DNA of 64,000 bases from Qipengyuania marisflavi (GTDB taxonomy: Bacteria > Pseudomonadota > Alphaproteobacteria > Sphingomonadales > Sphingomonadaceae): positions 62,001 to 126,000 of the forward strand of contig NZ_VCAO01000003.1 of the NCBI RefSeq assembly GCF_005884405.1, given 5' to 3'. The notes under the pieces were generated by a model, which was not told the DNA's origin, did no database searches, and saw only the letters and a list, made by a program, of their open reading frames with translations. Shown in pieces: positions 1 through 64,000 of the stretch. Both the position numbers and the translations under genes were made by a program. Numbering within the stretch: the first letter of the stretch is position 1; every line of letters begins with the position of its first letter.

Positions 1-441
1 TCCGAACAGCAGCGCATCGGCCAGGCTGCCCCCACCCAATTGCTTGAGCAGGGCAAAACCGACCGCATCGCTGAAAAAAGAAGCCAATTGATACTGCGCT
101 GCCAGAATAGCCAGAAACAGCGCGCCGTTGATCAGAGCGAACAGGAAGCACACCGCCCACGCGGGCCGAGACCGCGCCAGCCTGGTGGCCAGCCACCACC
201 CGGCCAGCCCGATCAGCGCCTGAGCGACGAAATAGCCGCTGAAAAACCATGCGAGGTCAGCCGCGCTATCAACCGCGCGCGATTGCCCGAAACCGCCGGT
301 AAAAATGCCGTATTTGCGGTCTGCCAGTGCCAGCTCGATGGCCGTGACAGCCGCCATGACAAACAACGGAAACGCCCGCAAAGCGCGCGACATTGCGTCG
401 CTTGGGCCAGCCGATGCTGAATTGTCCGCGCCTGCTGTCAT
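1..441 (-). CDS. Integral membrane protein, N-terminal part (runs off the window)
   Basis: An open frame runs from an ATG at 441 on the minus strand to base 1 without a stop, giving 147 residues of an incomplete protein. After a short polar N-terminus there are at least three hydrophobic segments (about residues 22-40, 63-85 and 92-115), so it is a multi-pass membrane protein. The arrangement recalls the membrane anchor of sulfatase/LTA-synthase-like proteins of sphingomonads, but the catalytic domain would lie outside the window and that identity is only a guess. It follows the HisN-type phosphatase gene on the same strand after 48 nt and may be cotranscribed with it. Confidence 0.6.
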   Translation of the reverse strand, partial: MTAGADNSASAGPSDAMSRALRAFPLFVMAAVTAIELALADRKYGIFTGGFGQSRAVDSAADLAWFFSGYFVAQALIGLAGWWLATRLARSRPAWAVCFLFALINGALFLAILAAQYQLASFFSDAVGFALLKQLGGGSLADALLFG

Positions 442-489
442 GCCGCTCCCTCTGCTTGCCGCTGATAGCAGATCGCAATTGCCGAAGCG

Positions 490-1293
490 CTAATGCGTGT
501 GGTCCTGCATACCCATCGCTTCCAGCGCGTCCTCCAGCCGGGCCGGTTCGCCCAGCGCCAGCACCTCACCGCTGCTTTCGGCGTGGAGGGGTTCGCCCGC
601 CCAGTCGCACATCAGCCCGCCTGCCCCCTCGACGACGGGCACCAGTGCCGCGAAGTCGTGGATTTTCAGGCCCGCCTCGCAGATCACATCTTGATGGCCC
701 GAAGCGAGCAGACCGTAATTGTAGCAATCGCCGCCATAGACGATCATGCCCTGCTGCGCGCCGCCGCCAACCGCTTTGGCCAGCGCCATGTAATGATCGG
801 CCTGATGCGCGGTGAAGTAATGCGGGCTGCTGGTGGCCAGCGTTGCCGCCTCCAGCGACCGGCAGCGCCGCGTCTGCACCGGCTTGCCGTTGAAAGTTGT
901 GCCCTGACCGATGCGGCCAACCCAGCGCTCGGCCGTTATCGGCTGGTCGATAACGCCCAGCACCGGCCAGCCATCCTGCATCAGCGCGATCAGTGTGCCG
1001 AAGATCGGGCGGCCCGACATGAAACTGATCGTGCCGTCGATGGGATCGAGCACCCATTGCCGCGCGGCAGCTTCATTAAGCGTACCATATTCCTCGCCGA
1101 TAATCCCGTCGCTGGCGGCCTCGCCTTCAAGCAGCGTGCGCATCGCGGCCTCGGCGGCGCGGTCGGCTTCGGTGACGGGGGAGGCGTCGGATTTGCGTTC
1201 ATCGCTCCAATCGCCGCGAAACAGCGGTTTGATCACTGCGCCAGCGGCATCGGCAAGGCGGTTGGCAAGGGCGAGATCGCGGGAAGTGGCCAT
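490..1293 (-). CDS. hisN: Histidinol-phosphatase, inositol monophosphatase family (HisN type)
   Basis: The 267-residue protein belongs to the Mg2+-dependent inositol monophosphatase superfamily. It has the metal-binding GEE at residues 66-68 and the DPIDGT motif at 83-88. A C-terminal segment (IHDFAALVPVVEGAGG) fills the position of the second metal motif, with HDFAA in place of the usual WDxAA. That variant is typical of HisN histidinol-phosphatases, which perform the penultimate step of histidine synthesis in actinobacteria and alphaproteobacteria. Another small-phosphate substrate cannot be excluded. It is transcribed away from the AraC-type gene at 1405 and upstream of the membrane protein at 441. 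A second, distinct family member lies at 46902-47684. Confidence 0.8.
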   Translation of the reverse strand: MATSRDLALANRLADAAGAVIKPLFRGDWSDERKSDASPVTEADRAAEAAMRTLLEGEAASDGIIGEEYGTLNEAAARQWVLDPIDGTISFMSGRPIFGTLIALMQDGWPVLGVIDQPITAERWVGRIGQGTTFNGKPVQTRRCRSLEAATLATSSPHYFTAHQADHYMALAKAVGGGAQQGMIVYGGDCYNYGLLASGHQDVICEAGLKIHDFAALVPVVEGAGGLMCDWAGEPLHAESSGEVLALGEPARLEDALEAMGMQDHTH

Positions 1294-1404
1294 GCGCCGC
1301 CCGCTATCAGCCCTGACTGGAGCGGCCTAGCCTTTTGTGCTGCTTGTCGAATCGCTGCCAAACTGTACAAATGCGACAGTCCGAGGGCCGCAGCATTCGG
1401 GGGC

Positions 1405-2397
1405 ATGGGATTGCACCAGCACAATGATACCGGCGCCAAGCCGGACAATCTGGTATCGCATACTGGTCAGACACGGGACGGCCATCCGCTGGCGTTCAAC
1501 CACGCGCCTGCAGAAGACTTACGGCCCTGGTTCACATGGTTCAGCGCGACGGATGCCACATTGCCTGATGGTGCCGAATTGCAAGGCAGCATGCTCAATG
1601 ATCTGCCCTGCCTGCGCATCATGTTCGGCGGCAAATCGCGCGCCGAAACCCGCGACGGCACAGTTCCTCTGGAACCCGGCATTGACGGCGGGGCATATTA
1701 TTTCGGCCCGCACAGCCGCGCGATGCAGATTACGATGTCAGGCACGATCAAGGTCATTACGGTGCAGCTTGGCCCCGGCGCGGCGACGGCGATGGGCGGG
1801 CCTGCACAGCCGGATATGATCGACCGGATTGTCGAGCACAGCAAGCTGGTGGGGCATGGCGAATTGGCGAGGCGGTTTTGCCCGGACGACACGCCGGACA
1901 AATGGCTCGCCGCGCTCGAGCGCGAATTGCGCAAATTTCTCGGCAAATTCGGGGCCAGATCGCCTGATCCCATCACGCAGGCCTTTGAAATGGCCACGTT
2001 GCGCGATCCGACGATGACCCTGCTGGCCTTTGCCGAGGACCAGCGCGTTACCCCGCGCACCGTAGAACGGATCATCAAGCGCGATTACGGTCTGCCGCCC
2101 AAGCAGGTGCTGCGCCGCGCACGGGCGCTGGATCTGGCAGCCGCGCTGATGGGCGTGGCGATGGAAGATGAGGAGGCGGAGCTGCGGCTGCGCTATTTCG
2201 ACCAGTCACACCAGATCCGCGAGCTCCGGCATTTCTTCGGCATGACCCCGCGCCAGTTCAAACAGGCACCCCATTCGCTGTTGCGGCTCAATCTTGAGGT
2301 CCGTCAGGCGCGCCGGATCGAAGCGCTTGATTTGCTGCCCCAGGGCGCGATCCAGCCGTGGCGCGACCCGTCGGCGGAGCCCAATGGCGCGGCTTAA
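1405..2397 (+). CDS. AraC-family transcriptional regulator
   Basis: A 330-residue protein from the ATG at 1405. The frame stays open far upstream, but that part is antisense to the phosphatase gene and is ignored. Roughly the first 200 residues are an effector or dimerisation region with no motif I recognise. The last 110 or so carry two helix-turn-helix-like segments ending in a typical AraC signature ([19 protein letters not shown]). It probably binds DNA as a one-component regulator; target and inducer are unknown. It is divergent from hisN, and its stop overlaps the prs stop by 4 nt tail to tail. Confidence 0.8.
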
Positions 2398-3329
2398 TCG
2401 AACAATGAGCTGACGCTGCTTTCATCGGCAATGCGGCGCACTGCTTCGCCAATCAGCGGAGCAATGGTGAGGATGCGGATCGATTTGGAATCGCTCGCCG
2501 CATCTGTCGCGCGGATGGTATCGGTGATCACCAGTTCCTTCAGCGCCGAACCGTCAACCCGCGCCACTGCGCCACCCGACAATACGCCGTGCGTGATATA
2601 TGCCGCGACACTTTTCGCGCCCTGATCGAGCAGGGCCTGCGCCGCGTTGCACAGCGTGCCGCCCGAATCGATAATATCGTCGATCAGGATGCAGTGACGC
2701 CCAGCGACATCGCCGATGATGTTCATCACTTCGGATTCGCCCGGCCGGTCGCGGCGTTTGTCGACAATTGCCAGCGGCGCATTGTCGAGTCGCTTGGCCA
2801 GTGCGCGGGCGCGAACCACACCGCCGACATCGGGGCTGACGACCATCAGATCCTGATCTCCGTACCGCGCCTGGATATCGGCCGCCATCACCGGCGCGGC
2901 ATAGAGATTGTCGGTCGGGATATCGAAGAAGCCCTGAATCTGTCCGGCGTGAAGATCCACTGCGAGCACGCGGTCGGCCCCCGCCTCGGTAATAAGATTG
3001 GCCACCAGCTTGGCCGAGATCGGCGTGCGCGGGCCGGGTTTACGGTCCTGCCGGGCATAGCCGAAATAGGGCACAACCGCGGTAATGCGCCGCGCCGAGG
3101 CACGCCTGAGCGCGTCGATGCAGATCAGCAATTCCATGAGGTTGTCGTTCGCCGGATAGCTGGTCGACTGGACCACGAAAACATCTTCGCCGCGCACATT
3201 CTCGTGAATTTCGACGAAAATTTCCTCGTCAGCGAAACGGCGGACCTGGGCATCGACAAGCGGCAGCTCGAGATAGCCGGCAACGGCTCTGGCAAGTGGC
3301 AAGTTCGAGTTGGCGGCCATGATTTTCAT
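2394..3329 (-). CDS. prs: Ribose-phosphate pyrophosphokinase
   Basis: Prs makes phosphoribosyl pyrophosphate (PRPP) from ribose 5-phosphate and ATP, feeding purine, pyrimidine, histidine, tryptophan and NAD synthesis. The 311-residue length is standard. Visible marks are the flexible-loop segment YARQDRKPG (about 91-99), the [12 protein letters not shown] region (124-135) and the PRPP-binding loop [12 protein letters not shown] (about 215-226). The start is the first of two nearby methionines (residues 1 and 4). It appears monocistronic and ends 4 nt inside the convergent AraC-type gene. Confidence 0.95.
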
Positions 3330-3493
3330 GCGGTGGCTGGTCCTGATGCAGCGGGAATCGGCAAAGCGCGGCTTAGCGCAGGGTCACGGGATTGCAACAG
3401 ATGGGGCTTAGAAGGGCGGGGTAGAGGGTTGCTTGGGCAACGACCACTTACGACCCAATTGCGGACGTTGGCCAAGTGGCCAATTAGGTGGAA

Positions 3494-4132
3494 TCAATGT
3501 CGTGCAGAAGCGAACTTCAACGCCCCGTTCACTGCCAGTCCTATGCCACGCGGGATTTCAAGCAATCCGAACTTTCCAGTCAGCATCATTCGCGAGAGCA
3601 TCTGTTGCGCGCCTAGATGCCCTTCCCGTGCGGCATGTCGGAGCATGGGTCTGACTTCGCGCGCCACTTCGGGTGACTCGCTTCTATCGTAACGGGTTCG
3701 GGCGAGCCAGAAGTGCAAGGGATGGAAACCAGTATCCATACCGTCCTTAAGAACTGTTTCGGCTTCTTCGTGGCGTTGAATAGATGAAAGCAGCCGAGCG
3801 TAGCCGATCCGCGCCATCCAAGCTCCCCCGGATACGGCCCGGCGATAATAATCTTCAGCCTTGCTTAGATCGGCAATGACACCGGACCCGGACCAGTATC
3901 GCCAGCCAACCGCCTCCATGCACCATACCGAACCATTATTCGCAGCTGTGACATAGAACTGAAAAGCGGCTTCGGGGTCACAGTCGTCTAGCTTTGCTGC
4001 ACGCTGAATGAGTTCCCAGCTCTGTTCCGACTCGTTGGCAAAGAGTTCGTTCTCGTTCGAGTGCTGCCTCTCCCAAGCGTCGCAACTCATCCAGAATGAT
4101 TCCCAGAAGCGGTCGCAAAGCTTGCAGGTCAA
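3494..4132 (-). CDS. Sel1-like tetratricopeptide repeat protein
   Basis: A 212-residue protein from the TTG at 4132, or 198 residues from the ATG at 4090; no ATG or GTG start exists further upstream in this frame. The middle has Sel1/TPR-like helical repeats (for example AAFQFYVTAANNGSVWCMEAVGWRYW, read in two halves around residues 55-80, and AEDYYRRAVSGG), which usually mediate protein-protein contacts. Near the N-terminus lies a CxxC pair (TCKLC) if the longer start is used. No signal peptide is seen. Base composition is visibly lower in GC than its neighbours, suggesting acquisition. It stands alone, bordered by GCGGAC-type short repeats. Function unknown. Confidence 0.65.
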   Translation of the reverse strand: MTCKLCDRFWESFWMSCDAWERQHSNENELFANESEQSWELIQRAAKLDDCDPEAAFQFYVTAANNGSVWCMEAVGWRYWSGSGVIADLSKAEDYYRRAVSGGAWMARIGYARLLSSIQRHEEAETVLKDGMDTGFHPLHFWLARTRYDRSESPEVAREVRPMLRHAAREGHLGAQQMLSRMMLTGKFGLLEIPRGIGLAVNGALKFASARH

Positions 4133-4262
4133 GAGAACGCCTTTCCGTGTCCGAACGAAGTCTTGGACGACTGCACAAGCTATCCTAGCGAACGTCCGCT
4201 TTCAACCCTAGTTGCGGACAAACCATTTTCCTACACGCGCATGATCTGCCTTAAACTGGCAG

Positions 4263-4727
4263 ATGCCCAAACCCCCCGCATACCGTGTCCGCAGCCGGCC
4301 ACCGTTGTTCCATCCTGTCCCACTTCGGGCGCGCAGCGATGGGTGGAGCGCGGTGCGGCAGTGCGAATTTCTGGCGCAGCTTTATCTGACCGGCTCGGTC
4401 AGTGCCGCAGCGCGCGAGGCCGGGATGACGCGCGCGAGCGCTTATCGCCTGCGGGCGCGTGCCGGGGCGGAAGGTTTCGCAGCCGCATGGGACAGGGTGA
4501 TGATGCCGCCGGGATCGGGCCGCTTCTCTGCTCCCCGACAGGATTATCGGAAGGTGACAGATGACACGCTGATCTGGCGGCTGGAAACCGGCTTGTTCCA
4601 ACCGGTGATATACCGGGGCCGGATGACGGCAATCCGCCGGAAAGCCGACAATTCCGCACTTTTCCGCCTGTTTCGGCGCAGTGGCCTGGCGACCGGAAGC
4701 GGCGAATTGGCAGGCTCGCGGGGATGA
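4263..4727 (+). CDS. Small helix-turn-helix protein of sphingomonads
   Basis: A 154-residue basic protein. Residues 30-70 form a helix-turn-helix-like unit (VRQCEFLAQLYLTGSVSAAAREAGMTRASAYRLRARAG), meaning a likely DNA-binding fold of the LysR or resolvase-like HTH type without any effector domain. The rest is rich in arginine and lacks catalytic motifs. I recall very similar small proteins from Erythrobacteraceae and Sphingomonadaceae, all of unknown role. It lies between the Sel1 protein (divergent) and glpX (convergent) with its own upstream region. Confidence 0.65.
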   Translation: MPKPPAYRVRSRPPLFHPVPLRARSDGWSAVRQCEFLAQLYLTGSVSAAAREAGMTRASAYRLRARAGAEGFAAAWDRVMMPPGSGRFSAPRQDYRKVTDDTLIWRLETGLFQPVIYRGRMTAIRRKADNSALFRLFRRSGLATGSGELAGSRG

Positions 4728-4783
4728 CCGGATATTTTCGAAAACCCCCCGGTATGTGGTCCATGCGCGATCCGGTTTGCGGA

Positions 4784-5758
4784 TTATTTCGCGCTGTGTT
4801 CGCCCTTGATCCAGCGCACCGTGCCCGACGATGCACGCATCACCACACTCTCGGTCGTCATGCGTCCGTCACGGCGGTATTTGACGCCGTCGAGCAGCGA
4901 GCCGGAGGTCACGCCGGTGGCGGCAAAGATGCAGTCGCCTTTCACCAGATCGTCACGCGTATAAATGCGGTCGAGATCGTCGATGCCCCATTTGCGCGCG
5001 CGCGCTTTCTCATCATCATTGCGGAAGATGAGGCGGCCATTGAACTGCCCGCCGACACAGCGCAAAGCGGCCGCCGCCAGCACGCCTTCAGGGGCGCCGC
5101 CCTGGCCCATATACATGTCAATCGTGGTGTCTTCGTCAGTCACCGCGATTACGCCTGCGACATCGCCATCACCGATCAACACCACGCCGCAGCCCAGCCC
5201 GCGCAATTCCGCGATCAGATCGCCGTGCCGCGGCCGGTCGAGCACGCAGACAATGATGTCGGCAGGCGCAACGCCCTTGGCAGCGGCAACCGCCTGGACA
5301 TTTTCGGTGGGTGTCTTGGCAAGGTCGATCACGCCATCGGGATAGCCCGGACCGACCGCCAGCTTGTCCATGTAGACATCGGGCGCATTGAGCAGTCCTC
5401 CCTCTTCCGCCGCCGCCAGCACGGCCAGCGCATTGGGGCCGGCCTTGGCGGTGATGGTGGTGCCTTCAAGCGGGTCGAGTGCAATGTCGATCCTGGGCCC
5501 CTTGCCCGGCGCGCCGCCGACCTTTTCGCCGATATACAGCATCGGTGCCTCGTCGCGTTCGCCTTCACCGATCACCACGGTGCCATCCATATACAGCTCG
5601 TCAAACGCCTCCCGCATAGCCTCGACCGCAGCGGCATCGGCGGCTTTTTCGTCACCGCGTCCGATCAGCTTGGAAGCGGCCACTGCGGCGGCTTCCGTCA
5701 CGCGGACCAGCTCGAGCACAAGGATACGGTCGAGCGGGTTGTCGGCGGGCGAGTTCAT
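4784..5758 (-). CDS. glpX: Class II fructose-1,6-bisphosphatase
   Basis: GlpX removes the 1-phosphate of fructose 1,6-bisphosphate in gluconeogenesis. The 324-residue protein shows the family landmarks: VTEAAAVAASKLIGRGD near the N-terminus, GEGERDEAPMLYIGE (about 62-76), the metal/phosphate motif DPLEGTT (about 93-99), and GGAPEGVLAAAALRC (about 208-222). In many alphaproteobacteria glpX follows hom directly and precedes recJ. Here a plus-strand gene separates it from hom, and recJ is not downstream. Confidence 0.93.
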   Translation of the reverse strand: MNSPADNPLDRILVLELVRVTEAAAVAASKLIGRGDEKAADAAAVEAMREAFDELYMDGTVVIGEGERDEAPMLYIGEKVGGAPGKGPRIDIALDPLEGTTITAKAGPNALAVLAAAEEGGLLNAPDVYMDKLAVGPGYPDGVIDLAKTPTENVQAVAAAKGVAPADIIVCVLDRPRHGDLIAELRGLGCGVVLIGDGDVAGVIAVTDEDTTIDMYMGQGGAPEGVLAAAALRCVGGQFNGRLIFRNDDEKARARKWGIDDLDRIYTRDDLVKGDCIFAATGVTSGSLLDGVKYRRDGRMTTESVVMRASSGTVRWIKGEHSAK

Positions 5759-5852
5759 ATGCGGTTCAGTCCTTCACGGGTGATTGGCCCCGACGAATGC
5801 GAGGGGCGCGGTGCAATCGTATGCGCCGAGCCGATAGACAGGGAGACTCCTA

Positions 5853-6473
5853 TTGTCGAGCCGCCGGTGGCCTGTGGTCGCGATTGCAATGCTGTTCTTC
5901 CCGCTTCACCCGGCGTCTGCGCAGGAGCTCTCTCAGGATGGCGCGCAGGGCGAACCTCCCGAACGCATCGACCTGCTCGCCAGCACCGCTCGGGAGGAGC
6001 AAGGCCCGGAGTACGAACGCTGCACCGAAGAACAGGAAGCCGCCGCAATCTCTGGCGAAATCGTGGTCTGCCGCCGCCGGACCGACAATACGGAATATGG
6101 CTATGACAAGGAGCGCGCTGCCAGGCGGTACGCGCAGGAAACCATGTACGAGGATTCGCCCCAGACCCCGGATGTAGCAGGCGCAGGCATCTTCCGCGGT
6201 CCTGCAACCATCAGCGGCATGTGCATCCCGGGCCTGCAAAAATGTCCGCCGCCGCCTGCATATATGATCGATTTCTCCACCCTGCCCGATGCGCCGCCCG
6301 GCTCCGACGCCGATCGCATTTCGCGCGGGCTGCCCCCGCTGGGGCGCGATGTGGCGACGCCGGGCGCGGTTCAGGTGGGCGCTGACCAACTGGGCCTGCC
6401 CCCCGCAAATTCCGAGGATGCGGCGGTCAGTCCTTCAGAATCGGCATCACCAGCGGCGGAGCCGTCAGGCTAG
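5853..6473 (+). CDS. Secreted protein of unknown function
   Basis: I do not recognise this 206-residue protein. The N-terminus is a clear Sec signal peptide (hydrophobic core VVAIAMLFFPL, cleavage probably after PASA around residue 23). The chosen start is the TTG at 5853 because a GGGAGA sequence precedes it; an ATG at 5889 would remove the basic n-region. The mature part has four cysteines and is rich in Pro, Glu and Asp, so it is probably periplasmic. It lies between hom and glpX on the opposite strand, and its 3' end overlaps the end of hom by 47 nt. Confidence 0.6.
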   Translation: MSSRRWPVVAIAMLFFPLHPASAQELSQDGAQGEPPERIDLLASTAREEQGPEYERCTEEQEAAAISGEIVVCRRRTDNTEYGYDKERAARRYAQETMYEDSPQTPDVAGAGIFRGPATISGMCIPGLQKCPPPPAYMIDFSTLPDAPPGSDADRISRGLPPLGRDVATPGAVQVGADQLGLPPANSEDAAVSPSESASPAAEPSG

Positions 6474-7737
6474 GCGAGCCGCTGAGCAAATCCACCGCCT
6501 TGGTTACGCAGCGCTCAGGCCCTTCGTGTGTGACCATCGCGACCAGCACATCGCCGCCATTGCTGGCACGCCCGCGCTGGATCAGGCTTTCGATGGAAAC
6601 CCCCGCATCGCGCATGGCGGCGGTGATCTCCGCCAGAACTCCGGGCCGGTCGGTCACGGTAAAGCGGATGTAATCGCGGCCCAGCCGGTGTCCCGGATCC
6701 GCCTTGGGAAAGGCTTCCAGTTCCGCCACCGGGACAGAGAATGGCGCGGTCCGGTCACCACGCGCGATATCGATCAGATCGGCCACCACCGCACTGGCGG
6801 TAGGTCCATCGCCTGCGCCCGCACCCTGAAACAGCAACCGCCCGACGAAATCGCCCTCTGCGACCACGGCATTGGTTGCGCCGGTAACATGCGCCAGCGG
6901 ATGGCCGCGCGGCACCAGGCATGGCCGCACGCGCTGGAGCAGATGCGGCGTTTCGCCTTCCCGCGTGGACAGGCTGGCGACCCCGACCAGCCGGATCACA
7001 AACCCCAGCGCATCGGCCTGAGCGATATCTGCGGCGCTGACCTCGCCAATACCAGTGGTCGCCACGGCAGCGAAATCTATGCGTGCGCCAAACCCGATGG
7101 CGGCGAGGATCGCCAGCTTGTGCGCCGCATCCACGCCTTCGATATCGAAGGCCGGGTCCGCCTCGGCAAAGCCCTGATCCTGAGCGCCGCGCAGCATATC
7201 GGCGAAATCGCCGCCAGTGCGCTCCATCTCGGACAGGATGTAATTGCAGGTGCCGTTGAGGATGCCGTAAATCCGCTCGATCGTATTGGCCGATGCGCCT
7301 TCGCGCAGGCCCTTCACCACCGGAATGCCGCCAGCCACTGCCGCTTCGAAACGCAGCGGCGCGCCGTGCAGCGCAGCCAGTTCGGCGAGCGCCAGCCCGT
7401 GATGGGCGATCATCGCCTTGTTGGCAGTGACCAGCCCCTTGCCCGCATCCAAGGCGGCGCGCGCCAGCGTCAGCGCCGGACCGTCAGAGCCGCCGACCAG
7501 CTCGACCACCACATCGACATCGGTGCGGCCCGCCATCGCCTGCATATCATCGACCCAGGCATAGGGGGTCAGGTCGACTCCGCGATCCTTGCCCCGCTCG
7601 CGCGCGCTGACGGCAGTGATCTCGATAGGCCGTCCCGCCCGGCGCGCGACCAGCGCGCTGTTGGCTTCGAGCAGGCGCACCACTCCGGCACCCACAGTGC
7701 CCAGCCCGGCCAGGGCAATCCGCAGCGGTTCAGCCAT
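6427..7737 (-). CDS. hom: Homoserine dehydrogenase
   Basis: Hom reduces aspartate 4-semialdehyde to homoserine, the branch point to threonine and methionine. The 436-residue protein has an N-terminal Rossmann nucleotide-binding motif (GLGTVGAGVV, residues 11-20), the catalytic-domain signatures ANKAM and GILNGTCNYIL in the first half, and a C-terminal ACT regulatory domain (about 350-430, TDRPGVLAEITAAMRDAGVS) that usually senses threonine. It is the monofunctional type without aspartate kinase. Its start overlaps the thioesterase stop by 8 nt, so the two are probably cotranscribed and coupled. Confidence 0.95.
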   Translation of the reverse strand: MAEPLRIALAGLGTVGAGVVRLLEANSALVARRAGRPIEITAVSARERGKDRGVDLTPYAWVDDMQAMAGRTDVDVVVELVGGSDGPALTLARAALDAGKGLVTANKAMIAHHGLALAELAALHGAPLRFEAAVAGGIPVVKGLREGASANTIERIYGILNGTCNYILSEMERTGGDFADMLRGAQDQGFAEADPAFDIEGVDAAHKLAILAAIGFGARIDFAAVATTGIGEVSAADIAQADALGFVIRLVGVASLSTREGETPHLLQRVRPCLVPRGHPLAHVTGATNAVVAEGDFVGRLLFQGAGAGDGPTASAVVADLIDIARGDRTAPFSVPVAELEAFPKADPGHRLGRDYIRFTVTDRPGVLAEITAAMRDAGVSIESLIQRGRASNGGDVLVAMVTHEGPERCVTKAVDLLSGSPSLTAPPLVMPILKD

Positions 7738-8146
7738 GTGCAGTCTCCGTCACGGGGAAGCCGAACGCGCGGCGCACACTGTCTGGTACGCGCATGGGCT
7801 GGCCAATTGGCAATTCAACATGGACCGCGATGATAGTGATTTCGGCGCGCAGCTCGCCTTCATCGGCCCCGTGCAGCGCAACGCGCTGTTCGATGCTGCT
7901 GGTGCCGATTCGCTCGACCGACAAGCGCCCTTCGATCAGTTCGTCACCGCGAATCGGACGCAGATAATCCACTTCGGCACGGCGCACGTGAAACTCGATA
8001 TCGGCCAGCATACCGTGCGCGCGGCGATCACGATAAAACTCGGTCACCAGAATATCGGCATATTCCAGATAGCGCGAATTGAAGACGACGCTTTGCGGGT
8101 CGACCTCGGCATAGCGCACGCGAAAAGTGTGGCAGAACGGCTCCAT
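7730..8146 (-). CDS. Hotdog-fold acyl-CoA thioesterase (4HBT/YbgC type)
   Basis: A 138-residue protein from the ATG at 8146; the frame is open further upstream but that part is implausible. The N-terminal segment YAEVDPQSVVFNSRYLEYAD carries the catalytic aspartate and the hotdog helix of 4-hydroxybenzoyl-CoA thioesterase-like enzymes, which hydrolyse acyl-CoA esters as tetramers in the cytoplasm. Substrate unknown. It lies directly upstream of hom with an 8-nt overlap, an association I would treat as convenience rather than pathway. Confidence 0.82.
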   Translation of the reverse strand: MEPFCHTFRVRYAEVDPQSVVFNSRYLEYADILVTEFYRDRRAHGMLADIEFHVRRAEVDYLRPIRGDELIEGRLSVERIGTSSIEQRVALHGADEGELRAEITIIAVHVELPIGQPMRVPDSVRRAFGFPVTETAHG

Positions 8147-8204
8147 GCCCAGCCGCCTAGCGCAGGCGGGCGGGCGGAGGGAAACAGTTTGTCTTGGCGG
8201 CTGA

Positions 8205-9044
8205 CTAGCCCCGGTTGCGCGTGCAGGGGCCAAGCTGTTCGAGCATGAAGGCGTAATCCCGCGCAGTGATTGCCCGCACGCGCGAATCGCGGGCGAGGCT
8301 GGCGTCACTGGGCAGCCGTTCGGGCAAGGCGCAGGCGAGGCGGTACCATGCCAGCGTACCGGGCTGCGGCGCGCGGGCGGACTGATCGACAATCTCGGTC
8401 CATGAAACGCCCCAGCGCGGTGCCTGATTCGGTCGCCGCACGATGGTCACCGAAACCGGACCGTCGCCGCGCGTGTCCAGGAACAGCTGGGTTTCCGATT
8501 CGCCCACCAGCGTGCCCTCGACCGTCAACGCATCGCGAATACCCGTCACCACCGGCGGCGCATCCTGCGCCAACAAGGCCGACAGGACCGGACGAAGCCG
8601 AGCCTCGAAGCCGGGGTCATAAAGGAACTGTGCAGTGGGATCGACCAGCTGCAACTGACCGGGGCGACCGGGCACCGGGCGGGCAAACAGCATTACTTCC
8701 TGTTTCTTGAGCTTGGGCACTTTGCCCTTCGCGTCCAGCGGCACATCAACCAGATAGCGCAGTGATTCGCCCATCGGCACCGTTCCGGTAATCAGGGCGC
8801 TGGTGCGCGCTTCGATATACAACCGGGCGAAACCGGGTGCGAGACCGGGTGACCGTTCCGGTTCGACCAGCGCCTGATCCTTGATCTGCGCGCGCAGCAC
8901 CAGCGGCGTGCCATCGGCCAAATCCACCATATCGGCAAAACTCATCTGCGCCGCGCGGCTTTCGACCGGCTGCGCCATGGCGGGAGCGCCCGCAGCAAAG
9001 GCGACTGCAACCAAGGGGGCCAGCAAAGTGAAGATCGATTTCAT
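8205..9044 (-). CDS. Exported protein of unknown function
   Basis: A 279-residue protein starting with a textbook Sec signal peptide (MKSIFTLLAPLVAVAFAAG, predicted cleavage after APAMA, about residue 24). The mature part is a mixed alpha/beta sequence without cofactor or catalytic motifs and only two cysteines, both near the C-terminus. It resembles conserved sphingomonad periplasmic hypotheticals from memory, but I assign no role. It sits just upstream of the thioesterase and hom on the same strand (58-nt gap) and is divergent from the tonB operon. Confidence 0.6.
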   Translation of the reverse strand: MKSIFTLLAPLVAVAFAAGAPAMAQPVESRAAQMSFADMVDLADGTPLVLRAQIKDQALVEPERSPGLAPGFARLYIEARTSALITGTVPMGESLRYLVDVPLDAKGKVPKLKKQEVMLFARPVPGRPGQLQLVDPTAQFLYDPGFEARLRPVLSALLAQDAPPVVTGIRDALTVEGTLVGESETQLFLDTRGDGPVSVTIVRRPNQAPRWGVSWTEIVDQSARAPQPGTLAWYRLACALPERLPSDASLARDSRVRAITARDYAFMLEQLGPCTRNRG

Positions 9045-9397
9045 AGCAAATGCCTGTGGTTTTGAGGGTGGCCCACTGTCGGTACGGCGAGCCAGTTACC
9101 CGATGCTCTGCACTGCTCCTGCTGACAAGGCACTGAATTGGCGGTTAACCGATAAAGCGTTTGCGATGGCTGGTTATCGTAGCTAAAGCGGCTGACCTTG
9201 ATCAGGCAGGTGATACAATATTGCCTGAAAAAGCCATTGGGCGTACCTTTTGGGAACCCGATGCGTCTTGCACCGTCGTCCCAACAGGGTCACGATGGGA
9301 ATGGAAATTTATGGTGCCGCCGATGCCTTGGTGCGGAGGACGGTTGCCCAACTGGTCCGGGACAACCCGGATCGACTTGATGGAGTGATGCGACCGA
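9045..9397. other. Intergenic region between the exported protein and tonB
   Basis: This is the only stretch over 300 bases without a convincing gene. Small open frames (for example 9161-9388 plus) lack a plausible ribosome binding site, high GC at third positions and recognisable sequence. It holds the presumed tonB promoter and an inverted repeat around 9192-9228 (see separate entry) and must also hold the promoter of the divergent exported protein. Confidence 0.6.
9192..9228 (+). promoter_or_regulatory. Putative tonB-exbB-exbD promoter with overlapping inverted repeat
   Basis: CTGACC (9192-9197) and TACAAT (9214-9219) are spaced by 16 bp like -35 and -10 elements. A perfect inverted repeat TCAGGCA (9202-9208) / TGCCTGA (9222-9228) brackets the -10 box with arm centres 20 bp apart, about two helical turns, as expected for a dimeric repressor operator. 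It does not resemble a classical Fur box. The start of tonB lies about 170 bp downstream, so a long leader would result. Confidence 0.35.
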
Positions 9398-10078
9398 ATG
9401 GCTTATGCTGACCAACAGATGAGCGGCAATCGCATTGTCGCGATCATTATTGTTGCCCTCATCCATATTGCTCTCGGTTATGCGCTGATCACTGGCCTTG
9501 CCTATGAAGCGGCAAGCAAGCTTGTCGAGCGCGTAACCACGATTGATGTGGAAGAGCCGCCGCCACCCGAAGAGCCGGACGAACCGCCGCCGCCGCCTGA
9601 GCCAGATGCTGCGCCGCCGCCGCCCGTTGCGCCGCCGCCGCCGATCCGCATCGCGCCTGCGCCGCCGCCAATCCGCACGCAGGTTACGATCCCGCCGCCC
9701 GCGCCGATCCAGCGGATCGTTCCGCCAAAGCCCGCGCCGCCTGCGCCTGCGCCCGCGCCGCCGGCACCGCCAGCGCCGTCGAAGGCTCGGGCCGCCTCGC
9801 CAAAGGGCCAGGAAGGCTGGGCGGCGCGGATTCGAGACAACTATCCGCGCCGCGCAGAACGTGACGGAACGGAAGGTTCGGTTGGCGTGTCGATTACAAT
9901 TGGTCCTGATGGCCGGGTGTCCAACTGCTCGGTGTCATCGTCCAGCGGTTCCAGTGAACTGGACTCGGCTGCCTGTCAGGGCATGACGCGCTACGCTCGT
10001 TACAACCCTGCACTTAATGCTGCTGGTGATCCGATCCCCGGCAGTGCCAGCACGACGATCGTCTACAAGCTTAATTAA
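9398..10078 (+). CDS. tonB: TonB energy transducer
   Basis: TonB spans the periplasm and passes energy from ExbB/ExbD to TonB-dependent outer-membrane receptors. The 226-residue protein has one N-terminal transmembrane helix (about 12-36, IVAIIIVALIHIALGYALI), then a long Pro-rich spacer (about 52-128, with PPPPEEP and PPAPAPAPP runs), and a C-terminal TonB domain (about 135-226) with the usual motif YPRRAERDGTEGSVGVSITI. The ATG at 9398 follows a GGAG; an internal ATG at 9419 is possible. It heads a cluster with exbB and several exbD genes. Confidence 0.93.
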   Translation: MAYADQQMSGNRIVAIIIVALIHIALGYALITGLAYEAASKLVERVTTIDVEEPPPPEEPDEPPPPPEPDAAPPPPVAPPPPIRIAPAPPPIRTQVTIPPPAPIQRIVPPKPAPPAPAPAPPAPPAPSKARAASPKGQEGWAARIRDNYPRRAERDGTEGSVGVSITIGPDGRVSNCSVSSSSGSSELDSAACQGMTRYARYNPALNAAGDPIPGSASTTIVYKLN

Positions 10079-10131
10079 TCTGATAGGCGCCCCGCGGGGC
10101 CGATAACAATTACCTTAAGAGGACACTCGCT

Positions 10132-10974
10132 ATGATTATCGAAATTCTTGCAGCAGCTGGGGATGCGCCTCAGAACCAGTTCGGCTTTATCGAAGCCATG
10201 GAACAGGGCGGCGTAATCGCCTGGTCGATCCTCACTGTGCTGGTGATCATGTCGGTCGGCTCGTTCTATATCCTGTTCACCAAGTTGATCGAACAGCAGA
10301 AAATCCTCAACCAGTACAAGGGTGTCCGCACCAATTTCTGGCGCGCCCCCACCATCAAGGAAGGCGCGGCCAAGCTCGACAAGAACAGCGCGTGGCGCCA
10401 GCTCGTCGATGATGCCAATCACGCCGAAGACCAGCACGCCAAAATGCCGGACAAGCTGGAAGCCCATGACTGGTTGCACGGTTCGCTGTCGCGTTCGGAA
10501 GATGCCATCAACTCCAAGCTTGCGGGCGGCCTGCCGTTCCTCGCGACGGTGGGTGCAACCGCTCCCTTCGTCGGCCTGCTCGGTACGGTTATCGGTATCT
10601 ACCGCGCCCTGATCAACATCGGCCTCGCCGGTTCGGCTTCGATCGACAAGGTCGCTGGTCCGGTTGGTGAAGCTCTGATCATGACCGCCATCGGTCTGCT
10701 CGTCGCGGTTCCTGCCGTGCTTGCCTACAATTGGCTGCAAAGCCGTAACAAGCGAATCTCGGAACTGCTCTCGAGCTTCTCGACCGATCTGCTGGCCAAC
10801 ATCAACTCCAAGGGTGCTGTTAAGCCGGCCACGATGACGGCGACTTCGACCCAGCAAGCTGGCAAGGCTGCGCGCACCGCGCCCGCTACTGCCACCAAGC
10901 CGATGGGCACTGGCACCACAACCACGACGACCACGCCGCCGGTAGGCACTACGACCACCACTCCGAAGCGCTAA
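10132..10974 (+). CDS. exbB: ExbB/TolQ-type proton channel protein
   Basis: ExbB is the inner-membrane, proton-motive-force-driven motor that works with ExbD and TonB. The 280-residue protein shows three membrane segments (about 24-47, 135-157 and 182-205), and the second contains the conserved TVGATAPFVGLLGTVIGI stretch of the MotA/TolQ/ExbB family. The C-terminal tail from about residue 235 is low-complexity, mostly Thr, Ala and Pro, ending in short threonine runs, which is unusual for the family as a whole. A perfect 12-bp GC-rich palindrome (10089-10100) lies between tonB and exbB, and a strong hairpin follows the stop. Confidence 0.92.
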   Translation: MIIEILAAAGDAPQNQFGFIEAMEQGGVIAWSILTVLVIMSVGSFYILFTKLIEQQKILNQYKGVRTNFWRAPTIKEGAAKLDKNSAWRQLVDDANHAEDQHAKMPDKLEAHDWLHGSLSRSEDAINSKLAGGLPFLATVGATAPFVGLLGTVIGIYRALINIGLAGSASIDKVAGPVGEALIMTAIGLLVAVPAVLAYNWLQSRNKRISELLSSFSTDLLANINSKGAVKPATMTATSTQQAGKAARTAPATATKPMGTGTTTTTTTPPVGTTTTTPKR

Positions 10975-10980
10975 TTACAT

Positions 10981-11014
10981 GGGCGGGGCAAAATCTCTTG
11001 CCCCGCCCTGTTTC
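10981..11014 (+). terminator. Intra-operon hairpin between exbB and exbD
   Basis: GGGCGGGGCAA (10981-10991) and TTGCCCCGCCC (10998-11008) form a perfect 11-bp stem with a 6-nt loop, followed by TGTTTC, a weak U-tract. It lies 7 nt after the exbB stop and 44 nt before exbD. It probably acts as a partial terminator or an mRNA stabiliser that raises tonB and exbB over exbD. Confidence 0.6.
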
Positions 11015-11052
11015 GCTTCAAAAGAATGATGAACGGGAATAGGATTTAAGCC

Positions 11053-11583
11053 ATGGCGATATCCTCGGGTGGCGGCGGCGATACGCCGATGTCGGACATC
11101 AACACCACTCCCCTTGTGGACGTGATGCTGGTGCTCCTTATTATCTTCCTGATTGCGGTTCCGGTCGCGATCCAGACGATCGAGAAGCTCAAGATTCCGG
11201 TCTTTGAGTCTGTCGAATCGAAGGACAAGGTCGAAAACCTGCTGCTGACGATCAGCACCACCGATGCCGCTGGCCGCAGTGCCGGTGAACCGGGTTTTGA
11301 AGGTGCGAACCGCAACGGTCAGTGCCGCGTGTACTTCAACAACACCACGCCGGTGTCGTCCGAAGAACTCTATGATCAGGCGTTCAGCCGTCTCGATGCC
11401 ATTGTGCAGCGCGCCGGCGGCCCCGAAGCGATCATGGAAGATCCGGAGAAAATCCCTCAGGTTCACATCCGCGGCGACGTCAACGCCCCGTGGTCCTGTG
11501 TCGCCGGTGCGATCTACAACGTCCAGGCGGCCGGCTATCCGACCGTGGGCTTCATCTCGAACAAGGTCGATCCGGACGCCTGA
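11053..11583 (+). CDS. exbD: ExbD/TolR-family protein, first paralogue
   Basis: ExbD helps ExbB use the proton gradient to energise TonB. The 176-residue protein has a short cytoplasmic N-terminus, one membrane helix TPLVDVMLVLLIIFLIAV (about 17-35) with the essential intramembrane aspartate, and a periplasmic domain. It is about 35 residues longer than its two downstream paralogues; the extra length lies in the periplasmic part, which has two cysteines. It belongs to the tonB-exbB-exbD-exbD unit. Confidence 0.9.
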   Translation: MAISSGGGGDTPMSDINTTPLVDVMLVLLIIFLIAVPVAIQTIEKLKIPVFESVESKDKVENLLLTISTTDAAGRSAGEPGFEGANRNGQCRVYFNNTTPVSSEELYDQAFSRLDAIVQRAGGPEAIMEDPEKIPQVHIRGDVNAPWSCVAGAIYNVQAAGYPTVGFISNKVDPDA

Positions 11584-11621
11584 TCGGCGGCCCGACCCAG
11601 CAATTTCAGGAGTAACCCACA

Positions 11622-12047
11622 ATGGCAATGTCAGGCGGCAAGGACGATGGCGCGCCGATGATGGAAATGAACATGACGCCGTTGATCGACGTCCTGCTCG
11701 TTCTGCTCATCATGTTCATCATTACCATTCCCGTGGCGACGCATTCGGTTGATATCGATTTGCCCGCCCCGTCACCGGCTCCGCCAAACATGGTAGAGCC
11801 TGACAAGAACAAATTGGTGCTGACCGGCACCGACGAGATCCTGTGGAACGGCAATCCGATTAATCAGGGCCAGTTGCGCACGCTGCTGGACGAGTCGCGC
11901 TCGATCAATCCAGAGCCCGAGCTTCAGTTCGAACCCGAGCCGCTCGCCAGTTACGAGATCGCAGCCAATGTGCTGCAGGTCATCAAGGCCTCGGGCGTGA
12001 CCAAGTTCGGTTTCGTCGGCAATGAACGGTATCGTACCTTCAACTAA
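11622..12047 (+). CDS. exbD: ExbD/TolR-family protein, second paralogue
   Basis: A 141-residue ExbD of standard length. The membrane segment MTPLIDVLLVLLIMFIIT (about 17-34) carries the proton-conducting aspartate. The periplasmic part ends in FGFVGNERYRTF, shared with the third paralogue. It starts 38 nt after the first exbD with AGGAG upstream and ends before a strong terminator, so it closes the tonB operon. Two different ExbD proteins in one operon could form heteromeric motors or serve different TonB proteins. Confidence 0.9.
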   Translation: MAMSGGKDDGAPMMEMNMTPLIDVLLVLLIMFIITIPVATHSVDIDLPAPSPAPPNMVEPDKNKLVLTGTDEILWNGNPINQGQLRTLLDESRSINPEPELQFEPEPLASYEIAANVLQVIKASGVTKFGFVGNERYRTFN

Positions 12048-12073
12048 CCGGCCTTAACCGGAACCAAGATCAT

Positions 12074-12100
12074 AAGGGGCGGAGCGATCCGCCCCTTTTT
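12074..12100 (+). terminator. Rho-independent terminator of the tonB operon
   Basis: AAGGGGCGGA (12074-12083) pairs perfectly with TCCGCCCCTT (12088-12097) across a 4-nt GCGA loop and runs into a T-tract (12096-12100). It lies 27 nt after the second exbD stop and separates it from the third exbD. Confidence 0.85.
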
Positions 12101-12165
12101 CTACGCGCGCTTCCGATACCTACGCTCCTACTGACTAGCCCTTGCAATACCGCACTATCTCTGCA

Positions 12166-12182
12166 ATGTTATGACATAACAT
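12166..12182 (+). promoter_or_regulatory. 17-bp palindrome resembling a Zur box
   Basis: ATGTTATG-A-CATAACAT is a perfect inverted repeat ending 9 nt before the third exbD start and just before its GGGAG ribosome binding site (12186-12190). The known enterobacterial Zur box core is ATGTTATA-N-TATAACAT, so only the innermost symmetric pair differs. A zinc-responsive repressor binding here would cover the probable -10 region. The match to Zur is inferred from memory of the motif. Confidence 0.5.
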
Positions 12183-12191
12183 AGTGGGAGA

Positions 12192-12620
12192 ATGAGCATG
12201 GCATTCAGCGGCAAGCCAATGGGCGAGATGAACACCACCCCCTTGATCGACGTGCTGTTGGTGCTGCTGATCATGTTCATCATTACCATCCCGGCAGCGA
12301 CCAATTCGGTCGATATCGATATGCCCGGCGATTGTGGCGGTTGCCCGATCCCTTCGCTTGAGCCCAACCTCAACAAATTGACCCTGACCGCCGGAGACCG
12401 GCTCGCCTGGAACGGCACACAGATCGAGGCACAGCAGCTCCCTACACTGCTTCGGGCCACGACGAAGCTGGCGGTTGAGCCCGAATTGCAGTTCGAGCCC
12501 GAACCGCTCGCCAGCTATGATGCCGCCTCTCACACGCTCGCTACGATCAAATCCAGCGGCGTGTCACGGTTCGGCTTCATCGGTAACGAACGCTACCGGA
12601 CCTTTGGTGGCGAGGAATAG
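12192..12620 (+). CDS. exbD: ExbD/TolR-family protein, third paralogue
   Basis: A 142-residue ExbD with the membrane helix TPLIDVLLVLLIMFIITIP (about 16-34) and its aspartate, then a periplasmic domain closely like the second paralogue (ELQFEPEPLASY and FGFIGNERYRTF are shared), so it arose by tandem duplication. It differs by a CGGC pair in the periplasmic part. A terminator upstream and a Zur-like palindrome at the start indicate separate regulation. The ATG at 12198 is an alternative start. An ExbD-like frame overlaps its 3' end. Confidence 0.88.
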   Translation: MSMAFSGKPMGEMNTTPLIDVLLVLLIMFIITIPAATNSVDIDMPGDCGGCPIPSLEPNLNKLTLTAGDRLAWNGTQIEAQQLPTLLRATTKLAVEPELQFEPEPLASYDAASHTLATIKSSGVSRFGFIGNERYRTFGGEE

Positions 12621-13152
12621 GAGCGCGCGGCACGGACGCCGCAAGCCTTATGATCACGGCAGTCCAATATGGCGGCCCTCGCTGGTTCCGCTGGCATCGG
12701 TCTGGTTGATCGCCGCCACGCTGTCAGCGGCAACATACGGTGTCCAGATGCAAGAGGTGACAATCGATCTGCCGCATCCAAGCCCCTCTGACGCTGCAAT
12801 CTCACCGCTCCCGATCGATGAGCTTGCGGTGGATTCAGACGGGGTCGCGTGGTGGAATAATATTGCCGTCGGGGATGCTGAACTGCGCCGGATTCTTGAA
12901 CGGCGTGGACAGGACAACTTATTACGGGGCCTGACATTTCGGCCTGCTGGTAATGCCCAATATGGCCGCAGCCTGCGCGTGCTCGGATTGGTCAAAGAGA
13001 CCGCCAATGCGGAAGCAGGGTTCTGTCTCGGCGATCTGGATTTGTATCGCCGCCTCGGCGATCGACCTGCAGCTGATCCGCACCAGGAAACTGGGCAAAC
13101 GCCGCACTGTGATCCATCGCGCGATGGACGGCTTTTCGCTGGGCCGTGGTAG
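12607..13152 (+). pseudogene. Degenerate fourth ExbD-like protein, possibly frameshifted
   Basis: A 181-codon frame can start at the GTG at 12607, overlapping the third exbD by 14 nt. It has a basic N-terminus, one hydrophobic helix (about 30-46) and an ExbD-like periplasmic part (VTIDLPHPSPSD resembles VDIDLPAPSPAP of the second paralogue). The helix lacks the PLIDVLLVLL motif with its essential aspartate, so it cannot conduct protons like ExbD. In the last 33 codons about half of third positions are A/T, while the frame one base later has only about 6 of 32. This suggests a frameshift near 13050. It may be decaying or a regulatory partner. Confidence 0.45.
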
Positions 13153-13159
13153 CGCGCAC

Positions 13160-15634
13160 CTAATCGTCCTCAGCCGGCTCGGGCATATCCACCCGCATCG
13201 CTGCGCCCGCCAGACTCTCTGCCTCCAGCAACAGCTCGTCATCAGCAGCCCCCTGCGGCGTCGCCTCGCGGCCAACCATCACCAGCACAGGCACGGCCAG
13301 CGGACTGACCCGGTCCAGCTCGACATGCACCAATTGGTCAGCAGATCGATCAAGCAGATCGCCCAATCGCCCGACATCGGTCAGCCGCGTCCGCGCATCG
13401 GCCCATGCCGCCTCCAGCAGTAGATGGTCAGGCTCGTATTTGCGCAGCACATCGTAAATCAAATCGGTCGAGAAGGTGACCTGCTTGCCCGTCTTGCGCT
13501 TGCCTGGATGCTGCCGCTCGACCAGCCCGCCAATCACCGCCACCTCGCGAAAGGCGCGGCGCAAAAGATGCGAGTTTTGCACCCACTCGACGAATTCCTC
13601 CTTGAGGATATCGGGTGACAGCAGCGGCGCGTGATCGGTGACCGGCTTAAGGCCCCACACTGCCAGCGAATAATCATTGGCGACAAAACCCAGCGGCTGA
13701 AGCCCGCGATCCTCCATCCGGCGAGTAATCAACATCCCCAGCGACTGGTTCGCGTTCCACCCCTCGAAGGTATAATACACGCTGTAATGCCGTCCCGCAT
13801 GCGGGAAGCTTTCCACCAGCAGCTGGCCCGGACCGGGCATCTGGCTGCGCCAGTCCTGCACCTCCAGCCATTCACGCACATCATCGGGAAAGCGTGCCCA
13901 GCTGGCCCGGTCGACGAGCATGGCACGCACCCTCTCGGCGAGATGCGTGGTCAGCGGCATCCGCGCGCCGCCATAGCTGGGGATCATGGCAGAGGATTTG
14001 GATGCCTTGACCAACACCTCCATATCCTGAAGCTTGACCACTTCCAGGCTCATGCCCGCAAAGGCGAAAGTGTCGCCGGGCCGCAAGGTGGCAGCGAACC
14101 GCTCCTCCACCCTGCCCAGCGACCGCCCGCCTCGTCCTCGCCCCGAATTGATGCGCACTTCCAGCATTTCGGAATCGATAATGATCCCGGCATTGAGCCG
14201 GTGCCGCGCCGCCTGATCGGGATGGGCGAGCCGCCACACACCCGCTGTGTCACGCACGATCCGGCGAAACTTGTCATAGGCCTTGAGCGCGTACCCGCCG
14301 GTTTCGGCAAAGGTCAGCACCCGCGCCCAGATCTCCGCGTCGATCCATGCATAGGCGAGACTGGAGCGCACTTCGGCCAGCAGTTCGTCTTCCTGAAACG
14401 GCGCGGCGCAGGCACACGCCATGACGTGCTGTGCCAGCACATCGAGCCCGCCGGGGCGGAAATCCTCGCCATCGCGCTGCCCCTCGTCGACCGCGTCCTT
14501 GGCGGCGGTCGCTTCGAGGAATTCGAAGCGGTTGCCGGGCACCAGCAGCGCTTTGGAACGCTGGTCCAGCCGGTGATTGGCGCGGCCAATCCGCTGGAGT
14601 AGGCGGCTCGACCCCTTGGGCGCGCCCATCTGCACGACCAGATCGATATCGCCCCAGTCAACACCCAGATCCAGGCTGGCGGTAGCCACCAAAGCGCGCA
14701 ATTCGCCCCGTGCCATCGCGCCCTCGACCTTGCGGCGTGCCTCCTTGCTAAGCGATCCATGGTGGATGCCAATGGGCAGCTTGTCCTCGTTCACATCCCA
14801 CAGATACTGGAAGATATATTCGGCCAGAAACCGTGTATTGGTAAACACCAGCGCAGTCCTTGCGGCTCGAATTTGCTCGTACAGCTGCGGGATCGCCCAG
14901 GTTGCCGCATGGCCGCCCCATGGCACGCGCTGTTCCACTGGCAGCAGGATCTCCACATCGGCCGGCGCGCCCTCCTCACCAATCACCAGTTCAACGCTGT
15001 CCAGATCGCCCCACGGCGCCAACCACTCACGAAACGCCTCGGGGCTGGCGACTGTGGCCGACAGCGCCGCACGCTGCATCTGCGGGGCAATGGCCTGCAG
15101 CCGGGACAATGCCAGCGCCAGCAGATCGCCGCGTTTACCGGTGGCGAAGGCATGAACCTCGTCGATCACCACGCGTTTGAGCGTTGCGAACAGCGCGAAA
15201 CTGTCGGGATAGGACAGCAGCAGCGAGAGGCTTTCCGGCGTGGTCAGCAGGATATGGGGTGGTTTGATCCGCTGGCGTTTCTTGCGGTCGGAAGGGGTAT
15301 CGCCGCTGCGTGTTTCGATGCGGATCGGCAGCCCCATTTCCTCCACCGGAGTCACCAGATTGCGCTGCACATCATGCGCCAACGCCTTCAAGGGCGAGAC
15401 ATAGAGCGTGTGCAAGCCTTCAGGCGGAGGCTCCCCGCAAAGGCGCGATGGCGTGAAATCGGCTAGCGTGGGCAGAAACCCGGCCAGCGTCTTGCCAGCC
15501 CCGGTATCGGCTACCAGCATCGCATGATGCCCGGCATCGGCAGCGGCAAGCATTTCACCCTGATGCCGCCGCACACGCCATTCCCGCCCGGCGAACCAGT
15601 CCGTGATTTCTGGGGGAATTTGCGCCGTGGTCAC
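13160..15634 (-). CDS. Ligase-associated DNA damage response DEXH-box helicase (Lhr-like)
   Basis: A superfamily 2 helicase of about 824 residues. Walker A is DTGAGKT near residue 42; DEVH, SATVASPE and the QRIGRANHR motif VI follow, then a long Lhr-type C-terminal region. Such helicases cluster in many proteobacteria with an ATP-dependent DNA ligase and exonuclease and are thought to act in DNA repair; those partners are not in this window. I prefer the GTG at 15634 because homologues begin shortly before the WFAGREW segment. A TTG at 15682 would overlap the upstream stop by 4 nt. It is the last gene of the mipZ operon. Confidence 0.88.
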   Translation of the reverse strand: MTTAQIPPEITDWFAGREWRVRRHQGEMLAAADAGHHAMLVADTGAGKTLAGFLPTLADFTPSRLCGEPPPEGLHTLYVSPLKALAHDVQRNLVTPVEEMGLPIRIETRSGDTPSDRKKRQRIKPPHILLTTPESLSLLLSYPDSFALFATLKRVVIDEVHAFATGKRGDLLALALSRLQAIAPQMQRAALSATVASPEAFREWLAPWGDLDSVELVIGEEGAPADVEILLPVEQRVPWGGHAATWAIPQLYEQIRAARTALVFTNTRFLAEYIFQYLWDVNEDKLPIGIHHGSLSKEARRKVEGAMARGELRALVATASLDLGVDWGDIDLVVQMGAPKGSSRLLQRIGRANHRLDQRSKALLVPGNRFEFLEATAAKDAVDEGQRDGEDFRPGGLDVLAQHVMACACAAPFQEDELLAEVRSSLAYAWIDAEIWARVLTFAETGGYALKAYDKFRRIVRDTAGVWRLAHPDQAARHRLNAGIIIDSEMLEVRINSGRGRGGRSLGRVEERFAATLRPGDTFAFAGMSLEVVKLQDMEVLVKASKSSAMIPSYGGARMPLTTHLAERVRAMLVDRASWARFPDDVREWLEVQDWRSQMPGPGQLLVESFPHAGRHYSVYYTFEGWNANQSLGMLITRRMEDRGLQPLGFVANDYSLAVWGLKPVTDHAPLLSPDILKEEFVEWVQNSHLLRRAFREVAVIGGLVERQHPGKRKTGKQVTFSTDLIYDVLRKYEPDHLLLEAAWADARTRLTDVGRLGDLLDRSADQLVHVELDRVSPLAVPVLVMVGREATPQGAADDELLLEAESLAGAAMRVDMPEPAEDD

Positions 15635-15678
15635 GGTTCCAGAACGCCCCGCACCCGCTGCGTTTCCATGCGATGCAA

Positions 15679-16878
15679 TCAAAGTCTGTCGAGCACCTCA
15701 AGCGGCGCATCCGCAGGCCTTTCGAGCAGCGCTTCGAGCAGGGCGATTGTGGCTTCGCAGCGCTGGGGATGGGCGAAATCTTCGAGCGATTTTGTGATGG
15801 TCGATTCGGGCAGCCCTGAAGATTCCGAGGCGCGCTGGAGCGCCCAGCTTGGAATTACGGATTCTCGCCCCATACCCTCCCTTGGCGTGAGTAGACGCGA
15901 GCCGAGCATGTGCCGGGCCAGCCGTTGTTCTTGCTCAAGTTCGGCGCCACGTATGTGCGGAACCCCATCGAAAAATGCATGTGAGGTCACTTCCCGGCAA
16001 GCGCCCCCTTCTTCTGTTGCAGCGGCTTTGAGCCATATCAGATACACTTCGCTAATAGCGATTACATCGGCGCGACTGGCCGAGGTGCGTGCTTCAACTA
16101 TAGTCGTTCGCAGGATGGCGCGCGTGGCATCATTATCCGCAGTGGCAGATCCCGTGATCCACCCGGCCAATGCGTATGCGAGATAGGGATCGGTCTTGAC
16201 GATGTAATCCCAGTCAATGCCTTCACCGAAAAGCTCCAGAGCCAGTACGTCACCGCTTTCACCCACATCTGTGTCGAACACGAGTGGGGAGGAGCTGTAT
16301 GAAATTTCGGGATCCGCGGAATCATCTTCGAAAATGCCCGAGACACATTGATACAAGAATGCGGTCACCAAGAGCGCCAGCCAAACTTTTGTGACAGCAC
16401 CCTTCGTCTTGCCGAAGTCGAACTCTAGCGGCGCAGAAATATAATCTCGCCTGTAAGGCCGCTCAGCCGACTGAGACGGAAGCGGCTGATCATAGTATGG
16501 ATCAACATAGGTATTCGGCACTGCCGTAGGCTCGGTACCCTCCCGTGAGCGGCGCAGGGTGACCGGAGGGTTGCGTGGCTGGGTGGGTGTGGGTGCCACT
16601 GACGATGCCGGCGGCGGCGGCGTTGACTCAGAAATGAGCGCTGGTGCTTCCGGCGGCTTCTGCACCGCATAAGCCTCAACCGGCCCGCCTCGCGCAGTTT
16701 CGCGCCGCATTTCGGCAGCTTGAAACAGCGCCTTCTCGCGCGCTTCTGTCAACTTGGCGAAGCGCGATATCGACGTCGACAGATCAAGCTTTTCAAGCTG
16801 CTTGCGATAGGCGGCGTGGATCGCTTCCTTGTCGGACGTGGGCTTGATGCCCAGCAACGACCACGGGGGCTTGCTCAT
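15679..16878 (-). CDS. Membrane protein with a degenerate J domain lacking HPD
   Basis: A 399-residue protein. Residues 1-50 align with a DnaJ J domain (PPWSLLGIKPTSDKEAIHAAYRKQ ... AKLTEAREKAL, split here), but the HPD tripeptide that activates Hsp70 is replaced by a short LDLST stretch. A Pro-rich linker follows (about 70-150), then one membrane helix (about 168-186, VWLALLVTAFLYQCVSGIF) and a 210-residue C-terminal domain I cannot assign. It lies 15 nt after the phosphomannomutase gene and overlaps the helicase frame if that uses TTG. It may bind Hsp70 or a J protein without stimulating ATP hydrolysis; this is inference. Confidence 0.65.
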   Translation of the reverse strand: MSKPPWSLLGIKPTSDKEAIHAAYRKQLEKLDLSTSISRFAKLTEAREKALFQAAEMRRETARGGPVEAYAVQKPPEAPALISESTPPPPASSVAPTPTQPRNPPVTLRRSREGTEPTAVPNTYVDPYYDQPLPSQSAERPYRRDYISAPLEFDFGKTKGAVTKVWLALLVTAFLYQCVSGIFEDDSADPEISYSSSPLVFDTDVGESGDVLALELFGEGIDWDYIVKTDPYLAYALAGWITGSATADNDATRAILRTTIVEARTSASRADVIAISEVYLIWLKAAATEEGGACREVTSHAFFDGVPHIRGAELEQEQRLARHMLGSRLLTPREGMGRESVIPSWALQRASESSGLPESTITKSLEDFAHPQRCEATIALLEALLERPADAPLEVLDRL

Positions 16879-16893
16879 GGACAGCAGCGCAGC

Positions 16894-18297
16894 CTAATGG
16901 CCCACGCTCTCCCCGCGCTCCAGCCCGGACAGCTGCAATTGCTCGTCGATCTGCGCGACCAGCCGCTCCAGCCCTGCCTCGCTATCACTTTCCGCGCGGG
17001 CGACCAGCACGTCCTGCGTATTGGAAGCGCGCAGCAACCACCAGCCATCATCATTGGTGACGCGCACGCCATCGGTGGAATTGACGTCCGCCGGACTGTC
17101 CGCAAGCCGCGCCTGCACTTCATCGATGGCAGCGAACTTGCGGCTTTCATCCACTTGGAAGCGCATTTCGGGCGTGTTGACCATCGCCGGGATCGCGCCG
17201 CGCAATTGCGTGACCGAGCGGCCCAGCCGCGCCGATGCTGTCATCAGGCGAATCCCGGCATACAGCGCGTCATCATATCCATAATAAGTGTCGGCGAAAA
17301 ACACGTGTCCGCTCATTTCACCGGCCAGCGGGCTGCCAGTTTCCTTCATTTTGGACTTAATCAGCGAATGGCCGGTCTTCCACATCAGCGGCTCCCCGCC
17401 GCATTTCGCAATGTGATCGTAAAGCGCGCGGCTGGCCTTTACATCGGCGATAATGGTGGCCCCCGGGCGATCCCTTAAGAGGTCTTCCGCATAGATCATC
17501 AGCAGCTGATCGCCCCATATGACCCGGCCTTCGCCGTCCACTGCGCCGATCCGGTCGCCGTCTCCGTCGAAAGCGATACCGAAATCGAGCGACTTCTCGG
17601 CGACGAGCGCCTTCAGGTCTGCAAGATTCGCCTCGACAGTGGGATCGGGATGATGATTGGGAAAATTGCCGTCAACTTCAGTGTAGAGCAGGTGATGCTC
17701 GCCCGGCAGCGCCGCCGCCAGCTTCTCCAGCGCGGGTCCGGCTGCGCCATTACCCGCATCCCAGCCGATCCGCATCGACCCCAGCTTGTTTGCATCAACG
17801 CCATCCAGAGCGGTGAGCATCCGGGCTATATAGGCATCCATCAGCTCGCGCTGCTCGACTTCACCGGTACCGTCGGTCCATTCGCCGGCGGCGGCACGGC
17901 GGCCCAGCTCCTGAATGTCCGCACCGAAGAACGGACGCCCCTGAAAGACCATTTTGAAGCCGTTGTAATTGGCGGGATTGTGGCTGCCGGTTATCTGAAT
18001 GCCGCCATCTACGTCCTCGGCTGAAGCCTCGGCATAATACAGCATCGGGGTCGCGCTCATGCCGATCCGCACCACATCGCAGCCGCTGGCGGTAAGGCCT
18101 TCGACCAGCGCGTGTTCCAATATTGGCGAGCTGACGCGGCCATCATAACCGATGGCGACTTTCTTGCCGCCCGCCTCGCTCAACATCGCGCCAAAGGTGC
18201 GGCCAATCGCCCGCGCATCGTCGGGGCCAAGCGTCTCGCCGATAATCCCGCGAATGTCATATTCGCGCAGGACGGTGGGATCGAAATTATGGCTCAT
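16894..18297 (-). CDS. Phosphomannomutase/phosphoglucomutase
   Basis: An alpha-D-phosphohexomutase (PMM/PGM) interconverting hexose 6- and 1-phosphates, here 467 residues. The phosphoserine loop TGSHNP sits at 103-108 (catalytic Ser105), the Mg2+ loop DGDGDR in domain 2 (about 245) and the sugar-binding GEMSGH in domain 3 (about 325). The product mannose 1-phosphate would supply GDP-mannose, matching gmd and fcl at 60-62 kb. Homologues are called AlgC, PgmG or ManB. Its start overlaps the J-domain gene's stop by 4 nt (ATGA), indicating coupling within the mipZ operon. Confidence 0.92.
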   Translation of the reverse strand: MSHNFDPTVLREYDIRGIIGETLGPDDARAIGRTFGAMLSEAGGKKVAIGYDGRVSSPILEHALVEGLTASGCDVVRIGMSATPMLYYAEASAEDVDGGIQITGSHNPANYNGFKMVFQGRPFFGADIQELGRRAAAGEWTDGTGEVEQRELMDAYIARMLTALDGVDANKLGSMRIGWDAGNGAAGPALEKLAAALPGEHHLLYTEVDGNFPNHHPDPTVEANLADLKALVAEKSLDFGIAFDGDGDRIGAVDGEGRVIWGDQLLMIYAEDLLRDRPGATIIADVKASRALYDHIAKCGGEPLMWKTGHSLIKSKMKETGSPLAGEMSGHVFFADTYYGYDDALYAGIRLMTASARLGRSVTQLRGAIPAMVNTPEMRFQVDESRKFAAIDEVQARLADSPADVNSTDGVRVTNDDGWWLLRASNTQDVLVARAESDSEAGLERLVAQIDEQLQLSGLERGESVGH

Positions 18298-18596
18298 TGC
18301 GGGGTCTCCGGTATTTCATAGGGCAATTCGTGCAGTAACAGGTCGCGTGCGGCATTGGCTTCCTGGATCTGGGCTTTGCTGCCGCCCTTGTCGGGATGCA
18401 CCAGCACCGCGATCCGCCGGTGCGCATCGCGAATTTCGCGGTGATCGGCACCGGGGGCAACGCCCAGCAGTTTACGCGCCTTGGACAGCGCCTGCTCGCG
18501 CGTGGGCGTTGATTGCAGATAGTCCCAGGGCCATTTCCCGAAGATCCACCGGCAGGCGATGGAGACCAGCACCACAATGGCGATGATCCGGATCAT
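18294..18596 (-). CDS. Membrane-anchored J-domain protein (Tim14/Pam18-like)
   Basis: A 100-residue protein with an N-terminal membrane helix (IRIIAIVVLVSIACRWIF, residues 2-19) and a C-terminal J domain whose HPDKGG motif (about 67-72) is intact. This order and size match mitochondrial Tim14/Pam18, which activates Hsp70 at the inner-membrane import channel; alphaproteobacterial relatives are known. It should recruit and stimulate DnaK at the cytoplasmic face. It overlaps mipZ upstream and phosphomannomutase downstream by 4 nt each, so expression is tightly coupled. Confidence 0.85.
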   Translation of the reverse strand: MIRIIAIVVLVSIACRWIFGKWPWDYLQSTPTREQALSKARKLLGVAPGADHREIRDAHRRIAVLVHPDKGGSKAQIQEANAARDLLLHELPYEIPETPQ

Positions 18597-19405
18597 GCAG
18601 CCTGTCCTGCGGGTGTTTCAAAGCCGCTCCCGGGCAGACGCAGGCCCGCGACCAGACCGCGCAATTCCTGCCGCGCGACAAGGTGGCTGGTCCCCAGATC
18701 GCCCAGCTGCCCCTTGTCCAGCAAGGTCAGGCCGGAGGGGAACAGCTCGCGGTAAATCACGCGTTCGGACAGCCCCTTGGCAACCCGGAAACCCACCCGT
18801 TTGGACATTTCGGTCAGCGCCTTTTCAATGCGTCCCATATTGCGCGCTTCGGTGTAGCCGGTGCGGTTGCGCACGACCACCCAATCCATCGGCCGTCGCT
18901 GTTCCTCCAGCTGCGCCCGGCCCCGGCGGATGCGCGCTTCCCAGATCAGTTCGGCATAGAATGACAGTTTCTTGACCTTGAACGTCTCACCCTCGACCTG
19001 CCCGATCAGGTCGAAATCGACAAAGCTGTCGTTCATCGGCGTGACCAGCGTATCGGCCTGCGTCGCGGCGTGGCGGGCCAATGGATCGTCGCGGCCCGGC
19101 GTATCGACCAGAATAAAATCGGCACCGGCGGCTTCGCGCCGAACCAGCGCATCGAAAGCCGCCTCGTCCAGCCCTTCGACCACATGGCACGCGGCGGTCG
19201 GCAAAGTGATGCCCCGACGCTGTGCCGTTTCGGCGCGATTTTCCAGATAGCGATGCATTGTGCGCTGGCGGTGATCGAGATCGAAGGCGACCACGCGCAG
19301 CCCGGCGTAGGCCAGCGCCACCGCTACATGCACCGCAGTGGTGGATTTCCCCGTTCCGCCCTTTTCATTGGCGAAGGTGATCCAGTGCGGCGCGGCTTCG
19401 GGCAA
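18593..19405 (-). CDS. mipZ: MipZ, ParA-like cell-division positioning ATPase
   Basis: MipZ forms a gradient from ParB-bound origins and blocks FtsZ assembly near the poles, placing the septum at mid-cell in alphaproteobacteria. The protein begins with the deviant Walker A region ITFANEKGGTGKSTTAVHVA, then DLDHRQRT and a Walker B-type VDTPGRDDP. I chose the TTG at 19405 (270 residues) because AGGA lies 6 nt upstream and it places the P-loop near the N-terminus. A TTG at 19459 gives 288 residues. It is the first gene of the operon and is divergent from panC. Confidence 0.88.
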   Translation of the reverse strand: MPEAAPHWITFANEKGGTGKSTTAVHVAVALAYAGLRVVAFDLDHRQRTMHRYLENRAETAQRRGITLPTAACHVVEGLDEAAFDALVRREAAGADFILVDTPGRDDPLARHAATQADTLVTPMNDSFVDFDLIGQVEGETFKVKKLSFYAELIWEARIRRGRAQLEEQRRPMDWVVVRNRTGYTEARNMGRIEKALTEMSKRVGFRVAKGLSERVIYRELFPSGLTLLDKGQLGDLGTSHLVARQELRGLVAGLRLPGSGFETPAGQAA

Positions 19406-19506
19406 GGCTGTTCCTGTGGTGAAAGGCTGGTCGAGAAATGTTGTCGCACCCCGGCACAAACCGCTAGGGCACTGTCGAAACCGCTCTTATCCAAGGGGCC
19501 GCGCCT

Positions 19507-20391
19507 GTGCAAACCATCACCGAACTCGAAGCGTTGAGAAGCACGCTGGCAAAGCTGCGTGCGAGAAGAGGCAGCATCGCTCTGGTGCCGACAATGGGCG
19601 CGCTGCATGAAGGGCATCTGACGCTGGTCCGGCGCGCGCGCGAAGTGGCCGATCATGTCGCGGTGTCGATCTTCGTCAATCCGCGGCAATTCGGCGCGAA
19701 TGAGGATCTGGGCGCTTACCCCCGCCAGATGGCGCGCGATTCCGCGCTGCTGGAGGCCGAGGGCGCCGAGCTGCTGTGGGCGCCGCCGCCTGAGGTCGTC
19801 TATCCCCCTGGCTATGCCACCAATATCTCGGTCGCGGGTGTCAGCGAAGGTCTGTGCGGCGGTGACCGTCCGGGCCATTTCGACGGAGTGGCGACCGTAG
19901 TGTGCAAACTGTTCAACCAGGTGATGCCCGACATGGCGTTTTTTGGCGAGAAGGACTGGCAGCAATTGGCCGTGATCCGCCGTATGGCGCGCGATCTCGA
20001 CCTGACGCGGCCTGACGCGGCGGCGATCCACGGTGTCGCTATAGTGCGCGAGGATGACGGGCTCGCGATGAGCAGCCGCAACGCCTATCTCTCCGCCCAG
20101 CAACGCGCCGCCGCAGCGGCCCTGCCCCGCGCCATGAAAGACGCGCTGGCGGCTATCGCAGCGGGCGCTCCGGCATCCGAAACCCTCGGCAATCTGCACG
20201 ATACGCTGATGACGGGCGGCTTCGATTTGCTCGATTATGCCGAACTGCGCGATGCCGACAACCTGGCCCCACTGGCACACGACAATGGCAATGCACGCCT
20301 GTTCGTGGCCGCCCGGATCGGCGGGACGCGGCTGATCGACAATATGGCGGTCGAAGGGCTGGAGCGGGTAAGGGGAATCGAACCCCTCTAG
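19507..20391 (+). CDS. panC: Pantothenate synthetase (pantoate-beta-alanine ligase)
   Basis: PanC condenses pantoate and beta-alanine with ATP to make pantothenate, the coenzyme A precursor. The 294-residue protein begins with GTG at 19507 and shows the nucleotidyl-transferase motif PTMGALHEGH (28-37, HxGH type), the region FGEKDWQQLAVIRRM (about 138-152) and the KMSKS-like MSSRNAYLS (about 178-186). Its last codons run into the tRNA-Gly gene on the other strand, so the final residues (about RVRGIEPL) are encoded by tRNA antisense sequence. The overlap is about 32 nt. Confidence 0.95.
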   Translation: MQTITELEALRSTLAKLRARRGSIALVPTMGALHEGHLTLVRRAREVADHVAVSIFVNPRQFGANEDLGAYPRQMARDSALLEAEGAELLWAPPPEVVYPPGYATNISVAGVSEGLCGGDRPGHFDGVATVVCKLFNQVMPDMAFFGEKDWQQLAVIRRMARDLDLTRPDAAAIHGVAIVREDDGLAMSSRNAYLSAQQRAAAAALPRAMKDALAAIAAGAPASETLGNLHDTLMTGGFDLLDYAELRDADNLAPLAHDNGNARLFVAARIGGTRLIDNMAVEGLERVRGIEPL

Positions 20392-20433
20392 CCAGCTTGG
20401 AAGGCTGGAGCATTACCACTATGCTATACCCGC
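20360..20433 (-). tRNA. tRNA-Gly (anticodon TCC)
   Basis: Read on the minus strand, the 74-nt gene starts GCGGGTATAGC and ends with the matching acceptor ACCCGC, discriminator T and an encoded CCA (20362-20360). The anticodon arm CCAGC-CTTCCAA-GCTGG gives anticodon TCC (glycine). The T arm is GAGGGGTTCGATTCCCCTT. D, anticodon and T arms all fold. The 3' half overlaps the end of panC on the opposite strand. Confidence 0.95.
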
Positions 20434-20543
20434 CCAGTACCGGCAGTGCGCCGGATATTTGCCCGGTCGCGCGGGGCGCAGATGCCATTCTTGTATGGCC
20501 CGCGTCAACAGCCGCTTTGCGCGATATACGCGCAGACCGCCGG

Positions 20544-21176
20544 TTACTGTTCCGGTTCTTCTGCCGCGGGTGAGGCCAACACCTCAGCCAGCGTGGCGTC
20601 CTTCTTTTCTGGCACCGGCGGCGGTGTGTCTGTCGCCACATGAACATCGACCCGGCGATTGACCGAGCGGCCTTCCTCATTGGGCGAACCATCAGGCATG
20701 GCATTGGGCGCAATCGGGTTCTGTTCACCGAACGCGATCACAACAATCCGGTCTTCGGCGACACCGTTTTCGACCATCCAGTCACGCACCGCTTCGGCGC
20801 GGGCCTGCGACGCGCGCATATTGGCTGCGTCATTGCCGCCCGCATCGCTGTGTCCGCGCAGCGTAATCTGCCCGGTTTTGCGTTCAACCTGAGGGGCGTC
20901 GATAATGGTAGCCAGTTCGGCCAGCGCCGTCTCTGTCAGGGCATCGCCGTCAGGGAAGAATATTCGCGTGTCGAGCGCCGCCAACGTGTCCGCAGCAGGG
21001 GCCTCTTCCACCTGAAACTCGGGGCGGAAAATCGACTTGGGTTCGCCGCTGTCGGGCTCTGTTGCGGGTTCAGGCGGGGTTTCGCTGCGCTTGTCGCATG
21101 CAGCCAGGACAAGGACCAGCGGCAGCATTACAGCGATCCCGCCAATCTTCCGTCCTGATGTGAACCGGCGCATCAT
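20544..21176 (-). CDS. OmpA-family peptidoglycan-associated lipoprotein
   Basis: A 210-residue lipoprotein. The N-terminus is basic and hydrophobic and ends in the lipobox VLAAC (cysteine about 27). The C-terminal half (about 75-185) is an OmpA/MotB peptidoglycan-binding domain: LRGHSDAGGNDAANMRASQARA contains the conserved diaminopimelate-contact region in two halves, and RSVNRRVDV closes the domain. It probably anchors the outer membrane to the cell wall. Its start overlaps the antiporter stop by 4 nt, so it is cotranscribed downstream of the antiporter. Confidence 0.87.
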   Translation of the reverse strand: MMRRFTSGRKIGGIAVMLPLVLVLAACDKRSETPPEPATEPDSGEPKSIFRPEFQVEEAPAADTLAALDTRIFFPDGDALTETALAELATIIDAPQVERKTGQITLRGHSDAGGNDAANMRASQARAEAVRDWMVENGVAEDRIVVIAFGEQNPIAPNAMPDGSPNEEGRSVNRRVDVHVATDTPPPVPEKKDATLAEVLASPAAEEPEQ

Positions 21177-23023
21177 GTCACTGGCACTCCCTGTTTGCGG
21201 TTGCCTCGCTTGGCGGCAATTTCCTCCGCTGTCTTCTCCTGCGGCGGCGAGAAGCTGACAATCGTATCGCCAGCGCGCGGCTCGGGCCGTGCGGCATGGG
21301 TAAAGAACCGGATCACGCCATTGTCGCGCAGCAGCAGCAGCATATTGGCAGCCTCAGGCAGCCGTTGCTGGGCGTCTTCGAAGCGGAATTCTTCGGTCAG
21401 CTTGGTTTTGCGGAACACCCAGCCTTGCGACTGACGCTCACTGACGTCTTCCACGCCAAAGCCGGAATCGAACAACGCCCGACCGCGAATGCTTTCGGGG
21501 ATCGCGTGACGATCCTTGTCATCACTCGATTCGCCCAGCTGGAACACTTTATCACGCCCGATTTCGTAAGCGAATTCATTGCAGACCAGCGCGTTATACG
21601 CCTCGTTCTCGGTCGCGGCGACCAGCACCTGATAGGGTGTCAGGTCCAGATTGTGCTCGGTTGCCTCGTTGAGGATTTCGCCGTGATAGGTCGGCAGGCC
21701 CTTCTGCCGCGCCAGCGCCAATCGTTGCCAGCTGGAATCGACGATCATAACCGGCGTTTTCATATCGGTGAGCATTTGGGCCAGCGAGATGGTCCAGGGT
21801 GTGCTGCCGACAAAGATGATGCCCGGCCGGGTGCCGCCCTTCACATTCAGCAGCCGCGCGACCAGATCGATGGTGAAGCCATGCGCCACGATGGTCGCCA
21901 CCACCACCGCGAAGGACAGCCCGATCAGCGCATCGCCGTCATACCCAAGATCCGACAGGCGGAGCGCGAACAGGCCGGAAATCGCCACCAGCACGATACC
22001 GCGCGGGGCGATCCACGCCAGAAACAGCCGCTCGTTCCACGGCACCTTGGTGCCCAGCAGACTGAGCAGAATTGTGGCCGGGCGAACAAGGAACAGCAAC
22101 GCCAGCAGGAACAGACCGAAGTTCCAGTTGAGGTAGGCAAGATCTTCAAAATCAAGGCTGGCGGACAGCAGGATAAAGATGCCGGAAATCAGCAGCACAG
22201 CGATGTTCTGCTTGAACGGATGAATGCTGCGCAGCGACGAGATGTTCATATTCGCCAGCGCGATGCCCATCACAGTGACGGCGACCAGACCGGCCTCATG
22301 CTCGATCTGGTTGGCGAGCACGAAGATGGCGACCACCGTTGTCAGCAGCACCGGGACTTTGAGATATTCGGGCACCGCTCCGCGTGGGAAGGCCCAGGCG
22401 ATAGCTGCGGCAGCAAGATAGCCGATCAAACCGGCAATAATTGCAGCAAGGATAAGCGGCGGAACCACTTCAAACAGCGTGGCGTCGGGGAACGCCGCGA
22501 CCTTGCGGAAATATTCATAAGCGATGACCGCGCACAGCGCGCCGATCGGATCGTTCACGATCGCTTCCCATTTTAGCATGGAAGCGGGTCGCGGTTTGAC
22601 CGAAGATTGGCGCAGCATGGGCATGACCACCGTCGGCCCCGTCACCACCAAGATACCGGCGAACAGGATCGCCACGGGCCATTCCAGCCCGCCAATCTGG
22701 TTGGCGGCAACCGCACCAAACACCCACGCCAGCGGCACGCCAAGCACGACCAGACGCAAGACGCCCTCGCCCGAATGCCGCAGCTCGCGGAAATCAAGGC
22801 TCAGCCCGCCTTCAAACAGGATCAGCGCAACGCCAATGGCAACCATCGGATCAAGCAGTGGGCCAAAAGCGTGCTCGGGGTCGAACAGGCCCAGCACCGG
22901 GCCGGCCAGAAAGCCCGCAGCCAGCATCAGCACAATGGCAGGCCACCCGGTCCGCCACGCAATCCATTGCGCCCCGATACCAAGCATGCCAACCATGGCG
23001 ATTACGAGAGTTTGTTCTTCCAT
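21173..23023 (-). CDS. CPA1-type Na+(K+)/H+ antiporter with C-terminal TrkA-N domain
   Basis: A 616-residue cation/proton antiporter. About residues 1-390 form 12 or so membrane helices with the ND motif (EAIVNDPIGALCAV, about 152-165) that binds the cation in NhaP-like proteins. Residues about 400-510 resemble a TrkA-N/RCK nucleotide-binding domain (IIFVGSTPWTISLAQMLTD), though its glycine motif is altered, and a further cytoplasmic domain follows. It is expected to control pH and Na+ or K+ efflux at the inner membrane. It is translationally coupled to the OmpA lipoprotein downstream. Confidence 0.88.
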   Translation of the reverse strand: MEEQTLVIAMVGMLGIGAQWIAWRTGWPAIVLMLAAGFLAGPVLGLFDPEHAFGPLLDPMVAIGVALILFEGGLSLDFRELRHSGEGVLRLVVLGVPLAWVFGAVAANQIGGLEWPVAILFAGILVVTGPTVVMPMLRQSSVKPRPASMLKWEAIVNDPIGALCAVIAYEYFRKVAAFPDATLFEVVPPLILAAIIAGLIGYLAAAAIAWAFPRGAVPEYLKVPVLLTTVVAIFVLANQIEHEAGLVAVTVMGIALANMNISSLRSIHPFKQNIAVLLISGIFILLSASLDFEDLAYLNWNFGLFLLALLFLVRPATILLSLLGTKVPWNERLFLAWIAPRGIVLVAISGLFALRLSDLGYDGDALIGLSFAVVVATIVAHGFTIDLVARLLNVKGGTRPGIIFVGSTPWTISLAQMLTDMKTPVMIVDSSWQRLALARQKGLPTYHGEILNEATEHNLDLTPYQVLVAATENEAYNALVCNEFAYEIGRDKVFQLGESSDDKDRHAIPESIRGRALFDSGFGVEDVSERQSQGWVFRKTKLTEEFRFEDAQQRLPEAANMLLLLRDNGVIRFFTHAARPEPRAGDTIVSFSPPQEKTAEEIAAKRGNRKQGVPVT

Positions 23024-23127
23024 GCGGTTGCCGCAATCCCACCCTGCCTGCGCTTGGCTATCAAACGCACTTATCTGCGTTCAATGCCCGAAAGGCTGCT
23101 TATGTCCCAGTCGTTGCGACTTTAGGG

Positions 23128-23664
23128 CTATTCGCCCGCAAATGCCATCAGTGCTGCGACGGTAATCGAGTCGGCGCAGAGCGCAGCATTGCCGCCCAGT
23201 TCGGGCAAGTCGATCACAAACACCGCTGTTTCGACAACCGCCCCCGCCTGCCGCAGCAATGTCGTGGCCGCGCAAGCCGTGCCGCCGGTCGCCAGCAAAT
23301 CGTCGACGATCACCACGCTCTGTCCCTGCGTGACTGCGCCGGGGTCCATTTCCAGACGGTCGCTGCCATATTCCAGCGCGTAATCCACGCCGATAGTCTT
23401 GCAGGGCAGTTTGCCCGGCTTGCGCACCGGAATGAACCCCACGCCCAGCCGCGCCGCGACCGCCGCGCCGAAGATGAAGCCGCGCGCCTCCATGCCCGCA
23501 ATCGCCTGAGCGCCTGCGTCCTGCGCGCGGGTCGTCAGCCATTCGACCGTGGCGGCGAAGCCCGGCCCGTTACCGATCAACGTGGTGATATCGCGGAACT
23601 GGATTCCCGGCGCGGGGAAGTCGGGAATGGTGCGCACCAGCGCCTTGATCTCGTCGGGAGCCAT
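23128..23664 (-). CDS. apt: Adenine phosphoribosyltransferase
   Basis: Apt salvages adenine with PRPP to form AMP. The 178-residue protein from the ATG at 23664 (AGGAGG upstream) contains the N-terminal IPDFPAPGIQFRDITTLI segment, EARGFIFGAAVAARLG in the middle, and the PRPP-binding loop VVIVDDLLATGGTA (about 116-129). A longer start at 23700 would overlap the petC terminator and is disfavoured. It lies downstream of petABC on the same strand but behind a strong terminator, so it needs its own promoter or readthrough. Confidence 0.94.
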   Translation of the reverse strand: MAPDEIKALVRTIPDFPAPGIQFRDITTLIGNGPGFAATVEWLTTRAQDAGAQAIAGMEARGFIFGAAVAARLGVGFIPVRKPGKLPCKTIGVDYALEYGSDRLEMDPGAVTQGQSVVIVDDLLATGGTACAATTLLRQAGAVVETAVFVIDLPELGGNAALCADSITVAALMAFAGE

Positions 23665-23682
23665 GCGGCGTCCTCCTGCAAA

Positions 23683-23718
23683 CGAAAACGCCCCTCGCAT
23701 CCGGCGGGATGGAGGGGC
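23683..23718 (-). terminator. Rho-independent terminator after petABC
   Basis: On the minus strand GCCCCTC...GAGGGGC (arms 23712-23718 and 23690-23696) with an inner ATCC/GGAT pairing forms a stable hairpin followed by GTTTTCGTTT. It lies 25 nt after the petC stop and ends the bc1 operon. Confidence 0.8.
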
Positions 23719-23743
23719 ATTCTGTTAAATTATGCGAACCGGA

Positions 23744-24625
23744 TCAGCTGCGCTTTTTAGGCTTCACAGCGGCCCAGATCTGCTTCTTCGAGAAATACGC
23801 GAGCACGGTCGCGAACAGCAGGAAAATCAATACCGGCCAACCCGTCTGCTTGCGCTTCACCATGGTCGGTTCGGCAGTCCAGGTCAGGAACGCAGCAACG
23901 TCCTGCGACATCTGCTCGACACTGGCCTTGGTGCCATCGTCATAGCTGACCTGCTCGGCAGTGGTCAGCGGCGGTGCCATCGCCAGATTGAGGTTGGGGA
24001 AGTATTTGTTGAAATGCAGCGTGGAAGGCGTGCTGAATTCCGGGAATTCTTCCTTCAGCTTCGCCGGAGCCGGGCCATAGCCGGACAGCAGCGAGGCGAC
24101 GTAATTGGTACCGTCATGCCGCGCCTTGGTGATCAGCGAAAGATCTGGCGGGATCGCATTGCCATTGGCCGCAGCCGCCGCAACCGCATTGGGATAGGGC
24201 GACGGGAAGTAATCGGTCGGCAGGCCCGGCCGCATGTTGGCTTCGCCAGTGTTCGGATCAATTCCGGGCACCTGCTTGCTGGCGGCGAAGGCTTTGACCT
24301 GACCTTCGTCATAGCCAATCTCGCCCAGATCGCGGAACGCCACGAATTTCAGGCTGTGGCAGGCAGCGCAAACCTCGTTGTAGACCTTGAAGCCGCGTTG
24401 CAACTGGGCAGTGTCCCATTTCCCCAACGCGCCTTCAAAACTGTAGGCATAGTCCTTGGGGTGTTCGTGGAATTCATGCTCCACAGTCGGTTCGACGAAC
24501 TGGCCATGCTCGGCAAAGGTCGAGAATGCAGGCGCCAGCCCGAAGACCAGCGACCACAGCGCGACGAAGGCAAAACCGAGGCCGACAAAGATGCCGACGA
24601 GGCGAACGCTAAGAAGTTTGCTCAT
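23744..24625 (-). CDS. petC: Cytochrome c1 of the bc1 complex
   Basis: Cytochrome c1 takes electrons from the Rieske protein and passes them to cytochrome c. The 293-residue protein has an N-terminal signal or anchor helix (about 5-30), the heme-binding CAACH (about 87-91), a distal Met ligand probably in NLAMAPPLT (about 218), and a C-terminal anchor (about 265-283). It is encoded separately from cytochrome b, unlike the fused fbcH of some rhizobia. It follows petB after 22 nt. Confidence 0.94.
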   Translation of the reverse strand: MSKLLSVRLVGIFVGLGFAFVALWSLVFGLAPAFSTFAEHGQFVEPTVEHEFHEHPKDYAYSFEGALGKWDTAQLQRGFKVYNEVCAACHSLKFVAFRDLGEIGYDEGQVKAFAASKQVPGIDPNTGEANMRPGLPTDYFPSPYPNAVAAAAANGNAIPPDLSLITKARHDGTNYVASLLSGYGPAPAKLKEEFPEFSTPSTLHFNKYFPNLNLAMAPPLTTAEQVSYDDGTKASVEQMSQDVAAFLTWTAEPTMVKRKQTGWPVLIFLLFATVLAYFSKKQIWAAVKPKKRS

Positions 24626-24647
24626 GGGTCAGTCTTTCTCGTGTCGC

Positions 24648-25940
24648 TCAAACCGCAGGCGTGGTGTTTTCGCCAAGCACCGCCTTCTTGTCCGAGCCGA
24701 GAACCGCCTCGGTGATCGAATAGGGCAGCGGTTCGGGCCGCTCGATCTGGCTGATGATCGGCAGGATCACCAGGAAGTGAAGGAAGTAGTATGCCGTCGC
24801 GATCTGGCTGAGCATGATATACGGCTCTTCGGCGTGCGCGCCGCCAAGATAGAACAGCAGTGCCATGCACGGGATCAGGCCGAACCAGAAGAATTTGCGG
24901 AACAGCGGGCGATAATGGCCGCTGCGCACCGGCGAACGGTCAAGCCAGGGCAGGAAGAACCACACCAGGATCGCCGCGAACATGGCCAGCACGCCCCACA
25001 GCTTTGCCGGGAGGATGAAATCCACCGTGAAAGCGCGCAGGATCGCGTAGAACGGATAGAAATACCATTCAGGGACGATCAGCGCCGGCGTCGAGAGCGG
25101 GTTCGCCTCGATATAATTGTCCGGATGGCCGAGCATGTTCGGGCTAAAGAACACCATCGCAAAGAAGAACAGCAGCACGACACCCAGGCCGAAGCCATCC
25201 TTCGCCGTGTAATACGGGTGAAAGGGCAGCGTATCGCTCTCGCTCTTGATCTCGACCCCGGTCGGGTTTGACGAACCGGGAATGTGCAACGCCCAGATGT
25301 GCAGGATAACCACACCGGCAATCACGAAGGGCAGCAGGAAGTGGAGGCTGAAGAAGCGATTGAGTGCGGCATTGTCAGGCGCAAATCCGCCCAGCAGCCA
25401 GATCTGGATCGATTCGCCGATCCCGGGAATCGCGCCAAACAGGCCGGTAATAACCTTGGCGCCCCAGAAGCTCATCTGGCCCCACGGCAGCACGTAACCC
25501 ATGAAAGCGGTCGCCATCATCAGCAGGAAGATGACTACACCCAGCAGCCAGATCATTTCGCGCGGGGCCTTGTACGATGAGTAGAAGAAGCCGCGGAAGA
25601 TGTGGAGATAGACGACGATGAAGAAGAAGCTGGCGCCATTGGCGTGCGCATAACGCATGACCCAACCCCAGTTTACATCGCGCATAATGTGTTCGGTGGT
25701 AGCAAATGCGACCTGCGCATTGGCAGCGTAATGCATGGCCAGAACCACTCCGGTTATGATCTGCAGCACCAGGAAAAAGCCGGCAAGAACGCCGAAATTC
25801 CAGAAATAGCTGAGATTGCGCGGCACGGGATAACCCGCACCGATCGCGCCATACATCAGCCGTGGCAGCGGCAGCTTCTCGTCGAGAAACTTCGTCAGCC
25901 CGGTCTTGGGTTCATACTGGCGTGCCCAGGGAAAGCTCAT
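24648..25940 (-). CDS. petB: Cytochrome b of the bc1 complex
   Basis: A 430-residue polytopic protein with eight or nine membrane helices, holding hemes bL and bH and both quinone sites. Histidine ligands are visible in helices B and D (for example [17 protein letters not shown], and [20 protein letters not shown], whose last part I quote separately as LHIWALH). The Qo-site [14 protein letters not shown] (about 290) is intact. It lies 25 nt after the Rieske gene, in the usual petA-petB-petC order. Confidence 0.95.
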
Positions 25941-25965
25941 GATCTTGCTCTATCCTTGCAAAAAC

Positions 25966-26538
25966 TTAGCCGACGCGGACGACGGTGTCCGAAGTGAACT
26001 CGTATTCGGGCACTTCGAGGTTTGTGGGAGCGGGGCCTTTGCGGATGCGTCCGGCCGTGTCGTAATGCGAACCGTGGCAAGGGCAGAAATAGCCCCCGAA
26101 TTCGCCGCGAACCTCGCCTTCGGCAGCGCCCAGCGGGACACAGCCAAGATGGGTGCAAACGCCCATGGTAATGAGCATGTCACCATGCCCTTCCTTGGTC
26201 CGGTCTGCCAGTGATTCAGGATCACGCAGGCTGTCGACTGCGACGCCATTGGCCTCGGCCACTTCTGCGGCGGTCAGGCGGCGGACAAACAATGGCTGCT
26301 TGCGGAAAACTGCCTTGATTGCCTGGCCAATCTCGATTGCGGAAACGTCAATCTCGGTCGAGCTTTCGGCCAGCACGTCCTTGGACGGCGACATCTGGCT
26401 GATCAGCGGAAGCAACACCGCAGCGCCGCCGATACCGGCCGCACTGACGGCGGCAATATCGATGAAGTCACGGCGACGATAGCCTTCGCCATCATGCTCG
26501 ATCTGGTCGGTTGTTGCGGTTGCAGCGGTCTCTGCCAT
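25966..26538 (-). CDS. petA: Rieske iron-sulfur protein of the bc1 complex
   Basis: A 190-residue protein that accepts electrons from ubiquinol. It has a twin-arginine-type N-terminus (YRRRDFIDIAAVSAAGIGG, about 20-38), which directs the folded protein to the membrane, then an anchor helix, and the [2Fe-2S] ligand motifs CTHLGC (about 130-135) and CPCHGSHYD (about 153-161). It is the first gene of petABC. The roughly 245-nt region up to pgeF must hold the operon promoter; I cannot place it confidently. Confidence 0.95.
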   Translation of the reverse strand: MAETAATATTDQIEHDGEGYRRRDFIDIAAVSAAGIGGAAVLLPLISQMSPSKDVLAESSTEIDVSAIEIGQAIKAVFRKQPLFVRRLTAAEVAEANGVAVDSLRDPESLADRTKEGHGDMLITMGVCTHLGCVPLGAAEGEVRGEFGGYFCPCHGSHYDTAGRIRKGPAPTNLEVPEYEFTSDTVVRVG

Positions 26539-26783
26539 CAGCGCTTGCCTTGCCTGCCTTGTGCCTGCACCCCATTATCCGAAACGGTGCCGGAGCCGGG
26601 TGATTGATGTGTTTCGTACCGGACAGCCGGACCGATGATCCGCGCCGCGTTACGCTCCGAAAGTGCCGGTTGGGAAAATGCCTGTCGGTAAGCCCCCGGA
26701 GCGCCGGTTTGGGCGAGCCTCTAGCCGCAATGCCGCAGGTTGCCAACAGCGATTTTTGGCATGGGACTGCGCGTGCGGTGCAA

Positions 26784-27446
26784 TCAGGCGGGCAGGCCGA
26801 TCACGCTCAACTGGCGCCCGCCCGTCGGCTCGCCGCGATGGGTTGCCCGGCGGTAAGAGAAAAAGCGCGCGTCCTGCGCATAGGTGTCTTCGCCCAGATC
26901 GGCGACGTGGCCGACGCCCGCCGCCGCCAGCCGATGCGCGACATAGGCGGGCAGGTTGAACAGGCGTTTGCCCGGAGCGCCAAAGCTGAAGAACGGGGTG
27001 TCTTCATCCTCGAATGCGTCGCGGAAATCTTCGTCCACCTCGTAATTTTCCTGCGCAATGGTGGGACCGATAACCGCCCTGATGTCCGCCACCTGCGCGC
27101 CTTGCGAGACCATCGCGCCCACAGTGTTGTCAATCACCCCGCCCACTGCACCGCGCCACCCGGCATGGGCTGCACCGATGACGCCAGCTTGCGCATCCAC
27201 CAGCAGCACCGGCGCGCAATCGGCGGTGACTATGCCCAGCAGCAGGCCGCGCCTGGTGGTCACCAGCGCGTCTGCCTCGGGCGGGGCGGCCCATTGGCCA
27301 TGCACGATCATTACCGCAGGCGAATGCACTTGTTTTGCCAGAACCAGATGGGCCCCGCGCAGCACATCGCCTGCCACCAGCCCGCTGCGCAGCGAAAAGC
27401 CATGCGGGGCCGGACCAAGCAAGTCACTGCGCAGGAAATCAGCCAA
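26784..27446 (-). CDS. pgeF: PgeF-family peptidoglycan editing factor with an internal deletion
   Basis: This YfiH/laccase-domain protein belongs to the family whose members remove misincorporated L-serine from peptidoglycan precursors. Metal ligands are in place: QVHS, TADCAP and AHAGWRG. I chose the TTG at 27446 (220 residues), overlapping the pepN stop by 8 nt. Family members usually have about 250 residues. Here the roughly 30-40 residues normally found between the N-terminal HGF..R motif and the QVHS motif (the GGVS...GLG...N segment) are mostly missing in frame, although the catalytic core is intact. Confidence 0.82.
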   Translation of the reverse strand: MADFLRSDLLGPAPHGFSLRSGLVAGDVLRGAHLVLAKQVHSPAVMIVHGQWAAPPEADALVTTRRGLLLGIVTADCAPVLLVDAQAGVIGAAHAGWRGAVGGVIDNTVGAMVSQGAQVADIRAVIGPTIAQENYEVDEDFRDAFEDEDTPFFSFGAPGKRLFNLPAYVAHRLAAAGVGHVADLGEDTYAQDARFFSYRRATHRGEPTGGRQLSVIGLPA

Positions 27447-30090
27447 GCGAGCGGGTGACCTGCTCAAAGGTATCGCGCGACAGATTGCCCGCCTCGGCAA
27501 TCCGCTCAAGCTCGCCGCGCATCAGCGCCGAGCGGGCCGGTTCGATCCGCTGCCAGCGCCCCAGTGGCGTGACAAAGCGCGCCGCCGTCTGGGCATTGAT
27601 GGGGTCAAGTTCCAGAATCAAATCGGCAATCATCCGATACCCCTCACCGTCTTCCGCATGGAAGGCATGCGGGCTGGCGGCAAACGCCATATACAGCGCG
27701 CGGACGCGGTTGGGGTTCTTCAGCGTGAAGTCGGGATGATCGCGCAGTGCCTTGACGTGCTGGAGCACCTGCGGATGCAATGACGATGCCTGCAGCGAGA
27801 ACCATTTGTCGACCACCAGTGGATTGTCGCGGTAACGGTTGTAGAAGTCTAGCAAAGCGCCGGTGCGCGCGGGCGATTGCAGGCCCGCCAAGACCATCAG
27901 CGCGCCTTGCCGGTCGGTCATATTGTCCGCGCCCGAATACTGCTTCTCAGCCAGATCAGATGCAGTGTCGGGCTTGGCGGCGGCCAGATAGGTCAGCGCC
28001 ACGGTCTTCACCTTGCGCGCACCCTTGGCTGCCTGATCCAGCGCAAATGGCAGCGCACTGGCGCGTTTATGCAGCGTCAGCAGCTGGCTTTCCAGCGCGC
28101 TGCCCAGCGCCGCCTTCAGCGCCTCGCGTTCTTCATGGATGCGGCCCGGCTCCGCCAGCAGCATCTGTTCGGACAGATAGGCCTGGCTGGGCATCATCAG
28201 CAATTCGCCGCGCATCAGATCGTCGAGCCGGTCATCCTCCAGCACCGCTGCGAACGCACAGGCGATATCCTGCCGCGCGGCATCACGCTCTGCGCTGTCC
28301 ATTTCGCCCGCGACGGCGGAAACCAGATGGCCGACCATCAGATCCTGCATCGCCTCATACCGGGCAAACGGATCGTCATCCTTGGCAGCAAGAAACACCA
28401 GATCATCGCGCGAAACCGCACGGTCAATGGTGACCGGCGCGGAAAAGCCGCGGTTGATCGACAGCACCGGCGGCGCGGCAAAGCCTGCGAAGCGCACTTC
28501 CTTCTCAGCCGTGTCCAGCATCACCAGATGTTCCCCATCATGCTTCCCGCTCTCACGGTCGAACAGCGCAATCCGCAGCGGGATCGGCATGGGCTGCTTG
28601 TCAGCTTGCCCCGGCGTTGCGGGTATGTCCTGCTTGAAGGTCAGCGCCGCAGTATCGCCATCATGTGTTACCGCCACCGAAACCTTGGGCGTGCCGGCCT
28701 GCGAATACCACAGGCGGAACTGCCGCAGGTCCAGGCCTGCACCATCCTCTATTGCCGTGATGAAATCTTCGCACGTGGCGGCTTCGCCGTCGTGACGGTC
28801 GAAATACAGATCGGTGCCTTTGCGAAAAGCTTCCTCGCCCGCCATGGTCCGCATCATGCGGATCACCTCAGCGCCCTTGTTATAGATTGTGGGCGTGTAG
28901 AAATTGCTGATTTCGCGGTAGCTGTCGGGCCGGATTGAATGCGCCAGCGGGCCGGAATCCTCGGGGAACTGGACCCCGCGCAATATCCGAACATCCTCGA
29001 TCCGCTTGACCGGCGCGCTGTCCATATCCTGACTGAACAGCTGGTCGCGCAGCACTGTGAAGCCTTCCTTCAGGCTCAGCTGGAACCAGTCGCGGCAGGT
29101 GATGCGGTTGCCCGACCAATTGTGAAAATATTCGTGCCCGATCACGCCTTCCACGCCGTCAAAATCGCCGTCAGTGGCGGTTTCCTGATCGGCCAGAACG
29201 TATTTGGTGTTGAAGACGTTGAGGCCCTTGTTTTCCATCGCGCCCATGTTGAAATCTGACACTGCGACGATGTTGAACAGGTCGAGATCATATTCGCGCC
29301 CGAACACTTCCTCGTCCCATTTCATGGACCGCTTCAGGCTTTCCATCGCATGTTCGGTGCGGTCCAGATCGCCATCGCGGACCCAGACGTTGAGCTCTAC
29401 CGTGCGGCCGCCCGTGGTGGTGAAACTGTCGCTGCGCGCCACCAGATCGCCCGCGACCAGCGCGAAGAGATAGGCGGGCTTGGGCCACGGATCGTGCCAT
29501 TCGGCCCAATGCGTGTCGCCGTCGCCGCCGCTATCGGCCTTGTTGCCATTGCACAGCAGGATCGGGAATTGCGCGGCAGGGCCGCTCATCCGCACGGTAT
29601 AGGTGCTCAGCACGTCGGGACGGTCGGGGAAGAAAGTGATCCGGCGGAAGCCCTCCGCCTCGCACTGGGTGCACAGCATTCCGTTGGAGGCATAGAGCCC
29701 CATCAGCTGCGAATTGGCAGCCGGGTCGATCTGCGTCACAATCGTCAGTTCGTGGCGCTCACCCGGCAGCGTAACCACCAGATCATCGCCGTCCATTGCA
29801 TGGGTGCTGCAAGGCTCGCCATCGACCTGCAATTCGGACAGCTTAAGGCCGTCACCGTTGAGGCGGATGGTCGGGGAGGCATCGGCAGCGGGGTTGCGTT
29901 CCACCGTCAGCCGCGACGTGACCCGCGTCTGTTCGACCCCCAGCTCGAAGCTGAGATGCACCTGCGGCACCAGCCAAGGAAAGGGCGTGTAATCTTCACG
30001 CCGGATAATCGCGGAAGCCTTGGGCTCAACCGCAGCATCGGCCATTTCGGGGTTCCCATCGGGAGTGGCGGGGGTGCGCGCGATATCCAT
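27439..30090 (-). CDS. pepN: Aminopeptidase N (M1 metallopeptidase)
   Basis: PepN trims N-terminal residues from peptides in the cytoplasm. The 883-residue protein matches the E. coli PepN type in length. It shows the substrate-binding GAMENKGLN (about 280) and the zinc motif HEYFHNW with the downstream glutamate in LKEGFTVLRDQLF (about 317-350). The C-terminal part is alpha-helical. It probably forms a unit with pgeF, which overlaps its 3' end. Confidence 0.94.
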   Translation of the reverse strand: MDIARTPATPDGNPEMADAAVEPKASAIIRREDYTPFPWLVPQVHLSFELGVEQTRVTSRLTVERNPAADASPTIRLNGDGLKLSELQVDGEPCSTHAMDGDDLVVTLPGERHELTIVTQIDPAANSQLMGLYASNGMLCTQCEAEGFRRITFFPDRPDVLSTYTVRMSGPAAQFPILLCNGNKADSGGDGDTHWAEWHDPWPKPAYLFALVAGDLVARSDSFTTTGGRTVELNVWVRDGDLDRTEHAMESLKRSMKWDEEVFGREYDLDLFNIVAVSDFNMGAMENKGLNVFNTKYVLADQETATDGDFDGVEGVIGHEYFHNWSGNRITCRDWFQLSLKEGFTVLRDQLFSQDMDSAPVKRIEDVRILRGVQFPEDSGPLAHSIRPDSYREISNFYTPTIYNKGAEVIRMMRTMAGEEAFRKGTDLYFDRHDGEAATCEDFITAIEDGAGLDLRQFRLWYSQAGTPKVSVAVTHDGDTAALTFKQDIPATPGQADKQPMPIPLRIALFDRESGKHDGEHLVMLDTAEKEVRFAGFAAPPVLSINRGFSAPVTIDRAVSRDDLVFLAAKDDDPFARYEAMQDLMVGHLVSAVAGEMDSAERDAARQDIACAFAAVLEDDRLDDLMRGELLMMPSQAYLSEQMLLAEPGRIHEEREALKAALGSALESQLLTLHKRASALPFALDQAAKGARKVKTVALTYLAAAKPDTASDLAEKQYSGADNMTDRQGALMVLAGLQSPARTGALLDFYNRYRDNPLVVDKWFSLQASSLHPQVLQHVKALRDHPDFTLKNPNRVRALYMAFAASPHAFHAEDGEGYRMIADLILELDPINAQTAARFVTPLGRWQRIEPARSALMRGELERIAEAGNLSRDTFEQVTRSLG

Positions 30091-30272
30091 GCAATTCCTG
30101 TCTGCTGCTGCGAGTGGTAGGCTGTGTCACTGCTGGTAACGCCCGTCGAGCGCTTCGGTTCATTCGTCGGTGAGCGCTGCGGCGGCGATTGACAGGCAGC
30201 CGTGTATTGCGTCACCACGACACCGACAAGAGCCAAGATGCCGGGCCATGATGCTAGGATGGGAATGGGAAC

Positions 30273-31520
30273 ATGATGCTCGAACTGATGGCCGCCGCCA
30301 GTGGCTCCTTCGATGTGGAAACCGCGACGCGCGCCTATCTCGATACTTTGGAGGGCCCCGCGCGGGAGCAGTCCGATGCCTATTTCGAAGGCGGTTATTG
30401 GCTGATCCCGCTGGGCACGCTGGTGTCCGTGCTGATCGACTGGATATTCCTGCGTTTCCGCATCGCACACGCCTTCCGCAGGCTGGGTGAACGGTTGAGC
30501 AAGCGGTTGTGGATCGTCACCTGGGTTACTGCGGCGCTTTATACCGTGGTGGGTTTCGTGATGGCGCTGCCCTGGTCGATCTACACCGGATTCTTTCGCG
30601 AAAAACAGTACGGCCTGCTCGATCAGAGCTTTGGTGCGTGGTTTGCAGAATCGCTCACCGGGTTTGCCATATCGCTGGTGATGATGCCCCTGGTGATAGT
30701 GGCAATCTACGCTTTGATTCGCCGCGCGCCGAAAAACTGGTGGCTATGGGCAACCGGTGTGCTGGGAATATTCCTGATGGTCGCGATGGTGCTGGGGCCG
30801 GTGTTCATTTCTCCGCTGTTCAACGATTATGACGAGATGGAGCAAGGCCCGCTACGCGACAAGATCGTCGACATCGCGGGCAAATACGACATTCCGGCCG
30901 ATCACATCTATGTTTTCGACCAGTCCAAACAGCACAAGCGCATTTCCGCCAATGTGTCCGGGTTGGGGCCGACGATCCGCATATCCCTCAATGACAATCT
31001 GCTGGAACGGACCAGCGAGCCGGAAATTCTGGCCGTGATGGGTCATGAAATGGGCCATTATAAACTCAGGCATATCTGGGTGAACTTTGGCGTCATCATG
31101 CTGCTGCTCGCCCTAGGCTTGTTCATTACCAGCCGCGCCGCGCCCTGGCTGATAAGCCGTTATGGCGGGCGGTGGGGCGTCCGCGATCTGGCTGATCCGG
31201 CCTCGCTCCCGGTGCTGGCGATTTGCATCGCGGTGTTCTTCTTTTTCGCCACGCCGGTGACCAACACGCTGATCAGAGTGAACGAAAGCCAGGCCGATGC
31301 CTTTGGGCTGGAGGCCGCGCGCGAACCCGATGGCTTTGCCAAGGTGGCGATGCGCCTCTCCGAATATCGCAAGATCGAACCCGGCGCGCTGGAAGAAGCG
31401 CTGTTCTTCGATCACCCCAGCGGCGCGACCCGCGTGCGAATGGCGATGCAGTGGAAGCAGGACAACGTTGAGAATCCGCAAGTGGTGGTGCCTGAACAGG
31501 GCTATCTCGACGCCGAATGA
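30273..31520 (+). CDS. M48 family metalloprotease, Ste24/CAAX-protease-like
   Basis: A 415-residue membrane protease with about seven hydrophobic helices and the zinc motif HEMGH (about 263-267) flanked by membrane segments; the third ligand is likely the glutamate in NESQADAFGLE (about 337). This architecture is that of Ste24-like enzymes, which in bacteria probably degrade or process membrane proteins, not true CAAX substrates. It is translationally coupled to the following gene (ATGA overlap). Confidence 0.88.
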   Translation: MMLELMAAASGSFDVETATRAYLDTLEGPAREQSDAYFEGGYWLIPLGTLVSVLIDWIFLRFRIAHAFRRLGERLSKRLWIVTWVTAALYTVVGFVMALPWSIYTGFFREKQYGLLDQSFGAWFAESLTGFAISLVMMPLVIVAIYALIRRAPKNWWLWATGVLGIFLMVAMVLGPVFISPLFNDYDEMEQGPLRDKIVDIAGKYDIPADHIYVFDQSKQHKRISANVSGLGPTIRISLNDNLLERTSEPEILAVMGHEMGHYKLRHIWVNFGVIMLLLALGLFITSRAAPWLISRYGGRWGVRDLADPASLPVLAICIAVFFFFATPVTNTLIRVNESQADAFGLEAAREPDGFAKVAMRLSEYRKIEPGALEEALFFDHPSGATRVRMAMQWKQDNVENPQVVVPEQGYLDAE

Positions 31521-32293
31521 GCCGGCTGCTGATTTTCGGGCTGGGCTACACGGCCACGCGCATTGCCGCCGCGTTGCGCGCGCAGGGTTGGCAGGTGCAG
31601 GCGACGGGCAGCGCGGGCAATCTCGATTTTGCCGATACAGCCGCAGTGCGCGCCGCCTTGCAAGCGGCGACGCATGTGCTGTCATCGGTTCCGCCCGCTG
31701 ACGACAGTGACCCTGTGCTGGATTGCTATGGCGATGCGCTGAGCGGGCACTGGCTGGGCTATTTGTCCTCCACCGGCGTTTATGGCGATGCGGCGGGCGC
31801 ATGGGTTGATGAAAGCGCACCCACTGGCGGCGGGCGGCGCACGGCGCGCGCGGCTGCCGATGCGCGCTGGCTGGCGCTTGGGGCGCGAGTGTTCCGCCTG
31901 CCGGGTATCTATGGGCCGTGTCGCAGCGCGCTGGACCGGGTGCGCGCAGGCAAGGCCAATCGCATCGACTTGCCCGGCCAAGTGTTCAGCCGCATCCATG
32001 TCGATGATATCGTCAGCGCGGTGGTCGCGGCTCTGCGGCGGGATGCCGCGCCGGGGGCCTATAATCTGGCCGACAATTTGCCGACCAGCCAGAATATGGT
32101 GATTGAGGAAGCCTGCCGCTTGCTCGATACCGAACCGCCGCCTTTGCGCAGCATCGACGATGCGGGGTTGAGCCCGATGGCGCGCGGCTTTTATGCCGAG
32201 AACCGCCGCGTCGCCAATGGCAAGGCCAAGCGCGTGCTGGGCTGGACGCCGCTATATCCCACTTTCCGTGAAGGTCTGGCCGCGCTGCGCTAA
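31517..32293 (+). CDS. NAD-dependent epimerase/dehydratase-like SDR protein (YeeZ type)
   Basis: A 258-residue extended short-chain dehydrogenase-like protein. The N-terminal Rossmann motif GLGYTATRIAAAL (8-20) binds NAD(P). STGVYGD (about 81-87) matches the active-site strand, but the usual YxxxK is not obvious (RRTARAAADARW follows instead). It may therefore bind nucleotide without sugar epimerase activity, as in the YeeZ family. Its start overlaps the M48 gene by 4 nt and its stop overlaps the convergent transporter gene by 4 nt. Confidence 0.8.
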   Translation: MSRLLIFGLGYTATRIAAALRAQGWQVQATGSAGNLDFADTAAVRAALQAATHVLSSVPPADDSDPVLDCYGDALSGHWLGYLSSTGVYGDAAGAWVDESAPTGGGRRTARAAADARWLALGARVFRLPGIYGPCRSALDRVRAGKANRIDLPGQVFSRIHVDDIVSAVVAALRRDAAPGAYNLADNLPTSQNMVIEEACRLLDTEPPPLRSIDDAGLSPMARGFYAENRRVANGKAKRVLGWTPLYPTFREGLAALR

Positions 32294-33198
32294 ACCTGCC
32301 GCGCTCGCAGCGCGATGATCATCCCGCCCAGCCCCAGCGCTGCGCCAGCAGCCGCCAGTAACGACCATTCATAGCCTTCGATAAAGGTCGAAATCAGCAT
32401 CGCTACCACGATCACCAGCACGCCATTATACGCCGCCCGCCCTGGCCCGATTTCGCGCACGATGGAATAATACAGCGGGAAAGTGACCACCGATCCGGCC
32501 AGCGCCAGCCACACCAGGCCCGCCCAATAGGCAGTGCTGGACGGGATCACCGGCGGCCCCGCCACGCTCCACGCGAAACCGATATCGATGATCGTGCCAT
32601 ACAGCATCGACCATGCCAGCAGGCTGGCCATCGGCAGCGCGCGCCCGGTCGGATTGGCCTGCATAACATTGGCGATCGAGGCGGACAGAATCCCGCCCAC
32701 TGCCATAAGCACTCCCAGCGGGATATTGCCGTCCAGCCGCGCCAATTGCGCTTCATGCGTCAGCAGCAGTGCAATCCCGGCAATCGCCACCAGACTGCCC
32801 AACAGGAACCGCCGTGTCACCCTTTGCCCCAGCAGCGCCTGCGCAAACAGCGCATTGGGCACCATCAGCATCCCGAACATTACCGCGACGATGCCCGAAG
32901 TCAGATGCAGCTCCGCGCGATAGACAAAATTGAAATTGCCGCAGAATTGGGTCAGTCCGATAAACAGCGCCAGCGCGTGCGCCTTGCTGTCCAGCCGCAG
33001 GCTTTTGCGCATCACCAGCGCCACCGCAAACATCGCGGGGGTCGCCAGCATAAATCGGTATGCGATCGACCAGCTGGGCGGCACATCGGCGATCTGGCCA
33101 GTGATGACGTACCAGGTCGATCCCCAGATCAGCGCGACAATCAGGAATGGCAGCGCGATCCGGGGACGGAGCAGCGCGTGCGGCGCGGCGTCGCTCAT
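32290..33198 (-). CDS. EamA/DMT-family transporter
   Basis: A 302-residue protein with ten predicted membrane helices arranged as two EamA repeats (for example PFLIVALIWGSTWYVITG at the N-terminus and the second repeat from about residue 165). Such proteins export metabolites or amino acids by proton or substrate exchange; specificity cannot be read from sequence. It is coupled (4-nt overlap) to the upstream threonine aldolase, which hints at an amino-acid-related substrate. Confidence 0.87.
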   Translation of the reverse strand: MSDAAPHALLRPRIALPFLIVALIWGSTWYVITGQIADVPPSWSIAYRFMLATPAMFAVALVMRKSLRLDSKAHALALFIGLTQFCGNFNFVYRAELHLTSGIVAVMFGMLMVPNALFAQALLGQRVTRRFLLGSLVAIAGIALLLTHEAQLARLDGNIPLGVLMAVGGILSASIANVMQANPTGRALPMASLLAWSMLYGTIIDIGFAWSVAGPPVIPSSTAYWAGLVWLALAGSVVTFPLYYSIVREIGPGRAAYNGVLVIVVAMLISTFIEGYEWSLLAAAGAALGLGGMIIALRARQV

Positions 33199-34190
33199 AG
33201 GCTGGCAATTGCCTCGGCCAGCGCGCGCGCATCGCTGTCACGCGTGTTCCATGCGGTGACGAAGCGGGCGGCGTCATCTCCCCAGTCATAGAATGCGAAA
33301 CCGCGCGCACGCAGCGCCTCACGCTCATCCGCAGTGCAGCGCACAAACAGCTCATTAGCCTCGGCCGGATGCATTAACCGGCCTTCGCAGGCCCCGGCGA
33401 TTTCCGCCGCAGCGGCATTGGCGTGGCGCGCATTGGCCAGCCATAGGTCACCGTTCAACATCGCGTGCAATTGCGCGGCGAGGTAGCGACCCTTCGATTG
33501 CAGATGCCCCGCCCGCTTGCGCCGATAGCGCGCGACATCGGCCATCGCGGGGTCGAACAACACAATCGCCTCGGCGCTCATCGCGCCATTCTTGATACAT
33601 CCGAAGCTCAGCGCATCGACCGGACCCGCCGCCTCGCTCGCAGACAAGCCCAGAAACGCCGCCGCATTGGCGAAACGTGCGCCGTCCATATGCAGGCCCA
33701 GTCCGCGATCCTTCGCCAGCGCGGCAATCGCGGCCACTTCGTCTGGCCGATAGGCGCGGCCATATTCGCTGGCCTGTGTGATCGAGATCGCATGCGGTTG
33801 GACCTGATGCACATCGTCGCGGATCGGGTCGATCACATCGCGGATCGTCTCGGGCGACAGCTTGGCCCCCGCGCCGTCTGCCAGCAGCAGCTTTGCCCCG
33901 TGCAGGTAAAAGCCGGGCGCGCCGCCTTCATCCATTTCGATATGCGCCTCGCGGTGGCACACCACGCCGCCGTGCGGCTGGACCATGCAGGACAAAGCGA
34001 GGCAGTTTGCCGCAGTCCCGGTCGCGGCCCACAGCACCGCGCAATCGCGCCCGAACAGCTCGGCAAACCGCTCGTCCAGCGCCGCGCTCAGCGCGTCTCC
34101 GTCATAGGGCGTGTCGGGCGCATCGGCGGCGCGCATCGCCTCCCACACCAGCGGGTGAACGGAGGCGGCATTGTCGGAAAGGAACAGCAT
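33195..34190 (-). CDS. ltaE: Low-specificity threonine aldolase (PLP enzyme)
   Basis: A 331-residue fold-type I pyridoxal-phosphate enzyme of the beta-eliminating lyase/aldolase group, splitting L-threonine or allo-threonine to glycine and acetaldehyde. It starts with FLSDNAASVHP, has the PLP-phosphate region WAATGTAANCLAL (about 54-66), HMDGARFANAA (about 166) and the Schiff-base lysine in SFGCIKNGAM (about 194-203). Related beta-hydroxy-amino-acid substrates are possible. It forms an operon with the EamA transporter. Confidence 0.88.
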   Translation of the reverse strand: MLFLSDNAASVHPLVWEAMRAADAPDTPYDGDALSAALDERFAELFGRDCAVLWAATGTAANCLALSCMVQPHGGVVCHREAHIEMDEGGAPGFYLHGAKLLLADGAGAKLSPETIRDVIDPIRDDVHQVQPHAISITQASEYGRAYRPDEVAAIAALAKDRGLGLHMDGARFANAAAFLGLSASEAAGPVDALSFGCIKNGAMSAEAIVLFDPAMADVARYRRKRAGHLQSKGRYLAAQLHAMLNGDLWLANARHANAAAAEIAGACEGRLMHPAEANELFVRCTADEREALRARGFAFYDWGDDAARFVTAWNTRDSDARALAEAIASL

Positions 34191-34243
34191 GGAACGCCCT
34201 TAGCTTGCCATGCGTTGGTTGCACAGTAAGGAAAGAATCGATC

Positions 34244-34540
34244 ATGAAAACCGCTGAAATTGAAATCGAAAGGCGCGACAGAGTCACTCACGGGGAATAT
34301 ATTGCTCATGTCCCGGATAGCCAAGGCACGGGCAAGCTGACCTGGACCATGCGTGACAACGTCCGCCATGCCGAACACACGCTGGTGCCCGAAGAGCTTC
34401 GCGGCAAGGGTATTGCCGGGCAACTGGTCGAAATGCTGGTTGGCGATGCAAAGCGCGAAGGCTTCAAGATCGCGCCCGACTGTTCCTATGTCGCCGCCGC
34501 GTTCAAGCGTAATCCGGACTGGAGTGAGCTGCTGGCGTAA
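34244..34540 (+). CDS. Small GNAT-like N-acetyltransferase (YjdJ type)
   Basis: A 98-residue protein from the ATG at 34244, preceded by AAGGAAAG. It matches the compact acetyl-CoA-binding family with LVPEELRGKGIAGQLVEMLV (acetyl-CoA loop) and the C-terminal PDCSYVAAAFKRNPDW. Substrates of this family are largely unknown. The frame is open far upstream, but that portion is antisense to the threonine aldolase. It converges with the PH-domain gene and overlaps it by 38 nt. Confidence 0.8.
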   Translation: MKTAEIEIERRDRVTHGEYIAHVPDSQGTGKLTWTMRDNVRHAEHTLVPEELRGKGIAGQLVEMLVGDAKREGFKIAPDCSYVAAAFKRNPDWSELLA

Positions 34541-36083
34541 TAGTGTTCGCTTTCGCAGGCTCGCTCAATTGCGAAAAGTCCTGCGATGCGATGGTGGTGA
34601 GGATGGCCTCGCGCCAATTCCGCGCCTCGGCCAGCGCCATACCCCGCACGCGCAACCGCCCTCCGGCCAGCCCGAGCAGCAGGCTGGCATAGCCCCGCCG
34701 CAGGGCAATTGGCCCTTGCGCGATTTCAACCGATTGCAGCTTTACCCGAGACCCGATCGCCAGACTCGGTGCCAGCCAGCCGTGACGGGTGAACAATTGC
34801 TGTGACCCCAGTGCGTGACGATCCCAGCGCAGGCGCAGATATTCATGCAAGGCGATCAGCGCCAGACCGGCCAGTGGCAGCGGGATCAGCCGTGCTTCCC
34901 CGACAAATGGCAGGGCAATCGCCACCGGCACCAGCGCCGCCGCACTCAGCAATACCCGGTCAATCCGGTACTTCCGCGACACGCCATGCCATTCCAGATC
35001 ATCATCGGGCAGCGCAAAGCCGGTGGTGGCGACGATGGGCGCGATTTCCGCCATCGTGGCAAAGGGCGCGGCCTCGTGATTGGCCGCGCCGCTATCGCTC
35101 GCCAGACTGACAATCTTGAGCGAGTGCCAGCCGAACAAGCGGCGCAGAAAGCCTGTGCCCAGCCGCAGCGCCTGAACGCGGTGGACCGGCATCACCACAT
35201 CGGTGCGGGTGAGTAACCCCCGTCGGCGGCGCAGGCCGCGTGCGGTCCGCTCTAACCGGAAACCCCACTCGCGCAGCGCAGTGCGCACAAACCCTGTCGC
35301 CAGCCCCACCAGCAGCAGCGTGCCCACGACCAGCCCGATCCCGATGATGCGCGCGGCAAAGCCCAGGCCCGCCAGCCAGTCACCCGGCCCGGCCAGCGTT
35401 TTCTGCCAGGCATCCAGATCCCAGAAATCGAACGCCAGCAGGAAATCGAACTGCTGCACCGCCCCGGCCAGCGCCGCCACGGCGGCCAGCGAAAATTCGA
35501 ACAGGCCAAAGGTCAGCACCCGGCGCGGCCCCATTGTGAACAACAGAGCGGCCTCTTCCGCAGCGGCTTCCGGCTCGCCAGTCTCGGCATTGGCATTGGC
35601 ATTGGCCGCAACAGGCGCGCTTTCGCGGCGGGCGCGCAGCAAATCGCGCAGCGCCTCGCCATCATCCTCGGTCAGATAGGCGAGCTTGAGATCGTCCTTG
35701 CCGCCCGCCCCGGTTTCAAACTTGACCTCGACCAGTCCGAACAGGCGCGGGATGAACCCCTGTTCCAAACTGACATCCTGTATCCGTTCAAACGGCACCG
35801 CACGGGCCGCACGCGCCAGAATGCCGCTTTCCACCCGGATATCGCTGTCACCAATCGTATACGTCAGCCGTGTCCAGGCGAGATAGGAAAACACCAGCGT
35901 CACGACGAAGATCGCGACGGCAAAACCGCCCGCCGCCAGAATGAAACCCGATCCTTCGTCGCGCATGGCAAAACCGATGGCGGCGATGCCGAGGATGCCT
36001 TTGCGCACCCCTTCTATCCCGCGCGCCAGCAGACCCTTCAGCGCGGTGCGCTGCGGTGTCCCTTCAAGCACTTCGTCCGTCAT
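34503..36083 (-). CDS. Bacterial PH-domain membrane protein, large (YdbT-like)
   Basis: A 526-residue membrane protein with about six hydrophobic helices and repeated bacterial pleckstrin-homology (bPH2) modules, such as FERIQDVSLEQGFIPRLFGL (about 99-118), MPVHRVQALRLGTGFLRRLFG (read from about 300) and a third degenerate copy near 430-480. The family (YdbS/YdbT pairs) is widespread, with no firmly established activity. It overlaps its smaller partner by 4 nt and should be made together with it. Confidence 0.83.
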   Translation of the reverse strand: MTDEVLEGTPQRTALKGLLARGIEGVRKGILGIAAIGFAMRDEGSGFILAAGGFAVAIFVVTLVFSYLAWTRLTYTIGDSDIRVESGILARAARAVPFERIQDVSLEQGFIPRLFGLVEVKFETGAGGKDDLKLAYLTEDDGEALRDLLRARRESAPVAANANANAETGEPEAAAEEAALLFTMGPRRVLTFGLFEFSLAAVAALAGAVQQFDFLLAFDFWDLDAWQKTLAGPGDWLAGLGFAARIIGIGLVVGTLLLVGLATGFVRTALREWGFRLERTARGLRRRRGLLTRTDVVMPVHRVQALRLGTGFLRRLFGWHSLKIVSLASDSGAANHEAAPFATMAEIAPIVATTGFALPDDDLEWHGVSRKYRIDRVLLSAAALVPVAIALPFVGEARLIPLPLAGLALIALHEYLRLRWDRHALGSQQLFTRHGWLAPSLAIGSRVKLQSVEIAQGPIALRRGYASLLLGLAGGRLRVRGMALAEARNWREAILTTIASQDFSQLSEPAKANTITPAAHSSPDYA

Positions 36084-36547
36084 TGCGTATCGCGCCGGAT
36101 CGCCGCGCGAATTTCGTCGCGCATCGCCAGCGCGTCCTCATGTGCCAGCCCGGGCAGCGAGACCGAGGCATTGTGCGATCCTGCTGTATGCAGAGTTAAA
36201 GTCGCGAGGCCATAGAACCGTTCGATCGGTCCCTGATCGACATCGATATGCTGAACCCGCCCGAACGGCACCACCGTGTCGCGCCGGAACAGCATCCCGC
36301 GCACCACTTGCAGTCGTTCCTCCGCCAGCCGGTACCCGCGCGCATGATAGCGCCGCAGCGGGATGCGGATAATGATGATGGCGGCGACCAGCGCCACGGG
36401 CACCAGAAACACGCCCCACGGCAACAGCCGCGTAATTTCCGCCGCCAGCGCCGCAATCGTGAACGGCACCGCCGCAATGATCGCGGTCAGCCGCATGGCC
36501 TTCACGTGATTGGGGTGCAGCGGGGTGAGTGGTTCGGTTTCTTCCAT
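36080..36547 (-). CDS. Bacterial PH-domain membrane protein, small (YdbS-like)
   Basis: A 155-residue protein with two N-terminal membrane helices (about 19-61) followed by one bPH2 domain containing VPFGRVQHIDVDQGPIERFY (about 93-112), the same motif seen in its larger partner. It is the first gene of the pair and overlaps it by 4 nt (ATGA). The two are expected to form one inner-membrane complex of unknown role. Confidence 0.83.
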   Translation of the reverse strand: MEETEPLTPLHPNHVKAMRLTAIIAAVPFTIAALAAEITRLLPWGVFLVPVALVAAIIIIRIPLRRYHARGYRLAEERLQVVRGMLFRRDTVVPFGRVQHIDVDQGPIERFYGLATLTLHTAGSHNASVSLPGLAHEDALAMRDEIRAAIRRDTQ

Positions 36548-36646
36548 GCCGTGCTAACTATGTAACACAGCCCCAACCGACAAGCGCTTTCGCACGTAGC
36601 GGCGCGAGGGGCAGCGCGGCGGGCGATTGGTATCGGGTGGTGGAAA

Positions 36647-36721
36647 TGGTGCTGCTGGGGAGGATTGAACTCCCGGCCTCACCCTTACCAAGGGTGCGCT
36701 CTACCACTGAGCTACAGCAGC
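36647..36721 (-). tRNA. tRNA-Thr (anticodon GGT)
   Basis: On the minus strand the 75-nt gene starts GCTGCTGTAGCTCAGTGG and ends CAGCAGC-A-CCA, with CCA encoded (36649-36647). The anticodon arm ACCC-TTGGTAA-GGGT gives GGT, reading ACC and ACT threonine codons. The T arm is GGGAGTTCAATCCTCCC. All arms pair. Confidence 0.95.
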
Positions 36722-36811
36722 ACTGGGTCGAAGGCGCGCGCTATTGGCAGAGCGCATCCGAAAGTCAAGCCAAGCTTGAGCTTCGCGGCGATATTGGCAA
36801 TGGGTGCTGCT

Positions 36812-36955
36812 ATGGAGAAACCGGCAGGAAATTCGACCCGCGACGAGCGCTTGGCTGCAAAATTGCGTGAAAACCTGCGCCGCCGCAAGGCGCAGAGCCG
36901 CGAAATCGGCGAATCGGATGCGCAGCCCCTTTCCAAGCCGGGCGGCGAAAGCTAA
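36812..36955 (+). CDS. Small conserved basic protein
   Basis: A 47-residue highly charged protein from the ATG at 36812 (36800 is an alternative giving 51 residues). The core ERLAAKLRENLRRRKAQSR is a predicted amphipathic helix; the C-terminus is polar. I recall similar tiny proteins in other sphingomonads at this kind of site, but no function. It lies between tRNA-Thr and gpmA, 33 nt before the latter, and may be cotranscribed with it. Confidence 0.55.
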   Translation: MEKPAGNSTRDERLAAKLRENLRRRKAQSREIGESDAQPLSKPGGES

Positions 36956-36988
36956 CGCCGGGTGCTCCCAAGGGTCTCAGGAGCGTTC

Positions 36989-37675
36989 ATGTCCAAGCTT
37001 ATCCTCGTCCGCCACGGCCAGAGCGAATGGAATCTCGCCAATCGCTTCACCGGCTGGTGGGATGTCGACCTGACTGACAAAGGCGTGGCCGAAGCGCGCG
37101 CCGCTGGCGTCCTGCTGGCTGCCAAGGGCGTCTTGCCCACCATCGCCTTCACCAGCCTCCAGACCCGCGCGATCAAGACGCTCAATCTGGCGCTGGAAGA
37201 ATGCGGGCGGCTGTGGCTTCCGGTGATCAAGGACTGGCACCTCAACGAACGTCATTATGGCGGGCTGACCGGCCTCGACAAACAACAAACGCGTGACAAG
37301 CATGGCGATGAGCAGGTGCATATCTGGCGCCGCAGCTTCGATATCCCGCCGCCCGCAATGGAGCCCGGCAGCGAATTCGACCTGTCGGATGACCCGCGCT
37401 ATGCCGGGATCGAAGTGCCGATGGCCGAAAGCCTGAAGCTGACGATCGAACGTGTGCTGCCCTATTGGGAAAGCGCGATCCTGCCGCAGCTGGCCAAGGG
37501 TAAAACCGTGATCGTGTCCGCACATGGCAACAGCCTGCGCGCGCTGGTCAAACACCTCTCCAACATCTCCGACGACGACATCACCGGGCTGGAAATTCCC
37601 ACCGGCCAGCCGATCATTTACGACTTCGACGGCACGCAAGTTGCTGGCGAGCGCCGTTATCTGAAGGATTGCTGA
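36989..37675 (+). CDS. gpmA: 2,3-bisphosphoglycerate-dependent phosphoglycerate mutase
   Basis: GpmA interconverts 3- and 2-phosphoglycerate in glycolysis and gluconeogenesis. The 228-residue protein has the phosphohistidine motif [10 protein letters not shown] (6-15), the [11 protein letters not shown]-type substrate loop ([16 protein letters not shown], about 86-101) and the second catalytic histidine in [14 protein letters not shown] (about 178-191). The start at 36989 follows CAGGAG. It heads a long operon; purE starts 1 nt after its stop. Confidence 0.95.
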
Positions 37676-37676
37676 G

Positions 37677-38183
37677 ATGGCCGAACCCGCCACTCCTCCC
37701 ACCGCGCCAAAGGTTGCGATTGTCATGGGCAGCCAGTCGGACTGGCCGACGATGCAGCGCGCGGCTCAGGTGCTGGACGAACTGGGCGTGGCCAGCGATG
37801 TCCGCATCGTGTCGGCGCACCGCACCCCTGACCGGATGGTCGATTTCGCCAAGGCAGCGGCGGGCGATGGCTTCCATGTCATCATCGCGGGCGCTGGCGG
37901 GGCGGCGCATCTGCCCGGCATGATCGCGGCAATGACGCATCTTCCCGTGCTGGGGGTGCCGGTCCAGTCCAAGGCATTGTCGGGACAGGACAGCCTGCTG
38001 TCGATTGTCCAGATGCCCGCCGGGGTTCCAGTCGGGACGCTGGCGATTGGCGAAGCGGGCGCGACCAATGCGGGCCTGCTTGCTGCAGCGATTTTGGCGA
38101 CGAATGACAGCGATCTGTCGCAGCGGCTGCAGGATTGGCGCAGCGCCCGCAGCGCCGCCGTGGCGGACCGCCCGGACGCCTGA
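37677..38183 (+). CDS. purE: N5-carboxyaminoimidazole ribonucleotide mutase
   Basis: PurE (class I, 168 residues) moves the carboxyl group of N5-CAIR to C4 in purine synthesis. It contains [14 protein letters not shown] (about 12-25), SAHRTPDRM (about 47-55), and [14 protein letters not shown] followed by PVLGVPV, all part of the CAIR-binding site. Its stop shares one base with the purK start (TGATG), so the two pathway partners are translationally coupled. Confidence 0.96.
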
Positions 38184-39241
38184 TGCTGAAACGCGGCGCG
38201 ACTATCGGCATCCTTGGCGGGGGTCAGCTCGGGCGGATGCTCGCGCAGGCGGCGGTCCAGCTTGGCTATCGCCCCATCGGTTATGCACCCGAAGGAGATA
38301 ATGTCGCGGACATCGTATGCAGCGATTTCTTCGCCAACAAATGGGATCACCGCGCCGCGCTGGCCGCCTTTGCCGAGAAATGCGACGTAGTGACGTGGGA
38401 ATTCGAGAATGTCCCGGTCGAAGCCGCGCAGGCGATGCCGCAGGACCGGATTTTCCCGCATCCCCGCGCGCTGGAAACCGCGCAGGACCGGCTGGCCGAA
38501 AAACGCTTTGTCGAGACGCTGGGCGGCCGCCCCGCACCCTATGCCGCAGTCGATTCGCGCGCCGATCTGGATGACGCCGTGGAACGCATCGGCGCGCCCG
38601 GCATCCTCAAGACCCGGCGTGACGGCTATGACGGCAAGGGCCAGTGGCGGATCGAATCGCGCAGCGAGGCGGCGGGGCTGCAAATCCCCGGCACCCCCAC
38701 GATCTATGAAGGTCTTGTCCGCTTTGACGCCGAGTTTTCGGTCATTCTGGTGCGCGGCAATGATGGCGAAGTCCGGTTTTGGGACAGCGCCCGCAACATC
38801 CATTCGGGCGGCGTGCTGGTCACCTCCACCCTGCCCGCCGGACCGGAAGTTGAAAGCCAGGTCGAAGACGCCCGCGCACTGGCGCGGCAGGTCGCCGATG
38901 CGCTGGATTATGTTGGCGTGCTGACGCTGGAATTTTTCGCCGCAGCCGACGGCCCGGTGTTCAACGAAATGGCCCCCCGCGTGCACAATTCGGGCCATTG
39001 GAGCATCGAAGGCGCAGTCACCAGCCAGTTTGAAAACCACATCCGCGCGGTCGCAGGCCTGCCGCTGGGTGACACGCAGACTGTGGCCGCCGGAACAGTG
39101 ATGACCAACATCATCGGCAAGGATATCAAGACCGCGCATAGCCAGCTGGGCGACAGCGACACGCACCTGCACGACTATGGCAAGAAACAGGCGCTGGCCG
39201 GGCGCAAGATGGGGCACATCACCCGGCTTACCCGCGCATGA
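38183..39241 (+). CDS. purK: N5-carboxyaminoimidazole ribonucleotide synthase
   Basis: PurK carboxylates AIR with ATP and bicarbonate, giving the substrate of PurE. The 352-residue ATP-grasp protein starts with the characteristic TIGILGGGQLGRMLA (7-21), then WEFENVP, the ATP-grasp loop KTRRDGYDGKGQWRI (about 146-160) and EMAPRVHNSGHWSIEGA near 265-281. It is coupled to purE and overlaps folA by 4 nt. Confidence 0.96.
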   Translation: MLKRGATIGILGGGQLGRMLAQAAVQLGYRPIGYAPEGDNVADIVCSDFFANKWDHRAALAAFAEKCDVVTWEFENVPVEAAQAMPQDRIFPHPRALETAQDRLAEKRFVETLGGRPAPYAAVDSRADLDDAVERIGAPGILKTRRDGYDGKGQWRIESRSEAAGLQIPGTPTIYEGLVRFDAEFSVILVRGNDGEVRFWDSARNIHSGGVLVTSTLPAGPEVESQVEDARALARQVADALDYVGVLTLEFFAAADGPVFNEMAPRVHNSGHWSIEGAVTSQFENHIRAVAGLPLGDTQTVAAGTVMTNIIGKDIKTAHSQLGDSDTHLHDYGKKQALAGRKMGHITRLTRA

Positions 39242-39732
39242 CTGTGACGCTGGTCTATGCCCGTGCGGCGAACGGCACAATCGGCAAGGATGGCACGCTG
39301 CCCTGGCATCTGCCCGCCGACCTGAAGCGTTTCAAAGCGCTGACGATGGGGCCGGATAACAAGGGTCTGGCCATGATTATGGGCCGCAAGACCTTTGCCA
39401 GCTTCCCCGCACCCCTGCCCGGCCGCCGCCATATCGTGCTGACCCGCGATCTGGACTGGTCTGACGCGGGCGCGGAAGTCGTGCATTCACCCGAAGACGC
39501 GCTGGCGCTGGCTGGCGAGGGCGCGATTGCCGTAATCGGCGGAGCAGAGATCTTCGCACTGTTCGAACCGCTCGCCAGCCGGATTGAGCTGACCCAGATT
39601 CACCGCGACTATCCCGGCGACACGTTCATGGCCGCGCCGGGGCTGCAATGGTGCGAAGTGCAGCGCGAGGATCATGACGAGGATGGCGAGCGCCCCGCCT
39701 TTTCCTTCATCACGCTGGAGCGCGGCGCATGA
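39238..39732 (+). CDS. folA: Dihydrofolate reductase
   Basis: FolA reduces dihydrofolate with NADPH to supply one-carbon carriers. The 164-residue protein shows the substrate loop GTIGKDGTLPWHLPADLKRF (15-34) with its catalytic acid in the DL position, GRKTFASFP (about 44-52), and the NADPH-binding stretch IAVIGGAEIFALF (about 93-105). It overlaps purK and ribF by 4 nt each in the operon, linking folate to purine genes that use formyl-folate. Confidence 0.95.
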   Translation: MTVTLVYARAANGTIGKDGTLPWHLPADLKRFKALTMGPDNKGLAMIMGRKTFASFPAPLPGRRHIVLTRDLDWSDAGAEVVHSPEDALALAGEGAIAVIGGAEIFALFEPLASRIELTQIHRDYPGDTFMAAPGLQWCEVQREDHDEDGERPAFSFITLERGA

Positions 39733-40658
39733 GGTTCCTCGACCACCGCGATCCATTGCCCGAATCCTTGCGCGGGGCAGTGATTGCGCTGGGCAATTTT
39801 GACGGGTTCCATCTGGGCCATCAGGCGGTGGCGCAGGAAGCCATCGACTGGGCGCGCACCGAGGGTCGCCCCTCCATCATTGCCACCTTCGATCCGCATC
39901 CGGTGCGCCATTTCAAGCCCGATATCGCGCCCTTCCGCCTGACCACGCTGGAACAGCGGCAGGAATTGTACCTCGCCGCCGGGGCGACGGCGATGTTGGT
40001 GTTCCATTTCGATGCCGCGCTGGCGGGCACCACGGCAGAGGATTTCGTGCAGGGCCTGCTGGCGCAGCATCTGGGTGTCAGCGGCGTGGTGACAGGCGAG
40101 GATTTCACCTTCGGCAAAGGCGCGGCGGGCAATCGCGAGGCGCTGGAAACGCTGGGGCGCGGCGCGGGTATCGCGGCGCGCGCGGTGCCGCCGGTGATGG
40201 ATTCCGGCGCGGCGGTTTCCTCCAGCCGCATCCGCGATGCGCTGGTGGCGGGCGATCCGCAGGAGGCGGCGCGGCTGCTGACCCGCCCCTTCGCGATTCG
40301 CGGCGTGGTGGAGCATGGCGACAAGCGGGGGCGCACCATCGGTTATCCCACCGCCAATCTCGCGATCGAAAATTATCTGCGCCCGGCGTATGGTATCTAT
40401 GCCGTCACGGGCCGCGTACCAGGTGTCAATGAAGCGCTTCATGGCGCGGCGAACATCGGTGTTCGGCCAATGTTCAATCCGCCGCGCGAATTGCTGGAGC
40501 CGCATTTCTTCGATTTCGACGGCGATCTGTACGGTCAGGAAATCGAAGTGGCCTTCCACCATTTCCTGCGCGGCGAGGCGAAGTTTGACGGGTTGGACCC
40601 GCTGGTCGCCCAGATGGCGCGCGACTGCGAGCAGGCCCGCCAGCTGCTGGCGCGCTGA
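39729..40658 (+). CDS. ribF: Bifunctional riboflavin kinase/FMN adenylyltransferase
   Basis: RibF makes FMN and FAD from riboflavin. The 309-residue protein has an N-terminal FAD synthetase domain (GNFDGFHLGHQAV, about 19-31; FDPHP, about 55; SSSRIRDALVAGD, about 161) and a C-terminal flavokinase domain (GRTIGYPTANLAI, about 201-213). Gene order ribF-ileS-lspA is widely conserved. It overlaps folA by 4 nt and ends 44 nt before ileS. Confidence 0.95.
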   Translation: MRFLDHRDPLPESLRGAVIALGNFDGFHLGHQAVAQEAIDWARTEGRPSIIATFDPHPVRHFKPDIAPFRLTTLEQRQELYLAAGATAMLVFHFDAALAGTTAEDFVQGLLAQHLGVSGVVTGEDFTFGKGAAGNREALETLGRGAGIAARAVPPVMDSGAAVSSSRIRDALVAGDPQEAARLLTRPFAIRGVVEHGDKRGRTIGYPTANLAIENYLRPAYGIYAVTGRVPGVNEALHGAANIGVRPMFNPPRELLEPHFFDFDGDLYGQEIEVAFHHFLRGEAKFDGLDPLVAQMARDCEQARQLLAR

Positions 40659-40702
40659 AACACTTTCCTACACGCGCCAATTCCTCTAGCGGCGGCGGTT
40701 CC

Positions 40703-43666
40703 ATGACTGAGCAGCGCGATTACAGAGACACGGTTTTCCTGCCGAAGACCGATTTCCCCATGAAGGCCGGCCTTCCGCAGAAGGAGCCGGGCATTCTGGC
40801 GCGCTGGCAGGATGAGGGGATTTACCAGCAATTGCGCAAAGCGCGCGAGGGCCGCGAGAAGTTCATTCTCCACGACGGCCCGCCCTATGCCAATGGCAAT
40901 ATGCATATCGGCCACGCGCTGAACCATGTGCTGAAAGACACAGTGGTCCGCACGCAAAGCCTGCTGGGCAAGGATGCACCCTATGTGCCCGGCTGGGATT
41001 GCCACGGCCTGCCGATCGAATGGAAGGTGGAGGAACTTTACCGCAAGCAGAAGCGCGACAAGAAGGACGTGCCGGCAAAGGAGTTCCGCGCCGAATGCCG
41101 CGCTTATGCCGCCAAATGGGTCGATGTGCAGCGCGAGCAATTGAAACGGCTGGGCATCAATGGCCGCTGGGACAAACCCTATCTGACCATGCGCCCCGAA
41201 GCGGAAGGCGCGATTGTCGCCGAACTGCACAAATTCGCCGAGACCGGTCAGCTCTATCGCGGCGCGAAGCCGGTGATGTGGTCGCCAGTGGAGGAAACCG
41301 CTCTGGCCGATGCCGAAGTCGAATATGCCGATCTGACCGACAGCCCGCAGATCGATGTGGCGTTCGAGATCATGGAATGCCCGAACGTGCCCGAGCTGGT
41401 CGGCGCGCATGCGGTGATCTGGACGACGACGCCGTGGACGATCCCGGTGAACCAGGCTTTGGCCTATGGGCCGGATATTGAGTATGTTCTGCTTCAAGCC
41501 AGCTTCTTCGCTCCGGCCATCGGCACCAAGCCCGGTGACGGTTCGATGGATTTTAAACTGCTGATTGCGAAAGAGTTGCAGAAGGCGTTTTTGGAGCGAA
41601 ATACCTGTACTGAAGTTGCGGCAGGGATACAGGAAGTTTGGACTGGCAAAGGCTCCGACCTCGCCGGAACCGTCGCCCGCCACCCAATGCACCACCTCGG
41701 CGGGTTCTACGCCAAGCCGCGCCCCATGCTGGCGGGCGATTTCGTCACCACCGACAGCGGCACCGGCATCGTTCATATGGCGCCCGATCACGGCGAGGAC
41801 GATTTCGATCTGTGCAAAGCCAACGGCATTGATCCCGTGTTCGCCGTCATGGGCGACGGGCGTTATCGCGACGACTGGCTGTGGCTGGGCGCAGGCGACG
41901 TCGATGCCGACGGCAAGGAACGCCGCCGCAGCGTCATCAACAAACCCTTCAACGCACCCGACGGGCCGATCTGCAACGATCTGCGCGAAGCGGGTGCGCT
42001 GCTGTCGGCCAGTGCCGACTACCAGCACAGCTACCCGCATTCGTGGCGTTCCAAGGCCAAGGTCATCTATCGCTGCACCCCGCAATGGTTCATCGCCATC
42101 GACGAGGAACTTTCTCACTTGCCTCCCCTCCCTTCGGGGGAGGGGCCGGGGGTGGGGGGTTCACCCTCCGCTGCTGGCGCCGAGCACCCATCCCCAACCC
42201 CTACCGTCAAGGGAAAGGGCTCAACCTTGCGTTCGACTGCCCTATCCGAAATCGAGCGGGTTCGCTTTGTGCCGGAGAAGGGCCGCAACCGCCTGCGCTC
42301 CATGGTCGAAAGCCGCCCGGACTGGCTGATCAGCCGCCAGCGCGCCTGGGGCGTGCCGATTGCTCTGTTCGTCCACCGGGAAGGCGGGGAATTGCTGGTC
42401 GATCCGGCGGTCAACGCGCGCATTCAGGCCGCGATTGCCGCCGATACGGTCGATGCCTGGGAAGATAGCCGCGCAGGCGAATTCCTCGGCCCTGATCGCC
42501 ATCCCGACGATTACGAGATGGTCAGCGACATTCTCGACGTCTGGTTCGACAGCGGCTCCACCCACGCATTCGTCCTGGAATCGGACGAATGGCCCGAACT
42601 TTCCAGCCCGGCTGACCTCTATCTGGAAGGCAGCGACCAGCATCGCGGCTGGTTCCAGTCCAGTCTGCTGGAAAGCTGCGGGACACGCGGCCGCGCGCCA
42701 TACGATGCCGTGTTGACGCACGGTTTCACGATGGACCCCAAGGGCATGAAAATGTCCAAATCGCTGGGCAACACCGTTGATCCGCTCAAGGTGATGGAGC
42801 AATACGGCGCTGACATCATCCGGCTGTGGGCGCTGAGCGTCGATTACACCGAAGACCACCGCATCGGCGATGAAATCCTCAAAGGGGTGGGCGACAGCTA
42901 TCGCAAGCTGCGCAACACCTTCCGCTATCTGCTGGGCGCGCTGGACGGTTTTGTCGGCGATACCAGCGACGGGGCGCCTGTCCCCGAGCTGGAGCAATAT
43001 GTGCTGGCATTGCTGGCCGAGCTGGACGCGAAATTGCTCCGGGCAGCAGGTGATTACGATTTCAACGCCTATACCCGCCGTCTGGTCGATTTCTGCAGCG
43101 AGGATCTGTCGGCCTTCTTCTTCGATATCCGCAAGGACAGCCTCTATTGCGATGGCCCGGACGATCCGGCCCGCCGCGCCTATCGCACCGTGCTGGACAC
43201 CCTGTTCCACGCGCTGGTCCGCTATGCCGCGCCGGTGCTGGTGTTTACCGCAGAGGAAATCTGGACCACCCGCTATCCCGATGGAGGCAGCGTGCATCTG
43301 CTGGAATGGCCCGTGGTGCCCGCCATCGCTGCCGATATGCCGCGTTGGGAGGCACTGCGCAGCCTGCGCGAGCAAGTCACCGAAGCGATCGAGCCATTGC
43401 GCCGCGACAAGACCATCCGCTCCAGTCTGGAGGCCGATGTCACGGTCCCCGCTGCCGCCGTGCCCTCAGGCTTTACCGACGAAGCACTGGCCGAACTGTT
43501 CATCACCGCGTCAGTTACGCGCGGCGATAGCGACGCAGTGACGGTAAGCCGGACCTCTGCAAGCAAATGTGGCCGCTGCTGGCGGCTGCTTCCCAGCGTG
43601 CCCGAAGACGGCGCGCTGTGCGGGCGGTGCGACAGTGTCGTTGGCGAACTGGACGGCGCGAAATGA
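40703..43666 (+). CDS. ileS: Isoleucyl-tRNA synthetase with an in-frame repeat-derived insert
   Basis: IleRS charges tRNA-Ile and edits valine. The 987-residue class I synthetase has HIGH in GNMHIGHAL (about 69-72), the editing domain (TTTPWTIP near 242), KMSKS (GMKMSKSLGN, about 689-693), and a C-terminal zinc finger (CGRCW ... CGRC, about 954-975). Between CTPQWFIAIDE and LRSTALSEI, roughly residues 472-507, it carries a Gly/Pro-rich insert absent from the family, encoded by a palindromic DNA repeat at 42120-42222. Downstream motifs remain in frame, so the enzyme is probably functional. Confidence 0.95.
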   Translation: MTEQRDYRDTVFLPKTDFPMKAGLPQKEPGILARWQDEGIYQQLRKAREGREKFILHDGPPYANGNMHIGHALNHVLKDTVVRTQSLLGKDAPYVPGWDCHGLPIEWKVEELYRKQKRDKKDVPAKEFRAECRAYAAKWVDVQREQLKRLGINGRWDKPYLTMRPEAEGAIVAELHKFAETGQLYRGAKPVMWSPVEETALADAEVEYADLTDSPQIDVAFEIMECPNVPELVGAHAVIWTTTPWTIPVNQALAYGPDIEYVLLQASFFAPAIGTKPGDGSMDFKLLIAKELQKAFLERNTCTEVAAGIQEVWTGKGSDLAGTVARHPMHHLGGFYAKPRPMLAGDFVTTDSGTGIVHMAPDHGEDDFDLCKANGIDPVFAVMGDGRYRDDWLWLGAGDVDADGKERRRSVINKPFNAPDGPICNDLREAGALLSASADYQHSYPHSWRSKAKVIYRCTPQWFIAIDEELSHLPPLPSGEGPGVGGSPSAAGAEHPSPTPTVKGKGSTLRSTALSEIERVRFVPEKGRNRLRSMVESRPDWLISRQRAWGVPIALFVHREGGELLVDPAVNARIQAAIAADTVDAWEDSRAGEFLGPDRHPDDYEMVSDILDVWFDSGSTHAFVLESDEWPELSSPADLYLEGSDQHRGWFQSSLLESCGTRGRAPYDAVLTHGFTMDPKGMKMSKSLGNTVDPLKVMEQYGADIIRLWALSVDYTEDHRIGDEILKGVGDSYRKLRNTFRYLLGALDGFVGDTSDGAPVPELEQYVLALLAELDAKLLRAAGDYDFNAYTRRLVDFCSEDLSAFFFDIRKDSLYCDGPDDPARRAYRTVLDTLFHALVRYAAPVLVFTAEEIWTTRYPDGGSVHLLEWPVVPAIAADMPRWEALRSLREQVTEAIEPLRRDKTIRSSLEADVTVPAAAVPSGFTDEALAELFITASVTRGDSDAVTVSRTSASKCGRCWRLLPSVPEDGALCGRCDSVVGELDGAK
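42120..42222. repeat. GC-rich palindromic repeat element inside ileS
   Basis: The left arm holds a nested hairpin CCCCTCCC-TTC-GGGGGAGGGG (42125-42145) followed by a G-run (42148-42159). The right arm holds CCCATCCCCAACCCC (42187-42201), which pairs with the G-run, and a degenerate second hairpin. The central loop includes GGCGCC (42176-42181). This layout matches dispersed intergenic palindromes common in alphaproteobacterial genomes. It is translated in frame as about 35 extra residues. Confidence 0.75.
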
Positions 43667-44199
43667 AGACTGTCACACGAAATCGGCTGATCGGGCTGGC
43701 CGCCGCGCTGGTGATCTATTTCATCGACCAATGGTCGAAGAATTACGTCACCAAGGTGCTGCGCATCGACCAGCTGGGCGATTCGCTGGAATTGTTGCCG
43801 ATCTTCAACCTGACCTTCACGCGCAATTTCGGCGTGTCGCTGGGCATGTTCGAAGCGACCAGCCCGGAAATGCGCTGGACGCTGGTGGCGGTCACCGCGC
43901 TGATTGCGCTGGTGGTGACGGTGTGGCTGATGCGCGAGAAGGAGTTTGGCGACATCGCCGGGCTCTCGCTGATCCTTGGCGGCGCGCTGGGCAACATCAA
44001 GGATCGTTACGATCTGGGCTATGTGGTCGATTTTGCCGATCTACATTTCGGGGAGTTTCGCCCCTTCCTGATCTTCAATATTGCCGACGCCGCGATTACC
44101 ATCGGTGTCGTGATTATCCTTGCCCGCGCGTTTTTCATGCGCGACAAGGTCGATGAACTCATGAACAGCAAGCCGGCTGATGCCGCGGAGAATATTTGA
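43663..44199 (+). CDS. lspA: Lipoprotein signal peptidase
   Basis: LspA removes signal peptides from prolipoproteins in the inner membrane. The 178-residue protein has four membrane helices and the two catalytic aspartates: DRYDLGYVVDF (about 109-119) and FNIADAAITIG (about 137-147). The first loop contains the conserved NFGVSLGMF. It overlaps ileS by 4 nt (ATGA) and shares one base with the lipoprotein gene after it, a substrate of this enzyme. Confidence 0.95.
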   Translation: MKTVTRNRLIGLAAALVIYFIDQWSKNYVTKVLRIDQLGDSLELLPIFNLTFTRNFGVSLGMFEATSPEMRWTLVAVTALIALVVTVWLMREKEFGDIAGLSLILGGALGNIKDRYDLGYVVDFADLHFGEFRPFLIFNIADAAITIGVVIILARAFFMRDKVDELMNSKPADAAENI

Positions 44200-44609
44200 T
44201 GACCAGAATCGCCAAAATCGCCCTTGTCGGCGCGCTCGCCAGCATGACTGCGGCCTGCGGCGGCGGCGGCTTCCTCAACCGTGACCGGCCCGATGAATTC
44301 GCCGTGCAGCGCCAGGCGCCGCTGGTGGTTCCGCCAGATTTCAACCTCGCCCCGCCCGCTCCCGGTGCCCCGCGCCCGGCAGAAGGCACTGCGGCTGAGC
44401 AGGCTCTGGAAGCATTGTTCGGCGGCCCGGCGGCGCGCAGCCAGGTGGAAACCAGCGTGCTTGACCGCGCCGGTCAGGCCGATCCGGGCATCCGCAGCGT
44501 GATTGGTGACGCCGAAACCAATACGGTCGCCAAAGGCAGCGTGACGCGCGACATCATCGCCGCACCCGAAGGTGACGGCGCATCGGCGCAGGCGGTTATC
44601 CCGGGCTGA
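44199..44609 (+). CDS. DUF3035-like outer-membrane lipoprotein
   Basis: A 136-residue lipoprotein: signal peptide IAKIALVGALASMTAAC with the lipobox cysteine about residue 20, then RDRPDEFAVQRQAPLVVPPD, the signature of DUF3035 proteins, and a polar tail. DUF3035 members of alphaproteobacteria have been linked to a BamF-like role in outer-membrane protein assembly; I recall this rather than prove it. It begins at the stop codon of lspA and ends the gpmA operon. Confidence 0.75.
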   Translation: MTRIAKIALVGALASMTAACGGGGFLNRDRPDEFAVQRQAPLVVPPDFNLAPPAPGAPRPAEGTAAEQALEALFGGPAARSQVETSVLDRAGQADPGIRSVIGDAETNTVAKGSVTRDIIAAPEGDGASAQAVIPG

Positions 44610-44612
44610 TAC

Positions 44613-45932
44613 TTATTCGGGGGTAGCTTCCGGCTCCGGCGTTTCGGCCATCACCAGCAGCTTGTCGATCCTCCGATTGTCGAGATCGACGACTTCGAAA
44701 CGCCAGCCCTGCTCCACAAAGAACTCGCCCTCCGCGGGCAATTTCTTGAGCACTGACAGCACGAAGCCGGCGGCGGTCGCAAATTCGCGATTGTCGCCGT
44801 AATCCAGCGCCAGCCGGTCTGCCAGCACATCAGCTGACAGCGACCCGGCCACCAGCATCGAGCCATCGGAGCGCTCGACAATGCCCGGGGCATCGCCCGG
44901 GTCCTGATCGCTGACGAAATCGCCAACCAATGCAGTGAGCAGATCGACCGGAGTGACGATCCCGTCGAGATGGCCATATTCATCATGCACCATCGCCATA
45001 GCGATCTCGCCCTGCTGCAACACGCGCAGCGCATCGACGGCATCCAGCTGGTCGGGCACGATCTCGGGCCTCTTCATCAGCGCCGCCACGTCGATTGTCT
45101 CGCCCGCTACCAGCGCAGCGAGCAATTCACGCACGCGGACCACGCCCAATATCTGGTCGGGGGATCCCGCTGCCACGGGCAGCAGCGAATGTGGGCTGGC
45201 ATCAATGGCCGCGCGAATCGCTGCCTCGTCTGCGCCGACATCGATCCAGTCGACTTCGGTGCGCGGCGTCATCAATTCGCGCACCGGGCGCTGCGCCAGC
45301 CGGACCACGCCTTGCAGCATCTGGTGCTGTTCATGCTCGATCACGCCGCTGCGCGTGGCTTCGGCGAACAGCATGTGCAGCTCTTCCGCCGTTACTGACC
45401 CCTGACCCGCCGGACGCACGCCCATCAGGCGAATCAGCAGCGCCGACGAGGTATCGAGCAGCCAGACCAGCGGCGCGGCCACCTTGGCGACAATCGCCAT
45501 CGGACGCGCCATCACGATGGCAATGGGGATCGCCGCGCGCAGCGCGACCTGCTTGGGCACCAGTTCCCCCACAACCAGGCTGAAATAGGTGGTCAGCGCG
45601 ATGACCAGTGCGAACCCGGCCTGCGGTGCCCATTCGGCAGGAACGCCCAGCATCGCCAGCCGCTCCCCCACCGGTCCGCCCAGGCTGGAACCCGAGTAAG
45701 CACCGGCGATAATACCGACCAGCGTAATGCCGATCTGGACGGTCGAGAGGAATTTGCCGGGGTCGGAAGCGAGCAGCAAGGCCACCTTCGCCCCGCCAGC
45801 GCCCTGTTGCGCGGCAGCCCGCAGCCGCGAGGTGCGCGCCGAGACGATTGCCAGTTCGGACATCGCGAAGACGCCGTTAAGCAGAATCAGCCCGGCAATG
45901 ATGAGCAGGTCGGTCAGGGGAAAGGGTGTCAC
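44613..45932 (-). CDS. CorC/HlyC-type CNNM transporter-family protein
   Basis: A 439-residue protein with an N-terminal DUF21/CNNM membrane domain (about 1-190, several helices including LLIIAGLILLNGVFAMSELAIV, quoted in part), two CBS domains (about 215-335; PRTEVDWIDV and HDEYGHLDGIVTPVDLL are typical) and a C-terminal CorC_HlyC domain (about 350-430). Relatives affect Mg2+ or Co2+ homeostasis; the name hemolysin is historical. The start is GTG at 45932. Its stop is 3 nt from the end of the convergent lipoprotein gene. Confidence 0.9.
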   Translation of the reverse strand: MTPFPLTDLLIIAGLILLNGVFAMSELAIVSARTSRLRAAAQQGAGGAKVALLLASDPGKFLSTVQIGITLVGIIAGAYSGSSLGGPVGERLAMLGVPAEWAPQAGFALVIALTTYFSLVVGELVPKQVALRAAIPIAIVMARPMAIVAKVAAPLVWLLDTSSALLIRLMGVRPAGQGSVTAEELHMLFAEATRSGVIEHEQHQMLQGVVRLAQRPVRELMTPRTEVDWIDVGADEAAIRAAIDASPHSLLPVAAGSPDQILGVVRVRELLAALVAGETIDVAALMKRPEIVPDQLDAVDALRVLQQGEIAMAMVHDEYGHLDGIVTPVDLLTALVGDFVSDQDPGDAPGIVERSDGSMLVAGSLSADVLADRLALDYGDNREFATAAGFVLSVLKKLPAEGEFFVEQGWRFEVVDLDNRRIDKLLVMAETPEPEATPE

Positions 45933-46120
45933 GCCCGACCGCTAGCATAAATCCGCGCCCGCGCCACACCTTCACATAATCGTGCGCAAAATTGTGTTTC
46001 AGGAACGCTGTGGGGTTTGGAGGGTTTCAGGGAGGAGACGCAGGTGGGCGCGTCCCACTTGTTGCGGGTTCAATCGGTCGGGAAGCAAGACCGGACACCT
46101 GCCCGAACGGAGGATTATCT

Positions 46121-46822
46121 ATGAAAAAATCGCGCATTCTTACAGCCAGCCTGGCTGCAGTATCCCTTTTGACAGTGTCAGCCTGTGTCACCGATCCCAA
46201 CACGGGCGAGAAGAAAATTTCGCGCACTGTGCTCGGCAGTGTCGGCGGCGCAGCCGTGGGCGGCCTGCTGGGCGGCGTTATCGGCGGCAAGACCGGACGC
46301 ATCATCGGGGCCGTCGGCGGCGCAGCAGCAGCCGGCTATGTCGGCTACAAGATGGATCAGCAGATCAAGGAACTGAAAGAGCAGACCGCAGGGTCCGGCG
46401 TTGATGTTACCGAGGTCGATGGCGGCGAAGCCATTCTGGTCAATCTGCCCGATGGCGTTACATTTGCCACCGGCAGCTACGAAATCAACTCGACCTTCCG
46501 CGCCACGCTCGACACTGTCGCGGCGAGCATGGTCCAGTATCCCAGCAGCCTGGTCGATGTGTATGGTTACACCGATTCGACCGGTGCGGATGATTTCAAC
46601 CAGCGCCTGTCCGAACAGCGGGCGCAGGCCGTGGCGAGCTATCTGATCGGCCGCGGCGTGGCTTCATCGCGTCTGCGCTGGCAGGGCTTTGGTGAAAACC
46701 CGCAGTACTTCAAGGGCGACAATTCGACCGAATATGGTCGTTCATTGAACCGCCGCGTTGAAATCAAGATCATCCCGTTCGACCAGCAGGATGTCCAAGA
46801 GGCGCAGCAGCAGGGCAACTAA
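46121..46822 (+). CDS. OmpA-family lipoprotein with glycine zipper
   Basis: A 233-residue lipoprotein from the ATG at 46121 (GGAGG upstream). The signal peptide ends in the lipobox VSAC (cysteine about 23). Residues 40-75 are a glycine zipper (GGAAVGGLLGGVIGGKTG), which can insert in or associate with membranes. Residues 105-225 form an OmpA peptidoglycan-binding domain (YGYTDSTGADDFNQRLSEQRA in two halves; SLNRRVEIKI at the end). It probably stabilises the envelope. It has its own terminator and a 188-nt upstream region. Confidence 0.88.
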   Translation: MKKSRILTASLAAVSLLTVSACVTDPNTGEKKISRTVLGSVGGAAVGGLLGGVIGGKTGRIIGAVGGAAAAGYVGYKMDQQIKELKEQTAGSGVDVTEVDGGEAILVNLPDGVTFATGSYEINSTFRATLDTVAASMVQYPSSLVDVYGYTDSTGADDFNQRLSEQRAQAVASYLIGRGVASSRLRWQGFGENPQYFKGDNSTEYGRSLNRRVEIKIIPFDQQDVQEAQQQGN

Positions 46823-46854
46823 GCCCGCCGCGTCCTTCGGGAAAATCGCAAACA

Positions 46855-46886
46855 GGGGGGTCGGCCGCAGGGTCGGCCCCTTTTTT
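46855..46886 (+). terminator. Rho-independent terminator after the OmpA lipoprotein
   Basis: GGCCG (46863-46867) and CGGCC (46874-46878), extended by flanking G/C pairs with a small bulge, precede six T residues (46881-46886). It lies about 35 nt after the stop. Confidence 0.7.
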
Positions 46887-46901
46887 GTGCGCACGCCGGG
46901 T

Positions 46902-47684
46902 TCAATCCTGCGACAGGATGGCCGCGCGGTCGGCCAGTCGCTCCACCGCCGCGCCGTGAATATCGGGCGCGCTGACCAGCAGGCCAAAGGCGCGCGGATC
47001 GCGTTTGTTGTAATTGAGCTTGCGCCCGAAGGCGTCGGACACCGCCGCCCCCGCCTCGCGCGCGATCAGCGCGGCGGCGCCGATGTCCCATTCAAATCCC
47101 CAGCGTAGCGTGGCGACCAGATCGGCCTCGTCAGCACCCACCATCGCCACCCGCAGGGCAATCGAATTGGGTTTGTCGACCGTGACCAGATCCCGGTCGG
47201 CGCGCATCAGCGAATCGGCGGGCACGCGCGAGCCGGGGAATTGCTGGCGCTGCGATGACACCAGTTTCCTGCCATTGCGCCGCGCCCCCTTGCCCGCCAC
47301 CGCGTGCCACATCTCGCCGCGTGCGGGGGCGCACAGCATCCCGATCAGCGGGCGGCCCGCGCTGATCAGCGCCACCGAGATCGCCCAGCCGGGCCGTCCG
47401 CGAATAAAATCGCGTGTGCCGTCGATCGGATCGACCAGCCAGATCAGATCCTTGTCGAGTCGCGAGGGATCATCGGCGGTTTCTTCAGACAGCCAACCGG
47501 CGGCGGGCAACAGGCGGCCCAATTCGCGGCGCAGAAAGGCATCGACCGCCAGATCGGCTTCGCACACCGGATTGTTGGGGGATTTCTCCCATGTGCGCAC
47601 GGCATTGCCCGCGCCGGGATAGAGCCCGGAGGCGATACGTCCCGCTTCGGCGACGATGGATTCGAGGGCGGCGGAGTCGATCAT
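46902..47684 (-). CDS. Inositol monophosphatase-family phosphatase, CysQ-like
   Basis: A 260-residue Mg2+-dependent phosphatase from the ATG at 47684. It has LSEET (metal glutamate, about 65-69), VDPIDGTRDFIRG (about 84-96) and the second metal motif WGFEWDIGAAALIAREAGA (about 192-210, WDIGA). This looks most like 3'(2'),5'-bisphosphate nucleotidases (CysQ), which recycle PAP from sulfate assimilation, but inositol or histidinol phosphate cannot be excluded. It is distinct in its second motif from the HisN-type gene at 490-1293. Confidence 0.8.
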   Translation of the reverse strand: MIDSAALESIVAEAGRIASGLYPGAGNAVRTWEKSPNNPVCEADLAVDAFLRRELGRLLPAAGWLSEETADDPSRLDKDLIWLVDPIDGTRDFIRGRPGWAISVALISAGRPLIGMLCAPARGEMWHAVAGKGARRNGRKLVSSQRQQFPGSRVPADSLMRADRDLVTVDKPNSIALRVAMVGADEADLVATLRWGFEWDIGAAALIAREAGAAVSDAFGRKLNYNKRDPRAFGLLVSAPDIHGAAVERLADRAAILSQD

Positions 47685-47803
47685 GGGTGGGTGCGCGCGC
47701 CCTGCACCTTGATTGGCCACTTTTCAAGCGCGCCCATCCATGCTTATGCCCCCAGCAAACCTCTCCCCGATCCGCAGATACGTGCGAAGGACATCGCTGA
47801 CCC

Positions 47804-49003
47804 ATGAATATCCATGAATACCAGGGCAAGGAACTGCTCGCGAAATACGGCATCGCCATTCCTGCGGGCCACGCCGCGCTGACCGTTGAAGAAGCAGTTG
47901 CCGGTGCTCGGCAGCTGCCCGGACCGCTGTATGTGGTCAAGGCGCAGATTCACGCAGGTGGCCGCGGCAAGGGCAAGTTCACCGAGCTTGGCCCCGATGC
48001 CAAGGGCGGCGTGCGGCTGGCCAAATCGCTGGACGATGTCGAAGCGGCAGCACGCGAAATGCTGGGCAATACGCTGGTCACGATCCAGACCGGCGATGCG
48101 GGCAAGCAGGTCAATCGCCTCTATGTCACCGACGGTGTCGATATCGCGCGCGAATATTATCTGGCGCTGCTGGTCGACCGGTCTTCGGGCCAGGTGGCTA
48201 TGGTCGTATCGACCGAAGGCGGCATGGATATCGAAGATGTGGCGCACAACACGCCAGAGAAGATCACCACGATCACCATCGACCCGGCACAGGGCTTCAT
48301 GCCGCACCACGGCCGCGCCGCAGCCTTTGCGCTGAATTTGTCGGGCGATCTGAACAAGCAGTGCCAGAAGCTGGCCAAGCAGCTCTATACCGCCTTCATG
48401 GACCTCGACATGGAAATGCTCGAGATCAATCCGCTGGTCGAAACCGATGATGGCAAGCTGCTGGTGCTCGACACCAAGATGAGCTTCGACGGCAATGCAC
48501 TCTATCGCCACAAGGATGTCGAGGCGATGCGCGACGAGACCGAGGAAGACCCGGCCGAAGTCGAAGCAAGCGAATATGATCTCGCCTACATCAAGCTGGA
48601 CGGGAATATCGGCTGCATGGTCAATGGTGCGGGTCTGGCGATGGCGACGATGGACATCATCAAGCTGAACGGTGCCTTCCCCGCCAACTTCCTTGATGTG
48701 GGCGGCGGCGCGACCAAGGAGAAGGTCACAGCAGCATTCAAGATCATCCTGAAAGATCCGGCAGTCGAGGGCATTCTGGTCAACATCTTCGGCGGCATCA
48801 TGAAATGCGACATCATCGCCGACGGGATCGTTTCCGCAGCCAAGGATGTGAATTTGTCCGTGCCGCTGGTGGTCCGTCTGGAAGGCACCAATGTGCAGAA
48901 GGGCAAGGACATCCTCGCCAATTCGGGCCTCCCCATCGTCAGCGCCGACGATCTGGGCGACGCTGCGAAGAAGATTGTCGCCGAGGTGAAGAAGGCGGCT
49001 TGA
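47804..49003 (+). CDS. sucC: Succinyl-CoA synthetase beta subunit (ADP-forming)
   Basis: SucC with SucD makes succinate and ATP or GTP from succinyl-CoA in the TCA cycle. The 399-residue protein has the N-terminal ATP-grasp domain starting [12 protein letters not shown], with [15 protein letters not shown] (about 45-59) and [18 protein letters not shown] (about 206-223), and the C-terminal CoA-ligase domain with [10 protein letters not shown] (about 326-335). The sucD partner is not adjacent; etfBA follows after 172 nt instead. Confidence 0.96.
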
Positions 49004-49081
49004 ACGGTCTGGTCCCGCCGCACTGCAACCCCCGCCTGATCCGCGAGCGGACCGGGGGCGGAACGCGGCGGGCCGTCAAAC

Positions 49082-49129
49082 GCTTGATCATCAAGCAGCC
49101 GGCTGGATTGCTTGACGTTTACGTAAACG
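49082..49129 (+). promoter_or_regulatory. Two palindromes upstream of etfBA (putative operators)
   Basis: GCTTGAT-C-ATCAAGC (49082-49096) is a perfect inverted repeat. CGTTTACGTAAACG (49116-49129) is a perfect 14-bp palindrome flanked by CTTGA on the left and CAAG on the right. The latter resembles operators of fatty-acid or branched-chain amino-acid catabolism regulators (LiuR or similar) as I remember them; ETF accepts electrons in those pathways. It lies 46 nt before the etfB start. Confidence 0.5.
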
Positions 49130-49175
49130 CAAGTTACCCGGTCTGCGACATTCACGCCGAGAGGAAGGAAACTTC

Positions 49176-49928
49176 ATGAAGATCCTCGTACCCGTCAAAC
49201 GGGTGATCGATTACAACGTCAAACCGCGCGTCAAGGCTGACGGCACAGGTGTCGACCTGGCCAATGTCAAAATGAGCATGAACCCCTTCGACGAAATCGC
49301 GGTCGAGGAAGCCATCCGGCTGAAGGAACAGGGCAAGGCCGAAGAAATCCTGGTGGTTTCGATCGGCCCGGCCAAGGCGCAGGAAACGCTGCGTACCGCG
49401 CTGGCGATGGGTGCTGATCGCGCCATTCTGGTACAGGTCGATGACGGCACCGAGGTTGAACCGCTGGCCGTCGCCAAGATCCTCAAGGCTATCGCCGATG
49501 AAGAACAGCCGGGTCTGGTGCTGCTGGGCAAGCAGGCGATCGACGACGATTCGAACCAGACCGGCCAGATGCTGGCCGCGCTGATGGCCCGCCCGCAAGG
49601 TACCTTTGCCAATACGGTAGAGGTCGATGGCGACAGCGTTACGGTAAAGCGCGAAATTGACGGCGGTCTGGAAACGGTCAAGCTGGCGCTGCCCGCCATC
49701 GTCACCACCGATCTGCGTCTGAACGAGCCGCGTTATGCTTCGCTGCCCAACATTATGAAGGCGAAGAAGAAGCCGCTCGATAACAAGACCCCTGCTGATT
49801 ACGGCGTCGACACCGCACCGCGGATCAAGACGTTGAAAGTTGCCGAGCCCCCTGTTCGCCAGGCCGGGATCAAGGTTGCCGACGTCGACGAGCTGGTCGC
49901 CAAGATCAAGGCCCTCGGCATCGCCTGA
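49176..49928 (+). CDS. etfB: Electron transfer flavoprotein beta subunit
   Basis: EtfB, with EtfA, carries electrons from acyl-CoA and other dehydrogenases to ETF-quinone oxidoreductase. The 250-residue protein begins [19 protein letters not shown] and contains [16 protein letters not shown] (about 38-53) and the AMP-binding region [20 protein letters not shown] (about 122-141), both family signatures. It precedes etfA by 55 nt, and palindromic operators lie upstream. Confidence 0.96.
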
Positions 49929-49983
49929 CACCCATCACATGACGGGGAGCGCGCAAGCGGCCCGGATTGAAAGGAACACGCAC

Positions 49984-50913
49984 ATGAAAACGCTCGTCTG
50001 GGTCGAACATGACAACGCCCACATGAAAGACGCGACGCTGGCCGCAGTAACTGCCGCCGGCAAGCTTGGCGAAGTGCATCTGCTGGTCGCAGGCGCAAAC
50101 TGCCGCGCGGTCGCCGATGAAGCCGCCAAGATCGCTGGCGTGGGCAAGGTCCACCTTGCCGACAATGCCGCATACGAACACGCGCTGGCCGAAAACATCG
50201 CCCCGCTGGTGGTCGATCTGATGGGGCATCACGATGCCTTCATCTGCCCCGCCACCACCACCGGCAAGAACATCGCCCCGCGCGTTGCCGCGTTGCTGGA
50301 TGTGATGCAGATTTCCGACATTCTTTCGGTTGAAGGAGACAAGACCTTCACCCGTCCGATTTATGCGGGCAATGCCATCGCGACTGTCGAAAGCTCCGAC
50401 GCCAAGCTGGTGATCACCGTGCGCGGCACGGCTTTCGAAAAGGCTGATGCGACCAGCGGATCGGCCAGCATCGAAGACGTTTCGGGCGCAGGCGATGCCG
50501 GTCTGTCCAGCTTTGTGGGATCGGAAATCGCAGAGAGCGAACGCCCCGAACTGACCAGCGCGAAAATTATCGTATCGGGCGGCCGCGCCCTGAAGGATGC
50601 CGAGACTTTCGAGCAGGTCATCACCCCGCTGGCCGACAAGCTGGGCGCCGGGATCGGTGCCAGCCGTGCGGCGGTCGATGCGGGCTATGTTCCCAATGAT
50701 TATCAGGTCGGCCAGACCGGCAAGATTGTCGCGCCGGAAGTCTATATCGCAATCGGTATTTCGGGCGCGATCCAGCATTTGGCGGGGATGAAGGATTCCA
50801 AGACGATCATCGCGATCAACAAGGATGAAGACGCGCCGATTTTCCAGGTGGCAGATCTCGGACTCGTCGGCGATCTGTACAAGATCGTGCCGGAACTGAC
50901 CGAGAAGCTGTAA
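49984..50913 (+). CDS. etfA: Electron transfer flavoprotein alpha subunit
   Basis: EtfA holds FAD in its C-terminal domain. The 309-residue protein from the ATG at 49984 starts [10 protein letters not shown]. It carries the FAD-domain signatures [11 protein letters not shown] (about 197), [20 protein letters not shown] (about 222-241) and [16 protein letters not shown] (about 257-272). The gene pair ends with a strong hairpin before the next gene. Confidence 0.96.
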
Positions 50914-50942
50914 ATCTTCCCTGACAGCTGGCATTTACATTA

Positions 50943-50992
50943 AGCGGCCTCCCCTCCAGTATCATTGCTGGATCAAGGGGAGGTCGCTTTTT
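50943..50992 (+). terminator. Hairpin with T-tract that overlaps the next ribosome binding site
   Basis: AGCGGCCTCCCCT (50943-50955) pairs with AGGGGAGGTCGCT (50976-50988) over 13 bp with one G-T wobble; an inner CCAG/CTGG pairing extends it. A T-tract follows (50988-50992). It can terminate etfBA. The right arm contains AGGGGAGG (50976-50983), the only good ribosome binding site of the gene starting at 50994. Confidence 0.75.
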
Positions 50993-50993
50993 C

Positions 50994-51905
50994 ATGCTCA
51001 ATACAATCAAGTCCATTGCATGCACGCTGGTGAGCAGCGCGCTGACCGCCCTGCCCGTGGCCGGACAGGCTGCTGACAAGCCGCCGGTCGTGTTGGAGCC
51101 AAGCTCTAATTGGCATTTGGATTATGCCGATCAAAAATGCCGCCTGGCGCGCGAATTTGGTGGTGGGGAAAACCCCCATATCTTGATTATGGACCAGAAT
51201 TCCCCATCGGGGTCTTTTGCGCTGACCGCCGCGGGACGCAGCTTCGGGTCTTTCACCGGAAGGTCTGATTTATTCCTTACGTTCGGAGCGGGGGCCGAAG
51301 CGAAGGAAGTTAAGAGTTATTACAAGGGCCAGGTCGATAGCTACGGCGCGGCCGTGATCTTGACCGGCATTTCCCCATATTCCGGCACCCCACCCGAAAG
51401 TGAAGCCGTAAATCAGGAGACTGAAGAGCAAGACGGATTGTCGCAACTAGACGAGAGTGCCGCGGCTGCCATCGACCACATTGCAGTCTCGCAGAAATCA
51501 CGTCGGATCATCTTTCAGACAGGTAGTTTGGCCCCTGCCTTTGCGGCCATGAATGTCTGCACATTCGATCTGGTCGGATCATGGGGTCTGGACGTAGAAC
51601 AGCACAAAACGCGCAGTCGCCCACCACGCTTGCTAAATATCGAAACGATCTCGGATCGCATTCGCAAAAACTATCCGCGCGCGGCCGAAATGATGGGCGA
51701 ACAGGGGTTTATCCGGGCGCGCGTGATCGTGGACGAAGCCGGTTCGGTGACCGACTGTAGCCAAGAAAACGCCACCAAACTGGTCTTGCTGGAATCTCCA
51801 ACATGTCAGATTATGCAAGGGGCGAAGTTCGAACCCGCGCTCGACGCGAAGGGCGCACCGATGCGGTCCTATTATACGATGAATGTCGCCTACAAAATGC
51901 GGTGA
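50994..51905 (+). CDS. Exported protein with a TonB-like C-terminal domain
   Basis: A 303-residue protein with a Sec signal peptide (about 1-26, ending AGQA). Residues 27-210 have no recognised motif. The C-terminal 90 residues (from ISDRIRKNYPRAAEMMGEQG, then FIRARVIVDEAGSVTDC) resemble the TonB C-terminal fold seen in soluble energy-transducer-like proteins of sphingomonads. There is no Pro-rich spacer or lasting membrane anchor, so it is unlikely to be a working TonB. GC content appears lower than in its neighbours. Its ribosome binding site lies inside a hairpin. Confidence 0.65.
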   Translation: MLNTIKSIACTLVSSALTALPVAGQAADKPPVVLEPSSNWHLDYADQKCRLAREFGGGENPHILIMDQNSPSGSFALTAAGRSFGSFTGRSDLFLTFGAGAEAKEVKSYYKGQVDSYGAAVILTGISPYSGTPPESEAVNQETEEQDGLSQLDESAAAAIDHIAVSQKSRRIIFQTGSLAPAFAAMNVCTFDLVGSWGLDVEQHKTRSRPPRLLNIETISDRIRKNYPRAAEMMGEQGFIRARVIVDEAGSVTDCSQENATKLVLLESPTCQIMQGAKFEPALDAKGAPMRSYYTMNVAYKMR

Positions 51906-51920
51906 CCGCCGCAGCGCCGA

Positions 51921-53198
51921 TCAGAGCACGCCGCTCACAAAATGGATCGCCACGCCCACCAGCCCGCCCACCAGCGTGCCGTTGACGCGGATGAACTGGA
52001 GGTCGCGGCCCACGGCGCCTTCAACCCGGTCGGTCAGGGTGCGGGCATCCCAGCGGCGGACGGTTTCGGACACCAGCTGGACAATCTGATCGCCATAACG
52101 GGTGGCGACCCCCACGGCGGTGCGGCGGGCAAAGCGGTTGACCTGTGTTTGCAGGCGCGTGTCGTCGCGTAGGGCGGCGCCAAGCTCTGCCAGCGTTTCG
52201 CCGACATAGCCGCCGCCTTCCATCTGGCCGTCGCGAATCATGCCGATCAATCCGGCGCGCAGCCGTTCCCACACATCCTGCCACCAATCGCCAATCGCGG
52301 GGTTGGACAGCATCTCGCGCTTCATCCGCTCGACGCGCTCCTGCATCTCGGGGTCTTCGCGCAGACCGCGCGCCAGTTCCTGCAGACCCTCCTCGATCTT
52401 GTCGCGCAACTGGTGATCGGGATCGACCAGCACTTCGGCCAGCAGCTTGTACAGCCCGTCGAGCACCGAATTGGCCAGCCGTTCATCCAGCCCGGTCAAC
52501 CGCAGCAGGCCGTTGGCGCGTTCGTGGATCATGGCGCGCACCATGTCTTCATTGTCTTCGAGCACCAGCCCCGACCAGCGGATGATCTTGTCGATCAATA
52601 TGCGGTGCCGCCCCTCGGCGATCATCGCATCGACCATCTGGCCGAGGACGCGCGAAATTTCGAGCCGTTCAAGCTGGGTCTTAAGCCCGCTGCGGACCTG
52701 CCCGCCCAGCCGCTCGGGATCGAGCGATTCGAGCACCTCGATCGCCAGTTCGCCCGCGCCCGCACGAATGCGCGTGTCGCGGCTCGCCTTCGGATCGGCG
52801 AGATAGCTGCCCACCGCGCCTGCCAGATTCATCGTCGCCATGCGCCGCGCCACGACATTGGGGATCAGGAAATTCTCCCGCAGAAACAGCGCCATCGTAT
52901 CGGCGATGCGGTCCTTGTTCTCAGGAATGATCGCAGTGTGCGGGATTGGCAGCCCCAGCGGACGGCGGAACAGCGCAGTAACAGCAAACCAGTCGGCCAG
53001 CCCGCCCACCATCGCCGCCTCGGCAAAGGCGTGCAGATAGCCCCACACCGGATGCACTTCGAGATAGCGCCCGGTGAACAGGAACAACGCCGCCATCAGC
53101 ACGATCAGTCCGGTGGCAGTCCGGCGCATGGTGCGCGCGCGGTCGACCGGCATCATGACCGCCCGCATATCGATAGGTGGGGACAGGCCCTCGCTCAC
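51921..53198 (-). CDS. DUF445 family membrane protein
   Basis: A 425-residue protein with N-terminal membrane helices (about 28-46 and 57-80; GLADWFAVTALFRRPLGLPIPHTA is read as the family signature in two parts around 67-90), a long predicted helical or coiled-coil middle, and one C-terminal helix (about 405-425). DUF445/YheB-type proteins have no established function. It is coupled by a 4-nt overlap behind the RND pump gene, so it is made with the efflux system. Confidence 0.85.
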   Translation of the reverse strand: MSEGLSPPIDMRAVMMPVDRARTMRRTATGLIVLMAALFLFTGRYLEVHPVWGYLHAFAEAAMVGGLADWFAVTALFRRPLGLPIPHTAIIPENKDRIADTMALFLRENFLIPNVVARRMATMNLAGAVGSYLADPKASRDTRIRAGAGELAIEVLESLDPERLGGQVRSGLKTQLERLEISRVLGQMVDAMIAEGRHRILIDKIIRWSGLVLEDNEDMVRAMIHERANGLLRLTGLDERLANSVLDGLYKLLAEVLVDPDHQLRDKIEEGLQELARGLREDPEMQERVERMKREMLSNPAIGDWWQDVWERLRAGLIGMIRDGQMEGGGYVGETLAELGAALRDDTRLQTQVNRFARRTAVGVATRYGDQIVQLVSETVRRWDARTLTDRVEGAVGRDLQFIRVNGTLVGGLVGVAIHFVSGVL

Positions 53199-56100
53199 TC
53201 GGCCGGTTGCGGTGCGGCAGCGACGTCTTCTTCATCGCCCTTGGTCGTCAGGAACTTGCGGCGCAGTTTCGGCCCCAGCCGGGTTTCGATGCCCGATGCC
53301 AGGCTGAACCCGGCAGGCACGATGAACAGCGTCAACACGGTCGACAGGACGATGCCGCCGATCACCACTGTGCCCATCGGGGCGCGCCATGCGCCATCGG
53401 TGCCGATGGAGAGCGCGGTGGGGACCATCCCCGCCGTCATTGCCACGGTGGTCATGACGATGGGCTGCGCACGCTTGCGCCCGGCATCGACAATCGCCTC
53501 GAACCGTTCGACCCCCTGCGCCATTTCCTCAATCGCAAAATCGACCAGCAGGATCGAGTTCTTGGCGACAATCCCGAACAGCATCAAAATGCCGATAAAC
53601 ACCGGCAGCGAGATCGGCTGGCCCAGCATCGCCAGAGCGATCAGCCCGCCCAGCGGGGCCAGCAGCAGTGAGCCCATATTGACCAGCGGGCTCATCAGGC
53701 GGCGATAGAGCAGCACCAGCACGGCAAAGACCGACATGATCCCGGTCGCCAAAGCGATGCCGAAATCGCGCAGCAATTCCTGCAGGAACTTGTCCTGACC
53801 GGCAGCACGATTGCTGACGCCGCGCGGCAGATCTTTCATCAGCGGGAGGGCCTTGATCGCGTCATCGGCCACGCTCTTCTCAGCGCCCGGGGCCAGATCG
53901 GCGCCGATATAGACGCGGCGCTGGCGGTCGTAGCTTTCGATCGAGGTCGGCCCTGAGCTGAAACGGATATCGGCCACCCGGCCCAGCGGCACCGAACCGC
54001 CATTGGCCGTTGGCACTGGCAGATTGGCAATGGTCGCCATGCGGTTGCGCGAATCCACGGGCAGCATGACGCGAATGGGTACTTGCCGCCCGCCGACCGA
54101 GAATTTGGCGCTGTTCTGGTCGATCTCGCCAATGGTGGCGATGCGGATCGCCTGGCTGAGCGCGATGGTCGTCACGCCCAGCGAGGATGCTAGATCGGAC
54201 CGCGGAGTGATCACCATTTCAGGGCGCTGCAATTCAGCCTCCACACGCGGCGAACGCAGCGTGGGCACATCCTTCATCTGTTCGACCAATTGCGCAGCTG
54301 TGGTGTCGAGCAGCTTGGGATCGCTGCCTGCCAGCATCACCGACACGTCACGGCCTGAACCGCCCGGCGGCCCCTGCTGCATGGCCTGGAAGTTTACCCG
54401 CGCATCGGGAATGCGGTTGAACAGCTGGGCGGTCTCACGCTCGAACTGCTGCGTGGTCCGCACGGGATCGTCGACCAGCGTCACATAGAGCGAGCCGCTG
54501 CCTTCGCTGGCGTTGAGGATGACCTTGTCGACTTCCTGCTGCTGCTCCAGAATCGCGACGACTTCGTCACCCACCGCCTCGGTCTGCGCCAGCGTGGTGC
54601 CGGGCACCATGGCGATCCGAACCTGGCTGAAATCGAAATTGACGTTCGGGAAGAACTGCATCGGCAGCGTGGCGAACATCACCAGCGTGATCAGGAACGA
54701 TGCCAGACCGACACCCATCACCCAGATCCGGTGATCGCGCAGCCGCGCCATGATACGCGCGCCGATACTCAGCTTCCTGCCAGTCGCAAGGCGGCGCTCA
54801 CGATAGGAATCGGCGGAATCAGTGCTGAGCGACCATTTGAGCAGCCCGACATATTTCGCCATCATCGGCCCGCTGGCGTGATCGGCATGGCCGTGCGATT
54901 TGAGGAAATATGCCGCCACCATGGGCGTTATCATCCGCGCCACGGCCAGGCTCATCAGTACCGCCGAAACGACTGTCAGGCCAAAGTTCATGAAGAACTG
55001 GCCGGCGATACCGGGCATCAGCCCGACGGGCAGGAACACCGCGACAATCGAGAATGTGGTCGCCACAACCGCCAGACCGATTTCGTCTGCCGCGTCGATT
55101 GATGCCTGATAGGCGGATTTGCCCATACGCATATGTCGGACGATATTCTCGATCTCGACAATGGCGTCATCCACCAAGACCCCGGCCACCAGACCCAGCG
55201 CCAGCAGGCTCATCTGGTTGAGCGTAAAGCCCAGCAAATCCATCGCCCAGAATGTGGGGATTGCTGACAGCGGGATGGCCAGCGCAGAGATAAACGTCGC
55301 GCGCCAGTCGCGCAGGAAGAAGAATACCACCACGACTGCCAGGATCGCGCCTTCGATCATCGCCTCGATCGAACTGTCATATTGCGACTTGGTGTATTTG
55401 ACCGAATTGAACAGCTCGACAAACTTGATGCCGGGGTTTTCCGCCTCGATCTCGCGCAGCACAACCTGCGCTTCGTCATAGACGGTGACGTCCGATTCGC
55501 CTTTGGCGCGCTGTAGGCCGAAGGTCACCACCGGGCGCCCATTGACCTTGGAGATATTGCGTATTTCGCTCGCGCCGTCGCTGACATCGGCGACATCGGC
55601 CAGCTTGATCGAACGGCCGCCCCCCAGTGCGATCTGGCGCTGGCTGAGTTCAAACGCAGTGGCGGCATTGCCCAGCACGCGGACCGATTGCCGCGATCCG
55701 GCGATTTCCGCCTGACCGCCGCCGGCATCGACATTGTTCTGGCGCAGCACGCCGTTGATCTGTGCCGCAGTTACGCCCAGCGACTGCATCCGCGTGGGGT
55801 CCAGAATTACGCGAATTTCGCGGTCGACCCCGCCACGGCGCGCAGCAGAGGCGACGCCCTGCACCGCCAGCAGGCGCTTGGAAACGGTATCGTCGACGAA
55901 CCAGCTCAGCTGCTCCATCGTCATATCATTCGCGGACACCGCGTAATTGGCGATATCATTGTTAGAAGTGGCAACCTTGAACACGCGCGGTTCGAGGATT
56001 CCGTCCGGCAAATCGCCGCGGATCTGGTCAACCGCCGCCTTGACCTCGTTCACCGCGACATTGATGTCTTCACCAATCTCGAACTGGATACGGGTGCTGC

Positions 56101-56368
56101 TGTAGCCTTCACCCGCCGTACTGGCGATGACATCGACGCCCTCGACCGAGGTGACAGCGGATTCCACCTTTTCAGTGATCTGGGTGTAAATCTCGCTCGG
56201 CGCGGCGCCCGGCTGATTGATATTGATGATGACGACCGGAAATTCGATATCCGGATCGTTTTGCACTTCCATCCGCGAGAAGCTGAGCAGCCCCGCGAAA
56301 GTCAGGGCAATAAACAGCACAAGCGGGACAATCGGATTGCGGATTGACCAGGCGGAGATGTTACGCAT
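53195..56368 (-). CDS. RND efflux pump inner-membrane transporter
   Basis: A 1057-residue resistance-nodulation-division pump of the AcrB/MexB-like class, a proton-driven exporter of hydrophobic drugs or metabolites. It has twelve membrane helices in two halves, two large periplasmic loops, and the proton-relay aspartates in [14 protein letters not shown] (about 410-423). A matching region [18 protein letters not shown] lies near 930. The adaptor gene is directly upstream; no outer-membrane channel gene is adjacent, so a shared TolC-type protein is presumed. Substrates unknown. Confidence 0.93.
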
Positions 56369-56374
56369 GGCGTG

Positions 56375-57568
56375 TCAGCTCCGCGGCTTGACCGGCTTGA
56401 CCGTTTCGCCCGGATTGACGAAGCCGCCAGCGCGCAGGATCACGCGCTCGGTGCCGTTCAGCCCTTCGGCAACGATGATCCCCTGCGCGGTGACAGCGCC
56501 CTGCTTGACCGTGCGGCGCACCACCTTGTCATCCTTGTTGACGATAAAGACGTAATCACCCTTCTCGTCGGACATGATCGCGCTTTCGGGGAGCACCGGC
56601 GCGACCACAGTCCCGCTCTTGATCACCACGCTGGCGAAGCCGCCGGGGCGCAGTTCAGGGGCATAGGCGAGCGATACCCGCGCGGTGCCCTGACGGTTGG
56701 TCGGATCGATGGTTGGTTCAACCTGCCAGACCTGCCCGGCAAACACGCGGTCCGTGCCGACCGGGGTCACTTCAGCAGCGACGCCGGCGGAAATTTTTGC
56801 AAGGTCACCCTCGCCCAGTTTCGCCATCAGCTCCATCTCGCCGCCCTTGGCGATCGAGAACAGCGGCGCCGAGCCACCGCCAACGGTCTGGCCGGGTTCG
56901 ACATTGCGCATCAGCACCAGACCCGCCGCCGGAGCGACGATGTTGAGCCGGGCATTGCGCGCCTGGAGTTCGCGGTATTGTGCCTGCGACACGCGCACCC
57001 GCGCGGCGGCGGCATCGCGGGTTGCAGTCAGGCGGTCGACGTCGGCCTTGGAGATAAAGCCGCGCTCAACCAATTGCAGCGCACGGTCGAGATTGGCCTG
57101 CGCCAGATTGGCATCGGCCTGCGCGACCTGGATCTGCGCGGCGGAACTTTGCGCCTGCTGCGACTGGACCGAACGGTCGATCACGGCGAGCACCTGACCC
57201 TGCTTGACCCATTGGCCCTGTTCGACCGGCACCGACAGCACCCGGCCACCTTCGCCAACCACGCCGACCGGCAATTCGCGGCGCGCGGCCAGCGTCCCGG
57301 TAGCGGAAATCTGTCCGGCAACGGTTTCGCGTCCGGGCTGGAGCACGGAGACAACGGGCAGTTGCGATTCTGCGGGCGGTGCGGGCGCGTCGCCGCGCAT
57401 CAGGAAATACGCGGCGATAGCCAGCGCCAGCCCGATCAATGCGAAGATAATGATTGTGCGGCGGCGCGACTTGCGTGCGGGTGCCGGATCACCCGCCCCG
57501 CTCAAGTCGCCGCTCACCGCGACGCCGTCCTCGGCCTTCAAACGCGTTTCGTAATTCATCGCTACCAT
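56375..57568 (-). CDS. RND efflux periplasmic adaptor protein
   Basis: A 397-residue membrane-fusion protein. It has an N-terminal membrane anchor (about 36-52, TIIIFALIGLALAIAAYFL, whose start is basic), then lipoyl-like halves (SATGTLAARRELPVGV near 93 and VVAPAAGLVLMRNV near 205), a helical hairpin between them, and beta-barrel and membrane-proximal domains. It bridges the pump to an outer-membrane channel. The ATG at 57568 or the one at 57559 may be used. It is the first gene of the pump-DUF445 operon, 6 nt before the pump gene. Confidence 0.9.
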   Translation of the reverse strand: MVAMNYETRLKAEDGVAVSGDLSGAGDPAPARKSRRRTIIIFALIGLALAIAAYFLMRGDAPAPPAESQLPVVSVLQPGRETVAGQISATGTLAARRELPVGVVGEGGRVLSVPVEQGQWVKQGQVLAVIDRSVQSQQAQSSAAQIQVAQADANLAQANLDRALQLVERGFISKADVDRLTATRDAAAARVRVSQAQYRELQARNARLNIVAPAAGLVLMRNVEPGQTVGGGSAPLFSIAKGGEMELMAKLGEGDLAKISAGVAAEVTPVGTDRVFAGQVWQVEPTIDPTNRQGTARVSLAYAPELRPGGFASVVIKSGTVVAPVLPESAIMSDEKGDYVFIVNKDDKVVRRTVKQGAVTAQGIIVAEGLNGTERVILRAGGFVNPGETVKPVKPRS

Positions 57569-57604
57569 CGCCTCGAACCGGCGGGAACCGCCCCGTCATG
57601 CCGG

Positions 57605-57626
57605 GTGTATTATCGCTATAATGCAC
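57605..57626 (-). promoter_or_regulatory. Inverted repeat in the RND pump promoter region
   Basis: GTGTATTAT (57605-57613) and ATAATGCAC (57618-57626) form 9-bp arms with one mismatch and a 4-bp centre, 37 nt upstream of the adaptor start. The minus-strand reading contains GATAAT and TATAGC, plausible -10 elements. TetR-type repressors commonly bind such sites before efflux operons, but no such gene is adjacent. Confidence 0.4.
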
Positions 57627-57766
57627 CGAGCGCAAGATTTTCGAGGAATTCCCTACTCCGGGCAGCGCCCCAGCACAATGCAGGGATCGACCTAGGGCCG
57701 TTGACGGCGGATGGGCGTCATTGCACTAATTATTGAACAGGTGCGAAATATTGTGCTGCCAACAAG

Positions 57767-57798
57767 AAAAGGGCGGAACGACCAAAGCCGTTCCGCCC
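57767..57798 (-). terminator. Rho-independent terminator after the GlsB-like gene
   Basis: GGGCGGAACG (57771-57780) and CGTTCCGCCC (57789-57798) make a perfect 10-bp stem with an 8-nt loop; on the minus strand it is followed by TTTTC. It lies 29 nt after the stop of the 57828-58091 gene. Confidence 0.85.
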
Positions 57799-57827
57799 CC
57801 TCTATTCAAACCGTATTCGCGACGCGA

Positions 57828-58091
57828 TTAGCGTACGCGGCCACGCTGTACCATGTTGGCAATGCCCAGCAGGACGATTGCGCCCAGCAGTGACATCAGC
57901 AGGCCCGGAATGTCGAAGCTGGTCAATGTCGAACCGACACCGATCAGCGAACCGATGAAACGGCCGATAAACGAGCCGACGACACCAACGACGATGTTCC
58001 AGAAAATGCCCATTGAGGCGTCGCGAGCCATGACCATGCTGGCAAGCCAGCCAATGATGCCACCGACGATAATTGCGATAATCCAACCCAT
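57828..58091 (-). CDS. GlsB/YeaQ/YmgE family stress-response membrane protein
   Basis: An 87-residue protein made of three hydrophobic helices with glycine-rich packing (WIIAIIVGGIIGWLASMVM; FWNIVVGVVGSFIGRFIG; a third near 62-80). This family, once called transglycosylase-associated, is induced by envelope, acid or stationary-phase stress in several bacteria; its molecular role is unclear. An AGGAGG ribosome binding site precedes the start. It has its own terminator. Confidence 0.9.
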   Translation of the reverse strand: MGWIIAIIVGGIIGWLASMVMARDASMGIFWNIVVGVVGSFIGRFIGSLIGVGSTLTSFDIPGLLMSLLGAIVLLGIANMVQRGRVR

Positions 58092-58236
58092 AAAGAAATC
58101 CTCCTGTTAGCTCCCGTCGACCCTCTGCCAAAACAAACGGACAGCACAGGAAAACGGTTCCCCGTGTTATGTCGGAGATACACTCGGAGCGGTTGGAAGG
58201 CAAATTGGTTCCCTGCGCAGATGCGCGCAGCGGGAA

Positions 58237-58536
58237 TCAGTATTTGAGCTGGCGTTCGTAAAGGTCCCGGTAGTGCTGGATCCGCGTGACCCGCAGGCCC
58301 TGCATTCCCGACCGGTCGACCGCGCGCTGCCACGAGGCGAACTCTTCGAGCGTCAGGCTGTACCGCTCCAACACCTCGTCGATGGTCAGCAGGCCGCCAT
58401 TGACCGCAGCCACGACTTCGGCCTTGCGCCGCACCACCCAGCGCTTCGTCGAAGGCGCAGGCAGGTCAGCAACGGTCATCGGCTCGCCAAGCGGGCCGAT
58501 TACCTGTGCAGGGCGGATGTCCTGGTTTTCAATCAT
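58237..58536 (-). CDS. sciP: SciP, DUF1153 inhibitor of the cell-cycle regulator CtrA
   Basis: SciP is a small helix-turn-helix protein that in Caulobacter blocks CtrA-activated promoters in swarmer cells. The 99-residue protein has the conserved TKRWVVRRKAEVVAAVNGGL (30-49), the HTH segment LTIDEVLERYSLTLEEFASW (49-68) and the RVTRIQHYR C-terminus. It confirms the alphaproteobacterial origin. Its start overlaps the upstream small gene by 4 nt (ATGA), so it is translationally coupled to it. Confidence 0.92.
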   Translation of the reverse strand: MIENQDIRPAQVIGPLGEPMTVADLPAPSTKRWVVRRKAEVVAAVNGGLLTIDEVLERYSLTLEEFASWQRAVDRSGMQGLRVTRIQHYRDLYERQLKY

Positions 58537-58829
58537 TCGGTCTCTCGATCGCCTTGAACCGCGCAGTTCGCGGCTTCACCAAGGATTACGGCATCGGGTT
58601 TGCCAGCGCTTAAAGCATCATGGTTAATGGGCCGTTTACTTTCATCCGAACTTTCCCGTCTGGCATCGGCAAAGGCGCTAAAATCGCCTTCGCCCGTGCG
58701 TGTCAGCTCGTCCCGCAGGTCGCGAGTCGCGGCCAGCTTGGCGACCAGATCGGTCCAGCGGAATCGGCGCAGAACGTCGCTTTCGCGCGGTTCGCCGATA
58801 TGCTCTGCGTTGAATTGCCCCTCGTACAT
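58533..58829 (-). CDS. Small protein of unknown function coupled to sciP
   Basis: A 98-residue soluble, charged protein beginning MYEGQFNAEHIGEP. It has no signal peptide, membrane helix or cysteine cluster (one Cys). Central residues (about 20-45, FRWTDLVAKLAATRDLRDEL) are predicted helical; the C-terminal third is polar and probably flexible. I do not recognise the family, although it looks clade-conserved. The 4-nt overlap with sciP suggests co-expression, so it may act in cell-cycle control. Confidence 0.65.
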   Translation of the reverse strand: MYEGQFNAEHIGEPRESDVLRRFRWTDLVAKLAATRDLRDELTRTGEGDFSAFADARRESSDESKRPINHDALSAGKPDAVILGEAANCAVQGDRETE

Positions 58830-58922
58830 AACAGTGTGGATAACCGCAGTTGGTAAATAGGTGATGAAGCATCACTGCGGGCAGTTTCGCAGGAGTGCTG
58901 GCGTCAACCCCTGCGCGCGTGT

Positions 58923-60098
58923 ATGGCGCGCGACATGCCTGAAGCATTGCTCCCCGAACCGCTGGCCTCCGCCGGGCTTTTCGACCTGCCCCGCGCCGCG
59001 AGTGAATGCCGCATCGTGGTGGCGATGTCGGGCGGCGTGGACAGTTCGGTGGTGGCCGCACTGGCCGCGCAGACCGGGGCCGAGGTAATCGGCATCACCT
59101 TGCAGCTGTATGATTATGGTGCGGCTACCGGGCGCAAGGGTGCCTGCTGCGCGGGTGACGATATCCGCGACGCGCGCAATGTCGCTGACCGGCTGGGCAT
59201 TGCGCATTATGTGTTCGATCACGAAAGCGCTTTCCGCGAAGATGTGGTCGAAGCCTTTGCCGATGAATATCTTGCCGGGCGCACCCCGGTGCCCTGCATC
59301 CGCTGCAATATGGGGCCGAAGTTTACAGATCTGTTCCGCATGGCCCGTGAACTGGGCGCGGATTGTCTGGCCACCGGACATTATGTGCGACGCGTGATGG
59401 GCGCAGCCGGGCTAGAATTGCACCGCGCCGCCGATCCGGCACGCGACCAGTCTTATTTCCTTTATGCCACCACCGATGCGCAGCTCGATTATCTGCGCTT
59501 CCCGCTGGGCGGTCTGCCCAAGGCCGAGGTGCGCCAGCTGGCCGAAGCGGCGGGGCTGCGCAATGCGGCCAAGCCGGACAGTCAGGACATCTGTTTCGTG
59601 CCCGATGGCGATTACGCCAAGATCGTCCGCAAGCTGCGCCCCGAAGGCGCGCGGCCCGGAGAGATCGTCCACGCTGCAAGTGGCGCAGTGCTGGGTCAGC
59701 ACAAGGGTGTGATCCATTACACCGTCGGCCAGCGACGCGGACTGGATATCGGCGGGCAGCCTGAACCGCTTTATGTTGTGGGGATCGATGCCGAAAACGC
59801 CCGCGTGCTGGCCGGGCCGCGCCGCCTGCTGGCAGTAACCGCCGCACATTTGATCGAAACCAATCGCATCGGCCCGCAGCCGGATGTGCCGCTGACCGCC
59901 AAGGTGCGCAGTCTGGCCAAGCCGGTACCGGTTATCGTCGAAGGCGCAATCGGCGACGGCGCCTCCTGCACGCTACGCTTCGAAGTGCCTGAATATGGTG
60001 TTGCCCCCGGACAGGCCGCTGTCATTTACGCCGGCGAGCGCGTGGTGGGCGGCGGCTGGATCGATTCCACCGATTCGGGCGTCGCCGAACTGGTCTGA
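58923..60098 (+). CDS. mnmA: tRNA-specific 2-thiouridylase
   Basis: MnmA puts sulfur on the wobble uridine of Lys, Glu and Gln tRNAs. The 391-residue protein has the PP-loop [13 protein letters not shown] (35-47), the catalytic cysteines in [11 protein letters not shown] (about 127-137) and [12 protein letters not shown] (about 221-232), and GRRTP-type tRNA-binding elements. GATC-like and barrel domains follow at the C-terminus. It is divergent from the sciP unit and has an 80-nt gap before gmd. Confidence 0.94.
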
Positions 60099-60178
60099 GC
60101 CACGGTCACGCAAGGCCGCGGCCTTGCCAAGCGCCGCCAGATGCCGAAAAGACCCAGAAAACAACGGGAGCACACAGC

Positions 60179-61225
60179 TTGAGCGCGAAACGGGCACTGA
60201 TCACCGGGGTTACCGGACAGGATGGGTCCTATCTCGCCCGCCTGTTGCTGGCGGAAGGCTATGAGGTTCACGGGGTCAAACGCCGGTCATCCTCGTTCAA
60301 CACCGGCCGGATCGAGGATATTTACGAAGATCCGCACGTCGACCACCCGCATTTCCACCTGCATTTCGGCGATGTCACCGATGCGACCAATATCATTCGC
60401 GTGGTGCAGGAGGTCCAGCCGCACGAAATCTACAACCTCGCTGCACAAAGCCATGTGCTGGTCAGCTTCGAAACCCCCGAATACACTGCCAATGCCGATG
60501 CGCTGGGCACGCTGCGCCTGCTGGAGGCGATCCGCATTCTGAAGCTGGAAGGGCAGACGCGCTTTTTCCAGGCATCGACCAGCGAGATGTATGGCAAGGT
60601 GCAGGAAACCCCGCAGCGCGAAACCACCCCGTTCTATCCGCGCAGCCCCTATGCGGTGGCCAAGCTCTACGCGCACTGGATCACGGTCAATTACCGCGAA
60701 GCGTATAATCTGCACGCATCGTGCGGGATCATGTTCAACCATGAAAGCCCGGTGCGCGGCGAAACCTTTGTGACGCGCAAGATCACGCGTAGCGCAGCGG
60801 CGATTGCGCTGGGGCTGGAGGACACGCTGTACCTCGGCAATCTCAATGCGCAGCGCGACTGGGGCCATGCCAGCGAATATGCGCGCGGGATGTGGCTGAT
60901 GCTGCAACAAGACATGCCGGATGATTACGTGCTGGCCACCGGCGTCACCACGAGCGTGCGCGATTTCACCCGCTGGGCCTTTGAAGATGCCGGTATGACG
61001 CTGGAATTTCGCGGCGAGGGCGAAGACGAGAAGGGCTATTGCACCGAAACCGGCAAGTGTCTGGTCGAGATCGATCCCCGCTATTTCCGCCCGACCGAGG
61101 TCGATATCCTGCTGGGCGATGCCGCCAAGGCCAAGGCGCAATTGGGCTGGGAAGCGCAGACATCGGCGCGCGAACTGGCGCGCGAAATGGTGGCGGCCGA
61201 CACTGCCGCGCTGCGCGGATACTGA
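60179..61225 (+). CDS. gmd: GDP-mannose 4,6-dehydratase
   Basis: Gmd converts GDP-mannose to GDP-4-keto-6-deoxymannose, the first step to GDP-L-fucose, -rhamnose or -perosamine. The 348-residue extended SDR protein starts at a TTG (60179, GGGAG upstream), with the Rossmann motif [15 protein letters not shown] (9-23) and catalytic residues in [11 protein letters not shown] (about 125-135) and [13 protein letters not shown] (about 152-164). It is followed 2 nt later by fcl. Phosphomannomutase at 16.9 kb could supply its precursor. Confidence 0.95.
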
Positions 61226-61227
61226 GC

Positions 61228-62193
61228 GTGCCGGGATACGCGCTGGCGGGCAAATCGGTCTATGTCGCGGGGCATCGCGGGATGGTCGGCCAGGCACTGG
61301 TGCGGCGGCTGGAGCAGGAGGATTGCCGCATCCTGACGGCAGAGCGCAGCGTTGATCTTCGCGAACAGGCCGCAGTGCGCGGCTGGTTTGCCCAGCACCG
61401 CCCCGATGCGGTGGTTCTGGCCGCAGCGCGCGTGGGCGGCATCATGGCAAACCAGACCCGCCCCGGCGAATTCCTCTATGACAATATCGCCATTGCCGCC
61501 AATGTGATCGAGGCAGCGCGGCAGCAGGAAACCAGTAAGCTGCTGTTCCTCGGATCGTCATGCATCTACCCCAAATTCGCCGATCAGCCGATTGCCGAGG
61601 ACGCACTGCTGACCGGCCCGCTTGAACCCACCAATGAAGCTTATGCCATTGCCAAGATCGCGGGGATCAAGCTGGCCGCCGCTTATCGCCGCCAATATGG
61701 CTGCGACTTTATCTCCGCCATGCCGACCAATCTCTATGGCCCCGGCGACAATTATGATGCGGACAGCAGCCACGTCATCCCCGCGCTGATCCGCCGCGCG
61801 CATCATGCCAAAGCGGCGGGGGAGGACAGCATCGCAATCTGGGGCACCGGAACACCGCGGCGCGAATTTCTGCATGTCGATGATCTGGCCGATGCCTGCG
61901 TGTTGCTGCTCGAAAACTATTCTGACGAGCAGCATATCAATGTCGGCAGCGGCAAAGACCTGCCGATTGGGCAACTGGCGGCATTGGTCGCCAGAGTGGT
62001 GGGTTTTACAGGCCGAATCGACACCGACCCGAGCAAGCCCGATGGCACGCCGCGCAAATTGATGGATTCTGCGCGTCTGTCGGCAATGGGCTGGGCACCG
62101 CGTATCGCTTTGGAAGACGGGCTGCGCGATGCCTATGCTGCATTTCTGCGCAGCGAAGCGCGCGGAATGGGCGTTACCCCTCCCACTCCTTGA
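61228..62193 (+). CDS. fcl: GDP-L-fucose synthase
   Basis: Fcl epimerises and reduces the Gmd product to GDP-L-fucose. The 321-residue SDR protein begins at GTG 61228 and has AGHRGMVGQALVRRL (14-28), LGSSCIYPKFADQPI (about 109-123) with the catalytic Ser/Cys, YAIAKIAGIKLA (about 137-148) with Tyr/Lys, and PTNLYGPGDNYD. Together with gmd it indicates fucose in a surface polysaccharide, although no glycosyltransferase lies nearby. It converges with the small gene at 62174 (20-nt overlap). Confidence 0.94.
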   Translation: MPGYALAGKSVYVAGHRGMVGQALVRRLEQEDCRILTAERSVDLREQAAVRGWFAQHRPDAVVLAAARVGGIMANQTRPGEFLYDNIAIAANVIEAARQQETSKLLFLGSSCIYPKFADQPIAEDALLTGPLEPTNEAYAIAKIAGIKLAAAYRRQYGCDFISAMPTNLYGPGDNYDADSSHVIPALIRRAHHAKAAGEDSIAIWGTGTPRREFLHVDDLADACVLLLENYSDEQHINVGSGKDLPIGQLAALVARVVGFTGRIDTDPSKPDGTPRKLMDSARLSAMGWAPRIALEDGLRDAYAAFLRSEARGMGVTPPTP

Positions 62194-62512
62194 GCATACA
62201 GCCATAGCCCTTGCGATAGGTGGCAGTGTCGGAGGCGATCAGCGGAATCGCGGCGGTCACGCTCTTGCCCGCTTCATCTTCGGAAAAGCTGACCAGCTCC
62301 ATCCCTTCCAGCTTGTCTTTGCCGCAATCGTCCAGACTGCGTCCCGCCACGAAGCGGCACGAACAGGCCACCCGCGCGCCGTAAGCAGTGGCCGCAGCGC
62401 CGGTTTTGCGCACGCCCTCTCCCCAGACGATCCAGGCCGCGCCGGCCAGCGCCGCAGCGATCAGGATCAGCCAGAACCAGCGGCGCGATCGGGGTGATTT
62501 TCTATTCGCCAT
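62174..62512 (-). CDS. Small membrane-anchored protein of unknown function
   Basis: A 112-residue protein from the ATG at 62512 (62533 would add seven residues). A basic N-terminus precedes one membrane helix (about 12-30, FWLILIAAALAGAAWIVW). The C-terminal part faces the periplasm by the positive-inside rule and has four cysteines (ACSCRF, DDCGKD, GYGCML), likely disulfide-bonded. I have seen comparable sphingomonad hypotheticals next to beta-lactamase-like genes, as here, but know no function. Confidence 0.65.
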   Translation of the reverse strand: MANRKSPRSRRWFWLILIAAALAGAAWIVWGEGVRKTGAAATAYGARVACSCRFVAGRSLDDCGKDKLEGMELVSFSEDEAGKSVTAAIPLIASDTATYRKGYGCMLKEWEG

Positions 62513-62531
62513 TGCCAAGCGGGTTTTCCTC

Positions 62532-63680
62532 ATGCGACTGACACGGATGATCTCGCCGCGCCGCGCCCCCCTTATCGCCCTTCTCCTTGCCGCTTCAACC
62601 CTTGCCGGATGTGGCAGCGCCGCGCCGCCCGAGGAACCGCCGCTGAGCGAGGAGGCATTGGCAGCCGTAAGCAAGAATCCGGGCGCGCCGATCAAGGCAG
62701 TGGCGCGTGAAGTGGACGATTTGTTCACGCTCCCCGACTTGGGTGAAACCCGCGCTTTGCTGGTGATGCACGCTGGCGAGATCGCGGCGGAGCGCTACGC
62801 GCCCGGCTATGATGCCAATACGCGGCACATCAGCTGGTCGATGGCCAAGAGTGTCACGGCGGTGATGATCGGGATGCTGGTCGCCGATGGCCGGTTGCGG
62901 CTGGATGAAAGCGCCCCGGTGCCCCGCTGGCAACGACCCGGCGATGCGCGCGGCGAGATTACGCTGCGCCAGCTGTTGCAGATGCGTTCGGGGCTTGAGC
63001 ACAGCGAAGCGACCGAACCGCTGTATGAAAGCGCCGAAGTGCGAATGCTGTTTCTCGACGGGCGCGACAACATGGCCGATTATGCCACCGCTCAGCCGTT
63101 GGAGGCAGAGCCGGGGGCCAAGTTCGAATATTCTTCCAACACTACGGTCATACTGGCGGACATCGCCGCCCGCGCGCTGACCGACAGTGCCAGTCCCGAT
63201 GCGCGGCGCAAGGCGGTGGCGGATTATCTGCAGGCGCGGCTGTTCGAACCGCTGGGGATGACATCGGTGGTGCCGGAATTTGACCGCGCGGGCACGCTGA
63301 TCGGTGGCAGCCTGATCCACGCCACCGCGCGTGACTGGGCAAAATTCGGCGAATTCCTGCGCCACAAGGGCAGCCATAAGGGCACCCAACTGGTCCCGCG
63401 CAGCTGGATCGAAAAGATGGTGGAGCCCAGCCCGCGCGCGACGCAATATGGCTTCCAGATCTGGCTCAATCGTCCGCTTCCCGAAGGCGAGGAAGGCCCG
63501 CTGATCCCTGATCGCGCGCCGCACAGCATGTTCTCGCTCAGCGGCCATATGGGACAATATGTGATGGTTTCGCCGGCGCAGAAGCTGACAGTGGTGCGGC
63601 TGGGCCATTCTGACCGGCCTCAGCGCCGCGCGATGCTTGGGCAGCTCGCCGATGTGCTGGAGCTTTATCCTGCCGAGTGA
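62532..63680 (+). CDS. Serine hydrolase lipoprotein, class C beta-lactamase fold
   Basis: A 382-residue protein from the ATG at 62532; the ATG at 62547 also gives a full signal peptide. The lipobox LAGC places lipidation near residue 27. The penicillin-binding fold shows SWSMAKS (SxxK, about 105-111), a YSSN motif (about 200) at the YxN position, and FSLSGHMGQY near 337 in place of the usual KTG/HxG. Such proteins are often esterases or D-amino-acid peptidases rather than drug-resistance enzymes. It overlaps the convergent phzF-like gene by 16 nt. Confidence 0.82.
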   Translation: MRLTRMISPRRAPLIALLLAASTLAGCGSAAPPEEPPLSEEALAAVSKNPGAPIKAVAREVDDLFTLPDLGETRALLVMHAGEIAAERYAPGYDANTRHISWSMAKSVTAVMIGMLVADGRLRLDESAPVPRWQRPGDARGEITLRQLLQMRSGLEHSEATEPLYESAEVRMLFLDGRDNMADYATAQPLEAEPGAKFEYSSNTTVILADIAARALTDSASPDARRKAVADYLQARLFEPLGMTSVVPEFDRAGTLIGGSLIHATARDWAKFGEFLRHKGSHKGTQLVPRSWIEKMVEPSPRATQYGFQIWLNRPLPEGEEGPLIPDRAPHSMFSLSGHMGQYVMVSPAQKLTVVRLGHSDRPQRRAMLGQLADVLELYPAE

Positions 63681-64000
63681 GGCAGGTAGAACTGCCCCTC
63701 GACCACCGTGACACAGGCCCCGCCCAGCCACGCACGATCACCCTCGCGGCGGCAGGTCAGCGTGCCGCCCCGCTTGGATGCCTGATGCGCGGTAAATTGC
63801 TCTTGCCCAAGGCGCTCCGCCCAGAAATGGGTGAGAACCGCATGGGCTGATCCCGTGACGCTATCCTCGTCAACGCCGCCGCCCGGCACGAACACGCGGC
63901 TGACGACATCGGTTGCAGTGCCCGGTGCCGTACAGATGAACTGGTCATTCCCCAGCTTCTCCAACCCGCGCAAATCGGGGGCAAGCGCGCTCAGCTCGGC
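63665..64000 (-). CDS. PhzF-family isomerase, C-terminal part (runs off the window)
   Basis: The frame is open from base 64000 to the stop at 63665 (111 residues). It contains the family signature GVDEDSVTGSAHAVLTHFW, which in PhzF-like epimerases and isomerases binds substrate in the second half of the pseudo-symmetric fold, and a typical C-terminal GGACVTVVEGQFYL. The N-terminal half with the catalytic glutamate lies outside. Substrate unknown; neighbours do not suggest phenazine synthesis. Confidence 0.85.
   Translation of the reverse strand, partial: AELSALAPDLRGLEKLGNDQFICTAPGTATDVVSRVFVPGGGVDEDSVTGSAHAVLTHFWAERLGQEQFTAHQASKRGGTLTCRREGDRAWLGGACVTVVEGQFYLPHSAG

Follow-up and report, generated by a model that had tools for sequence, protein, structure and literature searches.

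How a palindromic stretch of about 100 bp comes to lie in frame inside an essential aminoacyl-tRNA synthetase gene is the question raised by ileS of Qipengyuania marisflavi. The gene was analysed in a window of 64,000 nucleotides (contig NZ_VCAO01000003.1, positions 62,001 to 126,000), the window being the whole stretch under study. The ileS reading frame was open throughout without interruption, and its product scored 780 bits against the TIGR00392 profile (cut-off 621), as the only ileS match in its own genome (labelled G000; other G numbers denote genomes of relatives and L numbers fetched loci). Two short motifs that we take to be the HIGH and KMSKS signatures were intact (Table 1). The original prediction of some 100 extra in-frame bases with hairpins in an otherwise intact ileS was thus upheld by the reading frame, the signatures and an alignment of 20 copies.

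Table 1. Features of the ileS locus (positions in the window)
Feature	Position	Strand	Basis
ileS, isoleucine--tRNA ligase, 987 aa	40703..43666	+	ORF; TIGR00392; sole match in own genome
Presumed HIGH signature, intact	40904..40915	+	translation; residues 68, 70, 71 invariant
Second hypervariable stretch, CP1 editing region, about residues 256-325	41468..41678	+	repeats only in some relatives
Hypervariable linker (site A), WFIAID strand to TLR helix	42110..42238	+	17-82 aa in 215 genes; pLDDT <50 at 479-505
Palindromic repeat of family a (dispersed), in-frame reading PPLPSGEGPGVGGSPSAAGAEHPSPTPTVKGKGS	42123..42222	+	alignment with 19 other copies; relatives
5' hairpin CCCCTCCC / GGGAGGGG	42125..42145	+	hairpin analysis; copy alignment
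Inner stem, 42148-42157 with 42192-42201	42148..42201	+	pairing analysis; consensus pairs
3' hairpin	42198..42219	+	reading of the 20-copy alignment
Presumed KMSKS signature, intact, downstream of insert	42749..42763	+	translation; residues 683, 686, 687 invariant

The element (about 100 bp, hereafter family a) was found in frame between the WFIAID strand and the TLR helix of IleRS. Twenty copies aligned end to end, with CCCCTCCCCTTCAGGGGAGGGGCCGGGGGTGGGG followed by a variable stretch of about 25 bases and by the inverse; their flanks were mostly unrelated, four copies lying in ileS, two in glyS and the rest in further genes or in none. The whole element formed one long imperfect inverted repeat with 24 consensus pairs, three of them changed on both sides, and the covariation term for the 20-copy alignment was only -0.38. 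In the window copy, the 5' hairpin was exactly where it had been predicted, with eight perfect pairs (arms 42125-42132 and 42138-42145). The second stem, predicted between 42148-42159 and 42187-42201, proved real and narrower, pairing 42148-42151 with 42198-42201 and 42153-42157 with 42192-42196. Most of the 20 aligned copies had a well-formed 3' hairpin; in the window copy it was partly decayed. All three forward frames were open across the insert. The folding energy of 42110-42238 was no better than that of shuffled sequences (z -0.23; 71 of 200 shuffles as good), so that the evidence for the palindrome is the conservation of the repeat and not energy, and single-sequence folding was rejected as evidence for structure. 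No Rfam match was obtained at the gathering score in L001, L262, L292 or L321. An inverted-repeat search of the window also displayed two imperfect palindromes, at 10070-10119 (71% complementary) and 53887-53918 (82%).

Copies of the element were widespread among relatives. A DNA search with the insert matched 113 of 199 genomes of the bacterial family, the long copies being 70-87% identical over about 90-110 bp and lying both in other genes and between genes. In its own genome, the DNA search gave one 36-bp partial match besides the element itself, while a covariance model built from the 20 copies placed three others at 51, 33 and 20 bits, the last being weak (E 0.03). The 51-bit copy was intergenic, lying between two genes that face it with their 3' ends and encode an Era-like GTPase and a topoisomerase; most of the 33-bit copy lay in the interval that separates the genes for ETF-QO and a GHMP kinase. 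The intergenic copies anticipated in this genome were therefore found, two of them clear and intergenic or mainly so, although they are few and the third is doubtful. More places were obtained with the covariance model in G026, G203 and G054, and two matches (one place) in G009, the number of places being about half that of matches as both strands were listed; G037 had no match to this model.

One relative, G026, carried the same element in ileS with the same right-hand junction as the window, which contradicts the expectation that, among the relatives compared, the insert would be restricted to one lineage. The two copies were 83% identical and differed by 9 nt at the left junction, and the two genes were not sisters in the gene tree. 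Given the shared right-hand junction, the small left-hand difference and the level of identity, these sequences probably go back to one event.

The place of the insert was variable across the whole bacterial family. About 40 residues separated the end of WFIAID (residue 467) from TLR (508-510) in the window IleRS, most of them encoded by the palindrome. In 215 ileS genes of the family, the distance between anchors ranged from 17 to 82 aa, a span that reaches some 17 residues into the conserved TLR helix. These genes were obtained from 120 genomes fetched out of 134 matching, as 234 ORFs minus 14 exact duplicates and five loci without both anchors (L024, which is leuS; L056 and L256, with shifted frames; L164, cut off by the end of its contig; and L086, missed by the pattern). 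In L056 (ileS of G203), a family-a linker copy was out of frame with the upstream part; either the assembly is wrong at a run of G or the gene is broken. In L164 (G065), the contig stopped within the linker, in a peptide resembling family a, which is what a break of the assembly at a dispersed repeat would produce.

Short linkers (27 residues or fewer) were found in 56 of the 215 genes and long ones in 159. In order-level outgroups from other families, 22 of 24 genomes had the short form, with flanking tblastn pieces 3-12 nt apart (gaps judged by eye); one of the two others had 34 residues (L053) and one gave no tblastn match. The solved IleRS structure 8c9e had one residue between the two aligned pieces at this place. 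The original prediction counted ordinary sequence in most relatives, or a lack of other genomic copies, against a mobile palindrome, and the former was encountered in part: 120 of the 159 long linkers passed no repeat test and looked ordinary, many of them belonging to three recurrent types (F, W and C), while other copies do exist in the genome.

Neighbouring genes could differ in the linker as a whole. Whole linkers differed between L035 and L049, with 97% identical cores, and between L004 and L178 (94%). Such differences between close relatives fit recombinational replacement as well as insertion, so that recombination of alleles may contribute to linker turnover. Eight aligned linker pairs inspected for target-site duplication displayed no clean empty site, the linkers differing as a whole.

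Repeats in these linkers belonged to several families. When compared with 119 repeat-bearing loci without ileS, 39 of the 215 IleRS linkers matched at least two loci and 46 at least one, while equal-length control windows further down the same genes gave two or more matches in 0 of 215 and one match in 6. With 100 context loci free also of uvrA and glyS, 38 linkers were retained. Since the context loci had been fetched with four ileS inserts (L001, L185, L157 and L190) or with the family-a model, recognition of families a to d is partly by construction; family e was never used as a query. Linkers matching a single locus were left out (L037, L039, L052, L188, L196, L234 and L244), including one with the look of family a (L244). 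The 39 linkers were sorted by eye into five families, whose labels (a to e) are those of this analysis and whose mutual unrelatedness was also judged by eye. Family a, that of the window, accounted for 10 linkers, family b (VRxEPVEG / LRQAQxER / STSSART) for 13, family c (VTPAKAGV..PASAGMT) for 6, family d (PPPRSGEV..PPRNGEGDQPQAGGG) for 6 and family e (VSTSLDTNG..SSEVE) for 4. These assignments superseded, for the 39 linkers, rough automatic peptide labels, which had wrongly assigned the W-type linkers L095, L106 and L172 to family a and had classed some repeats as 'other'. For families b, c and d, every carrier genome contained additional copies of the insert (10 of 10, 6 of 6 and 6 of 6), with 7-70, 6-29 and 4-47 matches, respectively; these counts cover both strands and include the copy in ileS.

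On a tree of the 215 proteins with the linker removed (64 of 212 inner branches weak), the presence of any repeat required at least 32 gains or losses. Taken separately, the minimum numbers of changes were 9 for family a (10 rows), 12 for b (13 rows), 6 for c (6 rows), 5 for d (6 rows) and 4 for e (4 rows). The prediction of a single hop in one lineage does not hold, the linker being variable across the bacterial family and four other repeat families being found at the same place elsewhere. Across the whole of the 215 genes, 42 repeat runs were counted (runs and not genes, L182 being counted twice), of which 33 lay in the linker, 5 in the CP1 stretch and 4 elsewhere. These last four comprised the KMSKS region of L232, which is no repeat, two runs beside CP1 near residues 323-363 (L054 and L255) and one near residue 845 (L225).

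The CP1 stretch, delimited by QALAYGP and KGSDLAGT, measured 54-121 aa in 198 parsed genes and was mostly non-repeat by eye. Some of its variants were shared by apparently distant lineages (e.g., L047, L123 and L193), as if cassettes had been exchanged. The ileS gene of G116 (L004 / L175) harbored two repeat families, b in the linker and a in CP1, the latter copy being 87% identical to the window element.

Two further proteins displayed the same pattern. Among the fetched repeat loci, in-frame copies were found in glyS-beta (5), uvrA (5) and ligA (2), as well as in valS, leuS and the gene for PDH E2, and in oligopeptidase B-like and NirA-like genes, both below their family cut-offs. In UvrA, 14 of 63 loci had a linker, delimited by the anchors LA(D/E)GLxYVDL and IVFSE, with matches to two or more repeat loci (one of the 14 being weak: L397, E 7e-4), the families being those of IleRS; control windows of equal length gave neither two matches nor one (0 of 61 each). 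The sample comprised 63 loci from 66 matching genomes, all parsed from the alignment (63 of 63), of which 61 were long enough for the control query. The GlyS-beta linker matched at least two loci in 8 of 30 (the best 30 of the loci from 58 matching genomes), with two matches in 0 of 30 and one match in 1 of 30 control windows. Common native lengths were 27 residues in UvrA and 12-13 in GlyS. By eye, families a, b, d and e were recognized in the UvrA linker, c having a single match there, and all five in that of GlyS. In ligA (L015 and L268), families a and b occupied nearly the same site, immediately ahead of position 158 in the NF005932 profile, and this site is perhaps a fourth linker of the same kind. 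A second variable stretch was observed in GlyS-beta (e.g., in G026 and G033) around query residues 111-139, with large length differences among genomes.

A, G, P, S and E made up 60% of the residues of repeat-coded linkers. On average, 3.1-4.7 of the six frames were open in repeat-coded linkers, 4.9 in ordinary long linkers and 2.5 in base shuffles; as the ordinary long linkers are more open, freedom from stops in the repeats is nothing special. In the AF2 model of the window protein, pLDDT fell below 50 at residues 479-505, between a strand (463-465) and a helix (509-519), and the best PDB matches of the model were IleRS structures (TM 0.62). Support for disorder from this model is weak, since its mean pLDDT was moderate (72) and parts of the catalytic core also fell below 50. 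The loop is presumably translated and disordered, and its nearly neutral character appears likely. The predicted picture of an essential gene that carries a dispersed palindrome without loss of frame, its product having a probably disordered loop, rich in Gly, Pro and Ser, ahead of KMSKS, is in this respect retained.

The best explanation is a near-neutral capture of dispersed palindromes in permissive linkers of IleRS, UvrA and GlyS-beta, to which a probability of roughly 0.85 is given. The in-frame position of the insert, its repeat nature and the recurrence of such inserts at the same place were directly observed. The element would be a REP- or MITE-like dispersed repeat, made of a head-to-head pair of GC-rich hairpin units of about 36 bp, that came to lie in a permissive IleRS linker. 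It would persist by keeping the reading frame and encoding a flexible loop rich in Ala, Gly, Pro, Ser and Glu, in-frame captures presumably surviving because flexible residues added to a spacer have almost no effect on fitness. The IleRS linker may thus act as a nearly neutral spacer that is filled, emptied and refilled over evolution, at least five dispersed repeat families having putatively been captured there within the bacterial family, most of them independently. One linker in UvrA and one in GlyS-beta would behave likewise.

Two other explanations have very little weight. An assembly artefact or a decaying gene could be suggested by the out-of-frame family-a copy in L056 and by the contig of one relative that stops inside the linker (L164); such an origin is practically negligible for the window ileS, which is the only match in its genome and intact with both signatures, and linker frames were open in all 215 parsed genes, though partly by construction of the parse and with two further loci (L056 and L256) apparently frame-shifted. 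That the insert is an ordinary lineage-specific loop, GC-rich merely by chance, agrees with a folding energy not above that of shuffles and with the 120 of 215 relatives whose long linkers passed no repeat test, but this reading was refuted by the copies of 70-87% identity over about 90-110 bp in genes and in intergenic DNA, and it is scarcely more credible than an artefact. A much more serious competitor, albeit an unlikely one, is that palindromes reached most ileS genes through interspecies homologous exchange of linker alleles, with only a handful of real insertions. The non-repeat types F, W and C were indeed scattered on the tree (by rough labels, 19 changes among 41 rows for F, 25 among 32 for W and 10 among 13 for C), near-identical neighbours differed in the whole linker, and G000 and G026 shared element and right-hand junction without being sisters. 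However, family b inserts varied in frame and order (some with VRxEPVEG leading, others with LRQAQxER leading or with STSSART), so that one donor would not suffice for them; carrier genomes also had their own dispersed copies, and the same families were present in uvrA and glyS.

Near-neutral capture has also to be weighed against linkers being preferred targets of several palindrome families, or loops being selected as helpful to the enzyme, which seems improbable. The concentration of 33 of 42 repeat runs of the 215 ileS genes in one linker and the presence of the same five families in three enzymes would fit such targeting or selection, as would the many palindromes in replication and repair genes seen by Di Nocera et al., who speculated on altered activity (PMC3733652). 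Tolerance alone nevertheless predicts such a concentration, because insertions elsewhere in an essential gene would be lethal and hence unseen, and loop sequence and length varied freely. In a stronger form, the linkers of IleRS, GlyRS-beta and UvrA (perhaps also of LigA) would be landing pads that receive several palindrome families far beyond what tolerance alone allows, either because a shared mobilising machinery prefers them as targets or because the loop is selected for. Together with either of these causes, this is a long shot, if slightly less so than targeting or selection in general.

Several known systems resemble the window element. Di Nocera et al. (2013) described palindromes tagged CGTC or GTAG within ORFs of many bacteria, including uvrA, DNA ligase and tRNA synthetase genes of X. 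oryzae, 'E. lithoralis' and S. alaskensis; they considered that such insertions might be neutral where they fall in flexible linkers or loops, and also speculated that repair proteins had been altered (PMC3733652). As in that study, the repeats here are short palindromes, mostly head-to-head pairs, in conserved ORFs of free-living bacteria. There, about the same site was found only for recB of two Xanthomonas, other genes being hit at different sites (PMC3733652), whereas here, in each gene, it is one linker that several families share. In contrast to those REPs, the window element ends in neither CGTC nor GTAG: terminal CGTC was absent from family a in the 20-copy alignment, the consensus of which ends TCnCCCC...GGGGCTT. 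Two of the species names, 'E. lithoralis' and S. alaskensis, are taken here to stand for an Erythrobacter and a Sphingopyxis. Family c had the CGTC tag, 8-9 bp stem and 4-5 base loop that define CGTC REPs (Table 1 of PMC3733652), reading CGTC ACCCCAGC GAAA GCTGGGGT in L082, with an 8-bp stem and a 4-base loop; it is probably CGTC-1 of that paper.

Like MITEs and REP-RAYT systems, the window element is short, non-autonomous, dispersed and built as an inverted repeat, with terminal inverted repeats as in MITEs (24 consensus pairs between the arms). The repeats presumably move. Unlike REP-RAYT systems, its own genome had no RAYT match (PF01797), and RAYT was accordingly not supported as the mover there; PF01797 was matched in 6 of the 15 genomes searched and was absent from 8 of the 14 besides G000.

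The window element is also akin to the Rickettsia palindromic elements (Ogata et al. 2000, 2002, as cited in PMC10969869 and PMC3733652), in being a dispersed palindrome kept in frame inside a functional protein; the host, in contrast, belongs to another bacterial order. No RPE model was among the 17 NCBIfam families matched by the window protein at E 1e-3. Such a model presumably forms part of the NCBIfam library, and the window element presumably differs from RPEs in sequence. An RPE-like process outside Rickettsiales had been put forward as new for this locus; intragenic palindromes outside that order have been known since 2013 (PMC3733652). What this analysis adds is the counted convergence of several repeat families on single linkers of three enzymes, for which no earlier report was found in the openly searchable literature.

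A Rickettsia curiosity thereby becomes a measurable process in free-living bacteria, in which a single position of each protein keeps the record of numerous repeat captures, from several families. Such positions offer natural replicates for how selfish non-coding DNA turns into protein and for which linkers tolerate it, and the same replicates bear on whether loops gain function and on how palindromes without a known transposase spread.
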